This document shows positions 1 to 64,000 of a stretch of 64,000 nucleotides of DNA, in pieces. Under the pieces are notes generated by a model, which worked only from the letters and a program-made list of their open reading frames with translations, was not told the DNA's origin and ran no database searches. The position numbers and the translations under genes were made by a program. Source of the stretch: Coriobacteriales bacterium OH1046 (lineage in GTDB: Bacteria; Actinomycetota; Coriobacteriia; Coriobacteriales; Atopobiaceae); contig RQYE01000009.1 in NCBI GenBank assembly GCA_004010535.1, positions 32,001 through 96,000 of the forward strand, in the 5' to 3' direction. Positions within the stretch are counted from its first letter, which is position 1. Each line of letters opens with the position of its first letter.

Positions 1-698
1 TCGGGATAATACTTAGCCTTGCCGGGGCCGTCATAAATGATGTAGCAGCCCTGGTCGAGAATCTTTTTGTGATACCAGTAGTCGGGGTTGCGGTCGAGAT
101 GCGCACAACAGAACTGCTCGGTGTCGAGTCCCACAGACTTGATTATCTCTACCTGCTCAAGGCCATAGGTGCCGATCTCGGTATGGGTGTGCATGGGCAC
201 GCCCGTGTCTCTAGCAGCTCTCGCACCTGCACGCATGCACTTCAGCTGCATTGGGGAGATGTACATGTACATAGAGGCACCTTTGACCCATCCTGCCTTT
301 ATGTCCGTGCCATCGATGCCTTCTGTGATTTCCCTGACGTAGTCCTCGTAGATCTCATCCTCGCTCTTGTTAACGAGATCCTGGCAATTCGTGAATCCCG
401 GCGTGTCCTTCACGAATCCCGTACATGCTACAACCTTCACGCCTGTCTGCTCAGACAGAACCTTCATACGCGCAACGTCGCGCCCATCGTGTGTACGGGG
501 ATTGGCATCAATCAGGGTTCCGCCTCCATCGGCAGCATAAATCTGAGCAGCCTCGAGCTGCTCCTTCCAACGATAAAGGCTCCATTCGTTATCGGCATTC
601 CCATGACCCGTGAGATCCATGAACACGTGCTCGTGGGCCATCGTGAAACCCATTTCCTTCGAATCTATGTCTCCTGTTACGGTTCTGACAGTACTCAT
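1..698 (-). CDS. Phosphotriesterase-family protein (Php/phosphofuranose-lactonase-like), 3' end outside window
   Basis: Manual reverse-strand translation MSTVRTVTGDIDSKEMGFTMAHEHVFMDLTGHG...; HxH metal motif; RBS AAAGGTGG. Absent from ORF track because it has no stop in the window. Confidence 0.85.
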   Translation of the reverse strand, partial: MSTVRTVTGDIDSKEMGFTMAHEHVFMDLTGHGNADNEWSLYRWKEQLEAAQIYAADGGGTLIDANPRTHDGRDVARMKVLSEQTGVKVVACTGFVKDTPGFTNCQDLVNKSEDEIYEDYVREITEGIDGTDIKAGWVKGASMYMYISPMQLKCMRAGARAARDTGVPMHTHTEIGTYGLEQVEIIKSVGLDTEQFCCAHLDRNPDYWYHKKILDQGCYIIYDGPGKAKYYP

Positions 699-809
699 AT
701 GAATCCACCTTTCACCTGAAAGCCGATACCCATCTAATTTCATTTCATCCTGAAACCCTCTGAACGTGGAGAAGAGGAGAACTGCTCCACGCCGCATGCT
801 TCGCGGTTA

Positions 810-1598
810 CTATGCAAGCTCTTGAAGCGCCTCGTCGACAGATGCGCCATCATGGACGATTTTCACAAGGGCACGGGAAATACCACGAACGTTTTTGTGA
901 CCCCAGACGTTCCGGCCAATTACAAGACCCTTGCAGCCCGCATCGATCGCATCCCGTGCGTTCTGGAGAACGGCCTTGTCATCGCCAACCTGGGCACCTC
1001 CAAGAGCCAAGATATCGCAATAGCAGTTGTCTACAACCTTCTTGAATTCATCGACAGGACCAACGTACTGAGTCTTCACAATATCCAAGCCCATCTCCGC
1101 ACCAAGGCGGCAGGCGGTATTCATCGCCTCAATCGAACGGTCCTTAGGATCGGCGGAGAAGCCATGAGGCAGCATCTCGGCGGCAGTCATGAGACCATAT
1201 TTGTCTGCTTCCGCACAGATATGCGCAATGTACTGGATGTTGTCGGTATCATACTGACTACCGAGAATCCCCATCGTCATGATTCCGTCTACGCCGAGGT
1301 GCAGCACGTCATCAACGGTGAAAGGCGAGCGCATGGGCTGCCCGTTGATCACGTCATACGATGCACAGGCAGATCCGAGGAACTCCATTCGAACCATCGT
1401 ACCCATTTGTCCGATTTCCTTCTTGAAACTCCTCAAGACGCCATACGTCGACATGATACCGTCGAAGCCACCCTCTCGGACCTCCATGATAATCCTAGAT
1501 GGATCGATCCACAGATTCCCGCTGGCGGCGTGGTCAAACGCTAGAATTACCGCCTTTCTGTCATCCTTGAACAGCTTGTAATATCTGCTCTTTTCCAT
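810..1598 (-). CDS. Class I aldolase, DhnA/LsrF/LacD-like
   Basis: MEKSRYYKLFKDDRKAVILAFDHAASG...DIVKTQYVG (probable Schiff-base Lys); ATG preceded by GAAGGAG. The longer ORF start at 1928 overlaps the next gene. Confidence 0.8.
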   Translation of the reverse strand: MEKSRYYKLFKDDRKAVILAFDHAASGNLWIDPSRIIMEVREGGFDGIMSTYGVLRSFKKEIGQMGTMVRMEFLGSACASYDVINGQPMRSPFTVDDVLHLGVDGIMTMGILGSQYDTDNIQYIAHICAEADKYGLMTAAEMLPHGFSADPKDRSIEAMNTACRLGAEMGLDIVKTQYVGPVDEFKKVVDNCYCDILALGGAQVGDDKAVLQNARDAIDAGCKGLVIGRNVWGHKNVRGISRALVKIVHDGASVDEALQELA

Positions 1599-1633
1599 AG
1601 CAACTCCTTCTCTCGTTGCGATTACAGCCTCGG

Positions 1634-2281
1634 TCATGACCAAAGCTCGATGATGCGCCTTTTGACTCTCAACGCCTCGGATGCCGGGTTCGGAGCATTT
1701 CTTACCGATCTCCCACAGATAATTGCGAATACGGGCAATCCTGCAAGAACATCCAGCGATTCGTACGAGATGCCGCCTGTAGCGGTCACTTTGAATCCCA
1801 TATCGATGAACTGAGAAATATCCCGCCGATCGGGATCGCCCCACAGCCCCTTGCGCGAACGGGGACGTGAGTAGACGATGTGGCTGACCCCCATATTGAG
1901 CCACTTCTCGGCATCGTCGAACTTCCAACTCCCGTACAGTTCGATTTGAACCTCTTGGCCTCTAGCGCGCTTCGCCGCCTCCTGTGTAATGGATTCGATC
2001 ACATTGTCTTCAGCTTGGGAAAGAACAGTTAGATAGTTCGTATCACGTTTGAGAATCTCGCTTCCGAAATGTGGTGCGACACACTTGAAATCGGTCACGA
2101 TGAGCTTACCCGGATACATGGCACGAACCATATTCACCGCGCGCAAGCCTTCGGTAAGAAGCAGCATTGTCCCTACTTCTACGATATCAACAGTATCGCC
2201 CAAGCCATTACCAAGGATACGAAACGCTTCCTCATACGAGATGTTGTCCAGCGCAATCTGTAGCTTCGGCTTTTCCGCCAT
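1634..2281 (-). CDS. 3-keto-L-gulonate-6-phosphate decarboxylase-like (orotidine-5'-P decarboxylase suprafamily)
   Basis: MAEKPKLQIALDNISYEEAF...GQEVQIELYG...GFKVTATGGIS...IICGRSVRNAPNP, UlaD-like. Confidence 0.75.
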   Translation of the reverse strand: MAEKPKLQIALDNISYEEAFRILGNGLGDTVDIVEVGTMLLLTEGLRAVNMVRAMYPGKLIVTDFKCVAPHFGSEILKRDTNYLTVLSQAEDNVIESITQEAAKRARGQEVQIELYGSWKFDDAEKWLNMGVSHIVYSRPRSRKGLWGDPDRRDISQFIDMGFKVTATGGISYESLDVLAGLPVFAIICGRSVRNAPNPASEALRVKRRIIELWS

Positions 2282-2564
2282 TCTATCCCTCGCATATCTG
2301 CAGTCGCTATTCTCGGAAGCAGCCCCGCATTTCACGTCTGCCTGTAGAAAAAATCCAAACATTACCTGCCGCTTCTTTACCGCAAAGGTTACCTTTCTTG
2401 CCAGTGAAGTCCGTTTCATCGAGGTCGAAATCAATATGCCGGCTCTACACGATGCCCTCGAGGCTGACCGACTCAACTTCTGCCGTGCGCAACCGAAGAT
2501 TGACGCTCCATTGACAATGGAACTCCCTCTCGCACAATCCTTGTGAGCTTCCACTACGCCGCTA

Positions 2565-2897
2565 TCAGTTCGTCTCAGCATCCTGCAAGATGCACTCGTG
2601 GACCTTCTGCTCGATTTCAGAGTCGGACGTAACATTCGTAAGCCCGATAACCAAGGTCCCCTTCTGCGCAGCCTTGTCGAAGTTCTTGACAAGCTTATTG
2701 CTGCAGAAGATAACGTCGTACTGTGAGGCAACCGGCATACCTCCCGCGACATTGTTGTGCGTGATATGGGCCGGTATATCCAAGCGCTTGCAAATCTTTT
2801 CTAACTTCATTGCCATCATCATGCAGCAGGCCATACCGGCGCCGCAGCAGCATAAAATCTTGACCGGCTTCCCGCTTTCCAGCGCAGCAATTGCCAT
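2565..2897 (-). CDS. PTS sugar transporter subunit IIB (ascorbate/lactose-type fold)
   Basis: MAIAALESGKPVKILCCCGAGMACCMMMAMKLEKI; phospho-Cys loop CGAGM; next to UlaA-type IIC. Confidence 0.8.
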   Translation of the reverse strand: MAIAALESGKPVKILCCCGAGMACCMMMAMKLEKICKRLDIPAHITHNNVAGGMPVASQYDVIFCSNKLVKNFDKAAQKGTLVIGLTNVTSDSEIEQKVHECILQDAETN

Positions 2898-2991
2898 TTG
2901 ACTCTCCCTCCAACGCATATCGAAAGGAATTTGGATGCATAAAAGCTTGTTACATAAGACATGATGATCGTACGTTCATTTCAATAAAACG

Positions 2992-4503
2992 CTATGCGGC
3001 AAGCTTCGCCTTTAGCTTCTCCACCTGCTGGTCAACCTTCTCCTCGTGAACCTCCTTGTACTTCTCCCAATCCGTGGAAGCCAGCCAGTAGGTGTCCTTG
3101 CACACGCGATACTGAATCTGCGGGATGGCAAGCAGGATGATGAACATGATGATCAGTCCGACACGCCCACCGTTCTGCATCAGGAGACCCCAGAGCCAAT
3201 AGGTAACTGAATTGTCGATATTCATTCCAGCACCGCCATATGCGGTGTAACCAACGATGTAGCAGGAGATACCACCAATGAGGACGTCGATCATGCCGGT
3301 AAGTATGTTGCACAGTATCTGAGCCTTAATTCCGCCCTTGTTGTGTGCGAATATTGCAACCGTCGCATTATCGAAGAACATGGGGATAAAGCCCATGATG
3401 AGGATAAACGGAAGGTTCAGGACAACGCCGATGAACGTAGAAGCGAGCATCGTCAGCGATCCGATTATGAAGCCTGCGGTTATCGTCGTACCACTGGGGA
3501 CGAACCCGTAGAACACCGCGCAGTCCACGGCCGGAAGAGTACCGCGAAGAATCTTCTCCGAGATCGCATTAAAAGCAACGGTAAGCTCGGCGACGAACAT
3601 ACGAAGGCCTGTCATAAGCATGACCATGTAGATTGGGAACTTCATCGTCGTCTTGAAGATGTACATGTTCCAGTCAGTCGTTTCGGTGAGCGTGGCGTCC
3701 TGCGTCATCATGTAATCCTTACCGAGCGCGAGGAGCATGATGCCGAAGATAATGAACATGACGATTGCAGCCGCAACATACATGTCGTCAAAAATCGAGA
3801 GCCATCCTGGTAGGTTCATATCCTCGTACTTCTTGATTTCCTTACCCTTGGCGCGCGCCTTGATGGAAAACTTCTCGCCGAGCCAATGCGCGAAGCAGTC
3901 CATTATGTTCTGAGAATGCCCAACGGCCATGCCGGCACCATCGGTTACCGACTGAGCCGCCTCAACCGTGAGGTTAGAGTACACACTGCAGCAGAGTGCG
4001 GTGAAGATGGAACCGTATATGATGAGCTCGGTATCAGAGAGCGAAGGGCAGCACAGCGCAATCGTGCACGTGTTCACCATGGCGAATGCATTGAGGCAGT
4101 TACCTGCTACGTTTAGGGTGCGAATCTTCGTGATCTTCCCAAGGAGCGCAAGCAAAATAGAGACAAGGAATCCGAACAGCATGACAAGGGCGGTGATCGA
4201 CATCGATCGCCCGAGATCAGGCATGATAGACGATTGCAGGGTCCCCATGCCAAAGTATGGATCGGAAATCGTCGCCGAAAGGTTGAAACGATCCTTCAGA
4301 CCAAGCAAGATCGGCCGGAACGTACCGGTCATCCCACCCGATGCTAGAGAAAATACGGAATACCCAATATAGCCTTTGAGCGCACCTGCAAGGGCCTCAT
4401 AAAATTTCTTCCTAGACAACAGTAGACCGACCAAAATCATAAGCGCCATAAATATAGCTGGATCTGTGAAGATGTTACGTGTAAACCAAGACCATACTTC
4501 CAT
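2992..4503 (-). CDS. PTS ascorbate-type transporter subunit IIC (UlaA/SgaT family)
   Basis: 503 aa polytopic protein, GMGTLQSSIMPDLGRS..., PSGTTITAGFIIGS. Confidence 0.75.
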   Translation of the reverse strand: MEVWSWFTRNIFTDPAIFMALMILVGLLLSRKKFYEALAGALKGYIGYSVFSLASGGMTGTFRPILLGLKDRFNLSATISDPYFGMGTLQSSIMPDLGRSMSITALVMLFGFLVSILLALLGKITKIRTLNVAGNCLNAFAMVNTCTIALCCPSLSDTELIIYGSIFTALCCSVYSNLTVEAAQSVTDGAGMAVGHSQNIMDCFAHWLGEKFSIKARAKGKEIKKYEDMNLPGWLSIFDDMYVAAAIVMFIIFGIMLLALGKDYMMTQDATLTETTDWNMYIFKTTMKFPIYMVMLMTGLRMFVAELTVAFNAISEKILRGTLPAVDCAVFYGFVPSGTTITAGFIIGSLTMLASTFIGVVLNLPFILIMGFIPMFFDNATVAIFAHNKGGIKAQILCNILTGMIDVLIGGISCYIVGYTAYGGAGMNIDNSVTYWLWGLLMQNGGRVGLIIMFIILLAIPQIQYRVCKDTYWLASTDWEKYKEVHEEKVDQQVEKLKAKLAA

Positions 4504-4749
4504 GAACTCCCCCTTAGCCCTGCAGTATCAGAAAAAAGAACACGCACTAAAGAGGCAGCGAAGAAGAGCGGTGCTCGCTGGCTAGCTGCGATATCCTCTC
4601 TTTTTTGAAACCCGATGCACCGTTGATTCGCCGCTCAACTTCGCCAGAGCATGCCACGAGATTTTTAAAATCCTCCTTTCAGTAGCATTTCGTCAGGGCA
4701 TGCCCTCAGTGTTTGACAACCTGTCGCCGGCGTGTGGCATAAAATGGAC

Positions 4750-5274
4750 TTATGAGCCTTCTACCGCGACACTGTGTTTTCTTATATAGCTCTGCACCTT
4801 GTTTCCGTAATGCTTTTTCATGAAGTAGAACGCCGGATAATAATTGCTCGTCGTCACTTCATACACAACAAGATGGGGTTCCTTATTGCTAGATTCTGCT
4901 TCCTCGGCACGTATAATCAACCTGTGGTCATCGAGAACCTGCATATTCCATGAGAAAACGTCATCGTTCTTGATAATCGCCACATGCGAATGATCATCCG
5001 GAGAGTAGATCACGAGGAACCCTTCGTAGATGCGCAGGACAGGATAGTTTTCTATACGGGTGGTCATATAAACCAGCAAAAATGCCAGCGCCACCATCAC
5101 AATCCATGTCCAAAGACGCATCGAAAGCGCGAGTACGACAACCACGGCGGCGATAAATCCTGAAATCAATGTCGGTCTATTCATCACGATGCAATACCGT
5201 GCAACACCTTTGGGTATATCAGCTTCTGTTTGTCTATAGGAACCTGCTCTCGTACGTTCCTTATTCTTCGCCAT
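4750..5274 (-). CDS. Small membrane protein with possible PH-like cytosolic domain, unknown function
   Basis: Two consecutive TM segments then a soluble beta-rich C-terminus; inside the PTS operon. Confidence 0.55.
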   Translation of the reverse strand: MAKNKERTRAGSYRQTEADIPKGVARYCIVMNRPTLISGFIAAVVVVLALSMRLWTWIVMVALAFLLVYMTTRIENYPVLRIYEGFLVIYSPDDHSHVAIIKNDDVFSWNMQVLDDHRLIIRAEEAESSNKEPHLVVYEVTTSNYYPAFYFMKKHYGNKVQSYIRKHSVAVEGS

Positions 5275-5321
5275 GATGGATTGCCTCCCTCATGTAATGG
5301 CAGAAGTATGGGGTGATGGTT

Positions 5322-6077
5322 CTAGAGCATCGTGCCGCCGGTAACATCAACTAGGGCGCCCATGATCTGGCAGGCCTTCTCGGAGCACAGAAACACGGCG
5401 ACATTTGCGATTTCGCGAGGCGTAGCTTCCCGACCAATCGGAATCAGTTTCTTCATCTGCTCGCTGCGGTCCTTAAGATTTTTCGTCGTCGCAGTGATAA
5501 CGTAGCCGGGGATAATTCCATTCACATAGATTCCCCTGCGTCCCACCTCAATTGCGAGGCCACGCGTGAATGATGCCACAGCACCCTTCGTAGCGATATA
5601 CGGAGAATTCCCACCCGAATTCGTCGTGAACGCCGACTTCGAGACCGTATTGACAATGTGCCCGCCCTTTTGCTGCTGCGTGCATATCTCCACGAACTTC
5701 TGACTCATCAGGAAAAGACCCTCGATATTCACCTGCTCATACTTTCTCAGCTCGGGAATCGTTACGTCCTCGATGCGATTGAGTCCCATTTTTCCCGCAT
5801 TATTCATCAGGATGTCAACCGTACCGAACTCGTCAAGCACCTTGTCGTAGAGCATGCTGACATCGTCGGAACTGGAAATGTCGGCGTGGATGGCGATAAC
5901 GTGGTTCCCGTATTTGCTCTCAAGGTCAGCCGCCAGTTTTTGCGTTATATCCAGTGGGGCGAAATCTGCAATGACGACATTCGCACCTTCTTCCGAGAAG
6001 ACTTCGCACATGCCATAACCGATGCCATTCCCGCCACCCGTTACGATTGCTATCTTGCCCCTCAATCCTAAATCCAT
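5322..6077 (-). CDS. SDR-family NAD(P)-dependent oxidoreductase
   Basis: MDLGLRGKIAIVTGGGNGIGYGM (Rossmann TGxxxGIG), NNAG motif, YIATKGA. Confidence 0.9.
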   Translation of the reverse strand: MDLGLRGKIAIVTGGGNGIGYGMCEVFSEEGANVVIADFAPLDITQKLAADLESKYGNHVIAIHADISSSDDVSMLYDKVLDEFGTVDILMNNAGKMGLNRIEDVTIPELRKYEQVNIEGLFLMSQKFVEICTQQQKGGHIVNTVSKSAFTTNSGGNSPYIATKGAVASFTRGLAIEVGRRGIYVNGIIPGYVITATTKNLKDRSEQMKKLIPIGREATPREIANVAVFLCSEKACQIMGALVDVTGGTML

Positions 6078-6127
6078 GGTCTCTCCTCTCCTTTGCAGTC
6101 CATAGCTCCTAACCTGCAAATTACTGC

Positions 6128-7234
6128 CTACAGACCAAATTCCTCCTTGGCCTTCGCAACCCACTTGGAGAAGCGCTCGTCAGAAAGCACCTCCGGATTC
6201 ACAAATCCGGAAACTTTCTTGCCAGCAATGACATCTTCCATTCGTTCGAAGATCAGGCGCGCAGAGTTGTTGGCTGCATCCACCGTGGACCCCGCAAGAT
6301 GCGTTGTAAGCGTGACGTTGTCAAGCGAGACAAAGCGATCATTGGGGTCTAGCGGTTCGCTATCGAACACGTCCAGCGCCGCCCCAGCCATACGATGGTT
6401 CGCGAGCATACTGTAGAGCGCATCGTAATCCACGAGTCCAGACCTCGCCGTATTGATGAGGTACGCCGTCGGCTTCATAACGCTAAGCTCCGCGCGGCCG
6501 ATTGACTTCTCGGTGTCCTTGGTTAGCCTCGCGTGTACGCAGACGAAATCGGCATTTTTAAAGAGCTCTTCCTTTTCTGCGCGCTTGGCGCCATACTTCT
6601 CGATACTCTCATCATCCACATACGGATCGTAGACAATCACATTCACGTGGAAGCCCGACAGCTTCTCCACCACGAGCTTTCCGATGTAGCCGAACCCGAA
6701 GACGCCCACCGTCTTTCCGCGCAGATCAGGCGTCATGGAGCTGGACGGGAAATCATGCGTCCAGCCACCAGATTTTATGACATGGTGAGCCTTGGCGATG
6801 TTCCTGCACTCGCTGAGCAGCATGCCGATCGTGAAGTCAGACACCGCGTCGGCATTCCTGCCAGCTGCGTTTACAACGGCGATGCCTCTCTGGGTTGCTG
6901 CCCGGATGTCGATGTTCTCCATCCCGGCCCTCATGATGCCAATTATGCGAAGATGGTCAAATGCATCCATGCCGCTACCGGAAAATGGACAGAAACTTCC
7001 GCACAGCAGATCGGTATCCGAATTGTTGATAAACGCCTCCGGAATCGGCTCTCTGTCAGGACCATTCACTTCGACGCGACGAAAAACAGCTGAAATGTCG
7101 GGTTCCCTCTTATCATCCCATCCGACCTCGACCACCTGAATCGACGGATGTTTCTTGGAAAACTCATTCGCGTAGCGCATTATCGGCCCACCGATGCCCG
7201 GAATCCTATCCTCTATCACACACGTCAGTTTCAT
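6128..7234 (-). CDS. D-isomer-specific 2-hydroxyacid dehydrogenase
   Basis: GKTVGVFGFGYIGKLV, INTARSGLVD, C-terminal NAD-binding domain. Confidence 0.88.
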   Translation of the reverse strand: MKLTCVIEDRIPGIGGPIMRYANEFSKKHPSIQVVEVGWDDKREPDISAVFRRVEVNGPDREPIPEAFINNSDTDLLCGSFCPFSGSGMDAFDHLRIIGIMRAGMENIDIRAATQRGIAVVNAAGRNADAVSDFTIGMLLSECRNIAKAHHVIKSGGWTHDFPSSSMTPDLRGKTVGVFGFGYIGKLVVEKLSGFHVNVIVYDPYVDDESIEKYGAKRAEKEELFKNADFVCVHARLTKDTEKSIGRAELSVMKPTAYLINTARSGLVDYDALYSMLANHRMAGAALDVFDSEPLDPNDRFVSLDNVTLTTHLAGSTVDAANNSARLIFERMEDVIAGKKVSGFVNPEVLSDERFSKWVAKAKEEFGL

Positions 7235-7248
7235 AGCTCCGCCACTCC

Positions 7249-8430
7249 CTACATCGCGAGCTTGTATACCTTTTCGATGTCGTCATGCTTGAGTTGGATG
7301 AAGTTGCCTATATAGTCGCGCTCTTTGCAAATTGTCTCTGCCATGCGCTCAACATCAGGTTCGTCTATGCCCGCCTCCGAGAACCTTGTCGGCATACCCA
7401 TCTCCTTGAAAAAGGCTTCCGTTGCGAGGACCGACTCGTATGCAACATCCCTCCTATTGCGTCCCTGGGGATCTATGCCAAAAACAAACTTCGCGTAGCG
7501 TCCGAAACGGTTGATGTCATGCTCGAACACATACTTCATCCAAGCTATAAGCATGATCGTGACAGTTGCGCCATGCGTCAGGTTGTACAGGTCCGTGATC
7601 TCGTAACCGAGGTCGTGCGTCGCCCAATCTTGCACCCTCCCCACTCCAACCGTGTCATTATGGGAGATGGTGCCGATCCACATGACCTCCGCTCGCAAAT
7701 CGTAGTTCTTGGGATCTTTCAGGAGCTTCGGTCCAATCTCGTACAACGTGCGTAAGATACCCTCCGCCATGGCGTCAACAACGTAGGTGTTCTTCGTATT
7801 GGTGAAGTAACGTTCTGTCACATGGGTGTACATATCGCACACACCAGCAGCCGTCTGGTAGGCGGGTAAGGAGTAGGTGATCTCGGGATTGAGTATGGAG
7901 AAAATCGGGTATGCCCCCGGACCGCCAGCGCCACGTTTCAGACCAGTTTCATCATTCGTGATCATCATTCCGCAGTTGGTTTCGGAACCCGTCGCGGCTA
8001 TGGTCAGTATGGTGCCAACGGGCAGCGCTTCGAAAATTGGACTGACGCCGATTGCGCTGTAGAAATGATCCCACACATCACCATCCTCCACGGCACCGAC
8101 AGCAATGGCTTTTGCGGTATCGATGGTACTTCCCCCGCCCATGGCGAGGACAAACTCGATGCGATTCTTCTTAGCAATTTCGACGCCTTCATGCACCTTT
8201 GAGAGGAGGGGGTTGGGACGTATGCCTGTCAGTTCCGTTACCTCGAGCTTTGACTCTGCAAGAGTCTTCCCCACCTCATCAAGCAGTCCATTCTCCTGCA
8301 GGAACTTGCCGCTGTCATACACAAATAGAATGCGTTTGTATCCTCTTGATGAGATAAGCTGCCCAACTCGCTTGTGCGTTTCCTTTCCAAATACAATCTG
8401 AGTCGGAATATTGAATATAAAATCTTCCAT
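7249..8430 (-). CDS. Iron-containing alcohol dehydrogenase (BdhA/YqhD-like)
   Basis: PTQIVFGKETHKRVGQLI, MGGGSTIDTAKAIA, ATHDLGYEITDLYNLTHGATVTI. Confidence 0.9.
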   Translation of the reverse strand: MEDFIFNIPTQIVFGKETHKRVGQLISSRGYKRILFVYDSGKFLQENGLLDEVGKTLAESKLEVTELTGIRPNPLLSKVHEGVEIAKKNRIEFVLAMGGGSTIDTAKAIAVGAVEDGDVWDHFYSAIGVSPIFEALPVGTILTIAATGSETNCGMMITNDETGLKRGAGGPGAYPIFSILNPEITYSLPAYQTAAGVCDMYTHVTERYFTNTKNTYVVDAMAEGILRTLYEIGPKLLKDPKNYDLRAEVMWIGTISHNDTVGVGRVQDWATHDLGYEITDLYNLTHGATVTIMLIAWMKYVFEHDINRFGRYAKFVFGIDPQGRNRRDVAYESVLATEAFFKEMGMPTRFSEAGIDEPDVERMAETICKERDYIGNFIQLKHDDIEKVYKLAM

Positions 8431-8907
8431 CTAAGAACGCCTCCCAGAGCCTGAGCTGTCTAAAATCCCCAGCAAGTCATCTTCAGTCTGGATAGTCAAG
8501 AGGGCGTCTATCACATCCGGTTGATCAAGGCATTCCATCAATAGCCGCAGGTTCTCAAGATGTTCATCGCTCTTCATTGCTATGAGCGGGAAAAGCAGCT
8601 TGGGGTTATCGTTTTCTCCATCGCCAAAATGAACTCTTTCCCCCACGCATAAGAAACCTATCCCGCTCTTGATAGCCCCGTTGTTCTCCCCTTCGGCATG
8701 CGGTATACAAACGTCTGGAGTAATACAGATATAGGTACCCCATTTATCTATGTTCTCAAGGACAGCCTCGTAATATCTCTCTGTCGCATAGCCATTCTTA
8801 ATGAGGGGGACAAGTGACTGGCGGATGGCGTCCCTCCAGTCATCAAAGTGATCAGCTACTTGAAAATTTCCATCTTTATAGATCTTATTTATCAAATCTA
8901 AGTTCAT
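8431..8907 (-). CDS. PTS sugar transporter subunit IIA (EIIA type 2)
   Basis: PDVCIPHAEGENNGAIKSGIGF (phospho-His PHAE); ATG preceded by GGGAGGGG. Confidence 0.85.
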   Translation of the reverse strand: MNLDLINKIYKDGNFQVADHFDDWRDAIRQSLVPLIKNGYATERYYEAVLENIDKWGTYICITPDVCIPHAEGENNGAIKSGIGFLCVGERVHFGDGENDNPKLLFPLIAMKSDEHLENLRLLMECLDQPDVIDALLTIQTEDDLLGILDSSGSGRRS

Positions 8908-9330
8908 ATCCCCTCCCGAGATGTATGCACTATCCTTAGCCTCTCTGGTCATGATTTGAGGCTTTTATTTGTTATGGGTAATCGTTGAGTACATTGTATT
9001 AGCAGGGAGAAAAGTTAGAATTAAGTTTTGAATTTCTGGGATTTTGCTCTTCTTGAACTAATGTTCATATGCAGTTTCAGCCGCATTAGATAAAGTGGTT
9101 GTCCATTGGCATAGCCGATGATTCCACACATCTCAGCTCTCGCAGCGAGGATACGGGGGGCGGTATCTACCAGGCTACTCTGCCCGCATTTTCCTAGCTC
9201 TTCATGTGCTTTCGACATAGCTCATCACGTCAAGGCCCACTGTACGCATGCACGCTCACGACACCAATGCATCTTCGCCCGGAATCTATAGAAACCCGAA
9301 CGTGTGGGCGGCCGAGACCGTGCCGGACGG

Positions 9331-9595
9331 CTAACGTTCCATCTCGGCAACGACGGCATCGAAGACCCTGTAGGGAGCCATAAGCTTCCTGGCACCCTCC
9401 TCCCCTGGTCGGTGAGGTATATGGGTTCCGCCCGACGCAGCTCGTTGATAAGTCCCTCATCGCACAAAGCATCGATGGCATCCCAATCGTAGCCCTTCCA
9501 AGAACACGTCACGGTGCCAACGTGCTCATTCTCCCTCCAGGAGGTCAGGTAGGAAGCATCGGGGTCATACCGCGGATGAGTTTCTCGCGGTCCAT
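9331..9595 (-). pseudogene. DUF6429-family remnant with two frameshifts
   Basis: MDREKLIRGMTPML / YLTSWRENEHVGTVTCSWKGYDWDAIDALCDEGLINELRRAEPIYLTDQG / EEGARKLMAPYRVFDAVVAEMER* in three successive frames; GGAGG RBS before the first ATG. Confidence 0.65.
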
Positions 9596-9662
9596 GACGG
9601 CCTCCCAAACTCGAGCGTTACGGCGCATGGTGTCCTGAGATATATTGTTCGTAGGCACCGGC

Positions 9663-9760
9663 CCTTTCCACGAGCATCCCAGCCTAAGCACGAACATCCC
9701 GCAGGTGTTCATGAACATCCCGGGGATGATCGTGTTCGCGTGGGGATGTCCGTGGAAAGG
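9663..9760. repeat. Phased dyad array of five 12-bp units (consensus CACGAACATCCC), 3 direct then 2 inverted
   Basis: CACGAGCATCCC 9669; CACGAACATCCC 9689; CATGAACATCCC 9710; inverted GGGATGATCGTG 9723; inverted GGGATGTCCGTG 9743. Outer arms CCTTTCCACG/CGTGGAAAGG. Confidence 0.8.
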
Positions 9761-9888
9761 TCTTCTCGGAACATCGCGCTGCCAGCTCCAACCATGCGCA
9801 TCTTTTGCAAAACCTATGATAGGGAAGCGCTTGCGGTAGAATTATGCGGATAGCGGGGGATTCGCCTCGTGCTTTCAGAGGGGTTTTC

Positions 9889-11451
9889 GTGACACGACGC
9901 GAAGCACACAGACGCATGACCTCAGAAGAGCAGGCGCGTAGATCTGCGGAGCGCCGTACGTACGCATCGCGAGAGGGCGTCCGCTCTGCGACACGCGAGC
10001 GCGCGGGTGCCAACCGCGCGGCCCGGCATGCCGGCGCACCCCAGCACGCCGCAGCACGTGCCGAGGGAGCTGCAGGTCAGTATGCCGCGCAGCGCACCAC
10101 CAGGAAGCGTTCGGGCGTCGGCAAGAAGGTCCTCATCATCCTGCTCCTTATGCTCGCCGCAGGCGGTGGGGCGTTCGCATGGTTCTATCACGACGTCAAC
10201 AGCAGGCTCTCCGAGGGCATCGACCCCCAGATGCAGCAGGTGCTCGTCGATTCCAAGCTCGACCAGCCCTTCTACATGCTCCTCCTCGGCGTTGACAAGG
10301 ATGCGGACCGGGCAGAGGAGTGGGGCGACTACGAGGGCAACTGGCGCTCGGATTCCATCATCCTCGCGCGTATCGATACCGCCAACCATCAGGTCACGCT
10401 CGTCTCTATTCCGCGCGATACCGAAGTCGACTACGGTGATGGCACCAGCGGCAAGATCAACGGCGCCTATTCGGATGGCGGCGCGGCGCATATGGTCGAG
10501 GTCGTTTCCAAGCTCGCGGGCGTTGATATCTCCCATTATGCTGAGATCGACTTCGACCAGTTCATCGACATCGTCGATCTGGTCGGTGGGATCGAGGTCA
10601 CCCTTCCCGTCCCCGTCTCCGACATGGAGAATGCGGGCATCGACCTGCCTGCTGGCACCCAGACCCTGTGCGGCGGCGACGCCCTCGGTTTGGTTCGCAG
10701 CCGCCATGCCTACGACGAGTACGGAGGCGGCGACTTCTTCCGCGCCGCCAACCAGCGCATGGTCATCGCGGCCATCATCAAAAAAGTGCTCGCGCAGCCG
10801 GTTACCTCCCTACCCGGCCTCGTCACGGCTATGGCCGACGGCGTCATCACCGACCTCACGGTGGACCAGATCATCAGCCTCGCCCTCGCCATGCGCGAGC
10901 TCGACACCGACCGCGACGTCTATGCGGGCCAGCTCCCCACCACCTCCCAATACATCGACGATGTTTGGTATGAGGAGATCGACACCGAGGCATGGATCGC
11001 GATGATGGGTCGCGTGAACGCGGGCATGCCTCCCTATGAGAGCGATGACGAGGATCTCACGATCGGCATCGCGGGCTCGGTGGGTGCAGACGGCAACTCG
11101 GGAGCCGTCGATTACGGATCCCTCGAACCCCGGTTCGACGGCGCTGTGCTCGTTCTGAACGGCTCCGGCATCGCGGGCCTCGCATCCGAGAAAGCCGACG
11201 AGCTCAGCGCCGCCGGCTACGATACGACCACCGACAACGCCGATGATTTCGAGCATGGGGCCACCCAAGTGTACTTCAACGGCAGCTCGACCGGCGCAGC
11301 GCGCGCCAAGGGCGTCATCCAAATACTCGGCCTCGATATCGTGGCCGAGAAGAACGATGGCAGCTATCCTGCGAATTACAGCGTCATCGTCGTCTTGGGC
11401 ACCGATGCCGACGCATCCGCGCAGGAGGGCGGAGCCGAGGCGGATGGGTGA
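9889..11451 (+). CDS. LytR-CpsA-Psr (LCP) family protein with LytR_C-like domain
   Basis: TM segment then FYMLLLGVDKDADRAEEWGDYEGNWRSDSIILARID, LVSIPRDTEV, LVRSRHAYDEYGGGDFFRAANQR; GTG at 9889 has RBS AGAGGGG (ORF track starts at 9844). Confidence 0.9.
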   Translation: MTRREAHRRMTSEEQARRSAERRTYASREGVRSATRERAGANRAARHAGAPQHAAARAEGAAGQYAAQRTTRKRSGVGKKVLIILLLMLAAGGGAFAWFYHDVNSRLSEGIDPQMQQVLVDSKLDQPFYMLLLGVDKDADRAEEWGDYEGNWRSDSIILARIDTANHQVTLVSIPRDTEVDYGDGTSGKINGAYSDGGAAHMVEVVSKLAGVDISHYAEIDFDQFIDIVDLVGGIEVTLPVPVSDMENAGIDLPAGTQTLCGGDALGLVRSRHAYDEYGGGDFFRAANQRMVIAAIIKKVLAQPVTSLPGLVTAMADGVITDLTVDQIISLALAMRELDTDRDVYAGQLPTTSQYIDDVWYEEIDTEAWIAMMGRVNAGMPPYESDDEDLTIGIAGSVGADGNSGAVDYGSLEPRFDGAVLVLNGSGIAGLASEKADELSAAGYDTTTDNADDFEHGATQVYFNGSSTGAARAKGVIQILGLDIVAEKNDGSYPANYSVIVVLGTDADASAQEGGAEADG

Positions 11452-11523
11452 TTCCCCGATGATAGGCGATCACGGGCGCACAGCCGCCCTCGATGCGTCC
11501 TCCATGCGGAAAAAGGGCGAATC

Positions 11524-14013
11524 ATGAGCACGGGCGGGCATAGGGGGCTCCGCTCCATCGTACTCGCGTGCCTGCTGGCAGCCCTCCCCATCGCTGCAAC
11601 CGCAGCCGTTCTCGCAACGCCCATCCATGCCGATGAGGCCAGCCCAGATGACAAGATCGCCGTTCCGCAAGAGAACGCGCTCTTCAGCTCCACCGAGATG
11701 ATCGTCGTATTCCGGGAAGACACCTCGGAGGAGGAGATCGCGGAAACCATCCAAGAGGCCGAGACGGCAGACCCCGAAGGCGAGATGGTGGATGCCGATC
11801 GCGGTACGCTCAACAGCCCCTATGTCATCGATACCCCCATGGATGAGGTCGTGGTAAGCGTCGTGATCGATGAGGATACCCCCTTCGAAGATGCCGCCGC
11901 CGAGATCGCCGCCTCCGAGGATGTGGTCTATGTCCAACCGAATTACATCTATGTCCTGAACGAAAGCGAGGCGCAGGAGGCCGCTAGCGAAGGCCTCGGG
12001 GCAATGGCGGACGAAACCCTTGTCGACGCGGGTACCGACGACCCCTTCACATACAGCGGCGGAGCGAACAACTGGCATCTCGGCGCGATCAAGGCCAGGG
12101 GTGCCTGGGATCGCGCGAGGACCGAAGGGGCCGTCACAGTGGCCGTGGTCGATACCGGGTGCGATCTCGAGCACGTCGACCTCGTCGATAACCTCGATAT
12201 CGAGCATGCCTATCAGGCGGCAAGCAGCGGCGGTACGAGCTTCACGTACCGCAATGCCACCTATACGTTCGCCGTCCAGGCAGCGGGACCGCTCACCACC
12301 TCATTCGGCAACCGAGGCGATCTCGACACCCATGGAACGCATATCTGCGGCATCGTCGGGGCAACGGCGAACAACGGCATCGGGGTCGCCGGGGTCTCAT
12401 ACAATGCCACCGTGCTCCCCATCAATATTTTCAACAGGGCGACGTCGGAGAACGGCGAGCAGGTGATCACCGCCGACACGGCCACCGTCGTGAGCGCCTA
12501 TTCCTACCTCTTCGGCCTCGTCGACAGCGGCTCGGTCCAGAATCTGCGCATCATCAACATGAGCCTCGGAGGCTACGAGGACAGCGATAACGATATCGCC
12601 TTGCATAGCGCGCTTGCAAAGGCGCTCGCCGATTACGGCATCCTCACGGTCGTCTCCGGTGGAAACGATGGCACCGGGAAGAACAGCTGGCCGAGCGACT
12701 ACGATGAGTGCATCGCGGTCACAGCCATCCAGAAGGAGGGCTGGGAGACGGATCCCACACGTGCCGGCTACTCCGATCACAACAGCGCGAAAGACATCGC
12801 CGCACCGGGTTCCAGCATACTCTCCACCCTGCCCAACGACGCCTACGGCACCAAACAAGGCACGTCGATGGCAGCCCCCATGGTCTCCGGCACGCTTGCG
12901 CTCATGTTCGCGGCAGATCCATCGCTTTCCGCCGAGGCCGCGCGTTCCATCCTCTACGAGACGGCAACCGATCTTATGGACGAGGGCCGCGATGATTACA
13001 CGGGCTGGGGCCTCGTCGATGCCGAGGCTGCTATCGCACGGGTCCTCGGGAACGCGGGCGGGGATGAGCCCGACCCCGGCGAATCCGAGCCGGATGACCC
13101 GAGCCGGCCTATCGCAGATGGCGTCTACCTCATCGAAAGCGATCTGCAGGTTGGAATGCTCGTCGATGTTGTGGGGCAGAGCACGGAGGACGGAGGCAAC
13201 ATCGCCACGTGGAGGTCGAATGGCGGCACGAACCAGCAGTTCTCCATCATCTGGGATGCCGACGGCGGTGCCTATACCATCCGGAATGCCAACTCCGGAC
13301 TCTTGATGGATGTCGAGGGGGCCAGCACGGAGAGCGGAGCCAACGTCATCCAATGGCCTCCCAACGGCGGCCTGAACCAACGCTGGAGGATCGTTGCCGA
13401 TGGCGATGGCTATCGCATCCTCTCCGCGCTCGACTCGGAGCTCGCCCTCGCAGCACGATCCCCCTTTGCAAAGGCGGGCGCCGATATCGGTGTCAGCACG
13501 GCGGACGGCGGGAATAACCAGCTCTTCCATCTCCTGCCCATCGGCGACGCGGCAGGCTTCTCCGCCTTATGGCGCACGGTCGAGGACGGCGTTTATACCG
13601 TCTCCCCCGTCCACGCTCCCCACCTACGGCTCGATATCTCGGGTGCCTCGGTGGAGGATGGCGGCGACGCCATCGCTTGGACTGCGCACGGCGGCACGAA
13701 CCAGCAATTCCGTATCGTCTGGGACGGCGGAACGGGCTACTACCGGATCAGCTCGGTCAATTCGGGCAAACGCATCGACGTCTCGGGCGCCTCTTCCGAA
13801 AACGGGGCCGACGTCATCCAATGGGCTTCCAACGGAGGCCTGAACCAGTTTTGGGACATCCAGCAGCGGGGCGATGCCTATGTGCTGGTCTCTGCGCTGC
13901 GCCCCGACCTCGTGCTCGACATCACCGGCCAAAGCACCGAAGCGGGTGCGAATGTCGAAGTTTGGACCGACAACGGCGGTTCCAACCAGCTCTTCATGTT
14001 GAGCGCGCTCTAG
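11524..14013 (+). CDS. Secreted subtilisin-like (S8) serine protease with C-terminal ricin-B-lectin-type repeats
   Basis: Signal peptide; triad VAVVDTGCDLEHVDL, DTHGTHICGIVGA, GTSMAAPMVSG; six NGGxNQxF/W-type QxW repeats. Confidence 0.92.
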   Translation: MSTGGHRGLRSIVLACLLAALPIAATAAVLATPIHADEASPDDKIAVPQENALFSSTEMIVVFREDTSEEEIAETIQEAETADPEGEMVDADRGTLNSPYVIDTPMDEVVVSVVIDEDTPFEDAAAEIAASEDVVYVQPNYIYVLNESEAQEAASEGLGAMADETLVDAGTDDPFTYSGGANNWHLGAIKARGAWDRARTEGAVTVAVVDTGCDLEHVDLVDNLDIEHAYQAASSGGTSFTYRNATYTFAVQAAGPLTTSFGNRGDLDTHGTHICGIVGATANNGIGVAGVSYNATVLPINIFNRATSENGEQVITADTATVVSAYSYLFGLVDSGSVQNLRIINMSLGGYEDSDNDIALHSALAKALADYGILTVVSGGNDGTGKNSWPSDYDECIAVTAIQKEGWETDPTRAGYSDHNSAKDIAAPGSSILSTLPNDAYGTKQGTSMAAPMVSGTLALMFAADPSLSAEAARSILYETATDLMDEGRDDYTGWGLVDAEAAIARVLGNAGGDEPDPGESEPDDPSRPIADGVYLIESDLQVGMLVDVVGQSTEDGGNIATWRSNGGTNQQFSIIWDADGGAYTIRNANSGLLMDVEGASTESGANVIQWPPNGGLNQRWRIVADGDGYRILSALDSELALAARSPFAKAGADIGVSTADGGNNQLFHLLPIGDAAGFSALWRTVEDGVYTVSPVHAPHLRLDISGASVEDGGDAIAWTAHGGTNQQFRIVWDGGTGYYRISSVNSGKRIDVSGASSENGADVIQWASNGGLNQFWDIQQRGDAYVLVSALRPDLVLDITGQSTEAGANVEVWTDNGGSNQLFMLSAL

Positions 14014-14029
14014 AACCTCCGCCTCGACG

Positions 14030-15094
14030 TCACACGTTGAAGCGGAAGTGCATGATGTCGCCGTCGTGGACGACGTATTCCTTGCCCTCTATGCGCAAGC
14101 GGCCAGCTGCCTTGCAACCCGCTTCACCGCCCAGCGTGACGTAATCCTCATAGGAGGCGACCTCGGCCTTGATGAACCCCCGCTCGAAATCAGAGTGGAT
14201 AACGCCGGCGGCCTCGGGCGCCTTGGCGCCGACGCGCACGGTCCACGCCTTGACCTCCAGCTCGCCTGCAGTGAAATAGCTCTGGAGTCCCAGCAGGCGG
14301 TACGCCTCCTGCGCAAGCGTCTCGAGCCCGCTCTGCTCGAGCCCGAGCGACTCGAGGTACTCGGCAGCCTCAGCGGCATCGAGTTCCGCGAGCTCGGCTT
14401 CGACCTTGGCGCAGACGGGGATGGGTTTGCGGCCGGCGATCCCCGGCAGCTCCGTGCCGAGGGCATCCTCATCCACGTTCGCCACGTAGAGGATGGGCTT
14501 CATCGTGAGCAGGAACAGATCGTGCGCCGCCGCGCGCTCCCCATCGGTCATATCGAGATCGGCCGCACGATGTCCGTCATTCAGCCATGCCTGCAGGCGC
14601 TGCGCGATGGCGAGCCTGGAAGCCTGCTCCTTGTCGCGTCTGGCCTCCTTCTCGAGCTTGGGGATGGCGCGCTCGAGCGTGCCGAGATCCGCCAGCACGA
14701 GCTCGGTCTGGATGATGTCGGCGTCATCCGCAGGATCGACGCGCCCCTCCACATGCACGACATCGGGATTGGAGAAGCAGCGTACGACCTCGCAGATGGC
14801 ATCGGTCGTGCGGATATTGGCTAGGAACTGGTTGCCGAGGCCCTCCCCCTCGTTGGCGCCCTTGACGAGACCGGCTATGTCGACGAACTCGACGGTCGCG
14901 GGCACGATGCGACCGGGATGCACGATATCGGCCAGCGCCTGCAGGCGCGCATCGGGAACGTCCACGATACCCACGTTGGGATCGATGGTCGCGAAGGGAT
15001 AGTTCGCGGCCAGACCGCCTTTCTTGGTGAGTGCCGTGAACAGCGTGGACTTGCCCACGTTGGGAAGCCCGACGATGCCGATCGAAAGCGCCAT
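14030..15094 (-). CDS. ychF: Redox-regulated ATPase YchF
   Basis: MALSIGIVGLPNVGKSTLFTALTKKG...; TGS-like C-terminus KEYVVHDGDIMHFRFNV. Confidence 0.95.
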   Translation of the reverse strand: MALSIGIVGLPNVGKSTLFTALTKKGGLAANYPFATIDPNVGIVDVPDARLQALADIVHPGRIVPATVEFVDIAGLVKGANEGEGLGNQFLANIRTTDAICEVVRCFSNPDVVHVEGRVDPADDADIIQTELVLADLGTLERAIPKLEKEARRDKEQASRLAIAQRLQAWLNDGHRAADLDMTDGERAAAHDLFLLTMKPILYVANVDEDALGTELPGIAGRKPIPVCAKVEAELAELDAAEAAEYLESLGLEQSGLETLAQEAYRLLGLQSYFTAGELEVKAWTVRVGAKAPEAAGVIHSDFERGFIKAEVASYEDYVTLGGEAGCKAAGRLRIEGKEYVVHDGDIMHFRFNV

Positions 15095-15106
15095 GTGCTG
15101 TCTCCT

Positions 15107-16390
15107 CTAGCTATCCTTGTCGAGCGATTCGAGCATATCGCCCATCTTGCCCAAACGTTCCCTGCCTTGGGCGATGAGCCGCCCGGCCTCCGCCTTCGCC
15201 TCGGCCTTCTTCTTGGCGATCTCCTCGGCATACGGATCGGGGATGACGAGCTCGTTCGCATTGAGCGGCACCATCGTGAGCGCGCCCTCGGGGCAGGCAT
15301 CAGCGCAGAAACCGCAGTTCGTGCAATAGGGGACCTCGATCTGGACATTGCCGCGTTTGTCGAGGTCGAGGGCATGCGTGGAGCAGGCGAGCGCACACTC
15401 GCCGCACATCGTGCAGCGCGTGGAATCGCAGACCGGCACCTTGAGGCCGGTGATATGCTCGGCCAAGCCCGGATCGCGCTGGAGCGCCTCGAGCATGAGC
15501 TTGCGCCGGGCGGTGAGCTGGCGCTGCTTGTTGGTCGCAGTGCGCGCGCCCACGGCATTCTCAAGGCTCGCTGTGAGCTCGTTCATGCGGTTTGCATGAT
15601 CTTGGATCTTGGCCGCGATAGCCTTCGCACCGGCAAGGGCAGGGTTGACGCCCGTCACCAAGCGCTCTCCTGCTTGGAGCGCACCGCTCACGAACTGGCT
15701 GCGCTTATAGGCGCGGGTGTACTCGTGGTCGAGATCGGCCTCGTCGACCTCGAGACCCACCGAGGCATCCGCCCACTGCTCCGCCGTGGCGATCTCCTCG
15801 GAGAGCATCTCCTCGCCCGTGGTCGTGCGGCACCGGTCGCAGATGCCCATGGGCAGGTAGACGCTCACGTTGCTGTAGTCGGCGAGGATGGCGAACCACA
15901 CATCGCGCGGGATGAGCCCCACGCAGGCGAGCACCACCTCGTTGCCAAGGGGGAGCCGTCCCAGGGCACGGGTGCAGGTGATGTAGCACTGCTTGTAGGC
16001 GGACGCCTTGCGCGCCACCATCTCGTAGAGGTTCTTGGGCATGCGGCTGCGCACGAAGAGGGCATCTGCGGGACAAATCGCGGCGCAGAGCCCGCACTTA
16101 CGGCAGCTGTCGTCGATCTTGACGGCTTTCTCATCGATGCGGATGGAATCCGTGGGGCAGATATCCATGCAGCGGGTGCAGATCGTGGGGTCCTGCGTGG
16201 ACACGCGCACGCAACGCGCCGAATTGGCAACGGGGACTTCCTTGTAGTCGGCGGGATTCCAAGTTTTCTTCTTGCCCGGATCCTGCATCAAGCTGTCTGC
16301 GATGCCGCCGAGGGGATTCGAGAACGCCTGCCAATCGCTCTGCAGATCGATGAGCTCGTCGAGAAAATCGCGTTCGTCTCTTTTGGCCAT
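15107..16390 (-). CDS. Multi-cluster 4Fe-4S ferredoxin-type protein
   Basis: MAKRDERDFLDELIDLQ...; Cys motifs CTRCMDICP, CRKCGLCAAICP, CTMCGECALAC, CTNCGFCADACP. Confidence 0.85.
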   Translation of the reverse strand: MAKRDERDFLDELIDLQSDWQAFSNPLGGIADSLMQDPGKKKTWNPADYKEVPVANSARCVRVSTQDPTICTRCMDICPTDSIRIDEKAVKIDDSCRKCGLCAAICPADALFVRSRMPKNLYEMVARKASAYKQCYITCTRALGRLPLGNEVVLACVGLIPRDVWFAILADYSNVSVYLPMGICDRCRTTTGEEMLSEEIATAEQWADASVGLEVDEADLDHEYTRAYKRSQFVSGALQAGERLVTGVNPALAGAKAIAAKIQDHANRMNELTASLENAVGARTATNKQRQLTARRKLMLEALQRDPGLAEHITGLKVPVCDSTRCTMCGECALACSTHALDLDKRGNVQIEVPYCTNCGFCADACPEGALTMVPLNANELVIPDPYAEEIAKKKAEAKAEAGRLIAQGRERLGKMGDMLESLDKDS

Positions 16391-16452
16391 GGCCCTCCCC
16401 CTTTCCAACCCCTCTAGTATTGCACAAGCCGAATGGCAAACACCGCAAGGGC

Positions 16453-16555
16453 ATGGCACCAGATGGCCTCTATCCACACGAACTTGGCACCAGAAGACCA
16501 GCGCCACCCCCATGGATGGGAACATCCCGCTGCCAGGGGCTCGTCCCGGAAGAGG
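16453..16555. repeat. Degenerate intergenic dyad element with CCATGG centre
   Basis: TGGCACCAGATGGCCTCTATCCA ... TTGGCACCAGAAGACC ... CCCATGGATGGG ... inverted CTGCCAGG; resembles the 46.9/48.2 kb units. Confidence 0.4.
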
Positions 16556-16557
16556 AA

Positions 16558-16585
16558 GATCCGGAGGCCGAGAGACCTCCGGATC
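16558..16585 (-). terminator. Hairpin downstream of groEL
   Basis: GATCCGGAGG-8-CCTCCGGATC, then pyrimidine-rich on minus strand. Confidence 0.6.
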
Positions 16586-16632
16586 CAGAGAAAAGCACTT
16601 TGCATCGCGGGATCTTCGAACCCCGCGAACGC

Positions 16633-18276
<1,644 letters not shown>

Positions 18277-18289
18277 TCAATCCTCCGAA

Positions 18290-18580
18290 CTAATCCTCGA
18301 TGATGGCATAGACGTCATCGGCGCGCAGAAGCAGGTACTCCTCGCCGTCGAGCTTGACCTCGTTGCCGCCGAATTTGCCGTAATAGACCCGATCGCCGGG
18401 CTTGACGTCCAAAGCGATGCGCTCGCCCTTGTCGTTGCGCTTGCCGGCCCCGACGGCGATGACCTCGCCCTGCTGCGGCTTCTCCTGCGCGCCAGAGGAG
18501 ATGTAGAGACCCGATGAGGTCTTCTCCTCCTTGGGAGCAGGCTTGACCAAAACGCGATCACCCAACGGTTTAAGTGTCAT
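18290..18580 (-). CDS. groES: Co-chaperonin GroES
   Basis: MTLKPLGDRVLVKPAPKEEKTSSGLYI; RBS AAAGGAGG. Confidence 0.97.
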   Translation of the reverse strand: MTLKPLGDRVLVKPAPKEEKTSSGLYISSGAQEKPQQGEVIAVGAGKRNDKGERIALDVKPGDRVYYGKFGGNEVKLDGEEYLLLRADDVYAIIED

Positions 18581-18610
18581 AGCAATGCCTCCTTTAAGCA
18601 TACGATACCC

Positions 18611-18668
18611 GGTACCGTGCGAGTACCGCTCAATCCAACGTTAGGTATCTTACCCACATGCGTGTAAG
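18611..18668. promoter_or_regulatory. Two dyads upstream of groES
   Basis: GGTAC-N7-GTACC 18611-18627; CTTACCCACATGCGTGTAAG (imperfect 20-bp dyad) 18649-18668. Confidence 0.45.
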
Positions 18669-18753
18669 AATTACAGTCCGCAATCAAAAAATCTCACAAT
18701 TAGACGCTTAGATTTTCGACCCGTCACACCCCTGCCCATGGAGAGCCGTCCAT

Positions 18754-18988
18754 GTGCCCAGCAGGGGCACTGGCGACTGCACAGCCAACAGGGATTCTGC
18801 TGGGAACAGGGCCATCTCCGGGATCCTCTCGGGATGTTTTCCCAGAAATGATCCTACTGACTGTACAGTCGACAGGATCCGATCAGGGGTTTTGCGGGGA
18901 TTGAGCCATCTCCGGGATCCTCTCCAAGGCGTTTGCCCAGCAGGGGCACTGGCGACTGTACAGCCAGTAGGGCGGGTGCTGGACAAAC
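18754..18988. repeat. Three partial tandem copies of a composite dyad repeat
   Basis: GCCCAGCAGGGGCACTGGCGACTGYACAGCCA at 18756 and 18935 (31/32); GCCATCTCCGGGATCCTCTC at 18811 and 18905 (20/20); cores GACTGCACAG 18775, GACTGTACAGTC 18859, GACTGTACAG 18954. Confidence 0.85.
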
Positions 18989-19008
18989 GCAGCCGAGTGC
19001 CGTACCCC

Positions 19009-20937
19009 TTACAACTCCTCGAGCTCCGCCAGCCAGAGCGACGAGCGTGCATCGGAGGGCATGCGCAGGTCTCCACGCGGAGAGATGCCCACCGATCCCA
19101 CCGCAGGCCCGTCAGGCAGGCAGCTGCGCTTGAACTGCTGAGAGAAGAACCTGCGGTAGAAGACCTTGAGCCACGTGAGGATGGCAGCCTTGTCGTATGT
19201 ATCTCCGAATGCTGCGCACGCCAGACGATAGACCTTGCCGGGCGCGAATGAGCGGCGCAGCACCTGGTAGATGAAGAAATCATGCAGTTCGTAGGGGCCG
19301 ACCAAGTCCTCGGTCTTCTGGGCGATGGTGCCATCGGCCTGCGCGGGCAGGAGCTCGGGCGAGACGGGCGTGTCGAGCACATCGTAGAGCACGGAGCTCT
19401 CCATCTCATCGCTGCAGGTATCGGCCACGTAGCGCACGAGATGGCGTACGAGGGTCTTGGGGATGGCGGCGTTGACGCCGTACATGCTCATATGGTCGCC
19501 GTTGTACGTGGTCCAGCCGAGCACCAGCTCGGAAAGGTCGCCCGTGCCGATCACGAGACCGCCCTCCTGATTGGCAAGATCCATGAGGATCTGGGTGCGC
19601 TCGCGCGCCTGCGCGTTCTCGTAGGTGGCATCGTGTTCCGTCTCGCCATGCCCTATATCGAAGAAGTGCTGGCGTACCGAGTCGGCGATGGAAATCTCGC
19701 GCAGCTCGGCACCTGCGGCAGTGGCGAGCGAGCACGCGTTGTTGTAGGTACGGCCCGTGGTGCCGAATCCCGGCATGGTGACGGCGATGATACCCGCCCG
19801 GTCGAGACCGAGCAGATCGAAGGCGCGCACGGTCACGAGCAGGGCGAGCGTGGAATCGAGGCCGCCCGAGAGGCCGAGGAGGGCGCGTGTCGTCCCGATA
19901 TGCTTGAGGCGCTTGGCGAGCGCATGGGCCTGGATGGCGAAGATCTCCTCGCAGCGTTCCCGGCGATCCGCTTCCCCATCGGGGATGAAGGGATGGGCGT
20001 CGATCGTGCGCGTGAGCTTGGTTGCACCGATCCCGAGCGAGAACGGCGTGACCGTATAGCCCGCAAGGCAGGCGTCAGCGCTGATCTCGAAGCCGGTGCG
20101 TCGACGACGCTCGGAGGCGATCAGGTCGACATCGATCTCGCTCGCGGCGATGCCGTCGCCGAAGGGAGCGGATTCCGCAAGCAGGCGGCCGCACTCGAAG
20201 ACCATGTTGCGACCATCGAAGACACCATCGGTGGTGGACTCGCCCCAACCCGCGTTGGCATAGGCGTAGGCGCAGGCCAAGCGCCTGCTCTGGGCCGAGA
20301 GGAGCGTGCGGCGCGATGCGCCCCTTCCCACGAGGGCTCCCGCTGCAGAGAGGCTCACGATGAGCGTGGCACCGGCAGCGGCATGCGCGATGGCAGGGCT
20401 GGCGGCGACCATGCTGTCCTCGCCGATCTCGGCCGCGATCACCAGCTTGGGCAGGGAATCGCACGCGAAAAGCTGGCGCACGCCGAAGGGGATCCCGTCG
20501 AAGCCTGCGAAGCTGATGGGGACCACGCCGTCGAAGCCCGCCATGAAGTGACGCCCCTCATAGAACTCGTTGTACGTGGGGATGTTCCGCTTGGGCACGA
20601 TGCCTATGATCTCGCCGCCGCAGAGGGCGACGGCGCAATCGTAGAGCTTGGCGTTCACGCACACGGGTGCGCCCACGAAGATGAGGGCATCGAGCTCGGC
20701 GGTCTGCTCGGCCAGATAGGCGAGGCCATCCTCCGCCGCAGCGAGGAGCGCTTCCTGGTAGAAGAGATCCCCGCAGGTATACGCCGTGATGCAGAGCTCG
20801 GGCAGGACCACGATCCTGCTGCCGCGATCGTTCACGGCGGCAGAGATGGCCTTGATGCACGAACCGACGTTGTACTCGACGTCGGCTACCCTGATGTCGG
20901 GCGTGAGTGCTGCGACGGGAACGAAACCGTACCTCAT
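19009..20937 (-). CDS. nadE: Glutamine-dependent NAD(+) synthase
   Basis: N-terminal nitrilase-like domain; ALLGLSGGLDSTLALLV; VIGTGDLSELVLGWTTYNGDHMSMYGVNAAIPKTLV. Confidence 0.95.
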   Translation of the reverse strand: MRYGFVPVAALTPDIRVADVEYNVGSCIKAISAAVNDRGSRIVVLPELCITAYTCGDLFYQEALLAAAEDGLAYLAEQTAELDALIFVGAPVCVNAKLYDCAVALCGGEIIGIVPKRNIPTYNEFYEGRHFMAGFDGVVPISFAGFDGIPFGVRQLFACDSLPKLVIAAEIGEDSMVAASPAIAHAAAGATLIVSLSAAGALVGRGASRRTLLSAQSRRLACAYAYANAGWGESTTDGVFDGRNMVFECGRLLAESAPFGDGIAASEIDVDLIASERRRRTGFEISADACLAGYTVTPFSLGIGATKLTRTIDAHPFIPDGEADRRERCEEIFAIQAHALAKRLKHIGTTRALLGLSGGLDSTLALLVTVRAFDLLGLDRAGIIAVTMPGFGTTGRTYNNACSLATAAGAELREISIADSVRQHFFDIGHGETEHDATYENAQARERTQILMDLANQEGGLVIGTGDLSELVLGWTTYNGDHMSMYGVNAAIPKTLVRHLVRYVADTCSDEMESSVLYDVLDTPVSPELLPAQADGTIAQKTEDLVGPYELHDFFIYQVLRRSFAPGKVYRLACAAFGDTYDKAAILTWLKVFYRRFFSQQFKRSCLPDGPAVGSVGISPRGDLRMPSDARSSLWLAELEEL

Positions 20938-21001
20938 GATGGCCTCCTCGTGTGGCGTTCCTGTCTGTAATTATAGAGCGCGCGCGGAGGCGCTGGGGTT
21001 C

Positions 21002-23389
21002 TCAGCCCCGCACCGACCAGGTGCCGAGCGGAGCATTGGGATCGGCATCGAGCGAGAGGCCCTGGAAGCGTCCCGCCTTGTACGAGCGCAGGGCCACGAG
21101 CGCGATCATGGCGGCATTGTCGCCGCAGACCGAGAGGGGCGGCACGGTCACGCGCACGCCGCGTTTGCCGAACGCCTCGAGGTAGGCGGCGCGCAGGGCC
21201 GGGTTGGCCGCAACGCCGCCGCCCACGCAGAAGTCGGGCACGCCGTATTCCTCCACAGCCGCCACGGCCTTGGCAACCTGCACGTCCACCACCGCAGCTT
21301 GGAACGATGCTGCAAGATCGGGAAGGTTGATGGGCCTGCCCGCACGGTTCTCTCCTTCGATGTAGGTGATGACCGCGGTCTTGAGGCCCGAGAGCGAGAA
21401 GCGGTAATCGCGGCTATGCATCATGGCGCGCGGGAATGCGATGGCGCGCGGGTTGCCCTGCGTGGCCAGCTTGGAGATGATGGGGCCGCCCGGATATCCC
21501 AAGCCGAGCGCTTTGGCAACCTTATCGAACGCCTCGCCCACCGCATCGTCGATGGTGGTGCCCAGGATCTCGTAGTCGCCCCAAGCGCGCACATGCACGA
21601 GCATGGTGTTGCCACCCGAGACGAGGCTCGCCACGAAGGGCGGCTCGAGGTCGGGCGTCTCGAAGAGGTTGGCGAAGAGATGTCCCTCCAGGTGGTTCGC
21701 GGCGATGAGCGGCAGCCCCGTTGCGACGCAGAGCCCCTTGGCGAAGGCCACGCCCACCACGAGCGCGCCCACAAGGCCCGGACCTGCGGTGACGGCAACG
21801 GCGGACAGATCGCGCGGCACGAGCATGCCGCAACCGAGCGCTTCGCCGGCTTGTCTCAGCGCTTCCTCGAAGACGCCCACGATGGCCTCGGTGTGCTTGC
21901 GCGAGGCGATCTCGGGCACCACGCCGCCGAAGCGCGCGTGGAAGTCGATCTGGGTGGCGACGATACTCGAGAGCACGCGGCCTCCCGCATCGATGACTGC
22001 GATGGCCGTCTCGTCGCACGAGGATTCGATGGCGAGGATGAGGTCGCCCGCCTCGGCAAACGCCGTTCCCGCAGCCGCATCGCGCGGTGGGACCTCGATG
22101 GGCCAGGGACGGATGGATGCGCCGGGCTCGGTAAGCGCGCCATCGTTAGTTGTGAGAAGCGGCAGCCTCGCGGCCATGATGAGGGCGTCGTGGCCGGAGC
22201 CGTAGTAGCCGGGGCGCCGCCCTGCCTGCGCGAAGCCGAGGGCCCCATAAAGCGCACGGGCGGGAGCATTATCCGCATCCACCTCGAGCGAGGCGGTCTG
22301 GGCATTGAGCATCTGGGCATCGTAGGCGAGACGTGCGAGCAGGCGCGTCGCGATGCCCTCGCGGCGCCGTCCATCGTCCACCACCACGTCGGCGATCTCG
22401 AAATCATCGCCTGCGAGCACGCCGCCCGCGAAACCGATGATGGTGCCGCGATCGTGCGCCACCCACCAGCTGCGACCGGGCTGTGCGAGCTCGTCCTCGA
22501 ACATCCGGCGCGTCCAGGAAACATGGGGCGCGCCGCTGAAAGCACGGGCCTCGAGCTGGGCGACCTGCTCCACGTCGTTGATCGACATAGGCCTGAGCTG
22601 CAGGTGGATATCGGCTAGGGCATCTGCGGTGCCGGTTGTGGCGACGCTCGGCGGCTCTGCCATGCCCAGCCTCTTACGCTCGTTCTCCTCCGCATCCGAG
22701 AGGCGCGTGTATATCGGTAGAACAAGCGCCGGATCTCCCGAAGCTGCCCTCCCGTCCATGCCGGAGGCTGCGGCGGCGTGCAAAAGCCCCTCCCCGCTCG
22801 GATACCAGAGCGCCTCGTCAAGATAGCGGGCGAACCCCGCCTTTTCGAAACGCGCCTTGTGCTTCTTGAGGCCGTCGCCCGAGAGCACCAGCCCGCCACG
22901 GTCGCCGCGCTCGTTCCACGCCGCCACGCAGGGATCGACCTTGGCGACGCTCTCGGCCGCGAAGGCACGCTGCGGTCCGTCCTCATCGAGCAGATAGACG
23001 CCGGGGTACACCTCGCCGCGCATCGCATCGCCCACCACGCCGAGAAGCCCGCGTTCCCCTGCCAGCCAAGCCGTCCATGCAACCGCATCGAGCGTCGAGG
23101 CACCGTAGAGCGCACAACCCAGCCCGCAGGCGATACCCTTGGCCGTGGCGATCCCGATGCGCACGCCCGTGAACGAGCCCGGCCCGCGCCCGACGATGAC
23201 GGCATCCATGTCCGCCATCGTAAGGCCAGCTTGCCCGAGCGCATCGAGCAGGCTGCCCGTGAGCTCCACGTTGGACATGCGGCGGCACAGGTGATCGCGG
23301 CTGGCGAGCAGCTGTACCGCACCGCCATCGATCCTGCCCACGGTAGCGCAGAGCATGTCGGTGGAGGTGTCGAGCGCGATGACGGTCAT
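21002..23389 (-). CDS. TsaB-RimI-TsaD trifunctional fusion
   Basis: TsaB: MTVIALDTSTDMLCATVG...GRGPGSFTGVRIGIATAKG; RimI GNAT: VVDDGRRREGIATRLL; TsaD: ILAIESSCDETAIAVI, VPEIASRKHTEAI, VSGGNTML. Confidence 0.93.
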   Translation of the reverse strand: MTVIALDTSTDMLCATVGRIDGGAVQLLASRDHLCRRMSNVELTGSLLDALGQAGLTMADMDAVIVGRGPGSFTGVRIGIATAKGIACGLGCALYGASTLDAVAWTAWLAGERGLLGVVGDAMRGEVYPGVYLLDEDGPQRAFAAESVAKVDPCVAAWNERGDRGGLVLSGDGLKKHKARFEKAGFARYLDEALWYPSGEGLLHAAAASGMDGRAASGDPALVLPIYTRLSDAEENERKRLGMAEPPSVATTGTADALADIHLQLRPMSINDVEQVAQLEARAFSGAPHVSWTRRMFEDELAQPGRSWWVAHDRGTIIGFAGGVLAGDDFEIADVVVDDGRRREGIATRLLARLAYDAQMLNAQTASLEVDADNAPARALYGALGFAQAGRRPGYYGSGHDALIMAARLPLLTTNDGALTEPGASIRPWPIEVPPRDAAAGTAFAEAGDLILAIESSCDETAIAVIDAGGRVLSSIVATQIDFHARFGGVVPEIASRKHTEAIVGVFEEALRQAGEALGCGMLVPRDLSAVAVTAGPGLVGALVVGVAFAKGLCVATGLPLIAANHLEGHLFANLFETPDLEPPFVASLVSGGNTMLVHVRAWGDYEILGTTIDDAVGEAFDKVAKALGLGYPGGPIISKLATQGNPRAIAFPRAMMHSRDYRFSLSGLKTAVITYIEGENRAGRPINLPDLAASFQAAVVDVQVAKAVAAVEEYGVPDFCVGGGVAANPALRAAYLEAFGKRGVRVTVPPLSVCGDNAAMIALVALRSYKAGRFQGLSLDADPNAPLGTWSVRG

Positions 23390-23548
23390 GGTTCTCTCCA
23401 AGGCGATCATCCATCCTAGGCGCAGAGTCTTATGCACGGATAGTGTACGCCGTAACGCATGGGATCGCAGTCCCCAAAAATATATTGCGCGCGATTTAAT
23501 TTTGTGCTATATATTTTATCGATGCAGTTGGATAAGAAAGGATTTCCC

Positions 23549-24091
23549 ATGAACGTCTACGATTTCACCGTTCTCGCCAAAGACGGCAGCGAGGTCAGCC
23601 TCAAGGACTACGCGGGCAAGGTCCTCCTCATCGTCAATACCGCCACCGGCTGCGGCTTCACACCCCAGTACGAGGATCTCGAGCGCATCTACGCAACCTA
23701 TCGCGAGCAGGGCTTCGAGATCCTCGACTTCCCCTGCAACCAGTTCGCCAACCAGGCACCCGAGTCCGATGATGAGATCACGGCCTTCTGCACGCTCAAA
23801 TTCGGGACCGAATTCCCCCAGTTCAAGAAGATCGACGTCAACGGCGATACCGCCGATCCCCTCTTCGCGGCCCTTGCCACCGAGATGCCCTTCAAGGGCT
23901 TCGGCACGGGTATCAAGAACGCAGCCCTCAGCAAGTTCGCGTCCATGAACAACAAGGCCTTCGGCGAGAAGTGCTATGTTGGTTGGAACTTCACGAAGTT
24001 CTTGATCGACCGCACGGGCGCCCTTGTCCGCCGCTTCGAGCCCACGGTCGATATGGCCGAGGTCGAGAAGGCCATTAAGGAGCAGCTGTAA
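23549..24091 (+). CDS. Glutathione peroxidase-family (probably thioredoxin-dependent) peroxidase
   Basis: MNVYDFTVLAKDGSEVSLKDYAGKVLLIVNTATGCGFTPQYEDLE...FPCNQF...VGWNFTKFLID. Confidence 0.93.
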   Translation: MNVYDFTVLAKDGSEVSLKDYAGKVLLIVNTATGCGFTPQYEDLERIYATYREQGFEILDFPCNQFANQAPESDDEITAFCTLKFGTEFPQFKKIDVNGDTADPLFAALATEMPFKGFGTGIKNAALSKFASMNNKAFGEKCYVGWNFTKFLIDRTGALVRRFEPTVDMAEVEKAIKEQL

Positions 24092-24102
24092 CGACGAGTA
24101 GG

Positions 24103-24131
24103 CGTTGGCGGGGAAGGCTTCCCCGCCAACG
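24103..24131 (+). terminator. 13-bp perfect stem-loop between GPx and CDF genes (terminator or 5'UTR structure)
   Basis: CGTTGGCGGGGAA-GGC-TTCCCCGCCAACG; no T-tract; RBS of next gene follows directly. Confidence 0.6.
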
Positions 24132-24145
24132 GAAAGAGGACCGCG

Positions 24146-25279
24146 ATGGCAGTTGGGCAGACGGTAGGGCGCGAGACGCAGATCATCCGCACGAGCATGG
24201 TCGGCATCGTCGCCAACGTGGCACTCGCTGCGTTCAAGGCGGCTGTCGGATCGCTCTCCTCTTCCATCGCCATCGTCCTCGATGCGGTCAACAACCTCTC
24301 CGACGCGCTGTCCTCCTTCATCACCATCCTGGGGACCAAGCTCGCGGCCAAAGCTCCCGACCGCAACCACCCCTATGGCCACGGCCGCGCCGAATACCTC
24401 ACGACCATCGTCATCGCGGTCATCGTGCTCGGCGCAGGCCTCTCCTCCCTCAAAGAGTCCATAGAGCGCATCGTCCATCCCGAGCAACCGAGCTACGAGA
24501 CGGCCATGCTGCTCATCATAGCCGTCGCCGTTGTCGCCAAGATCGTCCTCGGGCGCCACTTCGAGAAGCGCGGGCAGGCGCTCGGCTCCGATACGCTCGT
24601 CGCCTCGGGTGCGGATGCCACCATGGACGCCCTCGTCTCCTCTGCCACGCTCGCCGCAGCTCTCATCAACATGTTCACCGGGCTGTCCCTCGAGGCGTGG
24701 CTCGGCATCGCCATCTCCATCCTCATCATCAAGACCGGTATCGATATCCTGCGCGAGGCGCTCGACAAGATCCTCGGCAAGCGCATCGATGCTGCCATCG
24801 CAACGGACATCAAAAAGACCGTGTGCGGAATCGACGGCGTGCTCGGCGCCTACGACCTCGTCCTCAACGACTATGGCCCCGAGAACTCCATGGGCGGCAT
24901 CCATGTGGAGGTGGACGAGCATCTCACCGCCAAGGAGATCGACCGCATGACGCGCCGCATACAGCAGGCGGTATTCGCCAAGCACCGCATCGTCCTGCAC
25001 ACCGTAGGCATCTATTCGGTCAACACCGCTTGCGATGCCGCCGACGACGTTGCCGCCATCCGCACCGAACTCGAGCAGATCACCGCTGCGGAACCCTATG
25101 TGCTGCAGACGCACGGCCTCTACGTCGACACGAACGCCAAGATGGTGCTCTTCGACATCGTCGTAAGCTTCGACGCACCCGACCGCGAGGCCGTATGCGC
25201 GCGCGTGATGCAGACGCTCGACGAGACCTTCCCTGTCTACCGATTCAAGACGACCTTGGATGCCGACATCAGCGACTGA
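24146..25279 (+). CDS. Cation diffusion facilitator family transporter
   Basis: Six-TM protein; VLDAVNNLSDALSS, DRNHPYGHGRAEYL, C-terminal cytosolic domain. Confidence 0.92.
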   Translation: MAVGQTVGRETQIIRTSMVGIVANVALAAFKAAVGSLSSSIAIVLDAVNNLSDALSSFITILGTKLAAKAPDRNHPYGHGRAEYLTTIVIAVIVLGAGLSSLKESIERIVHPEQPSYETAMLLIIAVAVVAKIVLGRHFEKRGQALGSDTLVASGADATMDALVSSATLAAALINMFTGLSLEAWLGIAISILIIKTGIDILREALDKILGKRIDAAIATDIKKTVCGIDGVLGAYDLVLNDYGPENSMGGIHVEVDEHLTAKEIDRMTRRIQQAVFAKHRIVLHTVGIYSVNTACDAADDVAAIRTELEQITAAEPYVLQTHGLYVDTNAKMVLFDIVVSFDAPDREAVCARVMQTLDETFPVYRFKTTLDADISD

Positions 25280-25297
25280 GAGGTCCGGATCGATCCT

Positions 25298-27559
25298 CTA
25301 CCGGGAAAGATGCCAGATATCATCGTCGTACTGGGCAATCGTGCGGTCGGACGAGAAGAACCCCGCCTTGGCGATGTTCACGAGCGCCTTGCGCCCCCAT
25401 GCACGCTCGTCTTGGATATCGGCGAGGACGCGCTCCTTCGTCGCGCAGTAGTCCGCGAAGTCGGGGAAGGTCATGAACCAGTCCTTGTGGATAAGCTCGG
25501 ACTGCAGGCGGCCGAGGCTCTCCGCATCGCCCACGGCGAGCATCTCGGGTCCGGCGAGGAAATCGACGGCCGCCTTGATGCTGTCATCCTCCTCGTAGTA
25601 CGCGCGGGGATTGTAGCTGCCCGTGCGGTAGCGCTCGATCACGGTAGCCGAATCATCGCCGAAGCTGTAGATGTTGTCTGACCCCACGAGTCGGGCGATC
25701 TCGACGTTGGCCCCATCCATGGTCCCCAGCGTCACCGCGCCGTTGAGCATGAACTTCATGTTGCCCGTACCCGATGCCTCCTTCGATGCCAGGCTGATCT
25801 GCTCGGAGATGTCCGCTGCGGGGATGAGTTTCTCGGCGGCGGTCACGTTGTAGTCCTCGATCATGACCACCTGCAGGCACTCGCTGGCAACGGGATCTTG
25901 GGCGATAACGCCGCCCAAGCAGATGATGGCATGGATGATGTCCTTGGCAACGGTGTAAGCGGGCGCTGCCTTGGCCCCGAAGATCACCGTGACCTTGCGC
26001 TGCGGCAGCTCCCCCGCGAGGATGCGCTGGTAGGCGCAGATGGCCCAGAGCAGGTTGAGCTGCTGGCGCTTGTACTCGTGCAGCCGTTTCGCCTGCACGT
26101 CGAAGACCGATCCGGGATCGATGACGGTACCTTGGTGCTCGAGCATCCAATCGGCGAAGCGCTCCTTGTTACCATGCTTGACCACGGCGAGCTCGTGCAG
26201 GAACCCCTCGTCGTCAGCATAGGGCAGCAGGGCCTCCAACCGGCCCGCATCGGTCTTCCAGCCCTCTCCGATCTTGGATGAGACGAGCGCGGCGAGCGCG
26301 GGATTGCACGCCGTCATCCAGCGGCGGAAGGTGATGCCGTTGGTCTTGTTGTTGAACTTCTCGGGATAGATCTTATGGAAGGGCGCGAGCTCGGTCTCTT
26401 CGAGGATCTGGGTGTGGAGCTCGGCCACACCGTTGACGGAGTGGGAGAAGTGTATGTCGATATTGGCCATGTGGACGTTGCCGTAATCGTCGATCACCCT
26501 CGTGAAGGGGTCGGCCCCCCGCTTTGCCGCAAAGGCATCGAGCTCTTGGATGATGGGTACGAGCTGCGGAACCGCACGCTCCAGATAGGATAGGGGCCAC
26601 GTCTCGAGAGCCTCCGCGAGGATCGTGTGGTTCGTGTAAGCGCAGACGCCTTGGATGATGCCCAACGCCTCCTCCATGCCGATACCGCGCTCCCCGAGCA
26701 GCCTCACCAGTTCGGGAATGACCATCGTGGGATGGGTGTCGTTGATCTGCACGGCCGCATAGTCCGCAAGATCGTGCAGGTCGCTGCCGCGTTCCACACA
26801 CTCGTCGAGCATGAGTTGGGCTGCGTTGCTCGCCATGAAATACTCTTGGTACACACGCAGGATGCGGCCTGCCTCGTCGGAGTCGTCGGGATAGAGGAAG
26901 AGCGTGAGGTTCTTCTCGACGTGGTTCTTGTCGAAGTTGATGCGATCGTGGATGAGGCGCTCGTCTGCGCTATCGACATCGAAGAGGCGCAGGCGCCCGC
27001 ATTTCGAGCCATAGCCCGTGACATCCAGCTCGTACATGGTCGAGGTCATGTCGAAGCCGCCGAAGCTCACCGTGTAGTGGCGCTCGCACCGGCGCATCCA
27101 GCTCTCGTGACCCCAGCTGAGCCAGTAGTCGGGCGACTCGTATTGTTTGCGCTCGGCGAAGCTCTGCTTGAAGAGCCCGCAATGGTAGGCAAGCCCCACA
27201 CCGTCGGCCGGCAGCCCGAGCGTCGCGCAGGAGTCCATGAAGCAGGCTGCGAGACGGCCGAGACCGCCGTTGCCCAACGACGGCTCGTGCTCGAATTCCT
27301 CGAGCTCGGAGAGATCCTTGCCGGCGGCTGCAAGCTCGTCGCGCACGGAATCGTAGAGTCCCAGGTTGATGAGATTGTTGCTCATCAACTTGCCGATGAG
27401 AAATTCTGCGGAGATGTAGTAGAGCTTCTTCTTGCCTTCGTTGTAACCCTTAGCGCGGGCGGCATCGGAGCTCAGGTCGAGCAGTGCATTGAAGAGCTCG
27501 AGGCTCGTGCATGCGGAGAGCGGCTTGCCAACGTAGGAAGCCAGGTGGAGTTCGGCCAT
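25298..27559 (-). CDS. glgP: Glycogen/starch/alpha-glucan phosphorylase
   Basis: PLP-site EASGTGNMKFMLNGAVTLGTMDGANVEI; YEFKRQ-type motif LHEYKRQQLN. Confidence 0.96.
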   Translation of the reverse strand: MAELHLASYVGKPLSACTSLELFNALLDLSSDAARAKGYNEGKKKLYYISAEFLIGKLMSNNLINLGLYDSVRDELAAAGKDLSELEEFEHEPSLGNGGLGRLAACFMDSCATLGLPADGVGLAYHCGLFKQSFAERKQYESPDYWLSWGHESWMRRCERHYTVSFGGFDMTSTMYELDVTGYGSKCGRLRLFDVDSADERLIHDRINFDKNHVEKNLTLFLYPDDSDEAGRILRVYQEYFMASNAAQLMLDECVERGSDLHDLADYAAVQINDTHPTMVIPELVRLLGERGIGMEEALGIIQGVCAYTNHTILAEALETWPLSYLERAVPQLVPIIQELDAFAAKRGADPFTRVIDDYGNVHMANIDIHFSHSVNGVAELHTQILEETELAPFHKIYPEKFNNKTNGITFRRWMTACNPALAALVSSKIGEGWKTDAGRLEALLPYADDEGFLHELAVVKHGNKERFADWMLEHQGTVIDPGSVFDVQAKRLHEYKRQQLNLLWAICAYQRILAGELPQRKVTVIFGAKAAPAYTVAKDIIHAIICLGGVIAQDPVASECLQVVMIEDYNVTAAEKLIPAADISEQISLASKEASGTGNMKFMLNGAVTLGTMDGANVEIARLVGSDNIYSFGDDSATVIERYRTGSYNPRAYYEEDDSIKAAVDFLAGPEMLAVGDAESLGRLQSELIHKDWFMTFPDFADYCATKERVLADIQDERAWGRKALVNIAKAGFFSSDRTIAQYDDDIWHLSR

Positions 27560-27664
27560 GATACGGACCTCCCGAGGTAGACGTGAATCGGGGGCACTGC
27601 GGCGGGAGTCCTTCCCGCCCGATACCCGAAACCTGCACTATACCCGCAATGATCATCATGTATC

Positions 27665-27693
27665 TTGCACAAATCCGGTAAAATATTGCACAA
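27665..27693. promoter_or_regulatory. Direct-repeat operator candidate, TTGCACAA x2 at 21-bp spacing
   Basis: TTGCACAA at 27665-27672 and 27686-27693 between divergent glgP and AraC genes. Confidence 0.6.
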
Positions 27694-27736
27694 TACTATC
27701 ATCAACGTACTGGATACGGGCAGGGAGGCGGACGCG

Positions 27737-28657
27737 GTGGAGTACGACGAGTACGTGCAGTACCGCGAGACCAAGCTGCACGAGCAGCCCGGCTTTCCCT
27801 ACAACACCTACCTCTGCACCATTCCCTTGGATTTCGACCGTGTCGCCCCCCATTGGCACGACCAGATGGAGATCGTCTACATCAAGCGCGGGAGCGGTGC
27901 CGTATCGGTCGATTTCGAGCGGTGCCCAGTGCGCGCGGGCTCGATCGTGGTGGTGCTGCCCGGCGAGATCCATGCCATAGAGGGCGATCCCGGGGTGCGC
28001 ATGGAATATGAGAACGTGATCTTCTCGCTCTCCATGCTCGGCGGAGGCGAGGAGGACGGGTGGTTCAGGGAGAGCATCCTTGGGCCGCTGCATGCGGGCA
28101 CGCTGCGTCCACCACGGCCCCTGCCCGAGGAAAGCGTCCTCTACGAAGAAGCGAAGAGGGCCCTCGATGCCTCGGATGCCGTCTGCACGGACCGGCTGCC
28201 GGGATATTCACTGCTCGTGAAGAGCAACCTCATGCTGCTGCTCCACGCCCTCTACGCCCACCGGCCCGAAGGGTCCCCCACCCCGCATCCCCATCCGACC
28301 GAGCAGCTCAAGGCGGTTCTCGAGGAGATCCGGCTCCACTACGGCGATCCGTTGGGGGTAGGCGATGCCGCGCGCCTCGCCGGCTACAGCGAGGCGCACC
28401 TCATGCGCATCTTCAAGCAGGTGACCGGCCAGACCTTCGTGGGCTACCTCAACGACTACCGGCTCTCGGCGGCGAGCTACTTCCTGAGGAAGACGGATGA
28501 CGCCATAAGCCGCATCGCCCGAAGCTGCGGGTTCGACAATCCCTCGTACTTCATCAGGAGGTTCAAGGCACGTTACGGCGTCACGCCCAGCGCGTACCGC
28601 AAAAGCGCCGGGGATGGCGGCCGCAGCGTCGGGCCGCCGGTCCAAGCGGCATCGTAG
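27737..28657 (+). CDS. AraC-family transcriptional regulator with cupin sensor domain
   Basis: Cupin-like N-terminus (HWHDQMEIVYIKRGSG); double HTH ending SRIARSCGFDNPSYFIRRFKARYGVTPSAYR; GTG start with AGGGAGG RBS. Confidence 0.88.
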   Translation: MEYDEYVQYRETKLHEQPGFPYNTYLCTIPLDFDRVAPHWHDQMEIVYIKRGSGAVSVDFERCPVRAGSIVVVLPGEIHAIEGDPGVRMEYENVIFSLSMLGGGEEDGWFRESILGPLHAGTLRPPRPLPEESVLYEEAKRALDASDAVCTDRLPGYSLLVKSNLMLLLHALYAHRPEGSPTPHPHPTEQLKAVLEEIRLHYGDPLGVGDAARLAGYSEAHLMRIFKQVTGQTFVGYLNDYRLSAASYFLRKTDDAISRIARSCGFDNPSYFIRRFKARYGVTPSAYRKSAGDGGRSVGPPVQAAS

Positions 28658-28690
28658 CAGCAGCATCGCAGAGCACTGGGGCTACCATCC

Positions 28691-29179
28691 CTATCGTGCT
28701 GGTTTTCCGGCAAGGCGGGAGACGATCTCCTCGGCACGCAGGCCGTGGGGGGCGAGTTCGATAGCACGCGGCGGCTCCTCGCCCGGAACGGCCGCCTCGT
28801 CGAGGCGCGTGAGGATAGCGTCCAAGCGCTCGTCGCCGATCTCATCGGCGAACTGCTCGCCCCACTCGATCACGCACACGCCGTCGCTGCCCAGCGCATC
28901 GTAGAGCCCCGTATCCTCCAGCTGGTCGGCATGCTCCAGGCGGTAGAGGTCGAAGTGGTTGAGGTCGAGATCGCGTCCGTGATAGACCATCTGGATGGTG
29001 AAGGTGGGGCTGGTAACAGCCCCCCCGACACCGAGCGCGCGGGCGATGCCCTTGGTGAGCTGGGTCTTCCCGGCACCGAGATCGCCCGTGAGCACGAGCA
29101 CATCGCCGGATTGGAGCTCCCGGCCCAACCGCTCGCCGAGCGCGATGGTCTCCTCGGCCGTATGCGTGATGGCCCTCAC
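28691..29179 (-). CDS. tsaE: tRNA threonylcarbamoyladenosine biosynthesis ATPase TsaE
   Basis: VLTGDLGAGKTQLTKGIARALG, TSPTFTIQMVY, LNHFDLYRL, VIEWGE. Confidence 0.93.
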   Translation of the reverse strand: MRAITHTAEETIALGERLGRELQSGDVLVLTGDLGAGKTQLTKGIARALGVGGAVTSPTFTIQMVYHGRDLDLNHFDLYRLEHADQLEDTGLYDALGSDGVCVIEWGEQFADEIGDERLDAILTRLDEAAVPGEEPPRAIELAPHGLRAEEIVSRLAGKPAR

Positions 29180-29181
29180 GG

Positions 29182-29790
29182 TCACTCCCCCGCCGGATGC
29201 TCGGCCAGCCATGCGCCCAGCATCTGCATGTCGGAGCGCAGATCATCGAGCCAATCGGGATGGTAGATCGTGGCTGCGGGGTGGAACGTGGGCACGACGA
29301 GGAAGTGGCCCGTCCGGTGGAAGCGACCGCGGAGCCTGGTCACGCCCTGGTCGGTCTTCAGGACGAACTGCGTGGCGAAATTGCCCAGACACACGATCAC
29401 GTCCGGCCAGATGCTGCGGATCTGCTCGCGCAGAAACGGTGCGCAGACCTCGATCTCCTCGGGCTTGGGATTGCGGTTGCCCGGAGGACGGCACTTCACG
29501 ACATTGGCGATATAGATGTCCTCCCGGCGCAGACCCGCCTCGGCGAGAAGGCCGTTGAGCTTCTGGCCGGCGGCACCGACGAAGGGCTCCCCTTGCAGAT
29601 CCTCGTTGCGCCCGGGCCCCTCTCCCACGAACACGACGCGCGCATGGGGATTGCCCACTCCGAAGACCAGGTTGGTGCGCGTCTCGCCCAGCGGGCAGAG
29701 ATGGCAATCGCCGACGACGGCACGCACCTCCTCGAGCGTGACCTCGCGGGGGGTTGGTTTGGGATGTCCGGGAATCTGAAGGATGCTCAT
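29182..29790 (-). CDS. Uracil-DNA glycosylase family 4 (Fe-S type)
   Basis: CHLCPLGETRTNLVFGVGNPHARVVFVGEGPGRNEDLQGEPFVGAAGQ; NVVKCRPPGNRNP; PTFHPAA. Confidence 0.93.
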   Translation of the reverse strand: MSILQIPGHPKPTPREVTLEEVRAVVGDCHLCPLGETRTNLVFGVGNPHARVVFVGEGPGRNEDLQGEPFVGAAGQKLNGLLAEAGLRREDIYIANVVKCRPPGNRNPKPEEIEVCAPFLREQIRSIWPDVIVCLGNFATQFVLKTDQGVTRLRGRFHRTGHFLVVPTFHPAATIYHPDWLDDLRSDMQMLGAWLAEHPAGE

Positions 29791-29799
29791 GGGAATGCC

Positions 29800-30960
29800 T
29801 CACACGTAGATCTTCTCGAGACGCAGGCCGAAGTCGCACACGACCTCGTAGTTGATGGTACCGCGTTGGGCGGCGATCTCGTCGGCGGTGATGGTATCCG
29901 CGCCGTCGGAGCCCATGATGGTCACCACGTCGCCCACCTCGATACCCGATACGGGCCGGTAGGCGCGTGCGCTGTTGACGTCCACGGCGAACATGCACTG
30001 ATCCATGCAGATGTTGCCCACCTGACGGCAGCGCATGCCCCTCACCAGCACGGACGTGTTGCCCGAAAGGGTGCGGGAGAGCCCATCGGCATAGCCGATG
30101 GGGATCGTCGCGATCTGGATGTTGCGGCGCGGCACGCGATAATCCATGCCGTAGCTCACCCCATCTCCCACCTCCGGCCAGACCACGCGCGTGACCTTGG
30201 CACGCACGCTCATCGCCGGCTCGAGGTCGATGCGCGGAACGGTGGTATGCGCGGGGTGCAGACCGTAGAGGCCGATGCCCACCCGCACCATGTCGTAGTG
30301 GCACTCGGGATGCAGGATCGTGCCGGGGGTGTTGTCGCAGTGCACGAGGCCCGGATCGAAGGCCGCCTCGCGGAGCGCCCCAACCGCCTCGTCGAAACGT
30401 TTGAGCTGGAGCGTGAAATCCCAATCCGAGACCACATCGGCCGTGGCGAAGTGCGTGAACGTGCCCGCGCACTCCAACCCGCGGTGGAAGTCGAAGAAGG
30501 AGCGCAGGTCGCATACCTCGCTCCATGAGACGCCCGTACGCGTCATACCCGTGTCGATGGCCAGATGGTAGCGACCGATCTTATCGGCGGATGCAGCAGC
30601 CTCACCGAAGGCGAGTGCGAAATCGCCGGTGGAGACCGAGGGCATGAGATCGTACTCCACGAGCACATCGACGCTCTCAACGGGAGGCTCGGAGAGAACG
30701 AGGATGGGGGCGGTGATACCGCCCGCCCGCAGCTCGACGCCCTCATCGACCGTGGAGACGGCCAGCTGGTCGGCACCGGCGGAGAGCATGGCCTGAGCAC
30801 ACGGAATGGCACCGTGACCGTAGGCATCGGCCTTGACGACGGCCATGAGCCTCACGCCGCGTGCGAGGAGCGACTTGAAAGCACGGGTATTGCGTCGAAG
30901 CGCGGCGAGGTCGATCTCGACCCATGCCCACCGCGTCTGGGGAGCTTCCGCTTTCGCCAT
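29800..30960 (-). CDS. alr: Alanine racemase
   Basis: LMAVVKADAYGHGAIPCAQAML; DTGMTRTGV; PIGYADGLSR. Confidence 0.95.
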   Translation of the reverse strand: MAKAEAPQTRWAWVEIDLAALRRNTRAFKSLLARGVRLMAVVKADAYGHGAIPCAQAMLSAGADQLAVSTVDEGVELRAGGITAPILVLSEPPVESVDVLVEYDLMPSVSTGDFALAFGEAAASADKIGRYHLAIDTGMTRTGVSWSEVCDLRSFFDFHRGLECAGTFTHFATADVVSDWDFTLQLKRFDEAVGALREAAFDPGLVHCDNTPGTILHPECHYDMVRVGIGLYGLHPAHTTVPRIDLEPAMSVRAKVTRVVWPEVGDGVSYGMDYRVPRRNIQIATIPIGYADGLSRTLSGNTSVLVRGMRCRQVGNICMDQCMFAVDVNSARAYRPVSGIEVGDVVTIMGSDGADTITADEIAAQRGTINYEVVCDFGLRLEKIYV

Positions 30961-30977
30961 CTCCGTCCTCCTCGTCC

Positions 30978-32594
30978 CTACTCGCCATCCTGCATCAGGG
31001 CATCGGGATAGTAGCAATGCTCCTCGATGGCATCGGTCGCCGAGCCGAGGGCATCGACGATATCGGTGGCCATCACGCCGCGCGAGCCGTAGCGCTCGGC
31101 CGCGATGGATCCGGCATAGCCGTGGATCTCGCAGGCCAGCGCGCAAAGGAGCGGCAGGTTGCCGATCTCGCCGCCCTTCTGGGCGAGCAGGGACGCGATG
31201 ACGCCTCCCAAGACATCGCCCGAGCCTGCGGTGGCAAGCGCCGCAGGACCCGGCTTGGGGAGGATGGCCTGCCCGACGCCCACGCAGCCCGTGGCGGAGC
31301 CCTTGGCCACGATGACAAGCTCGGTGCCGCCGTTCGACCAGATGATACGGCGTGCAGCGCTGAGCTGGCCCACAAGGGAATCGGGGGGGTTCTCCATACC
31401 CACCAGACGGCCGAGCTCGCCGCGATGCGGAGTCAGAACGAGCGGATAGGCGCGACGGGTGAGCTCGGGATATTCGTCGAGCTTACCCGACACGACATGC
31501 GCGAGGCTGTTCAAGCCGTCGGCATCGATGACGAGCGGGGCCTCCGAGTTGAGCAGCGCCGAGATCACGGCATCCGTACCCGCAGAAGTGCGCATGCCCG
31601 GTCCGACGAGCGTGGCGGTATTGCCTGCGGCGAGTTTGGCGATGCGCTCGGCGGCAGCGGCGGAGAAGGTGCCGTCCGCATCGCACGGGAGCCCCACCAC
31701 GGGGATCTCGAGTAGGTGGGTCTGGGCGAGCGCCGCGATCGATTCGGGGACGGCCAGGGTGACATAGCCGGCACCGGCGCGGGCGGCAGCCCTCGCTGCC
31801 ATGATGGGGGCACCGGGGAAGCGCGTGGAGCCGCCTACCACAAGCACCGATCCGCGCGAGAACTTATCGACGGCAGCGCTCGGTTCGACGAGCACATCGA
31901 GGTAGTCGTCGAGCTCGGCACGCCAGGCAACGGGGTCGGCGTCGACGACGAGCTGCCCGGTCTGCTCGGCGAGCGGCGCCACCACGATCTGCCCGCACAC
32001 GTCGCGGCCGCGGTCGGCAAGCAGGCCCGGCTTCAGGGCGAGCATGGTCACGGTGAGATCGGCGACCACGCAGGCTCCGGGTGCAGCGCCGGTTTGGGCG
32101 GAGAGGCCGCTCGGCACATCCACGGCGACCACGCGGGCACCGGAGGCATTCAGGCAGTCGATCCAGATGTCGAAGGGCGTACGGGGCTCTCCATCGAAAC
32201 CGGTGCCCAGCATGCAATCCAAGACCACATCGGTCTTATCGAGCAGGGCTTCGAGCTCGGGGCGCGAGGGACCGATGACGATGGGGACGCCGGCATTCAC
32301 CGCAGCCTGTGCGACCACGCGGGCAAGATCCCCGCGCAAGTCGCCGGGGTCGACCGGCGTCACCACCTGGACCGCTCTGCCCTTCGATTTGAGCGTCTCC
32401 GCAGCAACCCAGCCGTCGCCGCCGTTGTTGCCCGTGCCTGCGAGCACGACGATGGTCTCGGCGTCGGGAAGCGCCATGACCTCCTGCGCGGCTGCATAGC
32501 CCGCACGATGCATGAGCTCGGAGACGCTTACGCCGAGGCGGGTGAGCGCAACTTCGACGCGCTTCGCATCTTCTACGTTCAAGATCGGCTGCAT
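30978..32594 (-). CDS. nnr: Bifunctional NAD(P)H-hydrate epimerase/dehydratase
   Basis: VLAGTGNNGGDGWVAAETL; VLTPHRGELGRLVG; ATAGSGDVLGGVIASLLAQ. Confidence 0.94.
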   Translation of the reverse strand: MQPILNVEDAKRVEVALTRLGVSVSELMHRAGYAAAQEVMALPDAETIVVLAGTGNNGGDGWVAAETLKSKGRAVQVVTPVDPGDLRGDLARVVAQAAVNAGVPIVIGPSRPELEALLDKTDVVLDCMLGTGFDGEPRTPFDIWIDCLNASGARVVAVDVPSGLSAQTGAAPGACVVADLTVTMLALKPGLLADRGRDVCGQIVVAPLAEQTGQLVVDADPVAWRAELDDYLDVLVEPSAAVDKFSRGSVLVVGGSTRFPGAPIMAARAAARAGAGYVTLAVPESIAALAQTHLLEIPVVGLPCDADGTFSAAAAERIAKLAAGNTATLVGPGMRTSAGTDAVISALLNSEAPLVIDADGLNSLAHVVSGKLDEYPELTRRAYPLVLTPHRGELGRLVGMENPPDSLVGQLSAARRIIWSNGGTELVIVAKGSATGCVGVGQAILPKPGPAALATAGSGDVLGGVIASLLAQKGGEIGNLPLLCALACEIHGYAGSIAAERYGSRGVMATDIVDALGSATDAIEEHCYYPDALMQDGE

Positions 32595-32595
32595 C

Positions 32596-33120
32596 CTAGA
32601 CCTCCTGAAACGATTGCGTTTCCTGGACGATGAGCTCGCTCTGCAAACGCTCGAGCTCATCGATGATCGAGCGGGCCTTCTTGAACGATGCCACAAGCTC
32701 GGCGGCGGCATCGGCCTTCCCATCCTGCTCGGGACGGACCTCGTCGGTCACGCACACGGCGTTGGCAACCGCCACATCATGGGTATGCGAGAGCGAGAGG
32801 GCGATCTCGCGCACGCCCTGCTCGGCGGCGATCTCGGCAGCGCGGCCTTTGAGGACGGCGAAGGGACGGCCGTTCTCGGTGCGGCCGACCGACACGTCGA
32901 GCAGGCCCACACCGTTCCCGAAACCGCAGCCCAGCGCCTTGAGGATAGCCTCATGGGCGGCGAAGCGGGCAGCGAAGTGCTCGGCGGGCCGCGCGCAGCG
33001 CTTGCAATAGGAACGCTCCTCGGATGTGAAGACGCGCTCGATGAAGCGGGGGTTGGTAGCGAGCACGCGCCGCATGCGCGCGATCTCGAGCATATCGACA
33101 CCGATTCCTGCGAGCTGCAT
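32596..33120 (-). CDS. acpS: Holo-ACP synthase with C-terminal extension
   Basis: MQLAGIGVDMLEIARMRRVL; RFAAHEAILKALG; LSLSHTHDVAVANAV. Confidence 0.92.
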   Translation of the reverse strand: MQLAGIGVDMLEIARMRRVLATNPRFIERVFTSEERSYCKRCARPAEHFAARFAAHEAILKALGCGFGNGVGLLDVSVGRTENGRPFAVLKGRAAEIAAEQGVREIALSLSHTHDVAVANAVCVTDEVRPEQDGKADAAAELVASFKKARSIIDELERLQSELIVQETQSFQEV

Positions 33121-33122
33121 GG

Positions 33123-34973
33123 CTACTCCACCGTGACCGATTTGGCGAGATTGCGCGGCTTGTCGACATCGCGGCCTCGGGACAGGGCCACGAAGCGGGC
33201 GAGGATCTGCAGGTGCACGATGGCGACCACGGGCACGAGCAGCTCGTCGGGCAGCGGGGGGACCCAGAGCACATGCTCCACCTGCGATGCCACGCCCTCA
33301 TCGCCGTCGGTTGCCACGGCGATCACATGCGCGCCGCGCGCGATGCACTCCTGGATGTTGGAGACGGTCTTATCGTGCCAGCGGTCTGCGGGCACGATGG
33401 CGACCACGGGGAAACCCGGCTCGATGAGGGCGATGGGGCCGTGCTTCATCTCGCCGGCCGGATAGCCCTCGGCATGCAGGTAGCTGATCTCCTTGATCTT
33501 GAGAGCACCCTCGAGCGCCGTGGTCGCGTTCACGCCGCGGCCGAGATAGAGCGAGGAGGAATAACGGCGGAAGAGCGCCGAGGCCTGCTTGTCCTGCCAG
33601 CTTCGGCGAAAGATCTCGCGGATGGCATCGGGAAGAAGGCGCAGATCGTGGTAGTGCCGGGCGATGCCGTTCTGATCCATGGCCCCGTTGGCGCGGGCGA
33701 GCACGAGGGCGAGCAGGGCGCAGGCGACAAGCTGGGCGGTATAGGCTTTGGTCGAGGCCACGCAGACCTCGGGGCCGGCCTGCACGTAGAGCACGCCATC
33801 GGCCTCGCGCGCGGCCGTGGAGCCGAGCACGTTGGTGACGGCGAACACATGGCAGCCGAGGGCCTTCATGCGCCGCGCCGCAGCAAGGGTGTCGGCCGTC
33901 TCGCCCGACTGGGTGACGATCACGCACAGGGTGTTGGGCGTGACGAGCACCTCCGGCTCGTAGTTGAATTCAGAGGCATATGCCCACGTCGTGGGTACTT
34001 TTGCCCAGCTCTCGATCATGGTGCGGGCAATCTGGCACACGTGGCTCGAGGTGCCGCACGCGATGAGGAACACGCGGTCGATGGCCGCGAGCTCCTCGCG
34101 CGAGAGATGCAGCTCGTCGAGTTTGATGCCCTGATCGCCCAAGCGGTCGTGGAGCAGGCGCTCGAGGGCCTCGGGCTGCTCGGAGATCTCCTTCTCCATG
34201 AAGTCGGCGTAGCCGCCGAGCGTTGCCGCACTGGCATCCCAGTCGATGTCGATGGCGGCGGGGTTGCGCACCACGTCGCCCGCCTCGTCGTAGACGGTGA
34301 CGGTTCCATTGGGCTCGAGCAGGGCGGATTGGCCGTTCGCAAGCTGGGTGACGTGGCTCGTTATGCTCGCGAGCGGCATGACGTCGGATGCGGCATAGGC
34401 GCCGTCGACCGTCGAGGCGACGACGAGCGGAGACCCGTTGCGCGCGATCGCGATCTGGCCGGGAGCGTCGGAGCAGATGCAGGCGATGGCCCACGAGCCC
34501 TTGAGACGCGAGCAGGCATTGCGCAGCGCCGCGACCAGATCGCCCTTGCGGGGACCTTTCCAGGCATCCTCCACGAGATGGGCGATGACCTCGGTGTCGG
34601 TTTCGGAGGAGAACTCGTGGCCGGCTGCCATGAGCTGGGCCTTGAGCTCGCGGAAGTTCTCGATGATACCGTTGTGGACCACCGCGATGCGTTCCGAGCA
34701 ATCGCGATGCGGATGAGCGTTCCTATCGCTGGGCGCCCCATGCGTCGCCCAGCGCGTGTGGGCGATGCCCGAGGTGCCCACCGGATTGGCGACCTTGCAG
34801 CGCTCGACGAGCGCGGAAACCCTGCCCGCACACTTCACGCCGTGCAGCGCGCCATCGGGGGAGAGGACCTCGAGACCCGCCGAATCGTATCCGCGGTACT
34901 CGAGGGTCTGAAGTCCCTTCAAAAGGAAGGGCGACGCCTGATTCGCACCGGTATAGCCTACGATACCGCACAT
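33123..34973 (-). CDS. glmS: Glutamine-fructose-6-phosphate aminotransferase
   Basis: MCGIVGYTGANQASPFLLKGLQTLEYRGYDSAG; two SIS domains; C-terminal KPRNLAKSVTVE. Confidence 0.98.
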   Translation of the reverse strand: MCGIVGYTGANQASPFLLKGLQTLEYRGYDSAGLEVLSPDGALHGVKCAGRVSALVERCKVANPVGTSGIAHTRWATHGAPSDRNAHPHRDCSERIAVVHNGIIENFRELKAQLMAAGHEFSSETDTEVIAHLVEDAWKGPRKGDLVAALRNACSRLKGSWAIACICSDAPGQIAIARNGSPLVVASTVDGAYAASDVMPLASITSHVTQLANGQSALLEPNGTVTVYDEAGDVVRNPAAIDIDWDASAATLGGYADFMEKEISEQPEALERLLHDRLGDQGIKLDELHLSREELAAIDRVFLIACGTSSHVCQIARTMIESWAKVPTTWAYASEFNYEPEVLVTPNTLCVIVTQSGETADTLAAARRMKALGCHVFAVTNVLGSTAAREADGVLYVQAGPEVCVASTKAYTAQLVACALLALVLARANGAMDQNGIARHYHDLRLLPDAIREIFRRSWQDKQASALFRRYSSSLYLGRGVNATTALEGALKIKEISYLHAEGYPAGEMKHGPIALIEPGFPVVAIVPADRWHDKTVSNIQECIARGAHVIAVATDGDEGVASQVEHVLWVPPLPDELLVPVVAIVHLQILARFVALSRGRDVDKPRNLAKSVTVE

Positions 34974-35094
34974 GCCATCTCCCTTTGAGCTGCGTTGACC
35001 CGTCTATTCTAACCCATCGGGAGATCATGATGGCCGCTGGGACGATGTCCACACGACACGGGCACGTCCGTATCGGCAGCTGCGAATATGCGGA

Positions 35095-35853
35095 CTAGAG
35101 CAGCGTCACCTGCGTTGCAGCGCAATCGGAGACGAAGACCGCAGAGGATCCGCCATCCGAGACGACCATATCCACCTGCGAGAGCCCGCATATGGGGAAT
35201 GTCGAGTGGCGATCCTCCTTATCCGAGTCCATGAGGACGATCTTCTCGTCGGATTGGTTGAGCACGGCACGCTTGAATACCGCCTGATCGTCGAGACCGC
35301 AGGAGAAGCCGCGTCCGCGCTCGTAGCCGGTAACGCCGAGATACACCTGATCGAAGGAGAGGGAATCGACTGCCTCGATGGAGGTCCCGCCCGAGGTGCA
35401 CATCGAATGCCGATTGAGCTTGCCGCCCACGAGCATGGTCTCGACGAGCTCGAGGCGCGCAAGCTCAACCGCCACGGTGAGCGAATTGGTGAAGACGAGC
35501 AGGTGGATATCGGGCATGGCTTGGGCGAGCGCCGTCGTCGTGCTCCCGGAATCGAAGAAGACCACGGTATCGGGATGGAGGAGCTCCGCCGCCTTGCGCG
35601 CGATGGCGTGCTTGGCGGGGGCGTTCCTGCTCACACGACGCGAGAACAGATCGTCGGTGCCCACGGCGAAGCCCACGGATTTGGCGCCGCCATGCACGCG
35701 TACGATACGGCGCGCCTCGTCGAGCGTCTTGAGGTCGGTACGCAAGGTCATCTCGCTCACATCGGGAAACGTACGCTTAAGATGCGCGAAGCTCACGCTC
35801 CCCTCGGAATTGATGAGATCGACGATGCGCTCGCGGCGCTCCTCCATAACCAT
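35095..35853 (-). CDS. DeoR/GlpR-family transcriptional regulator
   Basis: MEERRERIVDLINSEGSVSFAHLKRTFPDVSEMTLRTDLKTLDEARRIVRVHGGA. Confidence 0.92.
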   Translation of the reverse strand: MVMEERRERIVDLINSEGSVSFAHLKRTFPDVSEMTLRTDLKTLDEARRIVRVHGGAKSVGFAVGTDDLFSRRVSRNAPAKHAIARKAAELLHPDTVVFFDSGSTTTALAQAMPDIHLLVFTNSLTVAVELARLELVETMLVGGKLNRHSMCTSGGTSIEAVDSLSFDQVYLGVTGYERGRGFSCGLDDQAVFKRAVLNQSDEKIVLMDSDKEDRHSTFPICGLSQVDMVVSDGGSSAVFVSDCAATQVTLL

Positions 35854-35868
35854 GGCTGTCCCGAATCC

Positions 35869-37134
35869 CTACGATCGCGCCCAATGCTCGAGCAGATAGC
35901 GCTCGGCGGCAGGCGACCAAAGCCCGTTGCTGCCATCGATGATATCAGCAAGCTCCGCGAAGCGCACGTCCTCGGCCGCATGGTCGCGCAGCTCATCGAG
36001 GGCGATAAGCGGCAGCTCGATATGGGTGTAGATGAGCTTCTTGCCACCGGGGATCTTGGGCAGGTTGCAGGTGGCCTCCGCAGCGGCGTCGAGGCCCCCG
36101 ATGTGGGTGACCATGACCGCCGGATCGATCCGCCCGGCGGCCGTGAGCTCGAGCGACTCGATCATATCGGCGGTGTTGCCGCCTGTGGTGCCCATGACGT
36201 GCGTCGAATTGTAGTGGATATCGTAGAAGTTGATGGGGGCCTTGAAAGCGGTGTCGGTGGGGCCGGCGAAGAAGTTGAGGCAGCCATCGCGGCCGAGCAC
36301 GTCGCTCGACTGCTCGATGACGGCGGCGACGGGAGCATAGCACAGCACGTCGTCATAGCCCGCACCGCCCGTGAGCGAGCGCAGGTAGGCGACGGGGTCG
36401 TCCATGGTGCCGGTGTTCACGAAATGCAGGTCGATGCCGGTCTCGTCCTTGACTTTCTCGGGCGGGAAGAGCGACGCCGCGCGGTCGAGGCGTTCCTGGT
36501 TGATATCGGTGACGGTGATGAGGCCGGGTCTGCGGTCGCGGTGCAGCGCGTAGGTGAGCGCGCCCAGACCCATCGGGCCGGCACCCGCCATGATGGCGAG
36601 GTTCCCGCCCGCGCGGATGCCCATCTCATGGGTGTAGACGCCCATCTTGGTATGGTAGGCGGCATTGAGGGCGCCGATCGAGCAGGACAGGGGCTCCGCG
36701 AGGGACGCTTGGTAGTAGGCCTCGCCCTCGAAGACCAGGAAGCTGTCCGTGGCGAAGATCTCCTGGGGCAGGATGCAATAGGTGGAATCGCCGCCGCAGA
36801 ACTCGTAGGAATACCCGGGAGACGCCATCGAGCCCTTGTAGTTGATCGCAGGCTGGATGGTGAACTTCTGGCCGGGACGGTAGAGGTCGGCGTACTTGGC
36901 GCCCACCTCGACGATATCGCCCGCGAACTCGTGCCCGCAGATGACGGGGTGCTCGGCCACATCGGCCGGGACGCGCTTGTGATCGACGCCCAGCGTGGCC
37001 ATCTTGTACGTCGACATGCAGATCGAATCGGAAACCACCTTGACGAGCATCTCGTCGTCCTTGATGGGGGGCAGCTCGAACTCGTCGAGTCTCAGATCCA
37101 TCGCCGCGTGGAGCCTGACCGCCTTCGTCCTCAT
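35869..37134 (-). CDS. Zinc-binding MDR dehydrogenase (sorbose-1-phosphate reductase/polyol-phosphate dehydrogenase-like)
   Basis: VICGHEFAGDIVEVG; AGAGPMGLGALTYAL; divergent from mtlA. Confidence 0.85.
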   Translation of the reverse strand: MRTKAVRLHAAMDLRLDEFELPPIKDDEMLVKVVSDSICMSTYKMATLGVDHKRVPADVAEHPVICGHEFAGDIVEVGAKYADLYRPGQKFTIQPAINYKGSMASPGYSYEFCGGDSTYCILPQEIFATDSFLVFEGEAYYQASLAEPLSCSIGALNAAYHTKMGVYTHEMGIRAGGNLAIMAGAGPMGLGALTYALHRDRRPGLITVTDINQERLDRAASLFPPEKVKDETGIDLHFVNTGTMDDPVAYLRSLTGGAGYDDVLCYAPVAAVIEQSSDVLGRDGCLNFFAGPTDTAFKAPINFYDIHYNSTHVMGTTGGNTADMIESLELTAAGRIDPAVMVTHIGGLDAAAEATCNLPKIPGGKKLIYTHIELPLIALDELRDHAAEDVRFAELADIIDGSNGLWSPAAERYLLEHWARS

Positions 37135-37302
37135 AGCGCTTCCTTTCGACAAGAGCTGTTAATCCAATGCTAGTTGACTGTTATTCTAACAATTCATACC
37201 CTCCTGTCAACGTTCGGGGAATATTTTCCACATTTGCAGAAAATATCAGTTAAAAACACTTGTTTTCCATATCGTCTCGAGTATAATCCAGAGCAACGTC
37301 AA

Positions 37303-37348
37303 TTGTTGTTTCAAAAACATATTGTATGATTTTATTGTTGAAACAACA
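37303..37348 (+). promoter_or_regulatory. mtlA promoter with overlapping 11-bp perfect inverted repeat
   Basis: TGTTGTTTCAA (37304-37314)/TTGAAACAACA (37338-37348); -35 TTGTTG 37303, 16 bp, -10 TATGAT 37325. Confidence 0.7.
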
Positions 37349-37387
37349 CGTCCTTGTCGCGCTGCCACAACATGGAGAGGAGTTTCA

Positions 37388-39250
37388 ATGGCATCGATAC
37401 GCGAATCAGTGTCACGGTTCGGCAAGTTCCTCAGCTCGATGGTCATGCCCAACATCGGGGCCTTCATCGCATGGGGTTTCCTCACCGCGCTGTTCATCGA
37501 CACGGGCTGGATCCCCAACGCCGCCTTCAGCCAGATCGTCGGCCCTATGCTCAGCTATCTCATCCCCATCCTCATCGCAGGCCAAGGCGGTGAGATCGTA
37601 GGCGGCAAGCGCGGCCGCGTCATCGCCTCGATCGCCATCGTGGGCGCCATCGTGGGCTCCGAGTACACCATGCTCATGGGCGCCATGCTCGTCGGCCCGC
37701 TCGCCGGTTGGATCATCAAGAAGTGGGACGCGTGGTCCAAGACCTGGACCCCGGCCGGCTTCGAGATGCTCATCGACAACTTCTCGCTCGGCATCCTCGG
37801 CCTTCTGCTCACGCTCTTCAGCTACGTGGCGGTCGGTCCGTTCATGGGAGCCATCCTGATCGTCCTCACCGCGGGCGTGCAGGTGCTCACCAACCTCAAC
37901 CTCGTGCCGCTCCTCGCCATCTTCATCGAGCCGGCCAAGGTGCTCTTCCTCAACAATGCCATCAACCACGGCATCTTCACCCCCATCGGCACCACGCAGG
38001 TTGCCGAGGCGGGCAAGTCGATCATGTTCATGCTCGAGGCCAATCCCGGTCCCGGCCTGGGCGTCCTGCTTGCCTACCTGTTCTTCTCCAAGGATACGAC
38101 CACACGTCAGTCCGCCCCCGGAGCCGCCATCATCCACTTCCTCGGCGGCATCCATGAGATCTACTTCCCCTACGTGCTCATCAATCCTGCGGTCATCATC
38201 GCCCCGATCGTGGGCAACATCGCAGCCATCTTCTGGTTCACCATCACCGGATGCGGCCTCGTCAGCCCCGCTTCGCCCGGCTCGATCATCGCCTTCATGT
38301 CGATGAGCGCGCCCGGCACGCACATCATGACCCTGCTCGGCATCGCCATCGCCACCGTCATCTCGTTCCTGATCGCCGCGCCGATCGTCCGCCGCGCCGA
38401 TGTCAAAGACCTCTCCGAGGCGCAGGCCGAGATATCCGGCATGAAGGCTGCCGCTGCTGGCGCCGCTGCCAGTGCCGTGCGCTCCGGCTTCGGCGACAAG
38501 ATCATCTTCGCCTGCGACGCCGGCATGGGCTCCTCCGCCATGGGCGCGACCCGCTTCCGCAACCGGATCAAGCTCGACCGTCCCGACTGCATCGTCGAGC
38601 ACTCCTCCGTCGACGAGGTTCCCGCAGATGCCAACATCGTCGTCGTCCAGCGCAACCTCGCCCCGCGCGTCCAGACAAGCGCCCCCCATGCCCAGCTCGT
38701 CCTCATCGACAACTTCCTCGCCGATCCCGCCCTCGACCAGCTCTACAACGACCTCGTGAGCGTATCCGCACAGTCCGGCGTAGGGAAGGTCGATGCCGCC
38801 GGCGCAGAAAAAGCCGGAAAGCACGAGGGCGTCATCGCCATCGATCGGGACGGCATCAAACTCGGCTGCCCGTCGGTCAGCAAGGACGAGGCCATCCAAG
38901 CCTCCGGTGAGCTGCTCATGGCCCACGGTGCCATCGACGAGGACTACATCGCCGCGATGCACGAGCGCGAGCGCGTCCAAAGCGTCTACATGGGTATGGG
39001 CGTCGCCATCCCGCACGGCACCAACGAGGCGAAGGACAGCGTCAAGAAGACCTGCGTCACGCTCCACCAGTACCCCGAAGGCGTCGACTGGGGAGAGGGG
39101 AAGGCCTATCTGGTCTTCGGTCTTGCCGGCGCCGACGGCGAGCACCTGCAGGTGCTCGCGAATATCGCGAAGGCCCTCGAGGACGAGAGCGTCGTCGAGA
39201 AGATGTGCACCACCGACGATATCGACTGGCTCCTGAGCGTCCTATCGTAA
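37388..39250 (+). CDS. mtlA: PTS mannitol transporter subunit IICBA
   Basis: SRFGKFLSSMVMPNIGAFIAWGFLTALFI; IIB FACDAGMGSSAMGA; IIA MGVAIPHGTNEAKDSV; RBS GGAGAGGAG. Confidence 0.93.
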   Translation: MASIRESVSRFGKFLSSMVMPNIGAFIAWGFLTALFIDTGWIPNAAFSQIVGPMLSYLIPILIAGQGGEIVGGKRGRVIASIAIVGAIVGSEYTMLMGAMLVGPLAGWIIKKWDAWSKTWTPAGFEMLIDNFSLGILGLLLTLFSYVAVGPFMGAILIVLTAGVQVLTNLNLVPLLAIFIEPAKVLFLNNAINHGIFTPIGTTQVAEAGKSIMFMLEANPGPGLGVLLAYLFFSKDTTTRQSAPGAAIIHFLGGIHEIYFPYVLINPAVIIAPIVGNIAAIFWFTITGCGLVSPASPGSIIAFMSMSAPGTHIMTLLGIAIATVISFLIAAPIVRRADVKDLSEAQAEISGMKAAAAGAAASAVRSGFGDKIIFACDAGMGSSAMGATRFRNRIKLDRPDCIVEHSSVDEVPADANIVVVQRNLAPRVQTSAPHAQLVLIDNFLADPALDQLYNDLVSVSAQSGVGKVDAAGAEKAGKHEGVIAIDRDGIKLGCPSVSKDEAIQASGELLMAHGAIDEDYIAAMHERERVQSVYMGMGVAIPHGTNEAKDSVKKTCVTLHQYPEGVDWGEGKAYLVFGLAGADGEHLQVLANIAKALEDESVVEKMCTTDDIDWLLSVLS

Positions 39251-39273
39251 GCATTCCTCGCCCCTCTTGCATA

Positions 39274-39304
39274 CGGCCCCGCCCCAGGTATCCGGGCGGG
39301 GCCG
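39274..39304 (+). terminator. Terminator between convergent mtlA and murQ
   Basis: CGGCCCCGCCC-9-GGGCGGGGCCG then TTGCTTCCTT. Confidence 0.8.
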
Positions 39305-39331
39305 TTGCTTCCTTACGCCTGCAGGGGATCC

Positions 39332-40249
39332 TTATGCCATAAGGCTGCGAATCGTCTTAGCGACATTGCCGCCAGCCCTGAGCAACTCGTCTCGGCATGT
39401 GCTCTCAGATGCCCCCGAGATGGCCCGGCAGATAGCCACCTTGACATCGTGGCCTGAGGCGGCGAGAAGGTCTGCAGCTTCATCCACCCCAACACCCGAG
39501 ACGGTGGAGATGATCCGGGAAGCCCGATTGACCAGCTTCTCGTTCGTCGGCTTAAGGTCGACCATGAGGTTGCCGAACACCTTGCCCGATTTGACCATAA
39601 GCTCCGTCGAGATCATATTGCATATAAGCTTCTGGGCAGTGCCGGAGCGCATGCGCGTCGATCCCATGATAGGTTCTGGTCCGACCACGCATTCGATGGG
39701 GATATCCGCATGGGCCGACATCCTCGCACCACGCACGCAACAGACGGCTCCCGTGAGGGCGCCCCGTTCGCGGGCTCGATCGAGACCGCCGATCACGTAA
39801 GGCGTCCTCCCGGAGGCAGCCAAGCCGATAACGGTATCGCGCTCGCACACATTCACCGCATCGAGATCGGATGCTCCAGCCTCGGGGTTGTCCTCAGCGC
39901 CCTCCTGAGATCTTACGAGCGCCTCATACCCGCCGGCGATAAGGCCGATCACGAGATCGGGGCTCACACCGTAGGTCGGGGGGCACTCGCTCGCATCGAG
40001 CACGCCGAGCCTGCCCGAAGTTCCCGCGCCCATGTAAATGAGCCGGCCTCCTTGCTGCATGCGCTCAAAGGCAGCATCCACGAGCTGGGCGACAGCGGGG
40101 AGAATGCGCCGGACTGCCGGAGCTATCTCGTGGTCGAGGTCGTTGATGACCTCGAGGGCTTCAAGAGTCCCCATCTCATCGATATGCGCCGTGCGAGGAT
40201 CTTGCTGCTCCGTCCCAAGTCTTACGAATGCTCCATCGCCGTTGCCCAT
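39332..40249 (-). CDS. murQ: N-acetylmuramic acid 6-phosphate etherase
   Basis: LIYMGAGTSGRLGVLDASECPPTYG; IECVVGPEPIMGSTRMRSGTAQKLICNMIST. Confidence 0.95.
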   Translation of the reverse strand: MGNGDGAFVRLGTEQQDPRTAHIDEMGTLEALEVINDLDHEIAPAVRRILPAVAQLVDAAFERMQQGGRLIYMGAGTSGRLGVLDASECPPTYGVSPDLVIGLIAGGYEALVRSQEGAEDNPEAGASDLDAVNVCERDTVIGLAASGRTPYVIGGLDRARERGALTGAVCCVRGARMSAHADIPIECVVGPEPIMGSTRMRSGTAQKLICNMISTELMVKSGKVFGNLMVDLKPTNEKLVNRASRIISTVSGVGVDEAADLLAASGHDVKVAICRAISGASESTCRDELLRAGGNVAKTIRSLMA

Positions 40250-40515
40250 ACCCGATCCCCTTCCTTTCGCTGCGGGATGCTCGTCCCGTATACATGAATC
40301 CCCTCTTCCCTCAGACTCGCGAGCGCCCGTCTTGAGAAGAGGAGGCGAAGACGCCTAGTATCGAGCAAGCGCAGATACAACTCTATATTCTTGCGCTCGT
40401 CAAGCACCTTGCCGAGGTCGTGCAGCACCTGGGCGCGCATGCGGGCAAGCGCTGGGAGAAGCGTTGCGATAACGATAGGGACCGCCACGAGCCAGAGTAT
40501 GGGAGTCCGACCCAT
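40222..40515 (-). CDS. Small protein with one N-terminal TM, unknown function
   Basis: 97 aa, MGRTPILWLVAVPIVIATLLPALARMRAQVLHDLGKVLDERK...; between PTS IID and murQ, overlaps murQ start by 28 bp. Confidence 0.6.
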   Translation of the reverse strand: MGRTPILWLVAVPIVIATLLPALARMRAQVLHDLGKVLDERKNIELYLRLLDTRRLRLLFSRRALASLREEGIHVYGTSIPQRKEGDRVWATAMEHS

Positions 40516-40572
40516 GGCTTCGTCTTCAGATAGGGAGGGCCCTTACCGGCCCTCCCGAATACACAACCCTTG

Positions 40573-41478
40573 TCAGACGAGAGCTGCCACCGCAGCATAG
40601 CCGGTCGAATACTGGATAGCGGTCAGGACGATGGCCAGCACGAGGATAAGGCCCATGATGGCGAGCGGCGACCACTTCTTGTGGGCGTACAGATGGTAGA
40701 CGAACAAGGTGAGCAGCAGCGGGAGCAGTTTCGGGAAGAAACCGTCGAGCATGCTGCTGGCATTGAAGATGACGGCTTGCGTGACCTCGCCGGTCGCAGC
40801 ATCGACAACGTCGCCGATGATGCCGAACGGAATGGTGCAGGAGACGAAAGAGGCGGTAAGGGCCCCGACAACGATGAGGCCCATGAGAACCATCGCGTTG
40901 GTAAGACGGTCCAGCTTACCCGACGCCATCATCGACTGCATGCCATCGAGACCGCCCTTATACCCAAGCTGGAAAAGCTTCCAACTGATAAGGCAGGTGC
41001 CCACGGGGTAAACGACCATGTACACGAGGGGGCCGAGCCAGGCGACAGAGGCTTGGGAGATGGTCATGCAGATGGTAAGCAGGATCGGGATGATCGTACC
41101 GACCCACAGGGAATCGCCGATGGCGGAGGTCGGGCCGATGAGGGCGACCTTGACGGACTCGATAACCTCGGGCGTGCAATTGCCATTCGCATTGGTCTCC
41201 TCAAGACCGCAGACGATGCCATTGCAGATCGATCCTACCTGCGCCTCGGTATTGAACAGGGAGATATGGCGCTTGAGCGCCGCAGCCTTATCCTCGCGGG
41301 TATCGTAGAGATCGTCAACGATGGGGGCCATTGCCTGGCCGAACGCCATGCCGAGCATGGACTCGGCCTGTTGGGAGCATCCATTCCAGAAGAACCAGTT
41401 CCAGAACGACTTCTTGAGGGCCTCGGCAGAGATCTTTTTGGGGATGGCCGGGCCGATGGCGGGATTCTCGATAGCCAT
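40573..41478 (-). CDS. PTS mannose/fructose/sorbose family IID
   Basis: WNWFFWNGCSQQAESMLGMAFGQAMAPIVDDLYDTREDKAAALKRHISLFNTEAQVG. Confidence 0.94.
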   Translation of the reverse strand: MAIENPAIGPAIPKKISAEALKKSFWNWFFWNGCSQQAESMLGMAFGQAMAPIVDDLYDTREDKAAALKRHISLFNTEAQVGSICNGIVCGLEETNANGNCTPEVIESVKVALIGPTSAIGDSLWVGTIIPILLTICMTISQASVAWLGPLVYMVVYPVGTCLISWKLFQLGYKGGLDGMQSMMASGKLDRLTNAMVLMGLIVVGALTASFVSCTIPFGIIGDVVDAATGEVTQAVIFNASSMLDGFFPKLLPLLLTLFVYHLYAHKKWSPLAIMGLILVLAIVLTAIQYSTGYAAVAALV

Positions 41479-41481
41479 AGC

Positions 41482-42261
41482 TTATGCAACCTCCTTATCA
41501 GAACCGATCTGGTAGTAAATGATGGCCACGATGGCGGCAACAACGGCAACGCCCATCGTATTCAGATGGAAGTAGGTGACGAGGATGAAGCCGGCGATGA
41601 AGATCGCCATATACCATTGCTTCTTGAGCAGGAAGGACAGGAGTATCCCCATTCCGAGGGCGGACATCATCCCGCCGAAGATCGACAGGCAGCTGATAAC
41701 GTAATCGGGGATCAGGCTTGCAAAGTCGGCTTGGGTGCTTGCGGCGGTCATACCGCCGAGAACGATCATTGCGGGTATGAAGCGGCAGACGAAGCCGATA
41801 GCCTGCCCCATAACCACATTGGGGACGAACATATGCTGAGTGTCGCCGGCTTCTGCATAGCGTGCAGCCATGCGGTTCAACGGGATGTTGAGCGCATAGG
41901 AGATATTCCACATGAGCTGGCCGACAAGACCGCCGATACCCGCGAAGACGGTGGCGACGCCGATAAGCGCCGTGGCATCCATACCTTGGCCGAAGACGAT
42001 GGCGCCCGCAGCGCCGATATAGGTTGCGTATGACAGATCCCATGCGACGGCTCCGCCGGGAGTCACGTTGCCGAGATACATAACCTGCAAGGGGATGCCC
42101 ACGACCATAGCCGTCTGGACATCTCCGAGGATGAGGCCGACCACGAACGATGCCACCAGGGGACGTCCGAGCGTATACCACCCGATGGTATTGCCCACGA
42201 TGGATCCGATGGAACCGAGATAGATGAACAGCGCGATGAGGATCATCTGCAAAACGCTCAT
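41482..42261 (-). CDS. PTS mannose/fructose/sorbose family IIC
   Basis: MSVLQMILIALFIYLGSIGSIVGNTIGWYTLGRPLVASFVVGLILGDVQTAMVVGIPLQVMYLG. Confidence 0.93.
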   Translation of the reverse strand: MSVLQMILIALFIYLGSIGSIVGNTIGWYTLGRPLVASFVVGLILGDVQTAMVVGIPLQVMYLGNVTPGGAVAWDLSYATYIGAAGAIVFGQGMDATALIGVATVFAGIGGLVGQLMWNISYALNIPLNRMAARYAEAGDTQHMFVPNVVMGQAIGFVCRFIPAMIVLGGMTAASTQADFASLIPDYVISCLSIFGGMMSALGMGILLSFLLKKQWYMAIFIAGFILVTYFHLNTMGVAVVAAIVAIIYYQIGSDKEVA

Positions 42262-42314
42262 CTTAGTACTCCCTTCTCTCTTCTTCCGCGTTCTCCGTTG
42301 CCTGCGTGCTTGCC

Positions 42315-42803
42315 CTACAGTGATTTCGCAAACGCATCCCAACTCTTCTCCGTCGAGTTGGGGACCTGCTGAAAGGAAACCTCGAAACCTTCGGACGCAA
42401 GAGCGTCGATGTCGCTGATGTCCTGATCGCTGAGATAGAAGATGCCGGTAGCCCCGGTCATCTGATGATTCGTATCCGGACGCTTGGCCATGTTGCCGAG
42501 GTAGATATGCTCGCAGCCCCTGATTACGTCCTTGAGTTCGGCGAGCTTGCCGGGGGTCTTCACTATGACAAGCCGGGTTTTCCCGGACGCGGCCGATAAG
42601 AGCCCGCGCGCCTCGTCGGTCGTAACGATATGCGTCTCGTACTGCTTGGGTACGCCCATGGTCATGATGCTCTTGAGCGTTGGATTCGCTGCGCTCACAT
42701 CATCCACGCCGATAATCTGCTCAGGCTTGAGCAAGGGCGCCCACGCCACGATCGTCTGGCCGTGGATGAGCCGATCGTCGACCCGCACGTATGTTTTTGC
42801 CAT
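42315..42803 (-). CDS. PTS mannose/fructose/sorbose family IIB
   Basis: MAKTYVRVDDRLIHGQTIVAWAPLLKPEQIIGVDDVSA (RIDDRLIHGQ motif). Confidence 0.94.
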   Translation of the reverse strand: MAKTYVRVDDRLIHGQTIVAWAPLLKPEQIIGVDDVSAANPTLKSIMTMGVPKQYETHIVTTDEARGLLSAASGKTRLVIVKTPGKLAELKDVIRGCEHIYLGNMAKRPDTNHQMTGATGIFYLSDQDISDIDALASEGFEVSFQQVPNSTEKSWDAFAKSL

Positions 42804-42832
42804 AGCCTCTCCTGTTCTCCCCGTCCCGACCG

Positions 42833-43513
42833 TTACCAGAGCTCGTTTTCGATGAGGCTTGCGTACATATAGCAAGCCGTCGGGCCATCGCTGCCCGACT
42901 CGATCTGTTTTATCTGAAGATTCATCGGGTAGTACTTCGCATAAGGGAAGCTGTTGATCTCCCCGCGGAAGATGGCATACTCGCTCAGCGCATCTATCCA
43001 TTGCCTAGCCTCGTCTTCAGATAAGATGACGTATGCCTGGGGGACGAAACCGACGAGGTCCTCGAAGGTGAGGCCGTACATGAGGCGGATCTTCGACTTC
43101 TTGCGCCTCATACGCCTGACGGCTTCGGTAACCGCATCATGCGTGGCGATATGACGCGGATGCATGGACCCGCGCCAATGCGTGATGACGAGATCGACAT
43201 CCTCCTCGGTGAACCATCGTTCAAGGCGATCGGCAAAGGCATCGAGATCCGGCATACTCGACCCGTCGTAGCCAAGCCACAGCGTATCGCCTCCCAAGAC
43301 AGCTGCTGCGCGAACAGCCTCCTCGGCAACCTGTACGAGATAGGCTTCCTTTTCCTGAGCCGTGCAGCCTGCTCCCTCGAGACGCCCCATGACCGTATTG
43401 GCGCAGGTGACCTTTGCGCCCTGCTTCGCATACTTGATCAGAAGCGGACCGCCGAGAAGCTCCGCATCAAGATTGTGGCCGCCTATGGAAACGACGCGCC
43501 TGCATTCGCTCAT
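42833..43513 (-). CDS. PIG-L/LmbE-family deacetylase
   Basis: VVSIGGHNLDAELLGGPLLIKYAKQG; THWRGSMHPRHIATHDAV. Confidence 0.82.
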   Translation of the reverse strand: MSECRRVVSIGGHNLDAELLGGPLLIKYAKQGAKVTCANTVMGRLEGAGCTAQEKEAYLVQVAEEAVRAAAVLGGDTLWLGYDGSSMPDLDAFADRLERWFTEEDVDLVITHWRGSMHPRHIATHDAVTEAVRRMRRKKSKIRLMYGLTFEDLVGFVPQAYVILSEDEARQWIDALSEYAIFRGEINSFPYAKYYPMNLQIKQIESGSDGPTACYMYASLIENELW

Positions 43514-44450
43514 GCTATCTCCTTCCGATAGTCGACGAAGGTGCGGATGACCTCGAAACCGTGGCGTGAATAGTAGCGTCTTCCCGGTTCATCCGTGGTG
43601 ATGAAATACATACGGTAGATGCCACGGCATGCCATCTCGAAACAATACAGATCGAGCAGAACGGAACCGACACCGTTGTTCCGCTCGGACTCCGCAATGC
43701 CGATGGGGCCGAATCGCATCGGATTGCCGTCGATGCCGCGCATGCACCATCCGCAGATCTTGCCGTTGGGATCGATGACGAGGAACTGTTTGTCCTCGGC
43801 GGTCCCGTCCCGCATGCTCATGAGCGCGTTGCGTTTCCAGCCAGCCCCCAGCTCTCGATAGAGGAAGTCGAGCAGATCGAGCGAATACGAGTAGTCGAAT
43901 GATTTGAAACGATAGCCCTGCTCCTCAAGGGCCGCTTGACGCTCACGTGTCTTCTTCGGCACCTGATATCCGTGCAGGTTCCTGCCCATCGAAAAACGTT
44001 CGTCTCCCGCGACGTATCCCTGTCCCTCGAAAAAGGCGACGGCTTCGGGATAGTTTGCGGGATCGACACCCGCGAAGAAATAGCTGGGGGAATAGGCGCC
44101 GAGCGTGATGCTCGCCACTCCCCTTGTCTTGAATTCGCTTTCGATGCGCCTGAGCAGCTCGGTACCCACGCCGGCCCCCCGAGCATCCGGATCGACGAAA
44201 AGAACGTTGATCCACCCTCTTTGGGGTTCGAGCCCCCGCTCAAGATAGGGAAATTTCCGTTTGGTGCCAAAGGCGAAGCCAAGAACCTTATCGCCTTCGC
44301 GCGACACCCAGGAGAGTCCCTGATCGAAGTTATCATCGAAGATGGCCTGTCGTCGGAACTTACCCACATCGATGGGGTCGAAGGCGCAGCATGTATTCCA
44401 AAGGTCTACAACCTGCTTCTCATAGCATTGCGCGTAGTTCTCGTAGACCA
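43510..44450 (-). CDS. GNAT-family N-acetyltransferase with two GNAT-like halves
   Basis: VLFVDPDARGAGVGTELLRRIESEF and IGIAESERNNGVGSVLLDLY; TTG start preceded by GGGGAGGG. The ORF-track ATG at 44484 lies inside the palindrome. Confidence 0.8.
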
Positions 44451-44522
44451 ACGGACCCTCCCCTCTGCTATCATAACTTAACATGTTAACATGTTAAGTT
44501 ATGATAGCAGAGGGGAGGGTCC
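44451..44522. repeat. Perfect 72-bp palindrome (36-bp arms, no spacer)
   Basis: CGGACCCTCCCCTCTGCTATCATAACTTAACATGTT|AACATGTTAAGTTATGATAGCAGAGGGGAGGGTCCG, checked base by base. Confidence 0.98.
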
Positions 44523-44608
44523 GGAACCCCCATTCAATACTCTCCATCTTCCGCAAACGGTAACGATGGGGAATGCGGACGGCAGCGGGCGCTTGCCGAC
44601 CCGGCATG

Positions 44609-45361
44609 CTAGGCCCTGATGTTGACGGTAACCGAATACCAGTCTTTATTGAAATACGTCTCGCCATACTCGACCGCAACGTTATCTTGGTCGAACGTGG
44701 TCCTGCGGACGAAGAAGCTCGGATAATCCTCCCCCACCCCAAGTGCCGAGCACACATGGAGATCATCGATGGTCCTGACGCTGTAGTTCTCATTGACCAG
44801 CTGGGGGAAGATGTTGTAGCGCGCCAGCATATCGTAGAAGGACCCTATCTCCTGCAATCCCTGAGCCTGCTCGGCAGTCAGGAGGCTGCTCGGAACATAC
44901 GAGACATGGAAGGCGACAGGCTCGTCATTGGCGATACGCACGCGAGCGACCCTTGTGAACTCCGCAGCCTCATCCAAACCCAGATGACGCGCCGCGACCG
45001 GGTTTGACCCTGATGAAATCGCATCGACAAGCATGCCGATCTCGTAACCCTGCTCGCGCAGTTCCTCCGAGAAGGAGATGGACGTGAGCCCGCGGATCAT
45101 CTGGCGCTTGGCCACATATGTGCCGCTGCCCTTGATCCCCACAAGATACCCGTCACCGATGAGGTCGGCGAACGCCTTGCGGACAGTGATGGCCGAAACA
45201 CCGTAGCGGCTGCACATCTCGGACTGTCCGGGCAGCTTGTCCCCGGGTTTGAGGCTGCCATCCTTGATAGCGGCAAGGATATCCGACTCGATCCTGAGGT
45301 ACTTTGCCACGCCGGCACGCGAGGGGTCGCTGTAGGTTTCGAGGCCCACCGTCCATCTCAT
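44609..45361 (-). CDS. GntR-family (HutC/UTRA) transcriptional regulator
   Basis: KYLRIESDILAAIKDGSLKPGDKLPGQSEMCSRYGVSAITVRKAFADLIGDGYL; UTRA-like C-terminus. Confidence 0.92.
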   Translation of the reverse strand: MRWTVGLETYSDPSRAGVAKYLRIESDILAAIKDGSLKPGDKLPGQSEMCSRYGVSAITVRKAFADLIGDGYLVGIKGSGTYVAKRQMIRGLTSISFSEELREQGYEIGMLVDAISSGSNPVAARHLGLDEAAEFTRVARVRIANDEPVAFHVSYVPSSLLTAEQAQGLQEIGSFYDMLARYNIFPQLVNENYSVRTIDDLHVCSALGVGEDYPSFFVRRTTFDQDNVAVEYGETYFNKDWYSVTVNIRA

Positions 45362-45363
45362 CC

Positions 45364-46701
45364 TTACATCCGATACGGTTCAAGTGCCGTGATCACGGGC
45401 TGGATCGCCCTATCGCAGAGCTCGTCGGTCGGCGCTTCCGCGAGCACGCGCACGAGCTCCTCGGTGCCGCTCGCGCGCACGAACACGCGGCCGTTGCCGC
45501 CGAGCAGGGCCTCGCCCTCTTCAGCACCGGCCTTGACATCAGGGCTCGCCATGGCCTTCGCCTTATCGATGACGGGCACGTTCACGAGCTTCTGCGGATA
45601 GAGCCTCACCGGACGGGTGAGCGTCGAGAGGGACTCCTTCTCAACGCGCACGGCCTCCATCACGCGCAGGGAGGTCATGATGCCGTCGCCGGTGGTCTCG
45701 AGATCGCCGAAGATGACGTGGCCGGATTGCTCTCCTCCCAGCGTGTAGCCGTTCTCGCGCATGCAGGCATAGACGTACTTATCGCCCACATCGGTGGGTT
45801 CCGCCTTGATGCCGACCTCCTCGAGTGCCTTGATCAGCCCGAAGTTGGTCATGACCGTGGGGACGACGGTATCTTTGACCAAGCGCCCGTACTTAGCCAT
45901 ATACCGACCGCAGACATAGAGGATGAGGTCGCCGTCGACCACATGGCCGTTCTCGTCGACCGCGATGCAGCGGTCGGCATCGCCATCGTACGCGAAGCCC
46001 ACATCGAGGCTGTTGCGCACGACGAAGTTCTGAAGGCTCTCGATGTGGGTGGAGCCCGAGTTGACATTGATGTTGAAACCGTTGGGAACATTGTTGATCA
46101 CATAGACCTCGGCCCCGAGGGCATCGAAGACCGGCTTGGCGACGCTCGAGGCGGCACCGTTCGCGCAGTCGAGGCCGACCCTGATTCCCTGCAGCGAGAA
46201 GTTCGCGCTCGCGATGAGGTGCGCGATATAGCGGTTGCGCCCCTGCATGTAGTCGACGGTGCAGCCGATGGCATCTCCGGTTGCGAGCGGAACCTCGATC
46301 TTGCCATCGATGAAGTCCTCGATCTGCTCGAGGACGTCCTCCTCCATCTTATAGCCACCGCTGTTGACGAGCTTGATGCCGTTGTCGTGATAGGGATTGT
46401 GGCTGGCGGAGACCATGATGCCGCAATCGAAGCCTCCATCGACGACCTCGTAGCATACGCCCGGCGTGGGGATGACATGCAGCATGTAGGCGTCAGCGCC
46501 GCTCGCAACGAGACCGGCGACCAGCGCGGACTCGAACATGTAACTCGAGCGGCGGGTATCCTTGCCGATGACGATGCGGGCCTTCCTCTCTTGACGGAGC
46601 CCGTAGTACCATCCCACGAACCGTCCTATAAGGAAGGCGTGCTCAACATTCAAGCCCTCGTTCGCCTTGCCGCGGAAGCCGTCGGTGCCGAAGTATTTCA
46701 T
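45364..46701 (-). CDS. glmM: Phosphoglucosamine mutase
   Basis: MKYFGTDGFRGKANEGLNVEHAFLIGR; MVSASHNPYHDNGIK; DGDADRCIAVD; RASGTEELVRV. Confidence 0.93.
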   Translation of the reverse strand: MKYFGTDGFRGKANEGLNVEHAFLIGRFVGWYYGLRQERKARIVIGKDTRRSSYMFESALVAGLVASGADAYMLHVIPTPGVCYEVVDGGFDCGIMVSASHNPYHDNGIKLVNSGGYKMEEDVLEQIEDFIDGKIEVPLATGDAIGCTVDYMQGRNRYIAHLIASANFSLQGIRVGLDCANGAASSVAKPVFDALGAEVYVINNVPNGFNINVNSGSTHIESLQNFVVRNSLDVGFAYDGDADRCIAVDENGHVVDGDLILYVCGRYMAKYGRLVKDTVVPTVMTNFGLIKALEEVGIKAEPTDVGDKYVYACMRENGYTLGGEQSGHVIFGDLETTGDGIMTSLRVMEAVRVEKESLSTLTRPVRLYPQKLVNVPVIDKAKAMASPDVKAGAEEGEALLGGNGRVFVRASGTEELVRVLAEAPTDELCDRAIQPVITALEPYRM

Positions 46702-46865
46702 CTAAGTCTCCTTTTTTCGGAACGCGAAAGCGCTGCACGTTTCGGATAACAGTGTAGCAGCACGCGGGTATGCGCTCGGGAAAAACAACCGGATGGATAG
46801 AATCGCCACCGGGCGCGATTGCGGCCGCCCGCTTCTCAGCATCGATGGGATGCCGCAAGAACCAT

Positions 46866-46983
46866 GGTACCAATCGGATACCTTCCAACAAATATAAGAG
46901 AAAAACCGGCACCAATCGAACTCCTTCCATGGAAAGATACCGATTGGTGGCCTTGAATCGTTGGAAAGATGCCAATTGGCACC
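46866..46983. repeat. Four-unit intergenic dyad element, copy 1; central hairpin with T-tract on minus strand
   Basis: GGTACCAATCGGATACCTTCCAAC 46866; GAAAAAC 46900; GGCACCAATCGAACTCCTTCCATGG 46908; CCATGGAAAGATACCGATTGGTGGC 46927; GTTGGAAAGATGCCAATTGGCACC 46960. Confidence 0.9.
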
Positions 46984-47042
46984 ATAGGTCACGTCGTGGG
47001 CCGCGCCGCGATTTTCCAACCCGAGCTCTGCGCTTTCCCAAA

Positions 47043-47960
47043 CTAGAACAACGACACGTGCCTCGTATTCACGAAACGGAGCAGCTTCTCGCGGGCTAAG
47101 ATGTTCTTCCCGCGTGGAACCCTCACCCGCAGACCGAGATGCCTGCCGATCAACCGCATCGCCTCGAATGAGAGTTTCCCATCTCTGAGCTCGCCATTTG
47201 TCACTTGGACGATCCGGTACCCCTTGTTTTCCAGTGAGGTCCGCCGCGCGGAATCATGCGAGATATCCGCCTCTTCCGAATGCAGCTCGTCGGAATCGTA
47301 CTCGACCCCCACGCGGGCGCGCGGGAACAGCAAATCGCACCTGCGTTCGGATGCGCCGACGCGCAATACCGTGTTCATCATCCCCAATGGGAGGCCATAT
47401 CCTCCGAGTCGATGCGGCAACCACGCGAGCATGGCGAGATCGGTCTCGCGAGGCGATGCGGAGCCATCGGCGACGTAATCGAGGAGTCCGAGAACACGGC
47501 CCGAGCTTTGGAATTCCCGGAGTTCCATCAGCTCCGTCCTCAGACCATCTCGATTTGCAAGAGGCTTATATGCGTGGAGGTAGTCGTTGACCCGATACGT
47601 CGCGCAAAGCTCGTAGAGGAAGCGGATGAGCCGGCGGTCATCCAGGGTGCGCGACATAAGCGCGACGCACAGGGCGACCGAGGCAACGCCGACGCCCGAC
47701 TTGACGAGTTGGACGGAAGCGGGTGGCAGCGGGGTGGTGCACACGTGCGAGATAATCCCGCCGACGGCTTTCCGCTCTCCTTTCGAGGGTACGATGACGT
47801 GCAGGTCCCCCAAGGTTTCGCGCGCCGATGCGACATCAAGCCGAGCAAGGTCGGCTTCGCCGAGCGACGGGAGGATGCGCCCGGATACCCGGCAGGGCTT
47901 CAGCGACCGAGCGAACCGGTCGTGAAGGCGAAGGGCGGATATATCGCAGATGATGACCAT
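47043..47960 (-). CDS. DUF559/Vsr-like endonuclease-fold protein, possibly with AbiEi-like N-terminal region
   Basis: CDLLFPRARVGVEYDSDELHSEEADISHDSARRTSLENKGYRIVQVTNGEL resembles the PD-(D/E)XK core of DUF559 proteins; start MVIICDISALRLHDRF is a guess. Confidence 0.6.
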   Translation of the reverse strand: MVIICDISALRLHDRFARSLKPCRVSGRILPSLGEADLARLDVASARETLGDLHVIVPSKGERKAVGGIISHVCTTPLPPASVQLVKSGVGVASVALCVALMSRTLDDRRLIRFLYELCATYRVNDYLHAYKPLANRDGLRTELMELREFQSSGRVLGLLDYVADGSASPRETDLAMLAWLPHRLGGYGLPLGMMNTVLRVGASERRCDLLFPRARVGVEYDSDELHSEEADISHDSARRTSLENKGYRIVQVTNGELRDGKLSFEAMRLIGRHLGLRVRVPRGKNILAREKLLRFVNTRHVSLF

Positions 47961-48210
47961 GGTCCCTGCACGATAGCACCGATAGCCCATCCTTCTCCCC
48001 CGGTATCCTGTCCACACCGACCGATAGCCGCCTGCTGGCTGACGGGTACCTCTACCTGCACGCGCAAAAATGAGAGGAGCGGGAGGTTGGCCTGCAATCA
48101 CACGTCTTCGATGGTCTGCGGAAGCGGTGGAAGGGGCGGGCATGGAAAACTGTGGTGTTTCTCGGGAGGATCATGATGGGGCGAGAACCCGATCCACGCC
48201 CTATGGCCAT

Positions 48211-48338
48211 GGCGCCGGTTTGCATCTTTCCAACGGATACGGACGAAAAACTGGTGCCAATCGAGTTCCTTCCATGGAAAGATGCTGATTGGCGCCAATT
48301 CATGCCCGATTATCCTTGGAATGAGGGCAATCGGTACC
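48211..48338. repeat. Four-unit intergenic dyad element, copy 2
   Basis: GGCGCCGGTTTGCATCTTTCCAAC 48211; GAAAAAC 48245; GGTGCCAATCGAGTTCCTTCCATGG 48253; CCATGGAAAGATGCTGATTGGCGCC 48272; CCTTGGAATGAGGGCAATCGGTACC 48314. Confidence 0.9.
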
Positions 48339-48405
48339 ATCGCCTCAGAAGGGCGGGAACCCGCCCCGACGAGATCGCATGCGCCGCCCTCGCGTACATC
48401 CGCGC

Positions 48406-49866
48406 CTAGTCGAGCACGGTGATACGGCCTTCCACACGCGCATCGAGTCCGGGATGGGTGGTGAAGTACTCCTCGACGATGTTGTTGATCGAGGTGATGA
48501 CCATGCGTGGCCTCATGTTCCGCTTGACCTCCTCAAGCGGCACGCCCAGGAACTCGTCGAAGTTTCTATAGTGGTAGTCCTGCAGGGCGATCAGGAGCTC
48601 ATCCTCGTCGCACACAGATTCACCGTTGAAGGAGAGCTCCTCAAGCGTGCGGGTAGCTTTGCGCCACACGATGCGCACGCCGCGCGAGAACTGGTAGAAC
48701 TCGGTCCCACCCTCCCAAGCCTCGTCGCGCATGAGGTGGCAGACGATGCGGCGGAACTGGCCTCCCGTGACCTTGAGCATATAGACCGGACCGTCGAAGG
48801 GGGTGCTCTCGACCATATCCCGATACTCGACGACAGGGCCGAGCTCGGTCTTCCTGATGGAGCCCGAGCCGAAGAGCATGATGTCGTAGCTGGATTCGTC
48901 CTGGAGCATGTCGGCGTAGAGGTTTCCGAGCTCGGTCTCCTGCTCGCGGCGAGGATGGGTGAGCTTGCGTGCAAGGCGGGTCACGACGCGCCGGTATTTC
49001 TTGTCGGTGGAGCTGCGATAAGTCTCGAGCGTCTGCTCCATGATGGGGTCGATCTCCGCAGTACCGGCATTGACGGGCACGCTCTCCCAGGTGTATCCCA
49101 GCAGCTCGCGCCTGTCGCTGTCGTAATCGATCTCGAAGCGCCCGATTTGCCCGGTGCCGAACCCCGCCTGCACGATGGGGACACCGTTCACGATCTCGGG
49201 CGCGTCCATGAAGGTATGCGAATGCCCGCCGATGATGAAGTCGACACCCCAGTCGGGATTGAGCAGGCCCGCGAGCTCGCGATCTTTATCGATACCGATG
49301 TGGGTGACGAGAACGGTGAGATCGGTATCGGTAGTGCGGTAGTTATCGCAGATGACGCCGATCTCACGCGCGGCTTCCTTGATGTCGACGAAGGTGCCGA
49401 TGACTGCCTCGGATTTGGTGGAAGAGAGCACCTCCTGGGTGAGGATGCCGATGCAGAGTATCCTGAGGCCGCCTACCGTGAGGTTGGCATAGGGCTGGAA
49501 GAGGCGCGCATTGTTGAGGGTGATGTAGAGATCGGCATTGATGATGGGAAACCGGGCGCATTTCTCGAGGAAGAGCAGATGTGCAAGGCCGTAGTCGACC
49601 TCATGGTTGCCGAGCGTCGCCACATCGGGATCGAGGATGTTCACGAGGTCTATGGTGGAGAGGCCGAGGTACTCGGAGTCGATGACCGAGCCGCGGAACA
49701 TGTCTCCGGCGATGATGTAGGCGGTATTGGGTTGCTCGTTGCGCGCCTTGCGGATGTAGCCCGACAGCAGCGAAAGGCCGCCGCTCGCGACACCGCCCTC
49801 GTCCTTAGGCAGGAATGCACCGTGCATATCGTTGGAGTGGAGCAGTGTGATATGGGTGGTCGCCAT
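48406..49866 (-). CDS. 5'-nucleotidase/2',3'-cyclic phosphodiesterase-family metallophosphoesterase
   Basis: MATTHITLLHSNDMHGAF; ATLGNHEVDYG; FIIGGHSHTFMD; 5'-nucleotidase C-terminal domain. Confidence 0.9.
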   Translation of the reverse strand: MATTHITLLHSNDMHGAFLPKDEGGVASGGLSLLSGYIRKARNEQPNTAYIIAGDMFRGSVIDSEYLGLSTIDLVNILDPDVATLGNHEVDYGLAHLLFLEKCARFPIINADLYITLNNARLFQPYANLTVGGLRILCIGILTQEVLSSTKSEAVIGTFVDIKEAAREIGVICDNYRTTDTDLTVLVTHIGIDKDRELAGLLNPDWGVDFIIGGHSHTFMDAPEIVNGVPIVQAGFGTGQIGRFEIDYDSDRRELLGYTWESVPVNAGTAEIDPIMEQTLETYRSSTDKKYRRVVTRLARKLTHPRREQETELGNLYADMLQDESSYDIMLFGSGSIRKTELGPVVEYRDMVESTPFDGPVYMLKVTGGQFRRIVCHLMRDEAWEGGTEFYQFSRGVRIVWRKATRTLEELSFNGESVCDEDELLIALQDYHYRNFDEFLGVPLEEVKRNMRPRMVITSINNIVEEYFTTHPGLDARVEGRITVLD

Positions 49867-49969
49867 GGTATGCCATCCTTTGCGCAACGGGGACACGTCC
49901 GGTCACGGAAACCATTGTGACATAGTTCCTATTTCCGCCAGCGCTTGTCACCCTGGCCATTCCCGCCCC

Positions 49970-49998
49970 GAAAAACGGCCCCGCTTGAGCAGGGCCGT
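49970..49998 (-). terminator. Rho-independent terminator of rubrerythrin gene
   Basis: ACGGCCC...GGGCCGT with TTTTT on minus strand. Confidence 0.85.
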
Positions 49999-50024
49999 CA
50001 GATCGCGCGATCGAGCCGGACGCT

Positions 50025-50570
50025 TTAGTAGTTGAGCGCCTGCTCCTCGAAGTAGCTCTGCGGATGGTTGCAGACCGGGCAGATCTTGGGAGCCTCGGCA
50101 CCGACATGCAGGTGGCCGCAGTTGAGGCACTTCCATACCTTCACGCCCTCGCGGGTGAAGACGTCCCCGGCCTCGACATGCGCGGCGAGCTTGCGATAGC
50201 GCTCCTCATGAGCCTTCTCGATGGTGCCGACCATCGTGAATCTGGCAGCGATCTCGGCGAACCCCTCCTCCTTGGCGGTCTCGGCGAAACCGGCGTACAT
50301 GGAGGTCCACTCCTCGTTCTCGCCGGCAGCGGCATCGAGCAGGTTGGCCAAGGTGTCGGGCACCTCGCCGCCATGCAGGTACTTGAACCAGAGCTTGGCA
50401 TGCTCGCGCTCGTTGCCCGAGGTCTCGGTGAAGATGTCGGAGATCTGGACGTAGCCCTCCTTCTTCGCCTTGCTCGCATAGTAGGCGTACTTGTTGGTCG
50501 CCTGAGACTCGCCTGCGAAGGCGTACTCAAGATTCTTCTTGGTCTGGGAATTCTCGAAATCGATTGCCAT
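50025..50570 (-). CDS. Rubrerythrin
   Basis: [22 protein letters not shown]; rubredoxin-like C-terminus [30 protein letters not shown]. Confidence 0.96.
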
Positions 50571-50631
50571 GGATGCTCCTCTCACGTTGCGGGGTGGCGT
50601 CCCTGCGCCACACCTTCCTATACTAGCGCAT

Positions 50632-51501
50632 TCACGCCCGCCACAAACCCGCTTCCCGCGTGCAGAACCCCTCTTTCTGCAGTCCGGCCAACAGCATCTC
50701 CACATCGCTTGGAGGGAGCGTTTCACGTCCGGCGAGAAGTTCTGTGCGGCTGAGCTCCGAGGCAAGCTCCTCGGTCGAGATCCCCCCTCGGTATGCGAGC
50801 AGGATGCGCACGAGCGCCGCGCGTTTCTGGCGATTCGAGCCCTCGAAGCGCGACTGCTTGGCATAGCTGCGCGAACGGCGCGAAGGGTTGGGGACCGTCT
50901 TCTTGAGATGGGCCCCGTAATCGAGCAGCGCATAGTACCAGCTGCGCGGGCCCGCCAAGCCGTTGCCGCCATCCGGCGGGCAGCTCGCATCCACGAGCGG
51001 GGCGAGCTCCTTGTCGGAAACATCCTCTGCTTCGGGAAAAAGCTCGTGGAGGAAGACGGCGCGCACGTTGGTTTCGAGGTAGACGGCATGCTTGTTGAAT
51101 GAGAAGGCCCTGATGCCCGCAGCGGTTGCGGGCCCGATGCCGGGAAGCGCGCGGAGCGCCGCCTCATCCTCCGGAAAGCGCCCGCCCGCTTCCGAAACCT
51201 CCTGCGCGGCACGCAGCACCGCGAGCGCGCGCCGGTTGTAGCCCATGCCCTGCCACTCCTCGAGCACATCCGCCGTGCTCGCAGCCGCCAGGGCATCCAC
51301 GCTGGGAAAGCGTTCGAGCCACTTCTGCCATCGGCCATCCACGCGGCTGACCTGCGTCTGCTGGAGCATGACCTCCGAGATCCAGATGGCATAGGGATCG
51401 CGCGTGTTGCGCCACGGCAGGTCGCGGTACAGCGCCGCGCCCTGCTCTGCCACCTTGATGCAGAACGCATCGAGATCGCTTGGGGAGATGGAACCGTTCA
51501 T
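50632..51501 (-). CDS. mutY: A/G-specific adenine glycosylase-like HhH-GPD protein
   Basis: [54 protein letters not shown]. Confidence 0.85.
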
Positions 51502-51679
51502 GGGGGCGCTGCCTCTCTGGAGGGTGGGATCGGAGCCGGATGCGCAACCGGCCGCGACATACCGGCTACCACATCATATATCGAAACGGCGCGGGGGAAG
51601 GCTCGGGCAGGCTGCCCCTGCCCACCGTTTCCCTACGGTACCTTGTGTATAAGCACGTCCTTGCCGAGAGCAGGGAATG

Positions 51680-52575
51680 TCATCCGTTCTCCATGAGCTC
51701 TGCGAAGATCGTATCCGCCGCTTCGAGCGCTTCCCTATATTCGCGGTATGCGGGGCTTAACCGCCCCATCGCGGGGAGGAACACATCATCATATCCTTCC
51801 TCCGCATTGAATCGCCTCACAAGCTCCTTGAACCTATAGGCCGGTGTCGCCTTATACGCTTCCGAGGAAGCGAGCATTTGATATTGTTCGATCATGTCCC
51901 TGTGCTCATGGAAATACCGTCCGGGGTCCTTGATGGCAGCCGACAGGTTCTCGGTTGCCTCCTGCATGACCGGACTATCCCAGTTTTCCAGAAGATCGTC
52001 GAGGTAATCCTGCATATCGGCGGGAATCGCGAGCTGCACGCCGTCGAGGAAAGCGCAAACGGTATCGAATGCCTCGCTTTGGCTGGCCGTTCTAAGGGGC
52101 TCCCCGAGGAACCGGGCGAAATGGACGGCGAGGAATTTGCCGTAATATCCGGGGAATGCCGCGAGCAAACGGTCGAGGATGGCCTGTTTCGCGTTGATGG
52201 CCCCGAGCTGTTCCTGCACCGCATCCCAGTCCTGCGTTTCCATGAACTGGCGGAGCAGCGCCTGCTTTTCCCGCAACGCCTCTATCTCGTTCTCGCGCCT
52301 GCCGATGATCCGGCGGATCGCGCGCGCACCGTCTCCTCCGAGGCACGTGCGGATATCTGGGACGGAGACCCCCAGCCCGCGCAGAACCGCGATCTTCTTC
52401 AGCTGCGCGATCTCCCGCTCGGAGAATCGTCGGTAGCCGTTTTCCGCGACGAACGGGGAGATCAAGCCCTGTTCGCAATAGTATTCGACTGCTTTCCTGG
52501 TAAGCCCGCACGCCCTGCACGCCTCATTGATAAGCAACCCTATCACCTCCAGCCTCCCGGTAGCCTCCAGCTGCA
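51680..52575 (-). CDS. MerR-family transcriptional regulator
   Basis: INEACRACGLTRKAVEYYCEQGLISPFVAENGYRRFSEREIAQLKKIAVLRGLGVSVPDI; start within 52550-52640 uncertain. Confidence 0.88.
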
Positions 52576-52635
52576 TGGTAAGCCACCCCCCAAGGGAATG
52601 GTCAAGGGTTTTCTCCTTTGCTCCGACCGCCCGCC

Positions 52636-53166
52636 TCAACCCTTGCGGAGCCGTTCCAACTTGGCACGTGTTTCCGCAGGAAGGCGCTCGCCGAGGGTGG
52701 TGTGATGATGGGCGCGGTCCGACGCCGCCGCAGCCACATCCGTATCGACGATTGCGAACTCATGGGCGATCAACGCGCTCGACAGGCTCTTGATCGGCAC
52801 GCCCCCTATGGTCGCACGGACCGTGGCATCCGATGTGGCGACCGTGGTATCGCGACCTTGATGACGTGCCTCCACGGCAAGCTGCTCGATAACCTCGTCC
52901 GCCGACTGGCCGGTGCTCGAGAAGACCACGCGGACGCTGCCCGATGAGAGGTTCGGCCGATCGGGCGAGAGGTTGCCTGCACCATCGAAGACCACGACCG
53001 GATCGAAGCTTCCCTGTGCGAACGCCGCCACATCGGCAAGGAGGGCTTCGCGAGCCCGCAGATACGGATCGCTGTCGCCTTCGTCGATGAGGTGCGCGTA
53101 GCGCTCCGTCGCGCGGATGACATTGTAGCCGTCGACCACGAGAAGCTCATGGCGTTCTTCAGGCAT
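52636..53166 (-). CDS. NYN-domain RNase, YacP/Rae1-like
   Basis: LLVVDGYNVIRATERYAHLI; VVVFDGAGN; VATSDATVRATI. Confidence 0.85.
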   Translation of the reverse strand: MPEERHELLVVDGYNVIRATERYAHLIDEGDSDPYLRAREALLADVAAFAQGSFDPVVVFDGAGNLSPDRPNLSSGSVRVVFSSTGQSADEVIEQLAVEARHQGRDTTVATSDATVRATIGGVPIKSLSSALIAHEFAIVDTDVAAAASDRAHHHTTLGERLPAETRAKLERLRKG

Positions 53167-54085
53167 CGGGGCTCGTCCTTCTCTGCCACTCATAGCAGAA
53201 AACCGCAGCGGCCTGGGCAACATTGAGCGATTCGATACGCCCGCGCTGGGGCAGTTTGGCGAGGAAATCGCACTTCTCGAGCATAAGCTGCGAGATACCC
53301 GCATTCTCCGAACCCATGACGAGTGCGAGGCGGCCTTCGACGGACGCATCCCAGATGACCTGCTCGGCATGCTCGCTTGCACCGCAGACCCAGAAGCCCG
53401 CATGCTTGAGCTCGTCGAGCGCACGGGGAAGGTTGGAGACCTGGGCGATGGGAAGATGCAGCACCGCGCCGGCAGACGTCTTGTATGCGCCCACGCCCAC
53501 CCGGGCGGCGCGGGCGTTGGCGATGACGATGCCCGCTGCGCCGACGACCTCGGCCGTGCGTGCAATGGCGCCGAAATTGCCCTCGTCCGTCACATGGTCG
53601 AGCACGATAACCAAGGCATCGCCGCTCCCCGCTGCGCGCACGATATCGGCGAGCGAGGCATATGCGAAGGGACGGGTGCGGACCATGATGCCCTGATGGG
53701 CACCATGCGAGGACATCTGGTCGAGACGCGCCTTGGTCACATGCTCGATTGCAGCCCCCCGCTCGGCCAACTCTGCGGTCAGGCGCTTCAGGGTGGCGTC
53801 GCTTGTCTCGGCATCGGCGATGAAGGCGCTTTTGAGGGGAAGGCCCAGCTCGATGGCTTCGGCCACCGCACGGCGCCCCTCGATGATATCGCCCGTCGGG
53901 ACATCCGAACCGCGCTTGGGCTGAGCCTTCTTGGGCTTATTGCCTCGCGGACGATCCTGCTGCCATGCCTTCTTGTGCTCCTCAGGATCGGGAAGGTTGC
54001 GGGGGACGATCTTGTTCTTGCCCGCACGTTTGCCATTGCCGCCGCGCACATCGCGCCCCGGCGTGCGGGACTGGTTCTTCGCCAT
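53159..54085 (-). CDS. rlmB: 23S rRNA (guanosine-2'-O)-methyltransferase RlmB-like (TrmH family)
   Basis: IIEGRRAVAEAIELG; VLDHVTDEGNFGAIARTAEVVGAAGIVI; LVMGSENAGIS; ESLNVAQAAAVFCYE. Confidence 0.93.
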   Translation of the reverse strand: MAKNQSRTPGRDVRGGNGKRAGKNKIVPRNLPDPEEHKKAWQQDRPRGNKPKKAQPKRGSDVPTGDIIEGRRAVAEAIELGLPLKSAFIADAETSDATLKRLTAELAERGAAIEHVTKARLDQMSSHGAHQGIMVRTRPFAYASLADIVRAAGSGDALVIVLDHVTDEGNFGAIARTAEVVGAAGIVIANARAARVGVGAYKTSAGAVLHLPIAQVSNLPRALDELKHAGFWVCGASEHAEQVIWDASVEGRLALVMGSENAGISQLMLEKCDFLAKLPQRGRIESLNVAQAAAVFCYEWQRRTSPDA

Positions 54086-54097
54086 ACTCCGACCTGC

Positions 54098-55576
54098 CTA
54101 TTCCCTCATGCGCAGACGTGCACCCGCAACCGTATCCTCAACCGAGAGGCCGAGCGCCGCGATACCGTCGCGGATGGCATCCGCAACACCCCAATTCTTG
54201 CTCGCGCGCGCCTCGGCACGGGCGGCAAGCAGCGCGTTCACGGCTTCGGACGCCGAATCGCCCGCGTATCCCGCCTGCTCGCGAGCAAGATCCACGATCC
54301 CGGCAGGAAGCTCGTCGGCAGCACCTGCCTTGGCGAGATCGATGCCGAGCACGCCTGAGAGCTCGCAGAGCATGTCGGCCGCACGCAGGCAGGGGGCCGT
54401 CTCCATGTTGCCGCCCGCATCGGCAAGGTACTTGTTGGCGGTGGAAACCAAGCCGAAGATGGCCGCAAGACCGCCTGCGGAGTTGAAATCGTCGTCCATC
54501 GACGCGACGAACTCCTCGCGTGCGGCATCGACGGCCGCTCCGAGGGAACGGTCGAGCTCGCTCAAGATGCCGTCCTGAGGCGCGGTGTCCGCCGCCCAAC
54601 GGAGATTCTCGACGCAGGTGGCCAAGCGCTCCAGCGTGCCCGCCGCGCCATCCAGGCGCTCGAACGAGAAATCGAGCGGCGCACGGTAATGGGTCTGCAG
54701 CATGAGCAAGCGCACGGCGTCGGCAGGATATCTGTCGAGGACCTCTTTCAAGGTGAAGAAGTTGCCGAGGCTCTTCGACATCTTGTCGCCCTCGACGCGG
54801 AGCATCCCCGCGTGCATCCAGACGTTCGCAAGCGGGGTATGCCATGCGCACATGGCCTGGGCCGTCTCGTTCTCGTGATGCGGGAAGACGAGGTCGGCCC
54901 CGCCGCCGTGGATGTCTATGGGAGTGCCCAGATGACGGTGGATCATGGCGCAGCACTCGGTATGCCAGCCCGGACGACCCGCTCCCCACGGGGAGGGCCA
55001 GCTGGGCTCCCCCGGCTTGGCGGCCTTCCAGAGCGCGAAGTCGAAGGGATCGTGCTTCTCGTCATTGACCTCGACGCGCTCGCCGGCACGCAGCCGATCG
55101 AGATCGCGCCCCGAGAGGATGCCGTAGGCGTTGTCGCTCCTCACCGAGAAGTACACGTCGCCGGATGGCACGGTGTAGGCATTGCCCTGCTCGATGAGCG
55201 AGGAGATCATCTCCTGCATGGCCTCGATCTCGCGCGTGGCACGCGGGCGGATATCGGGATCGAGGATGCCGAAACGGCGCATCTGCTCGATGAACGCAGT
55301 GCTGAACTCCTCGGCGACCTCGGCGGGCGTGCGTCCCTGCTCGTTGGCGCGATTGATGATCTTATCGTCCACGTCGGTGAGATTCTGGGCGAACGTGACC
55401 TGATAGCCCTTGAACATGAGGTAGCGCCTGATCATGTCGAATGAGAGGAAGGTGCGTGCATTGCCGATATGGATCTGATCGTAGACGGTGGGGCCGCACA
55501 CGTACATGCGCACCTTGCCCTCATCGATGGGCGTGAACTCCTGCTTCTTATGGAACTGCGTGTTGTAGATCTGCAT
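54098..55576 (-). CDS. cysS: Cysteinyl-tRNA synthetase
   Basis: MQIYNTQFHKKQEFTPIDEGKVRMYVCGPTVYDQIHIGNARTF; KMSKSLGNFFTLKEVL. Confidence 0.97.
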   Translation of the reverse strand: MQIYNTQFHKKQEFTPIDEGKVRMYVCGPTVYDQIHIGNARTFLSFDMIRRYLMFKGYQVTFAQNLTDVDDKIINRANEQGRTPAEVAEEFSTAFIEQMRRFGILDPDIRPRATREIEAMQEMISSLIEQGNAYTVPSGDVYFSVRSDNAYGILSGRDLDRLRAGERVEVNDEKHDPFDFALWKAAKPGEPSWPSPWGAGRPGWHTECCAMIHRHLGTPIDIHGGGADLVFPHHENETAQAMCAWHTPLANVWMHAGMLRVEGDKMSKSLGNFFTLKEVLDRYPADAVRLLMLQTHYRAPLDFSFERLDGAAGTLERLATCVENLRWAADTAPQDGILSELDRSLGAAVDAAREEFVASMDDDFNSAGGLAAIFGLVSTANKYLADAGGNMETAPCLRAADMLCELSGVLGIDLAKAGAADELPAGIVDLAREQAGYAGDSASEAVNALLAARAEARASKNWGVADAIRDGIAALGLSVEDTVAGARLRMRE

Positions 55577-55622
55577 GGGAACTCCTTGCGTTGCTGGCTC
55601 ACGGACCGAGTAGACGGATACC

Positions 55623-56108
55623 TCAGGATCCGCGACATCGCCCGTCCAGCAGAGCCACGGCAAAGGCCTCGATACCCTCCTTGCGCCCGACGAACCCGAG
55701 GCGCTCGGTGGTGGTCGCTTTCACACCCACATGCTCGACGTTGATGCCCAGGGCATGGGCGAGGTTGGCGCGCATGGCATCGCGATGGGGGCCGAGCTTG
55801 GGCGCTTGCGCGGCCACGGTCGCATCGACATCCTCGATCGAAAAGCCCTGCGCGCGCACGAGCTGGGCGACGCGGGCGAGCAGGACGAGCGAATCAGCGC
55901 CCTCATAAGCCGGATCGGTATCGGGGAAGAGCGCTCCGATGTCGCCTAAGCGGGCGGCGCCGAGGAGGGCGTCCGCTATGGCGTGGGCCAGCGCATCGGC
56001 ATCGGAATGGCCGGCAAGGCCCAGCTCGTAGGGTATAGGCACGCCCCCGAGGATAAGGGGGCGCCCCGCGCAGAAGGCATGCACATCGTAGCCGTGGCCG
56101 ACCCTCAT
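55623..56108 (-). CDS. ispF: 2-C-methyl-D-erythritol 2,4-cyclodiphosphate synthase
   Basis: [58 protein letters not shown]. Confidence 0.96.
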
Positions 56109-56881
56109 ACCAGAGCCTCCCCTCTGCCCAGGCGCCTGCTCAGGAGCACCTCGGCGATGGCAAGATCCTCGGGGTAGGTGACCTTGAGATTGGATGCGGC
56201 GGGTTCGATGCAGCGTATGCGGCCTCCCGCACGTTCCACAAGGCTTGCATCATCGGTACCGATGAAGTACTCGAAGGATGCGCTCGCGTAGGCATCCTCG
56301 AGCACGCGCGTGCGGAAGGTCTGCGGGGTCTGGGCGGCCCAGTAGAAGCTGCGGTCGGGCGTCGAGACCACGATGCCCTCTTCCACGAGCTTCAGGGTGT
56401 CGGTCACGCGTGCTGCCACGAGCGTGCCCGAAAGCGTCTTGTCAGCACGCAGGCAGGCGATGGAGCGCTCGATGGTCTCGCATTCGATGAGGGGACGGGC
56501 CGCATCGTGGATGGCGCAGTAGGCGTGGCCCTTGGGCATGGCGGCAAGCCCCGAGGCGACCGACTCCTGGCGGACCTCGCCGGAATCGGCGAGGCTGACC
56601 GGTGTGGAAAGGGAGAGGCCGGTCAGGATCCCCTCGATCTCATCACGACGGCTCTCTACGCACACGATCACGATATGGGCGACCGACGGTGCCGCATCGA
56701 AGGCGAGGAGCGACCACGCGACGATGGGTCTGCCGCACAGTTCCACGAACTGCTTGCCGAGCGGATCGCCGAACCGTGCGCCGACCCCGCCGGCCACGAT
56801 GATGGCGACGGTGTCGGCGGCGTGTGCGGCGCCGTCTATCCGCGCGGATGCCGTGCAGGCTGCGGGCTGGCAGGCGCTCAT
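56105..56881 (-). CDS. ispD: 2-C-methyl-D-erythritol 4-phosphate cytidylyltransferase
   Basis: [50 protein letters not shown]; start uncertain. Confidence 0.94.
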
Positions 56882-57954
56882 GTGCTCCGGCCCCACATGC
56901 GATGGAGGCTATCCGCCAGGACATAGGGATTCTTGATGCCCACCTCTTCGAGCTGGGCGGGATCCTTCTCGACGGCAGCCACGAGATCCTGCAGCGAGCC
57001 GTACTCGTCGAGTATCTTATCGGCCATGCCCTTGCGCACCACCGATACGCGGTTCAAGGTGCGCAGCCCCAGCGGCGTCATGATGGAGTCGGCATAAAGC
57101 TCGTCGTAGCCGAGGATCTTCGCGACGTTCTTGGATGAGCGCAGCTGGTCGTTGGGGGTGTTGTGGAGCTCCTCGCGGATGGCGGCGGCATTCTCCTCGG
57201 ATGAGTCGAGCGCATAGTCGCGGATAAGCAGCGTGTACTCTTCCCCGAGGGCTCCCGCGTACTCCTGGCGCTGCATCTCGATGACGCGCCCATCGCGACC
57301 GAGCTCGAGGATGCAGGAATCGAGCTCCTCCGCAGAGGTCATGAGCATCTCGCAGAGGTAGATGACGCTTGTGACGTCTGCCAAGGTGACGAAGTTGTCG
57401 AGCTCGAGCGTGGAGAGGCGCAGCAGCTCGTGGTCGAGCTGCTGGCGTGTGCTCTGCATGGCGCCGGTGAGCTGGCTGGCATTCGCCATGACCTCCGAGA
57501 TGGGCCTGAGCTGGGTGCCCTTGCCGTCGATGTAGACATTCACGACTTGGCGGCGCTCCGAGATGGAGATGACCGCGGCGTCGGTGAGCAGGCTCATGCG
57601 CGCTGCCGTGCGGTGGCGCGTGCCCGTCTCGTTCGTGGGCAGCGCGGGATCGGGATTGAGGTGGTAGTTGGCGCGCAGGATCTTGGTGAGGTCCTTGTCG
57701 ATGACCACGGCACCGTCCATCTTGGCGAGCTCGAAGAGGCGATTGGCCGTGAAGGAGACATCGAGCGCGAAACCGTCGGTGCCCGCAGCGAGGACGGCAT
57801 CCTGATCGCCGATGGTGATCAGCGCACCGAGGTGGCCCGCGATGATCATATCGATGGCCATGCGCAGCGCTGTGCCGGGAGCGCACATGCGGATAGCCTG
57901 CTCGCGACGCTGTTTGGGACTCAACACATCCTGTTTGGCATCTAGGGCGTCCAT
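56878..57954 (-). CDS. disA: DNA integrity scanning diadenylate cyclase DisA
   Basis: DAC motifs KMDGAVVIDKD and GTRHRTAARMSLLTDAAVISISE; HhH C-terminus. Confidence 0.96.
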   Translation of the reverse strand: MDALDAKQDVLSPKQRREQAIRMCAPGTALRMAIDMIIAGHLGALITIGDQDAVLAAGTDGFALDVSFTANRLFELAKMDGAVVIDKDLTKILRANYHLNPDPALPTNETGTRHRTAARMSLLTDAAVISISERRQVVNVYIDGKGTQLRPISEVMANASQLTGAMQSTRQQLDHELLRLSTLELDNFVTLADVTSVIYLCEMLMTSAEELDSCILELGRDGRVIEMQRQEYAGALGEEYTLLIRDYALDSSEENAAAIREELHNTPNDQLRSSKNVAKILGYDELYADSIMTPLGLRTLNRVSVVRKGMADKILDEYGSLQDLVAAVEKDPAQLEEVGIKNPYVLADSLHRMWGRST

Positions 57955-58050
57955 GGTCTCCTCTTCTAGGGAAGCCGACCCGCAGGACACGGGTCGGCTG
58001 CTTGATCAACCTATGAGAAGTATAAGGCCGAGCGTCAGCCGCTGGCTAGC

Positions 58051-60636
58051 CTAGTCTTCCGAAGAGAGCAGATTACCCTGCCTCGGCGCAGGGGCGGGAG
58101 CGCTCTTGCCCGCAGCAAGCACCGGAACGTTCATGCTCGTGCGCATGCGCGGCTTAGGGATCTCGCCCGTGGTGTGCTCGAAGGTGAGCTTGCCATCGGA
58201 AACGCCCACCAGCACGATATCGCCCGCTTTCCAGCCGCCCCCGAGGAGCTCCTCCGAGAGCGGATCCTCGATGAGGGTCTGGATGGCGCGGCGCAGCGGT
58301 CGTGCACCGTAGACGGGATCGGTGCCCTCCTTGGCGATGAGCTCGCGGGCTTCGGGCGTGAGCTCGATGGACATGCCTTGGGCGATGAGCCGGTCGCGCA
58401 GGTCCATGACCATGAGATCCACGATGCGGCGAATCTGCTCGGGCTTGAGCGACGTGAAGACCACGACCTCGTCGACGCGGTTCAAAAACTCGGGACGGAA
58501 CGCCTTCTTGAGCTCGGTGGTCACACGGCTCTTGATCTCCTTATCGGAGAGGCCGCCATCGCCCGATGCCGAGAAGCCCATGGTCGAGGTGTGCGCGATG
58601 TCATGCGCACCGATGTTGGACGTCATGATGATGACCGTGTTGGAGAAATCGACCGTGCGGCCCTGACCATCGGTGAGACGGCCCTCGTCGAGGATCTGCA
58701 GCAGGATGTTGAAGACATCCGGGTGGGCCTTCTCGATCTCATCGAAGAGCACGACCGAGTAGGGTCGGCGGCGCACCGCCTTGGTGAGCTCGCCGCCCTC
58801 GTCATAGCCCACATATCCGGGAGGCGCGCCCACGAGCTTGGAGACCGCATGCTTCTCCATGAACTCGGACATGTCGTAGGAGATCAACGCATCCTCGCTG
58901 CCGAAGAGGAACTCGGCAAGCGACTTGGCGAGCTCGGTCTTACCCACGCCCGAGGGGCCGAGGAAGATGAACGAGCCGCCGGGACGGCGCGGATCCTTGA
59001 GCGGGGAGCGGCTGCGGCGGATGGCACGGCTGACCGAGGAGACGGCCTCCTCCTGGCCGATGACGCGCTCGTGCAGGGCCTCCTCGCAACGCAGGAGCTT
59101 GGACGCCTCCGCCTCGGTGAGGTTGGAGACGGGCACGCCCGAGATGGACGAGACCACGTCGGCGATATCCTGCTCGTCGACCGTGACGATGTTGGCGTCG
59201 AGCTGCTCGCGCCACGCGGTCTCGAGCTCCTCGCGCTTGGCGGTGAGCTCCTTCTCCTCGTCGCGCAGGCGGGCGGCGCGCTCGTATTCCTGAGCGGCGG
59301 CGGCGGTCGCCTTCTCGTTCTTCACGCGGGCAAGAGCCGCATCGACCTCGGCGATCTCGGGCGGCAGGCTCATCTTGTGGATGCGCGTGCGGGCACCCGC
59401 CTCGTCGAGGACGTCGATGGCCTTATCGGGCAGGAAGCGGTCCTGCACATAGCGGTCGGAGAGCACGACGGCTGCCTTGATGGCGGCATCGGTGTAGCGC
59501 ACGTGGTGATGATGCTCGTAGCGGTCCTGCAGGCCGCGGATGATCTCGATGGTGTCGGCTTGGCTGGGCTCGCCGATGTTGACGGGTTGGAAGCGGCGCT
59601 CGAGCGCGGAGTCCTTCTCGATGTGCTTGCGGTACTCATCGGCCGTGGTGGCACCGATGATCTGGATCTCGCCGCGCGACAGGGGCGGCTTCAGGATGGC
59701 TGCGGCATCGAGCGAGCCCTCGGCAGAGCCGGCGCCCATGATGGTGTGGATCTCGTCGATGAAGAGGATGTCGTTCTTAGACTCCTCGAGCTCGTGCACG
59801 ACCTTCTTCATGCGCTCCTCGAACTCGCCGCGATACTTGGAGCCGGCGACGAGGCTGGCCACATCGAGCGTCCAGATCTGCTTGCCGCGCAGGATGTCGG
59901 GGACGTTGCCGCCGGATATGAGCTGCGCGAGCCCCTCCACGATGGCGGTCTTGCCCACGCCCGGATCGCCCAGGATGAGCGGGTTGTTCTTCTGGCGGCG
60001 CGCCAGTACCTGCATGACGCGCTCAATCTCGCGATCGCGGCCGATCACGGGGTCGAGCTTGCCGTCGGTTGCGAGTTTGGTGAGATTGCGGCCGTAGGTC
60101 TCGAGCATCGACCCCTCGTCGGAGGCGCCGGGTGCGGGAAAGCCGAACATGCCCGCATCGTTGCGCATGCCCGACACGGCAGGACCCTCGGAGCCCTTGT
60201 TCTTCTCGATGAGCTCGTTGACGGCGTTGCGCACGGCATCGCCCGAGAGGCCGAGGGCGCGCAGGGCATCCATGGCGCGGCCGTTGCCCTCGGCGACGAT
60301 GCCCAGGAGCAGATGCTCGGTGGCGATGTAGGTCTGGCCGCGGGTCATGGTCTCGCGGTAGGCGCCCTCGAGGACGCGCTTGGCGCGCGGCGTGAAGGGG
60401 ATGTGGCCGCCGGGGACGGGCTCGGTCTCCTCGGTGGAGAGCTCCTTGATGGTGTGGAGGGTCTCCTCGTAGGTCACATCGAGTTTGGAGAGCGCCTGGG
60501 CGGCGATGCCCTCCCCCTCCTTGATGAGGGCGAGCAGGAGGTGCCCGGTACCCACGTACATCTGGCCGAGGCTGCGGGCCTCATCCTGCGCGATGCTCAT
60601 GACCTTGCGCGCTTTATCGGTGAACTTCTCGAACAT
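58051..60636 (-). CDS. clpC: ATP-dependent Clp protease ATP-binding subunit ClpC
   Basis: Two Clp_N repeats; GDPGVGKTAIVEGLA; GPSGVGKTELAKSLAEFLFG; UVR-like middle region. Confidence 0.97.
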   Translation of the reverse strand: MFEKFTDKARKVMSIAQDEARSLGQMYVGTGHLLLALIKEGEGIAAQALSKLDVTYEETLHTIKELSTEETEPVPGGHIPFTPRAKRVLEGAYRETMTRGQTYIATEHLLLGIVAEGNGRAMDALRALGLSGDAVRNAVNELIEKNKGSEGPAVSGMRNDAGMFGFPAPGASDEGSMLETYGRNLTKLATDGKLDPVIGRDREIERVMQVLARRQKNNPLILGDPGVGKTAIVEGLAQLISGGNVPDILRGKQIWTLDVASLVAGSKYRGEFEERMKKVVHELEESKNDILFIDEIHTIMGAGSAEGSLDAAAILKPPLSRGEIQIIGATTADEYRKHIEKDSALERRFQPVNIGEPSQADTIEIIRGLQDRYEHHHHVRYTDAAIKAAVVLSDRYVQDRFLPDKAIDVLDEAGARTRIHKMSLPPEIAEVDAALARVKNEKATAAAAQEYERAARLRDEEKELTAKREELETAWREQLDANIVTVDEQDIADVVSSISGVPVSNLTEAEASKLLRCEEALHERVIGQEEAVSSVSRAIRRSRSPLKDPRRPGGSFIFLGPSGVGKTELAKSLAEFLFGSEDALISYDMSEFMEKHAVSKLVGAPPGYVGYDEGGELTKAVRRRPYSVVLFDEIEKAHPDVFNILLQILDEGRLTDGQGRTVDFSNTVIIMTSNIGAHDIAHTSTMGFSASGDGGLSDKEIKSRVTTELKKAFRPEFLNRVDEVVVFTSLKPEQIRRIVDLMVMDLRDRLIAQGMSIELTPEARELIAKEGTDPVYGARPLRRAIQTLIEDPLSEELLGGGWKAGDIVLVGVSDGKLTFEHTTGEIPKPRMRTSMNVPVLAAGKSAPAPAPRQGNLLSSED

Positions 60637-60661
60637 GGACTATCTCCTTGCTAGATGGAAC

Positions 60662-60681
60662 GCGGGTGCCTGGCCACCCGC
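60662..60681 (-). promoter_or_regulatory. Stem-loop in clpC 5'UTR
   Basis: GCGGGTG-N6-CACCCGC just upstream of the clpC RBS. Confidence 0.5.
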
Positions 60682-60740
60682 TGCGTATTCCCCTCATGTT
60701 TACCCATTATGACGGTGGGGATTTCACGGAAGGCCGACGG

Positions 60741-60839
60741 CACGCTTCGCGATACGTACGCACGCTTCATGAAACGGACTGGTTGTCGGCCGAAAAACGA
60801 GCACGTTTCGCAAACCGTGCGTACGTATCGCGAAACGTG
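60741..60839. repeat. Four-unit intergenic dyad element, second sequence family; terminator-like hairpin after lysS
   Basis: CACGCTTCGCGATACGTACG 60741; CACGCTTCATGAAACGGAC 60761; GAAAAAC 60792; CACGTTTCGCAAACCGTGCG 60802; inverted CGTACGTATCGCGAAACGTG 60820. Confidence 0.9.
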
Positions 60840-60864
60840 TTACCAGAAACAGTCAGCCGAGCGC

Positions 60865-63399
60865 TCAATACAGCTTGGCCCCAGCCGGGATGGCGTCGTC
60901 GACCATGAGGAGGTTCAAGGCCTCCTTGCCGTCCTCGGTATGGAGGGCCGAGATGAGCATGCCGCAGCTGTCGATGCCCATCATCGTGCGCGGAGGCAGG
61001 TTGGTGATGGCTACGGCCGTCTTGCCCACGAGCTGCTCGGCAGCGTAGTAATCCTTGATGCCCGAGAGGATCGTGCGGTCGGTGCCGGTGCCGTCGTCGA
61101 GCGTGAACTTGAGGAGCTTCTTGCTCTTGGGCACCTCCTCGCAGGCCTTGATCTTGACCACGCGGAAATCGGACTTGGAGAAGGTGTTGAAATCCACCTG
61201 ATCGGCGAAGAGCGGCTCGATGTAGATGCCCTCCTGCGGGATCTGCGGGGCGGCAGGCCCCTCTGATTCCGCCTGCGCGGCCTCGGTGTTCCGGGCGTAG
61301 ATATCGCCCACGGGCGCGATGGCCTTCATCGCATCGAGCGTGGCCGTGAAGACCTCGTCGAGCTCCATGCCCAGCAGCTCGGCGCCATGCGCGATGATGT
61401 CGCGGTTGCAGCCGGCGGCGAACGCCTTGGTCTTGAACTTCTTCTTGAGCGATTTGACCTCCATGTCGGCAACGCTTCCCGACGGGCGCATCTTCGCGAC
61501 GGCCTGGATGAGACCGGAGAGCTCGTCTACGGTGTAGAGCCACTTCTCCATCTTCGACTCGGGCTTGGGAAGGTCGGGGTTGTTATCCGAGTTATGCGTC
61601 TGGATGGCATGGATGAGCTCGGGCGAGCCCCCCGCCTCGGCGATGATCTCGCCAGCCTTCACGGTATGCTGAGCAGCATCTTGGAACTGCTCCCAATCGA
61701 GGTCGTGGAGCAGCCCCACCTGCCCCCAGAATTCCACGTTGGCCGGGTCGTCCTTGCCCGCGAAGTAGCGCATGAGGGCCTTGAGGGTCTCGCCGTGCGC
61801 GATGTGGAACGGATCGTCGTTGAACTGCTTGAGCAGCTCGTAGGCCCGATCGCGGGAAAGCCCCGTCTCGAGCCCATCCGATACCGCCGCTTGCTTGCGT
61901 CCGGCCTCCGGGCGCATGTGCGGGAAGAGCAGGACATCGCGGATGGAAGCTTGATCGCAGAAGAGCATGATCATGCGGTCGATACCGTAGCCGATGCCGC
62001 CTGCGGGGGGCATGCCGTACTCGAGCGCACGGATGTAGTCGGCGTCGTATTCCATGGCCTCGTCATCGCCGGCGGCCTTGGCCGCGACTTGGGCGAGGAA
62101 GCGGCTCTCCTGATCGACGGGATCGTTGAGCTCGGAGAAGGCGTTCGCATATTCGTGGCCCGCGATGATGAGCTCGAAGCGGTCGGTGAGGCGCGGGTCA
62201 TCGTCCTTGCGCTTGGTGAGCGGCGACACCTCGACCGGATAATCGCACACGAAGGTGGGGTCGACGATGGTCTTCTCGCCGAGCTCGTCGTAGAGCTCGA
62301 AGAGGAGCCTGCCCGCCCCCCAGCTCCCGACCCACTCGATGCCGTTTTCCGCGCAGAGCTCGCGGAGCTCCTCGACCGGTGTGTCGATGGTGAGCGTGCA
62401 GCCGCAGGCCTCGCTCGCGATCTCGGCCACGGTGGCGGAGCGCCAGGGGCTCGCGAAATTGATCTGGGTACCCTGATACTCGATGCCATCCCCCTTGCCC
62501 ACAGCCGCAGCACAGGCTTGGAAGAGAGCTTCCGAGAGCTGCTTCATGCCCTCGAGATCGGAGTAGGCGCAGTAGGCCTCCATGGAGGTGAACTCGGGGT
62601 TGTGGGTGAGGTCCATGCCCTCGTTGCGAAACTGGCGGCCGATCTCGAAGACGCGCTCCATGCCGCCCACGATGCAGCGCTTGAGATGGAGCTCCGTGGC
62701 GATGCGCAGGTAGCAGTCTTGATCGAGCGCGTTGAAGTGCGTGGTGAAGGGACGCGCGTTGGCGCCTCCGAGGGTTTCCTGCAAGATGGGCGTCTCGACC
62801 TCGAGGTAGCCCTGGCCCTCCATGAAGCGGCGGATGGCCGAGATGATCTTGGAGCGGTTGACGAAGGTCTCCTTGACCTCGGGGTTCATGATCAGGTCGA
62901 CATAACGCTGACGATAGCGGACCTCGCGGTCCGACAGGCCGTGGAACTTCTCGGGCAGAGGGCGGACGGCTTTGGAGAGCATGCGCAAGCCCTCGACGGC
63001 AATGGAGAGCTGACCGCGATTGGTGCGGATCACGTGGCCGGACGCCTCGACGATATCGCCCATGTCGACGAAGTCGAGCAGCGCCCAACCGGCCTCATCC
63101 ATGGTGTTGATGCGGCAGAAGAGCTGGATGGTACCCGTGGCATCCTGGCAATCGATGAAGGCGAGCTTGCCGTGACGGCGCAGCGCCCTCACGCGGCCCG
63201 CAACGGTGAAAGAGACATCGAGCGGACCCTCCCCGCCCGCGCCGATCCAGCCGTATGCGCGCTCGATATCAGCAATCCGCCAGGTCACAGCGCTCTTGAT
63301 GGGATACGGGTCGATACCGGCATCGATGAGCGCTTGGCGGCGGCAAAGGCGCGTCGCGCGCTCGTCGGCATGCTGGGTTTGTGCAGTCTCATCTGCCAT
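60865..63399 (-). CDS. lysS: Lysyl-tRNA synthetase fused to HD-domain hydrolase and C-terminal EMAPII/CsaA-type tRNA-binding domain
   Basis: Class II LysRS core (GGANARPFTTHFNALDQDCYLRIATELHLKR; GIGYGIDRMIMLF), then IAHGETLKALMRYFAG...GLLHDLDWEQF...IQTHNSDNN...TVDELSGLI, then SDFRVVKIKACEEVPKSKKLLKFTLDDGTGTDRTILSGI. Confidence 0.93.
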   Translation of the reverse strand: MADETAQTQHADERATRLCRRQALIDAGIDPYPIKSAVTWRIADIERAYGWIGAGGEGPLDVSFTVAGRVRALRRHGKLAFIDCQDATGTIQLFCRINTMDEAGWALLDFVDMGDIVEASGHVIRTNRGQLSIAVEGLRMLSKAVRPLPEKFHGLSDREVRYRQRYVDLIMNPEVKETFVNRSKIISAIRRFMEGQGYLEVETPILQETLGGANARPFTTHFNALDQDCYLRIATELHLKRCIVGGMERVFEIGRQFRNEGMDLTHNPEFTSMEAYCAYSDLEGMKQLSEALFQACAAAVGKGDGIEYQGTQINFASPWRSATVAEIASEACGCTLTIDTPVEELRELCAENGIEWVGSWGAGRLLFELYDELGEKTIVDPTFVCDYPVEVSPLTKRKDDDPRLTDRFELIIAGHEYANAFSELNDPVDQESRFLAQVAAKAAGDDEAMEYDADYIRALEYGMPPAGGIGYGIDRMIMLFCDQASIRDVLLFPHMRPEAGRKQAAVSDGLETGLSRDRAYELLKQFNDDPFHIAHGETLKALMRYFAGKDDPANVEFWGQVGLLHDLDWEQFQDAAQHTVKAGEIIAEAGGSPELIHAIQTHNSDNNPDLPKPESKMEKWLYTVDELSGLIQAVAKMRPSGSVADMEVKSLKKKFKTKAFAAGCNRDIIAHGAELLGMELDEVFTATLDAMKAIAPVGDIYARNTEAAQAESEGPAAPQIPQEGIYIEPLFADQVDFNTFSKSDFRVVKIKACEEVPKSKKLLKFTLDDGTGTDRTILSGIKDYYAAEQLVGKTAVAITNLPPRTMMGIDSCGMLISALHTEDGKEALNLLMVDDAIPAGAKLY

Positions 63400-63477
63400 G
63401 GATGCTCCTTGAAGGAATTGCACCCCGCGCTGCATTCCGCAGTCACGGGGTGCGCTTGCGTACCTGTGCGCCGCCGG

Positions 63478-63957
63478 CTAGCGGGTGATCCCTACGATGG
63501 TGTACTTCCTGGCCTTGCCCGAGGGGGTGACGAACTCGACCTCATCGCCCTTCTTGCGGCCGATGAGGACCGCACCGGCGGGCGACTCGTTGGAGATCTT
63601 GTGCTCGAGCGAGTTCGTCTCGGTGGTACCGACGATGGTGAATGTGGAGCGCTTGCCCTTGGCATCCTCCAGCTCGACGGTGCAGCCGATCGAGATCTTC
63701 ACGCTGCGGCTCTTGGAGCTGTCGACCACCTTGGCCACCGAGAGGATCTGGCGGATCTCCGCGATACGGGCGGCGTTCTTGGCTTGCTCCTCTTTGGCGG
63801 CATCGTACTCGGCGTTCTCGGAGAGGTCGCCGAAACCGCGGGCTTCCTGGATGCGCTCGATGATCTCCGCATCCTTCTCGCCCTCGCGATACGCCAGCTC
63901 ATCGACGAGCTTCTGGCGGCCTTCGGGGGTGAGGTGGATCTCTTTGATGTTATCCAT
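63478..63957 (-). CDS. greA: Transcription elongation factor GreA
   Basis: IHLTPEGRQKLVDELAYREGEKDAEIIERIQEARGFGDLSENAEYDAAKEEQ; IGRKKGDEVEFVTPSGKARKYTIVGI. Confidence 0.97.
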   Translation of the reverse strand: MDNIKEIHLTPEGRQKLVDELAYREGEKDAEIIERIQEARGFGDLSENAEYDAAKEEQAKNAARIAEIRQILSVAKVVDSSKSRSVKISIGCTVELEDAKGKRSTFTIVGTTETNSLEHKISNESPAGAVLIGRKKGDEVEFVTPSGKARKYTIVGITR

Positions 63958-63971
63958 GCTCGTTTTATGCC

Positions 63972-64000
63972 TTACTCGCTGGTCTTCTTCGCGGTCGTCT
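63972..64000 (-). CDS. C-terminus of an upstream gene (…TTAKKTSE*), truncated by window end
   Basis: In-frame TAA on minus strand 17 bp upstream of greA start; only about 9 codons visible. Confidence 0.3.

What the first reader, a model, noticed from the sequence alone, without database searches (positions are those of the whole stretch)
46866..48338. Two copies of a four-unit dyad element with 24-25 bp units at 42/32-bp spacings
Both elements read unit> - linker ending GAAAAAC - unit> <unit - linker - <unit, with the two inner units meeting at CCATGG. Unit consensus is about GGyrCCAATCGGnATCyTTCCAwnn. Start-to-start spacing of units 1 and 2 is exactly 42 bp in both copies; units 3 to 4 are 42 bp (copy 2) and 32 bp (copy 1), i.e. 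about 4, 4 and 3 helical turns. That fits a protein binding one DNA face better than a simple hairpin. I do not recognise this as a named repeat family.
Basis: partly seen in the sequence, partly recalled or inferred. Interest (0 to 1): 0.75.

Follow-up and report, generated by a model that had tools for sequence, protein, structure and literature searches.

The report
Nuclease gene between paired palindromic repeats
The two odd repeats are two of eight copies of a four-part mirror-image DNA element that sits on both sides of a DNA-cutting enzyme gene resembling a homing endonuclease, and the same gene-plus-paired-repeats layout recurs with different repeat sequences in related gut bacteria, so this looks like an undescribed kind of mobile DNA.

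Summary
Both elements are real: four 22-bp units (GGYRCC-N11-TTCCA) reading > > < <. A scan of the whole 2.38-Mb genome with free spacings finds exactly eight such elements above control. All outer spacings are 31, 32 or 42 bp and the inner one is 22 or 33 bp, i.e. whole helical turns.

A 63%-identical paralogue elsewhere in the genome is flanked on both sides by its own version of the element; the other four copies are solo. The close relative G001 lacks the whole 1.6-kb cassette. Across Coriobacteriia, homologous nuclease genes carry a repeat shared by both flanks in 17 of 27 loci, against 0 of 39 control loci. Each nuclease has its own repeat family with solo copies elsewhere. The nuclease keeps an invariant catalytic set and matches homing endonuclease I-Bth0305I by fold and profile.

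Best reading: a REP/RAYT-like mobile system built on a Vsr/EDxHD-type nuclease, which probably binds the phased units as a multimer and spreads the element or the cassette. The association and mobility are shown; binding, cutting and the mode of spread are inferred.

The parts
46866..46887 (+). e1 unit 1 (>)
   Evidence: GGTACCAATCGGATACCTTCCA
46908..46929 (+). e1 unit 2 (>), 42 bp after unit 1
   Evidence: GGCACCAATCGAACTCCTTCCA
46930..46951 (-). e1 unit 3 (<), abuts unit 2 at CCATGG
46962..46983 (-). e1 unit 4 (<), 32 bp after unit 3
47043..47960 (-). 305-aa nuclease gene (AbiEi-C-like N-terminal region by eye; Vsr/EDxHD-like catalytic domain related to MTES_1575/DUF559) between e1 and e2
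   Evidence: Pfam PF18741 E 1e-5, below the curated cut-off; 63% paralogue at C1:79295-80209; catalytic residues invariant in 27 homologues; fold and profile match to 3r3p
48211..48232 (+). e2 unit 1 (>)
48253..48274 (+). e2 unit 2 (>), 42 bp after unit 1
48275..48296 (-). e2 unit 3 (<)
48317..48338 (-). e2 unit 4 (<), 42 bp after unit 3
46811..48400 (.). approximate extent of the cassette (e1 + nuclease gene + e2) absent from relative G001, which has about 20 bp here
   Evidence: blastn synteny and sequence

Best explanation
e1 and e2 are two copies of a dispersed, mobile four-unit dyad element of about 120 bp that flanks its cognate nuclease gene. Shown: eight copies with helically phased units; two paralogous nuclease genes each bracketed by its own element version; four solo copies; empty sites in a close relative; the same layout with unrelated repeat sequences around many homologues of this nuclease. 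Inferred: the nuclease recognises the phased units as a multimer on one face of the DNA and cuts at or near an element. Repair from an element-nuclease-element template (homing by gene conversion) or a transposition-like reaction then copies the cassette or the bare element to new intergenic sites. The relation of solo repeats to a single enzyme gene is like that of REPs to RAYT, but with a Vsr/EDxHD-type nuclease instead of an HUH transposase.
For: Eight elements above control, phased spacings. The second pair at C1:79150/80399, 96% identical to each other and inverted, flanks a 63%-identical nuclease. Empty or different sites in G001 and G003; the G105 cassette site is empty in G107. Flank-versus-flank repeats: 17/27 nuclease loci against 0/39 matched loci (Fisher 3e-9), and in the own genome 7/11 against 25/1500 random intervals (3e-10). 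Each nuclease has its own repeat family with solo copies: own genome 28, 14, 10, 4 and 4 places; G121 has more than 10 solo loci without the nuclease and G105 at least 6. E172, D209, E220 and H227 are among the nine invariant residues of 27 homologues. The model (pLDDT 92) and the profile both hit the I-Bth0305I homing endonuclease, a type reported to dimerise on a nearly 60-bp target (PMC3943268). Phased spacings in a second family.
Against: No binding or cleavage data. No target-site duplication could be defined, because the intergenic DNA around the sites has diverged. About a third of nuclease loci show no flank pair. No site was found that is solo in one genome and a full cassette in another, which homing predicts. 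The foldseek E-value to 3r3p is weak (0.09); only the catalytic domain aligns.
Confidence: 0.6

Rival explanations
1. The elements are RNA structures (long 3'-UTR hairpin or terminator-like) transcribed with the neighbouring genes.
For: Strong predicted folding of the minus strand of e1, e2 and L4 (z -6.5 to -8.4); e1, e2 and L4 lie 58-68 nt after stop codons on that strand.
Against: Two inverted binding sites would also fold. Wobble direction is not biased; linkers change only by whole helical turns; L5 folds better on the other strand; no Rfam match.
Confidence: 0.1
2. The units are operators of a transcription regulator (for example autoregulation of the nuclease gene) that have multiplied.
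For: Dyad sites with phased spacing are typical of operators (general knowledge); e2 lies about 250 bp upstream of the nuclease start codon.
Against: The element is on both sides of the gene, and solo copies lie between unrelated genes, mostly beyond 3' ends. The cassettes are absent from relatives.
Confidence: 0.1
3. The nuclease gene is a passenger: the repeats are moved by another enzyme and the nuclease inserts into repeat-rich intergenic sites.
For: Different repeat families sit side by side in the same intergenic regions; the genome has one Y1-type protein (C12:120707).
Against: Each nuclease is bracketed by one cognate repeat family. None of the elements found lies within 4 kb of the Y1 gene. 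0/39 ordinary loci show such pairs.
Confidence: 0.15

Closest known systems
REP/REPIN elements with RAYT (PMC3116915)
   Same: Dispersed extragenic palindromic repeats; the enzyme gene has copies of the repeat in its flanks; most copies are solo; one enzyme gene per repeat family.
   Different: Enzyme is a PD-(D/E)XK/Vsr-like nuclease, not an HUH Y1 protein. Elements are 80-230 bp with several phased units, not 20-40 bp palindromes. The genome's only Y1 protein is not linked to them.
EDxHD homing endonucleases (I-Bth0305I)
   Same: Related catalytic domain by fold and profile; selfish spread; long DNA target.
   Different: Not in an intron or intein; the flanks are two whole dyad elements, not the two halves of a cleaved site; N-terminal half unlike known homing enzymes.
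Bacterial MITEs and their parent transposons
   Same: Short inverted-repeat elements without genes, dispersed in intergenic DNA, plus longer copies with a gene between repeats.
   Different: Both ends of the gene-bearing form carry complete palindromic elements; no target-site duplication seen; no DDE or HUH transposase.

Membership tests
REP/RAYT | Y1 (HUH) tyrosine transposase gene flanked by the repeats | tested here: not met
   The flanked gene is an MTES_1575/DUF559-like nuclease; the one Y1_Tnp protein in the genome is at C12:120707, with none of the elements found here within 4 kb
REP/RAYT | Dispersed extragenic palindromes, most of them solo, with copies beside the enzyme gene | tested here: met
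REP/RAYT | Short palindrome tagged by GTAG or a similar tetranucleotide | tested here: not met
   Units are GGYRCC-N11-TTCCA with CCATGG centres; some other families do contain GGTAG
Homing endonuclease gene (EDxHD) | EDxHD/Vsr-like catalytic domain with conserved acidic and His residues | tested here: met
   E172, D209, E220, H227 invariant in 27 homologues; 3r3p hit by fold and profile
Homing endonuclease gene (EDxHD) | Gene interrupts its own uncut target; empty alleles carry the intact target | tested here: inconclusive
   Empty sites in G001, G003 and G107 carry no element; no solo/cassette allele pair found
Homing endonuclease gene (EDxHD) | Site-specific cleavage that drives gene conversion | not testable with these tools
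   Needs biochemistry or genetics
MITE/transposon | Terminal inverted repeats plus target-site duplication | tested here: inconclusive
   The palindromic element ends in GGCC-like arms, but site boundaries are too diverged to define a duplication
Known RNA element (Rfam) | Match to a curated family | tested here: not met

The most novel reading that the evidence does not exclude
A previously undescribed class of bacterial mobile DNA in which a Vsr/EDxHD-type nuclease recognises a multi-unit, helically phased dyad, spreads it as solo elements and homes its own gene between two copies, with enzyme and repeat diverging together into many families (seven in this one genome).
Probability: 0.4. Interest if true: 0.88.

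Novelty: new variant of a known kind. Interest (0 to 1): 0.77.

Why it matters
DUF559/MTES_1575-type nucleases are widespread in Actinomycetota, often in many copies per genome, with no known job in the sources found here. Finding each one tied to its own dispersed repeat family gives a concrete, testable role, and would add a second enzymatic route to REP-like repeats besides HUH transposases. The phased four-unit design also makes multimer binding directly testable.

Tried and rejected
RNA element: folding, wobble asymmetry and Rfam give no support. Chance: rejected by the reversed-genome control. Y1/RAYT system: the Y1 gene is not linked. Defence system: no PADLOC hit. NCBIfam gives no usable name. 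The window's own element type in other genera with model R1: only single weak hits in G001 and G007. The weak hit C2:4290 (L019) is a different hairpin. Target-site duplications: not definable. Literature: no paper in the held library links DUF559/MTES nucleases with palindromic repeats; subscription journals and preprint servers are mostly not covered.

Full report
Observation. The two elements are exactly as described. Each unit is best written GGYRCC-N11-TTCCA (22 bp). Copy 1 has start-to-start spacings of 42/22/32 bp and copy 2 has 42/22/42 bp. A unit pattern gives 3 hits in the window against 0.00 in shuffles.

Copies. The whole genome (2,377,509 bp, 19 contigs; 151 bases not held) was taken in stretches and scanned for four units with free spacings (22-65, 20-49, 22-65 bp). 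Eight elements score 32.0-38.8; the reversed genome reaches at most 31.4. They are C18:78866 (e1), C18:80211 (e2), C1:79150, C1:80399, C12:34917, C12:260753, C2:99237 and C1:204530. All 16 outer spacings are 31, 32 or 42 bp, and the inner ones are 22 bp (seven copies) or 33 bp (one). These are steps of about one helical turn. The copies share ancestry, so the spacings are not independent, but several separate changes (42 to 31, 42 to 32, 22 to 33) all keep phase while linker sequences drift. The N11 part forms two subfamilies.

What lies between. e1 and e2 flank a 305-aa gene on the minus strand (47043-47960). Its product matches PF18741 (REase_MTES_1575) at E 1e-5, below the curated cut-off. 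Elements C1:79150 and C1:80399, 96% identical and inverted to each other, flank a 63%-identical gene in the same way. So each paralogue has its own subfamily of the element. The other four copies are solo, in intergenic DNA, mostly near 3' ends of genes.

Mobility. Relative G001 (85-90% protein identity at the flanking genes) lacks the 1.59-kb e1-nuclease-e2 cassette, having about 20 bp there, and lacks the solo elements at the asd and YitT/tRNA sites. At the second nuclease locus and the serA site it has unrelated palindromes instead. G003 also lacks the insertions. Exact junctions cannot be read because the intergenic DNA has diverged.

Generality. The nuclease family is abundant in this bacterial family: 116 of 140 genomes. 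For 27 loci the left and right 800-bp flanks were aligned with each other. Seventeen share a repeat scoring at least 41, against 0 of 39 other loci in related genomes (Fisher 3e-9). In the own genome 7 of 11 nuclease loci reach at least 46, against 25 of 1500 random intervals at 40 or more (3e-10). The repeats differ wholly in sequence between loci but are palindromic or arrays of inverted units. They also occur as solo copies in their own genomes: own genome 28, 14, 10, 4, 4 places; G105 at least 6 solo; G121 more than 10 solo loci with the nuclease at one only. A G105 cassette is absent from the same site in G107. The orthologue in G004 (54%) has units at 41-bp spacing 3' of the gene, and that in G017, an Olsenella (42%), has inverted-repeat elements on both sides. 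Olsenella phocaeensis (NZ_LT635494.1) is a named example. One further family in the own genome (GAACAT units) shows the same four-unit phased design, with direct spacings of 20/21 and 41/42 bp; another has paired palindromes 94-96 bp apart.

The enzyme. In 27 homologues the invariant residues include E172, D209, E220 and H227, the expected acidic/His set of a Vsr/EDxHD-like site (assignment from general knowledge). The AlphaFold model has mean pLDDT 92. Its best PDB match is the catalytic domain of homing endonuclease I-Bth0305I (3r3p; probability 1.00, TM 0.64 on the target, E 0.09), and the family profile finds the same protein by sequence (E 2.6e-4). A review states that this enzyme dimerises on a target of nearly 60 bp (PMC3943268).

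RNA or DNA. Predicted RNA folding is strong, but inverted protein sites fold too. Mismatch types are not biased towards G-U on one strand (p 0.06-1), L5 prefers the opposite strand, and no Rfam family matches.

Mechanism. Shown: element family, phasing, pairing with a nuclease gene, mobility. Inferred: the nuclease binds the units as a multimer, cuts, and spreads the element or cassette by repair from an element-nuclease-element template (homing) or by a transposition-like step. Near-palindromic elements would explain why flanking pairs occur both direct (e1/e2) and inverted (C1).

Comparison. It works like REP/RAYT but fails the membership test on the enzyme and on the repeat type. It shares the catalytic domain of EDxHD homing enzymes, but interruption of its own target is not shown. 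I therefore call it a new variant of a known kind and keep the stronger reading, a separate class, at 0.4.

Host. The assembly is unnamed; the closest named relatives are Coriobacteriales, including Olsenella, so an Atopobiaceae-like member of Coriobacteriia is inferred.

Noticed in passing
window 16455-16510 (C18:48455): Degenerate partial copy: two direct units 31 bp apart (GGCACCAGATGGCCTCTATCCA) with a broken right half, scoring below the control maximum.
   Followed up: partly
window 9688-9732 (C18:41688-41732): Weak match to another repeat family (GAACAT units) whose nuclease locus is at C2:231151.
   Followed up: no
own genome C1:74563/74694, C12:116132/116210, C12:171580/171844, C13:234069/234256, C5:913/1071: Elements of two different repeat families sit side by side in the same intergenic regions, suggesting shared insertion hot spots.
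   Followed up: no
L163:1053-1272, L174:1160-1333, L157:1222-1342: Elements of three different families share a core CTACCTGCGG(AAACG); in L174 it lies inside two interleaved complementary pairs that could form a pseudoknot.
   Followed up: no
L163:1053-1272 and L163:2341-2562 (G105): The two nuclease-flanking elements share extra bases to their left, which at the first copy include the stop codon of the neighbouring epimerase gene, as if the element and its flank were duplicated in place.
   Followed up: partly
L193 (G001), site of the second nuclease cassette: Instead of the cassette, G001 has an array of four 22-bp palindromes TGCGGTnATCGCGAATnCCGCA.
   Followed up: no
own genome C14:147538-147700: Very long near-perfect inverted repeat (GGCGGGAAATGGCACGGAGGGCACTTATTCCGCAAGATTTG) beside a distant nuclease homologue, containing a unit-like GGCACGGAGGGCACTTATTCCG.
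   Followed up: partly
own genome C12:120707-121033: Single Y1 (HUH) transposase-like gene, with none of the elements found here within 4 kb.
   Followed up: partly
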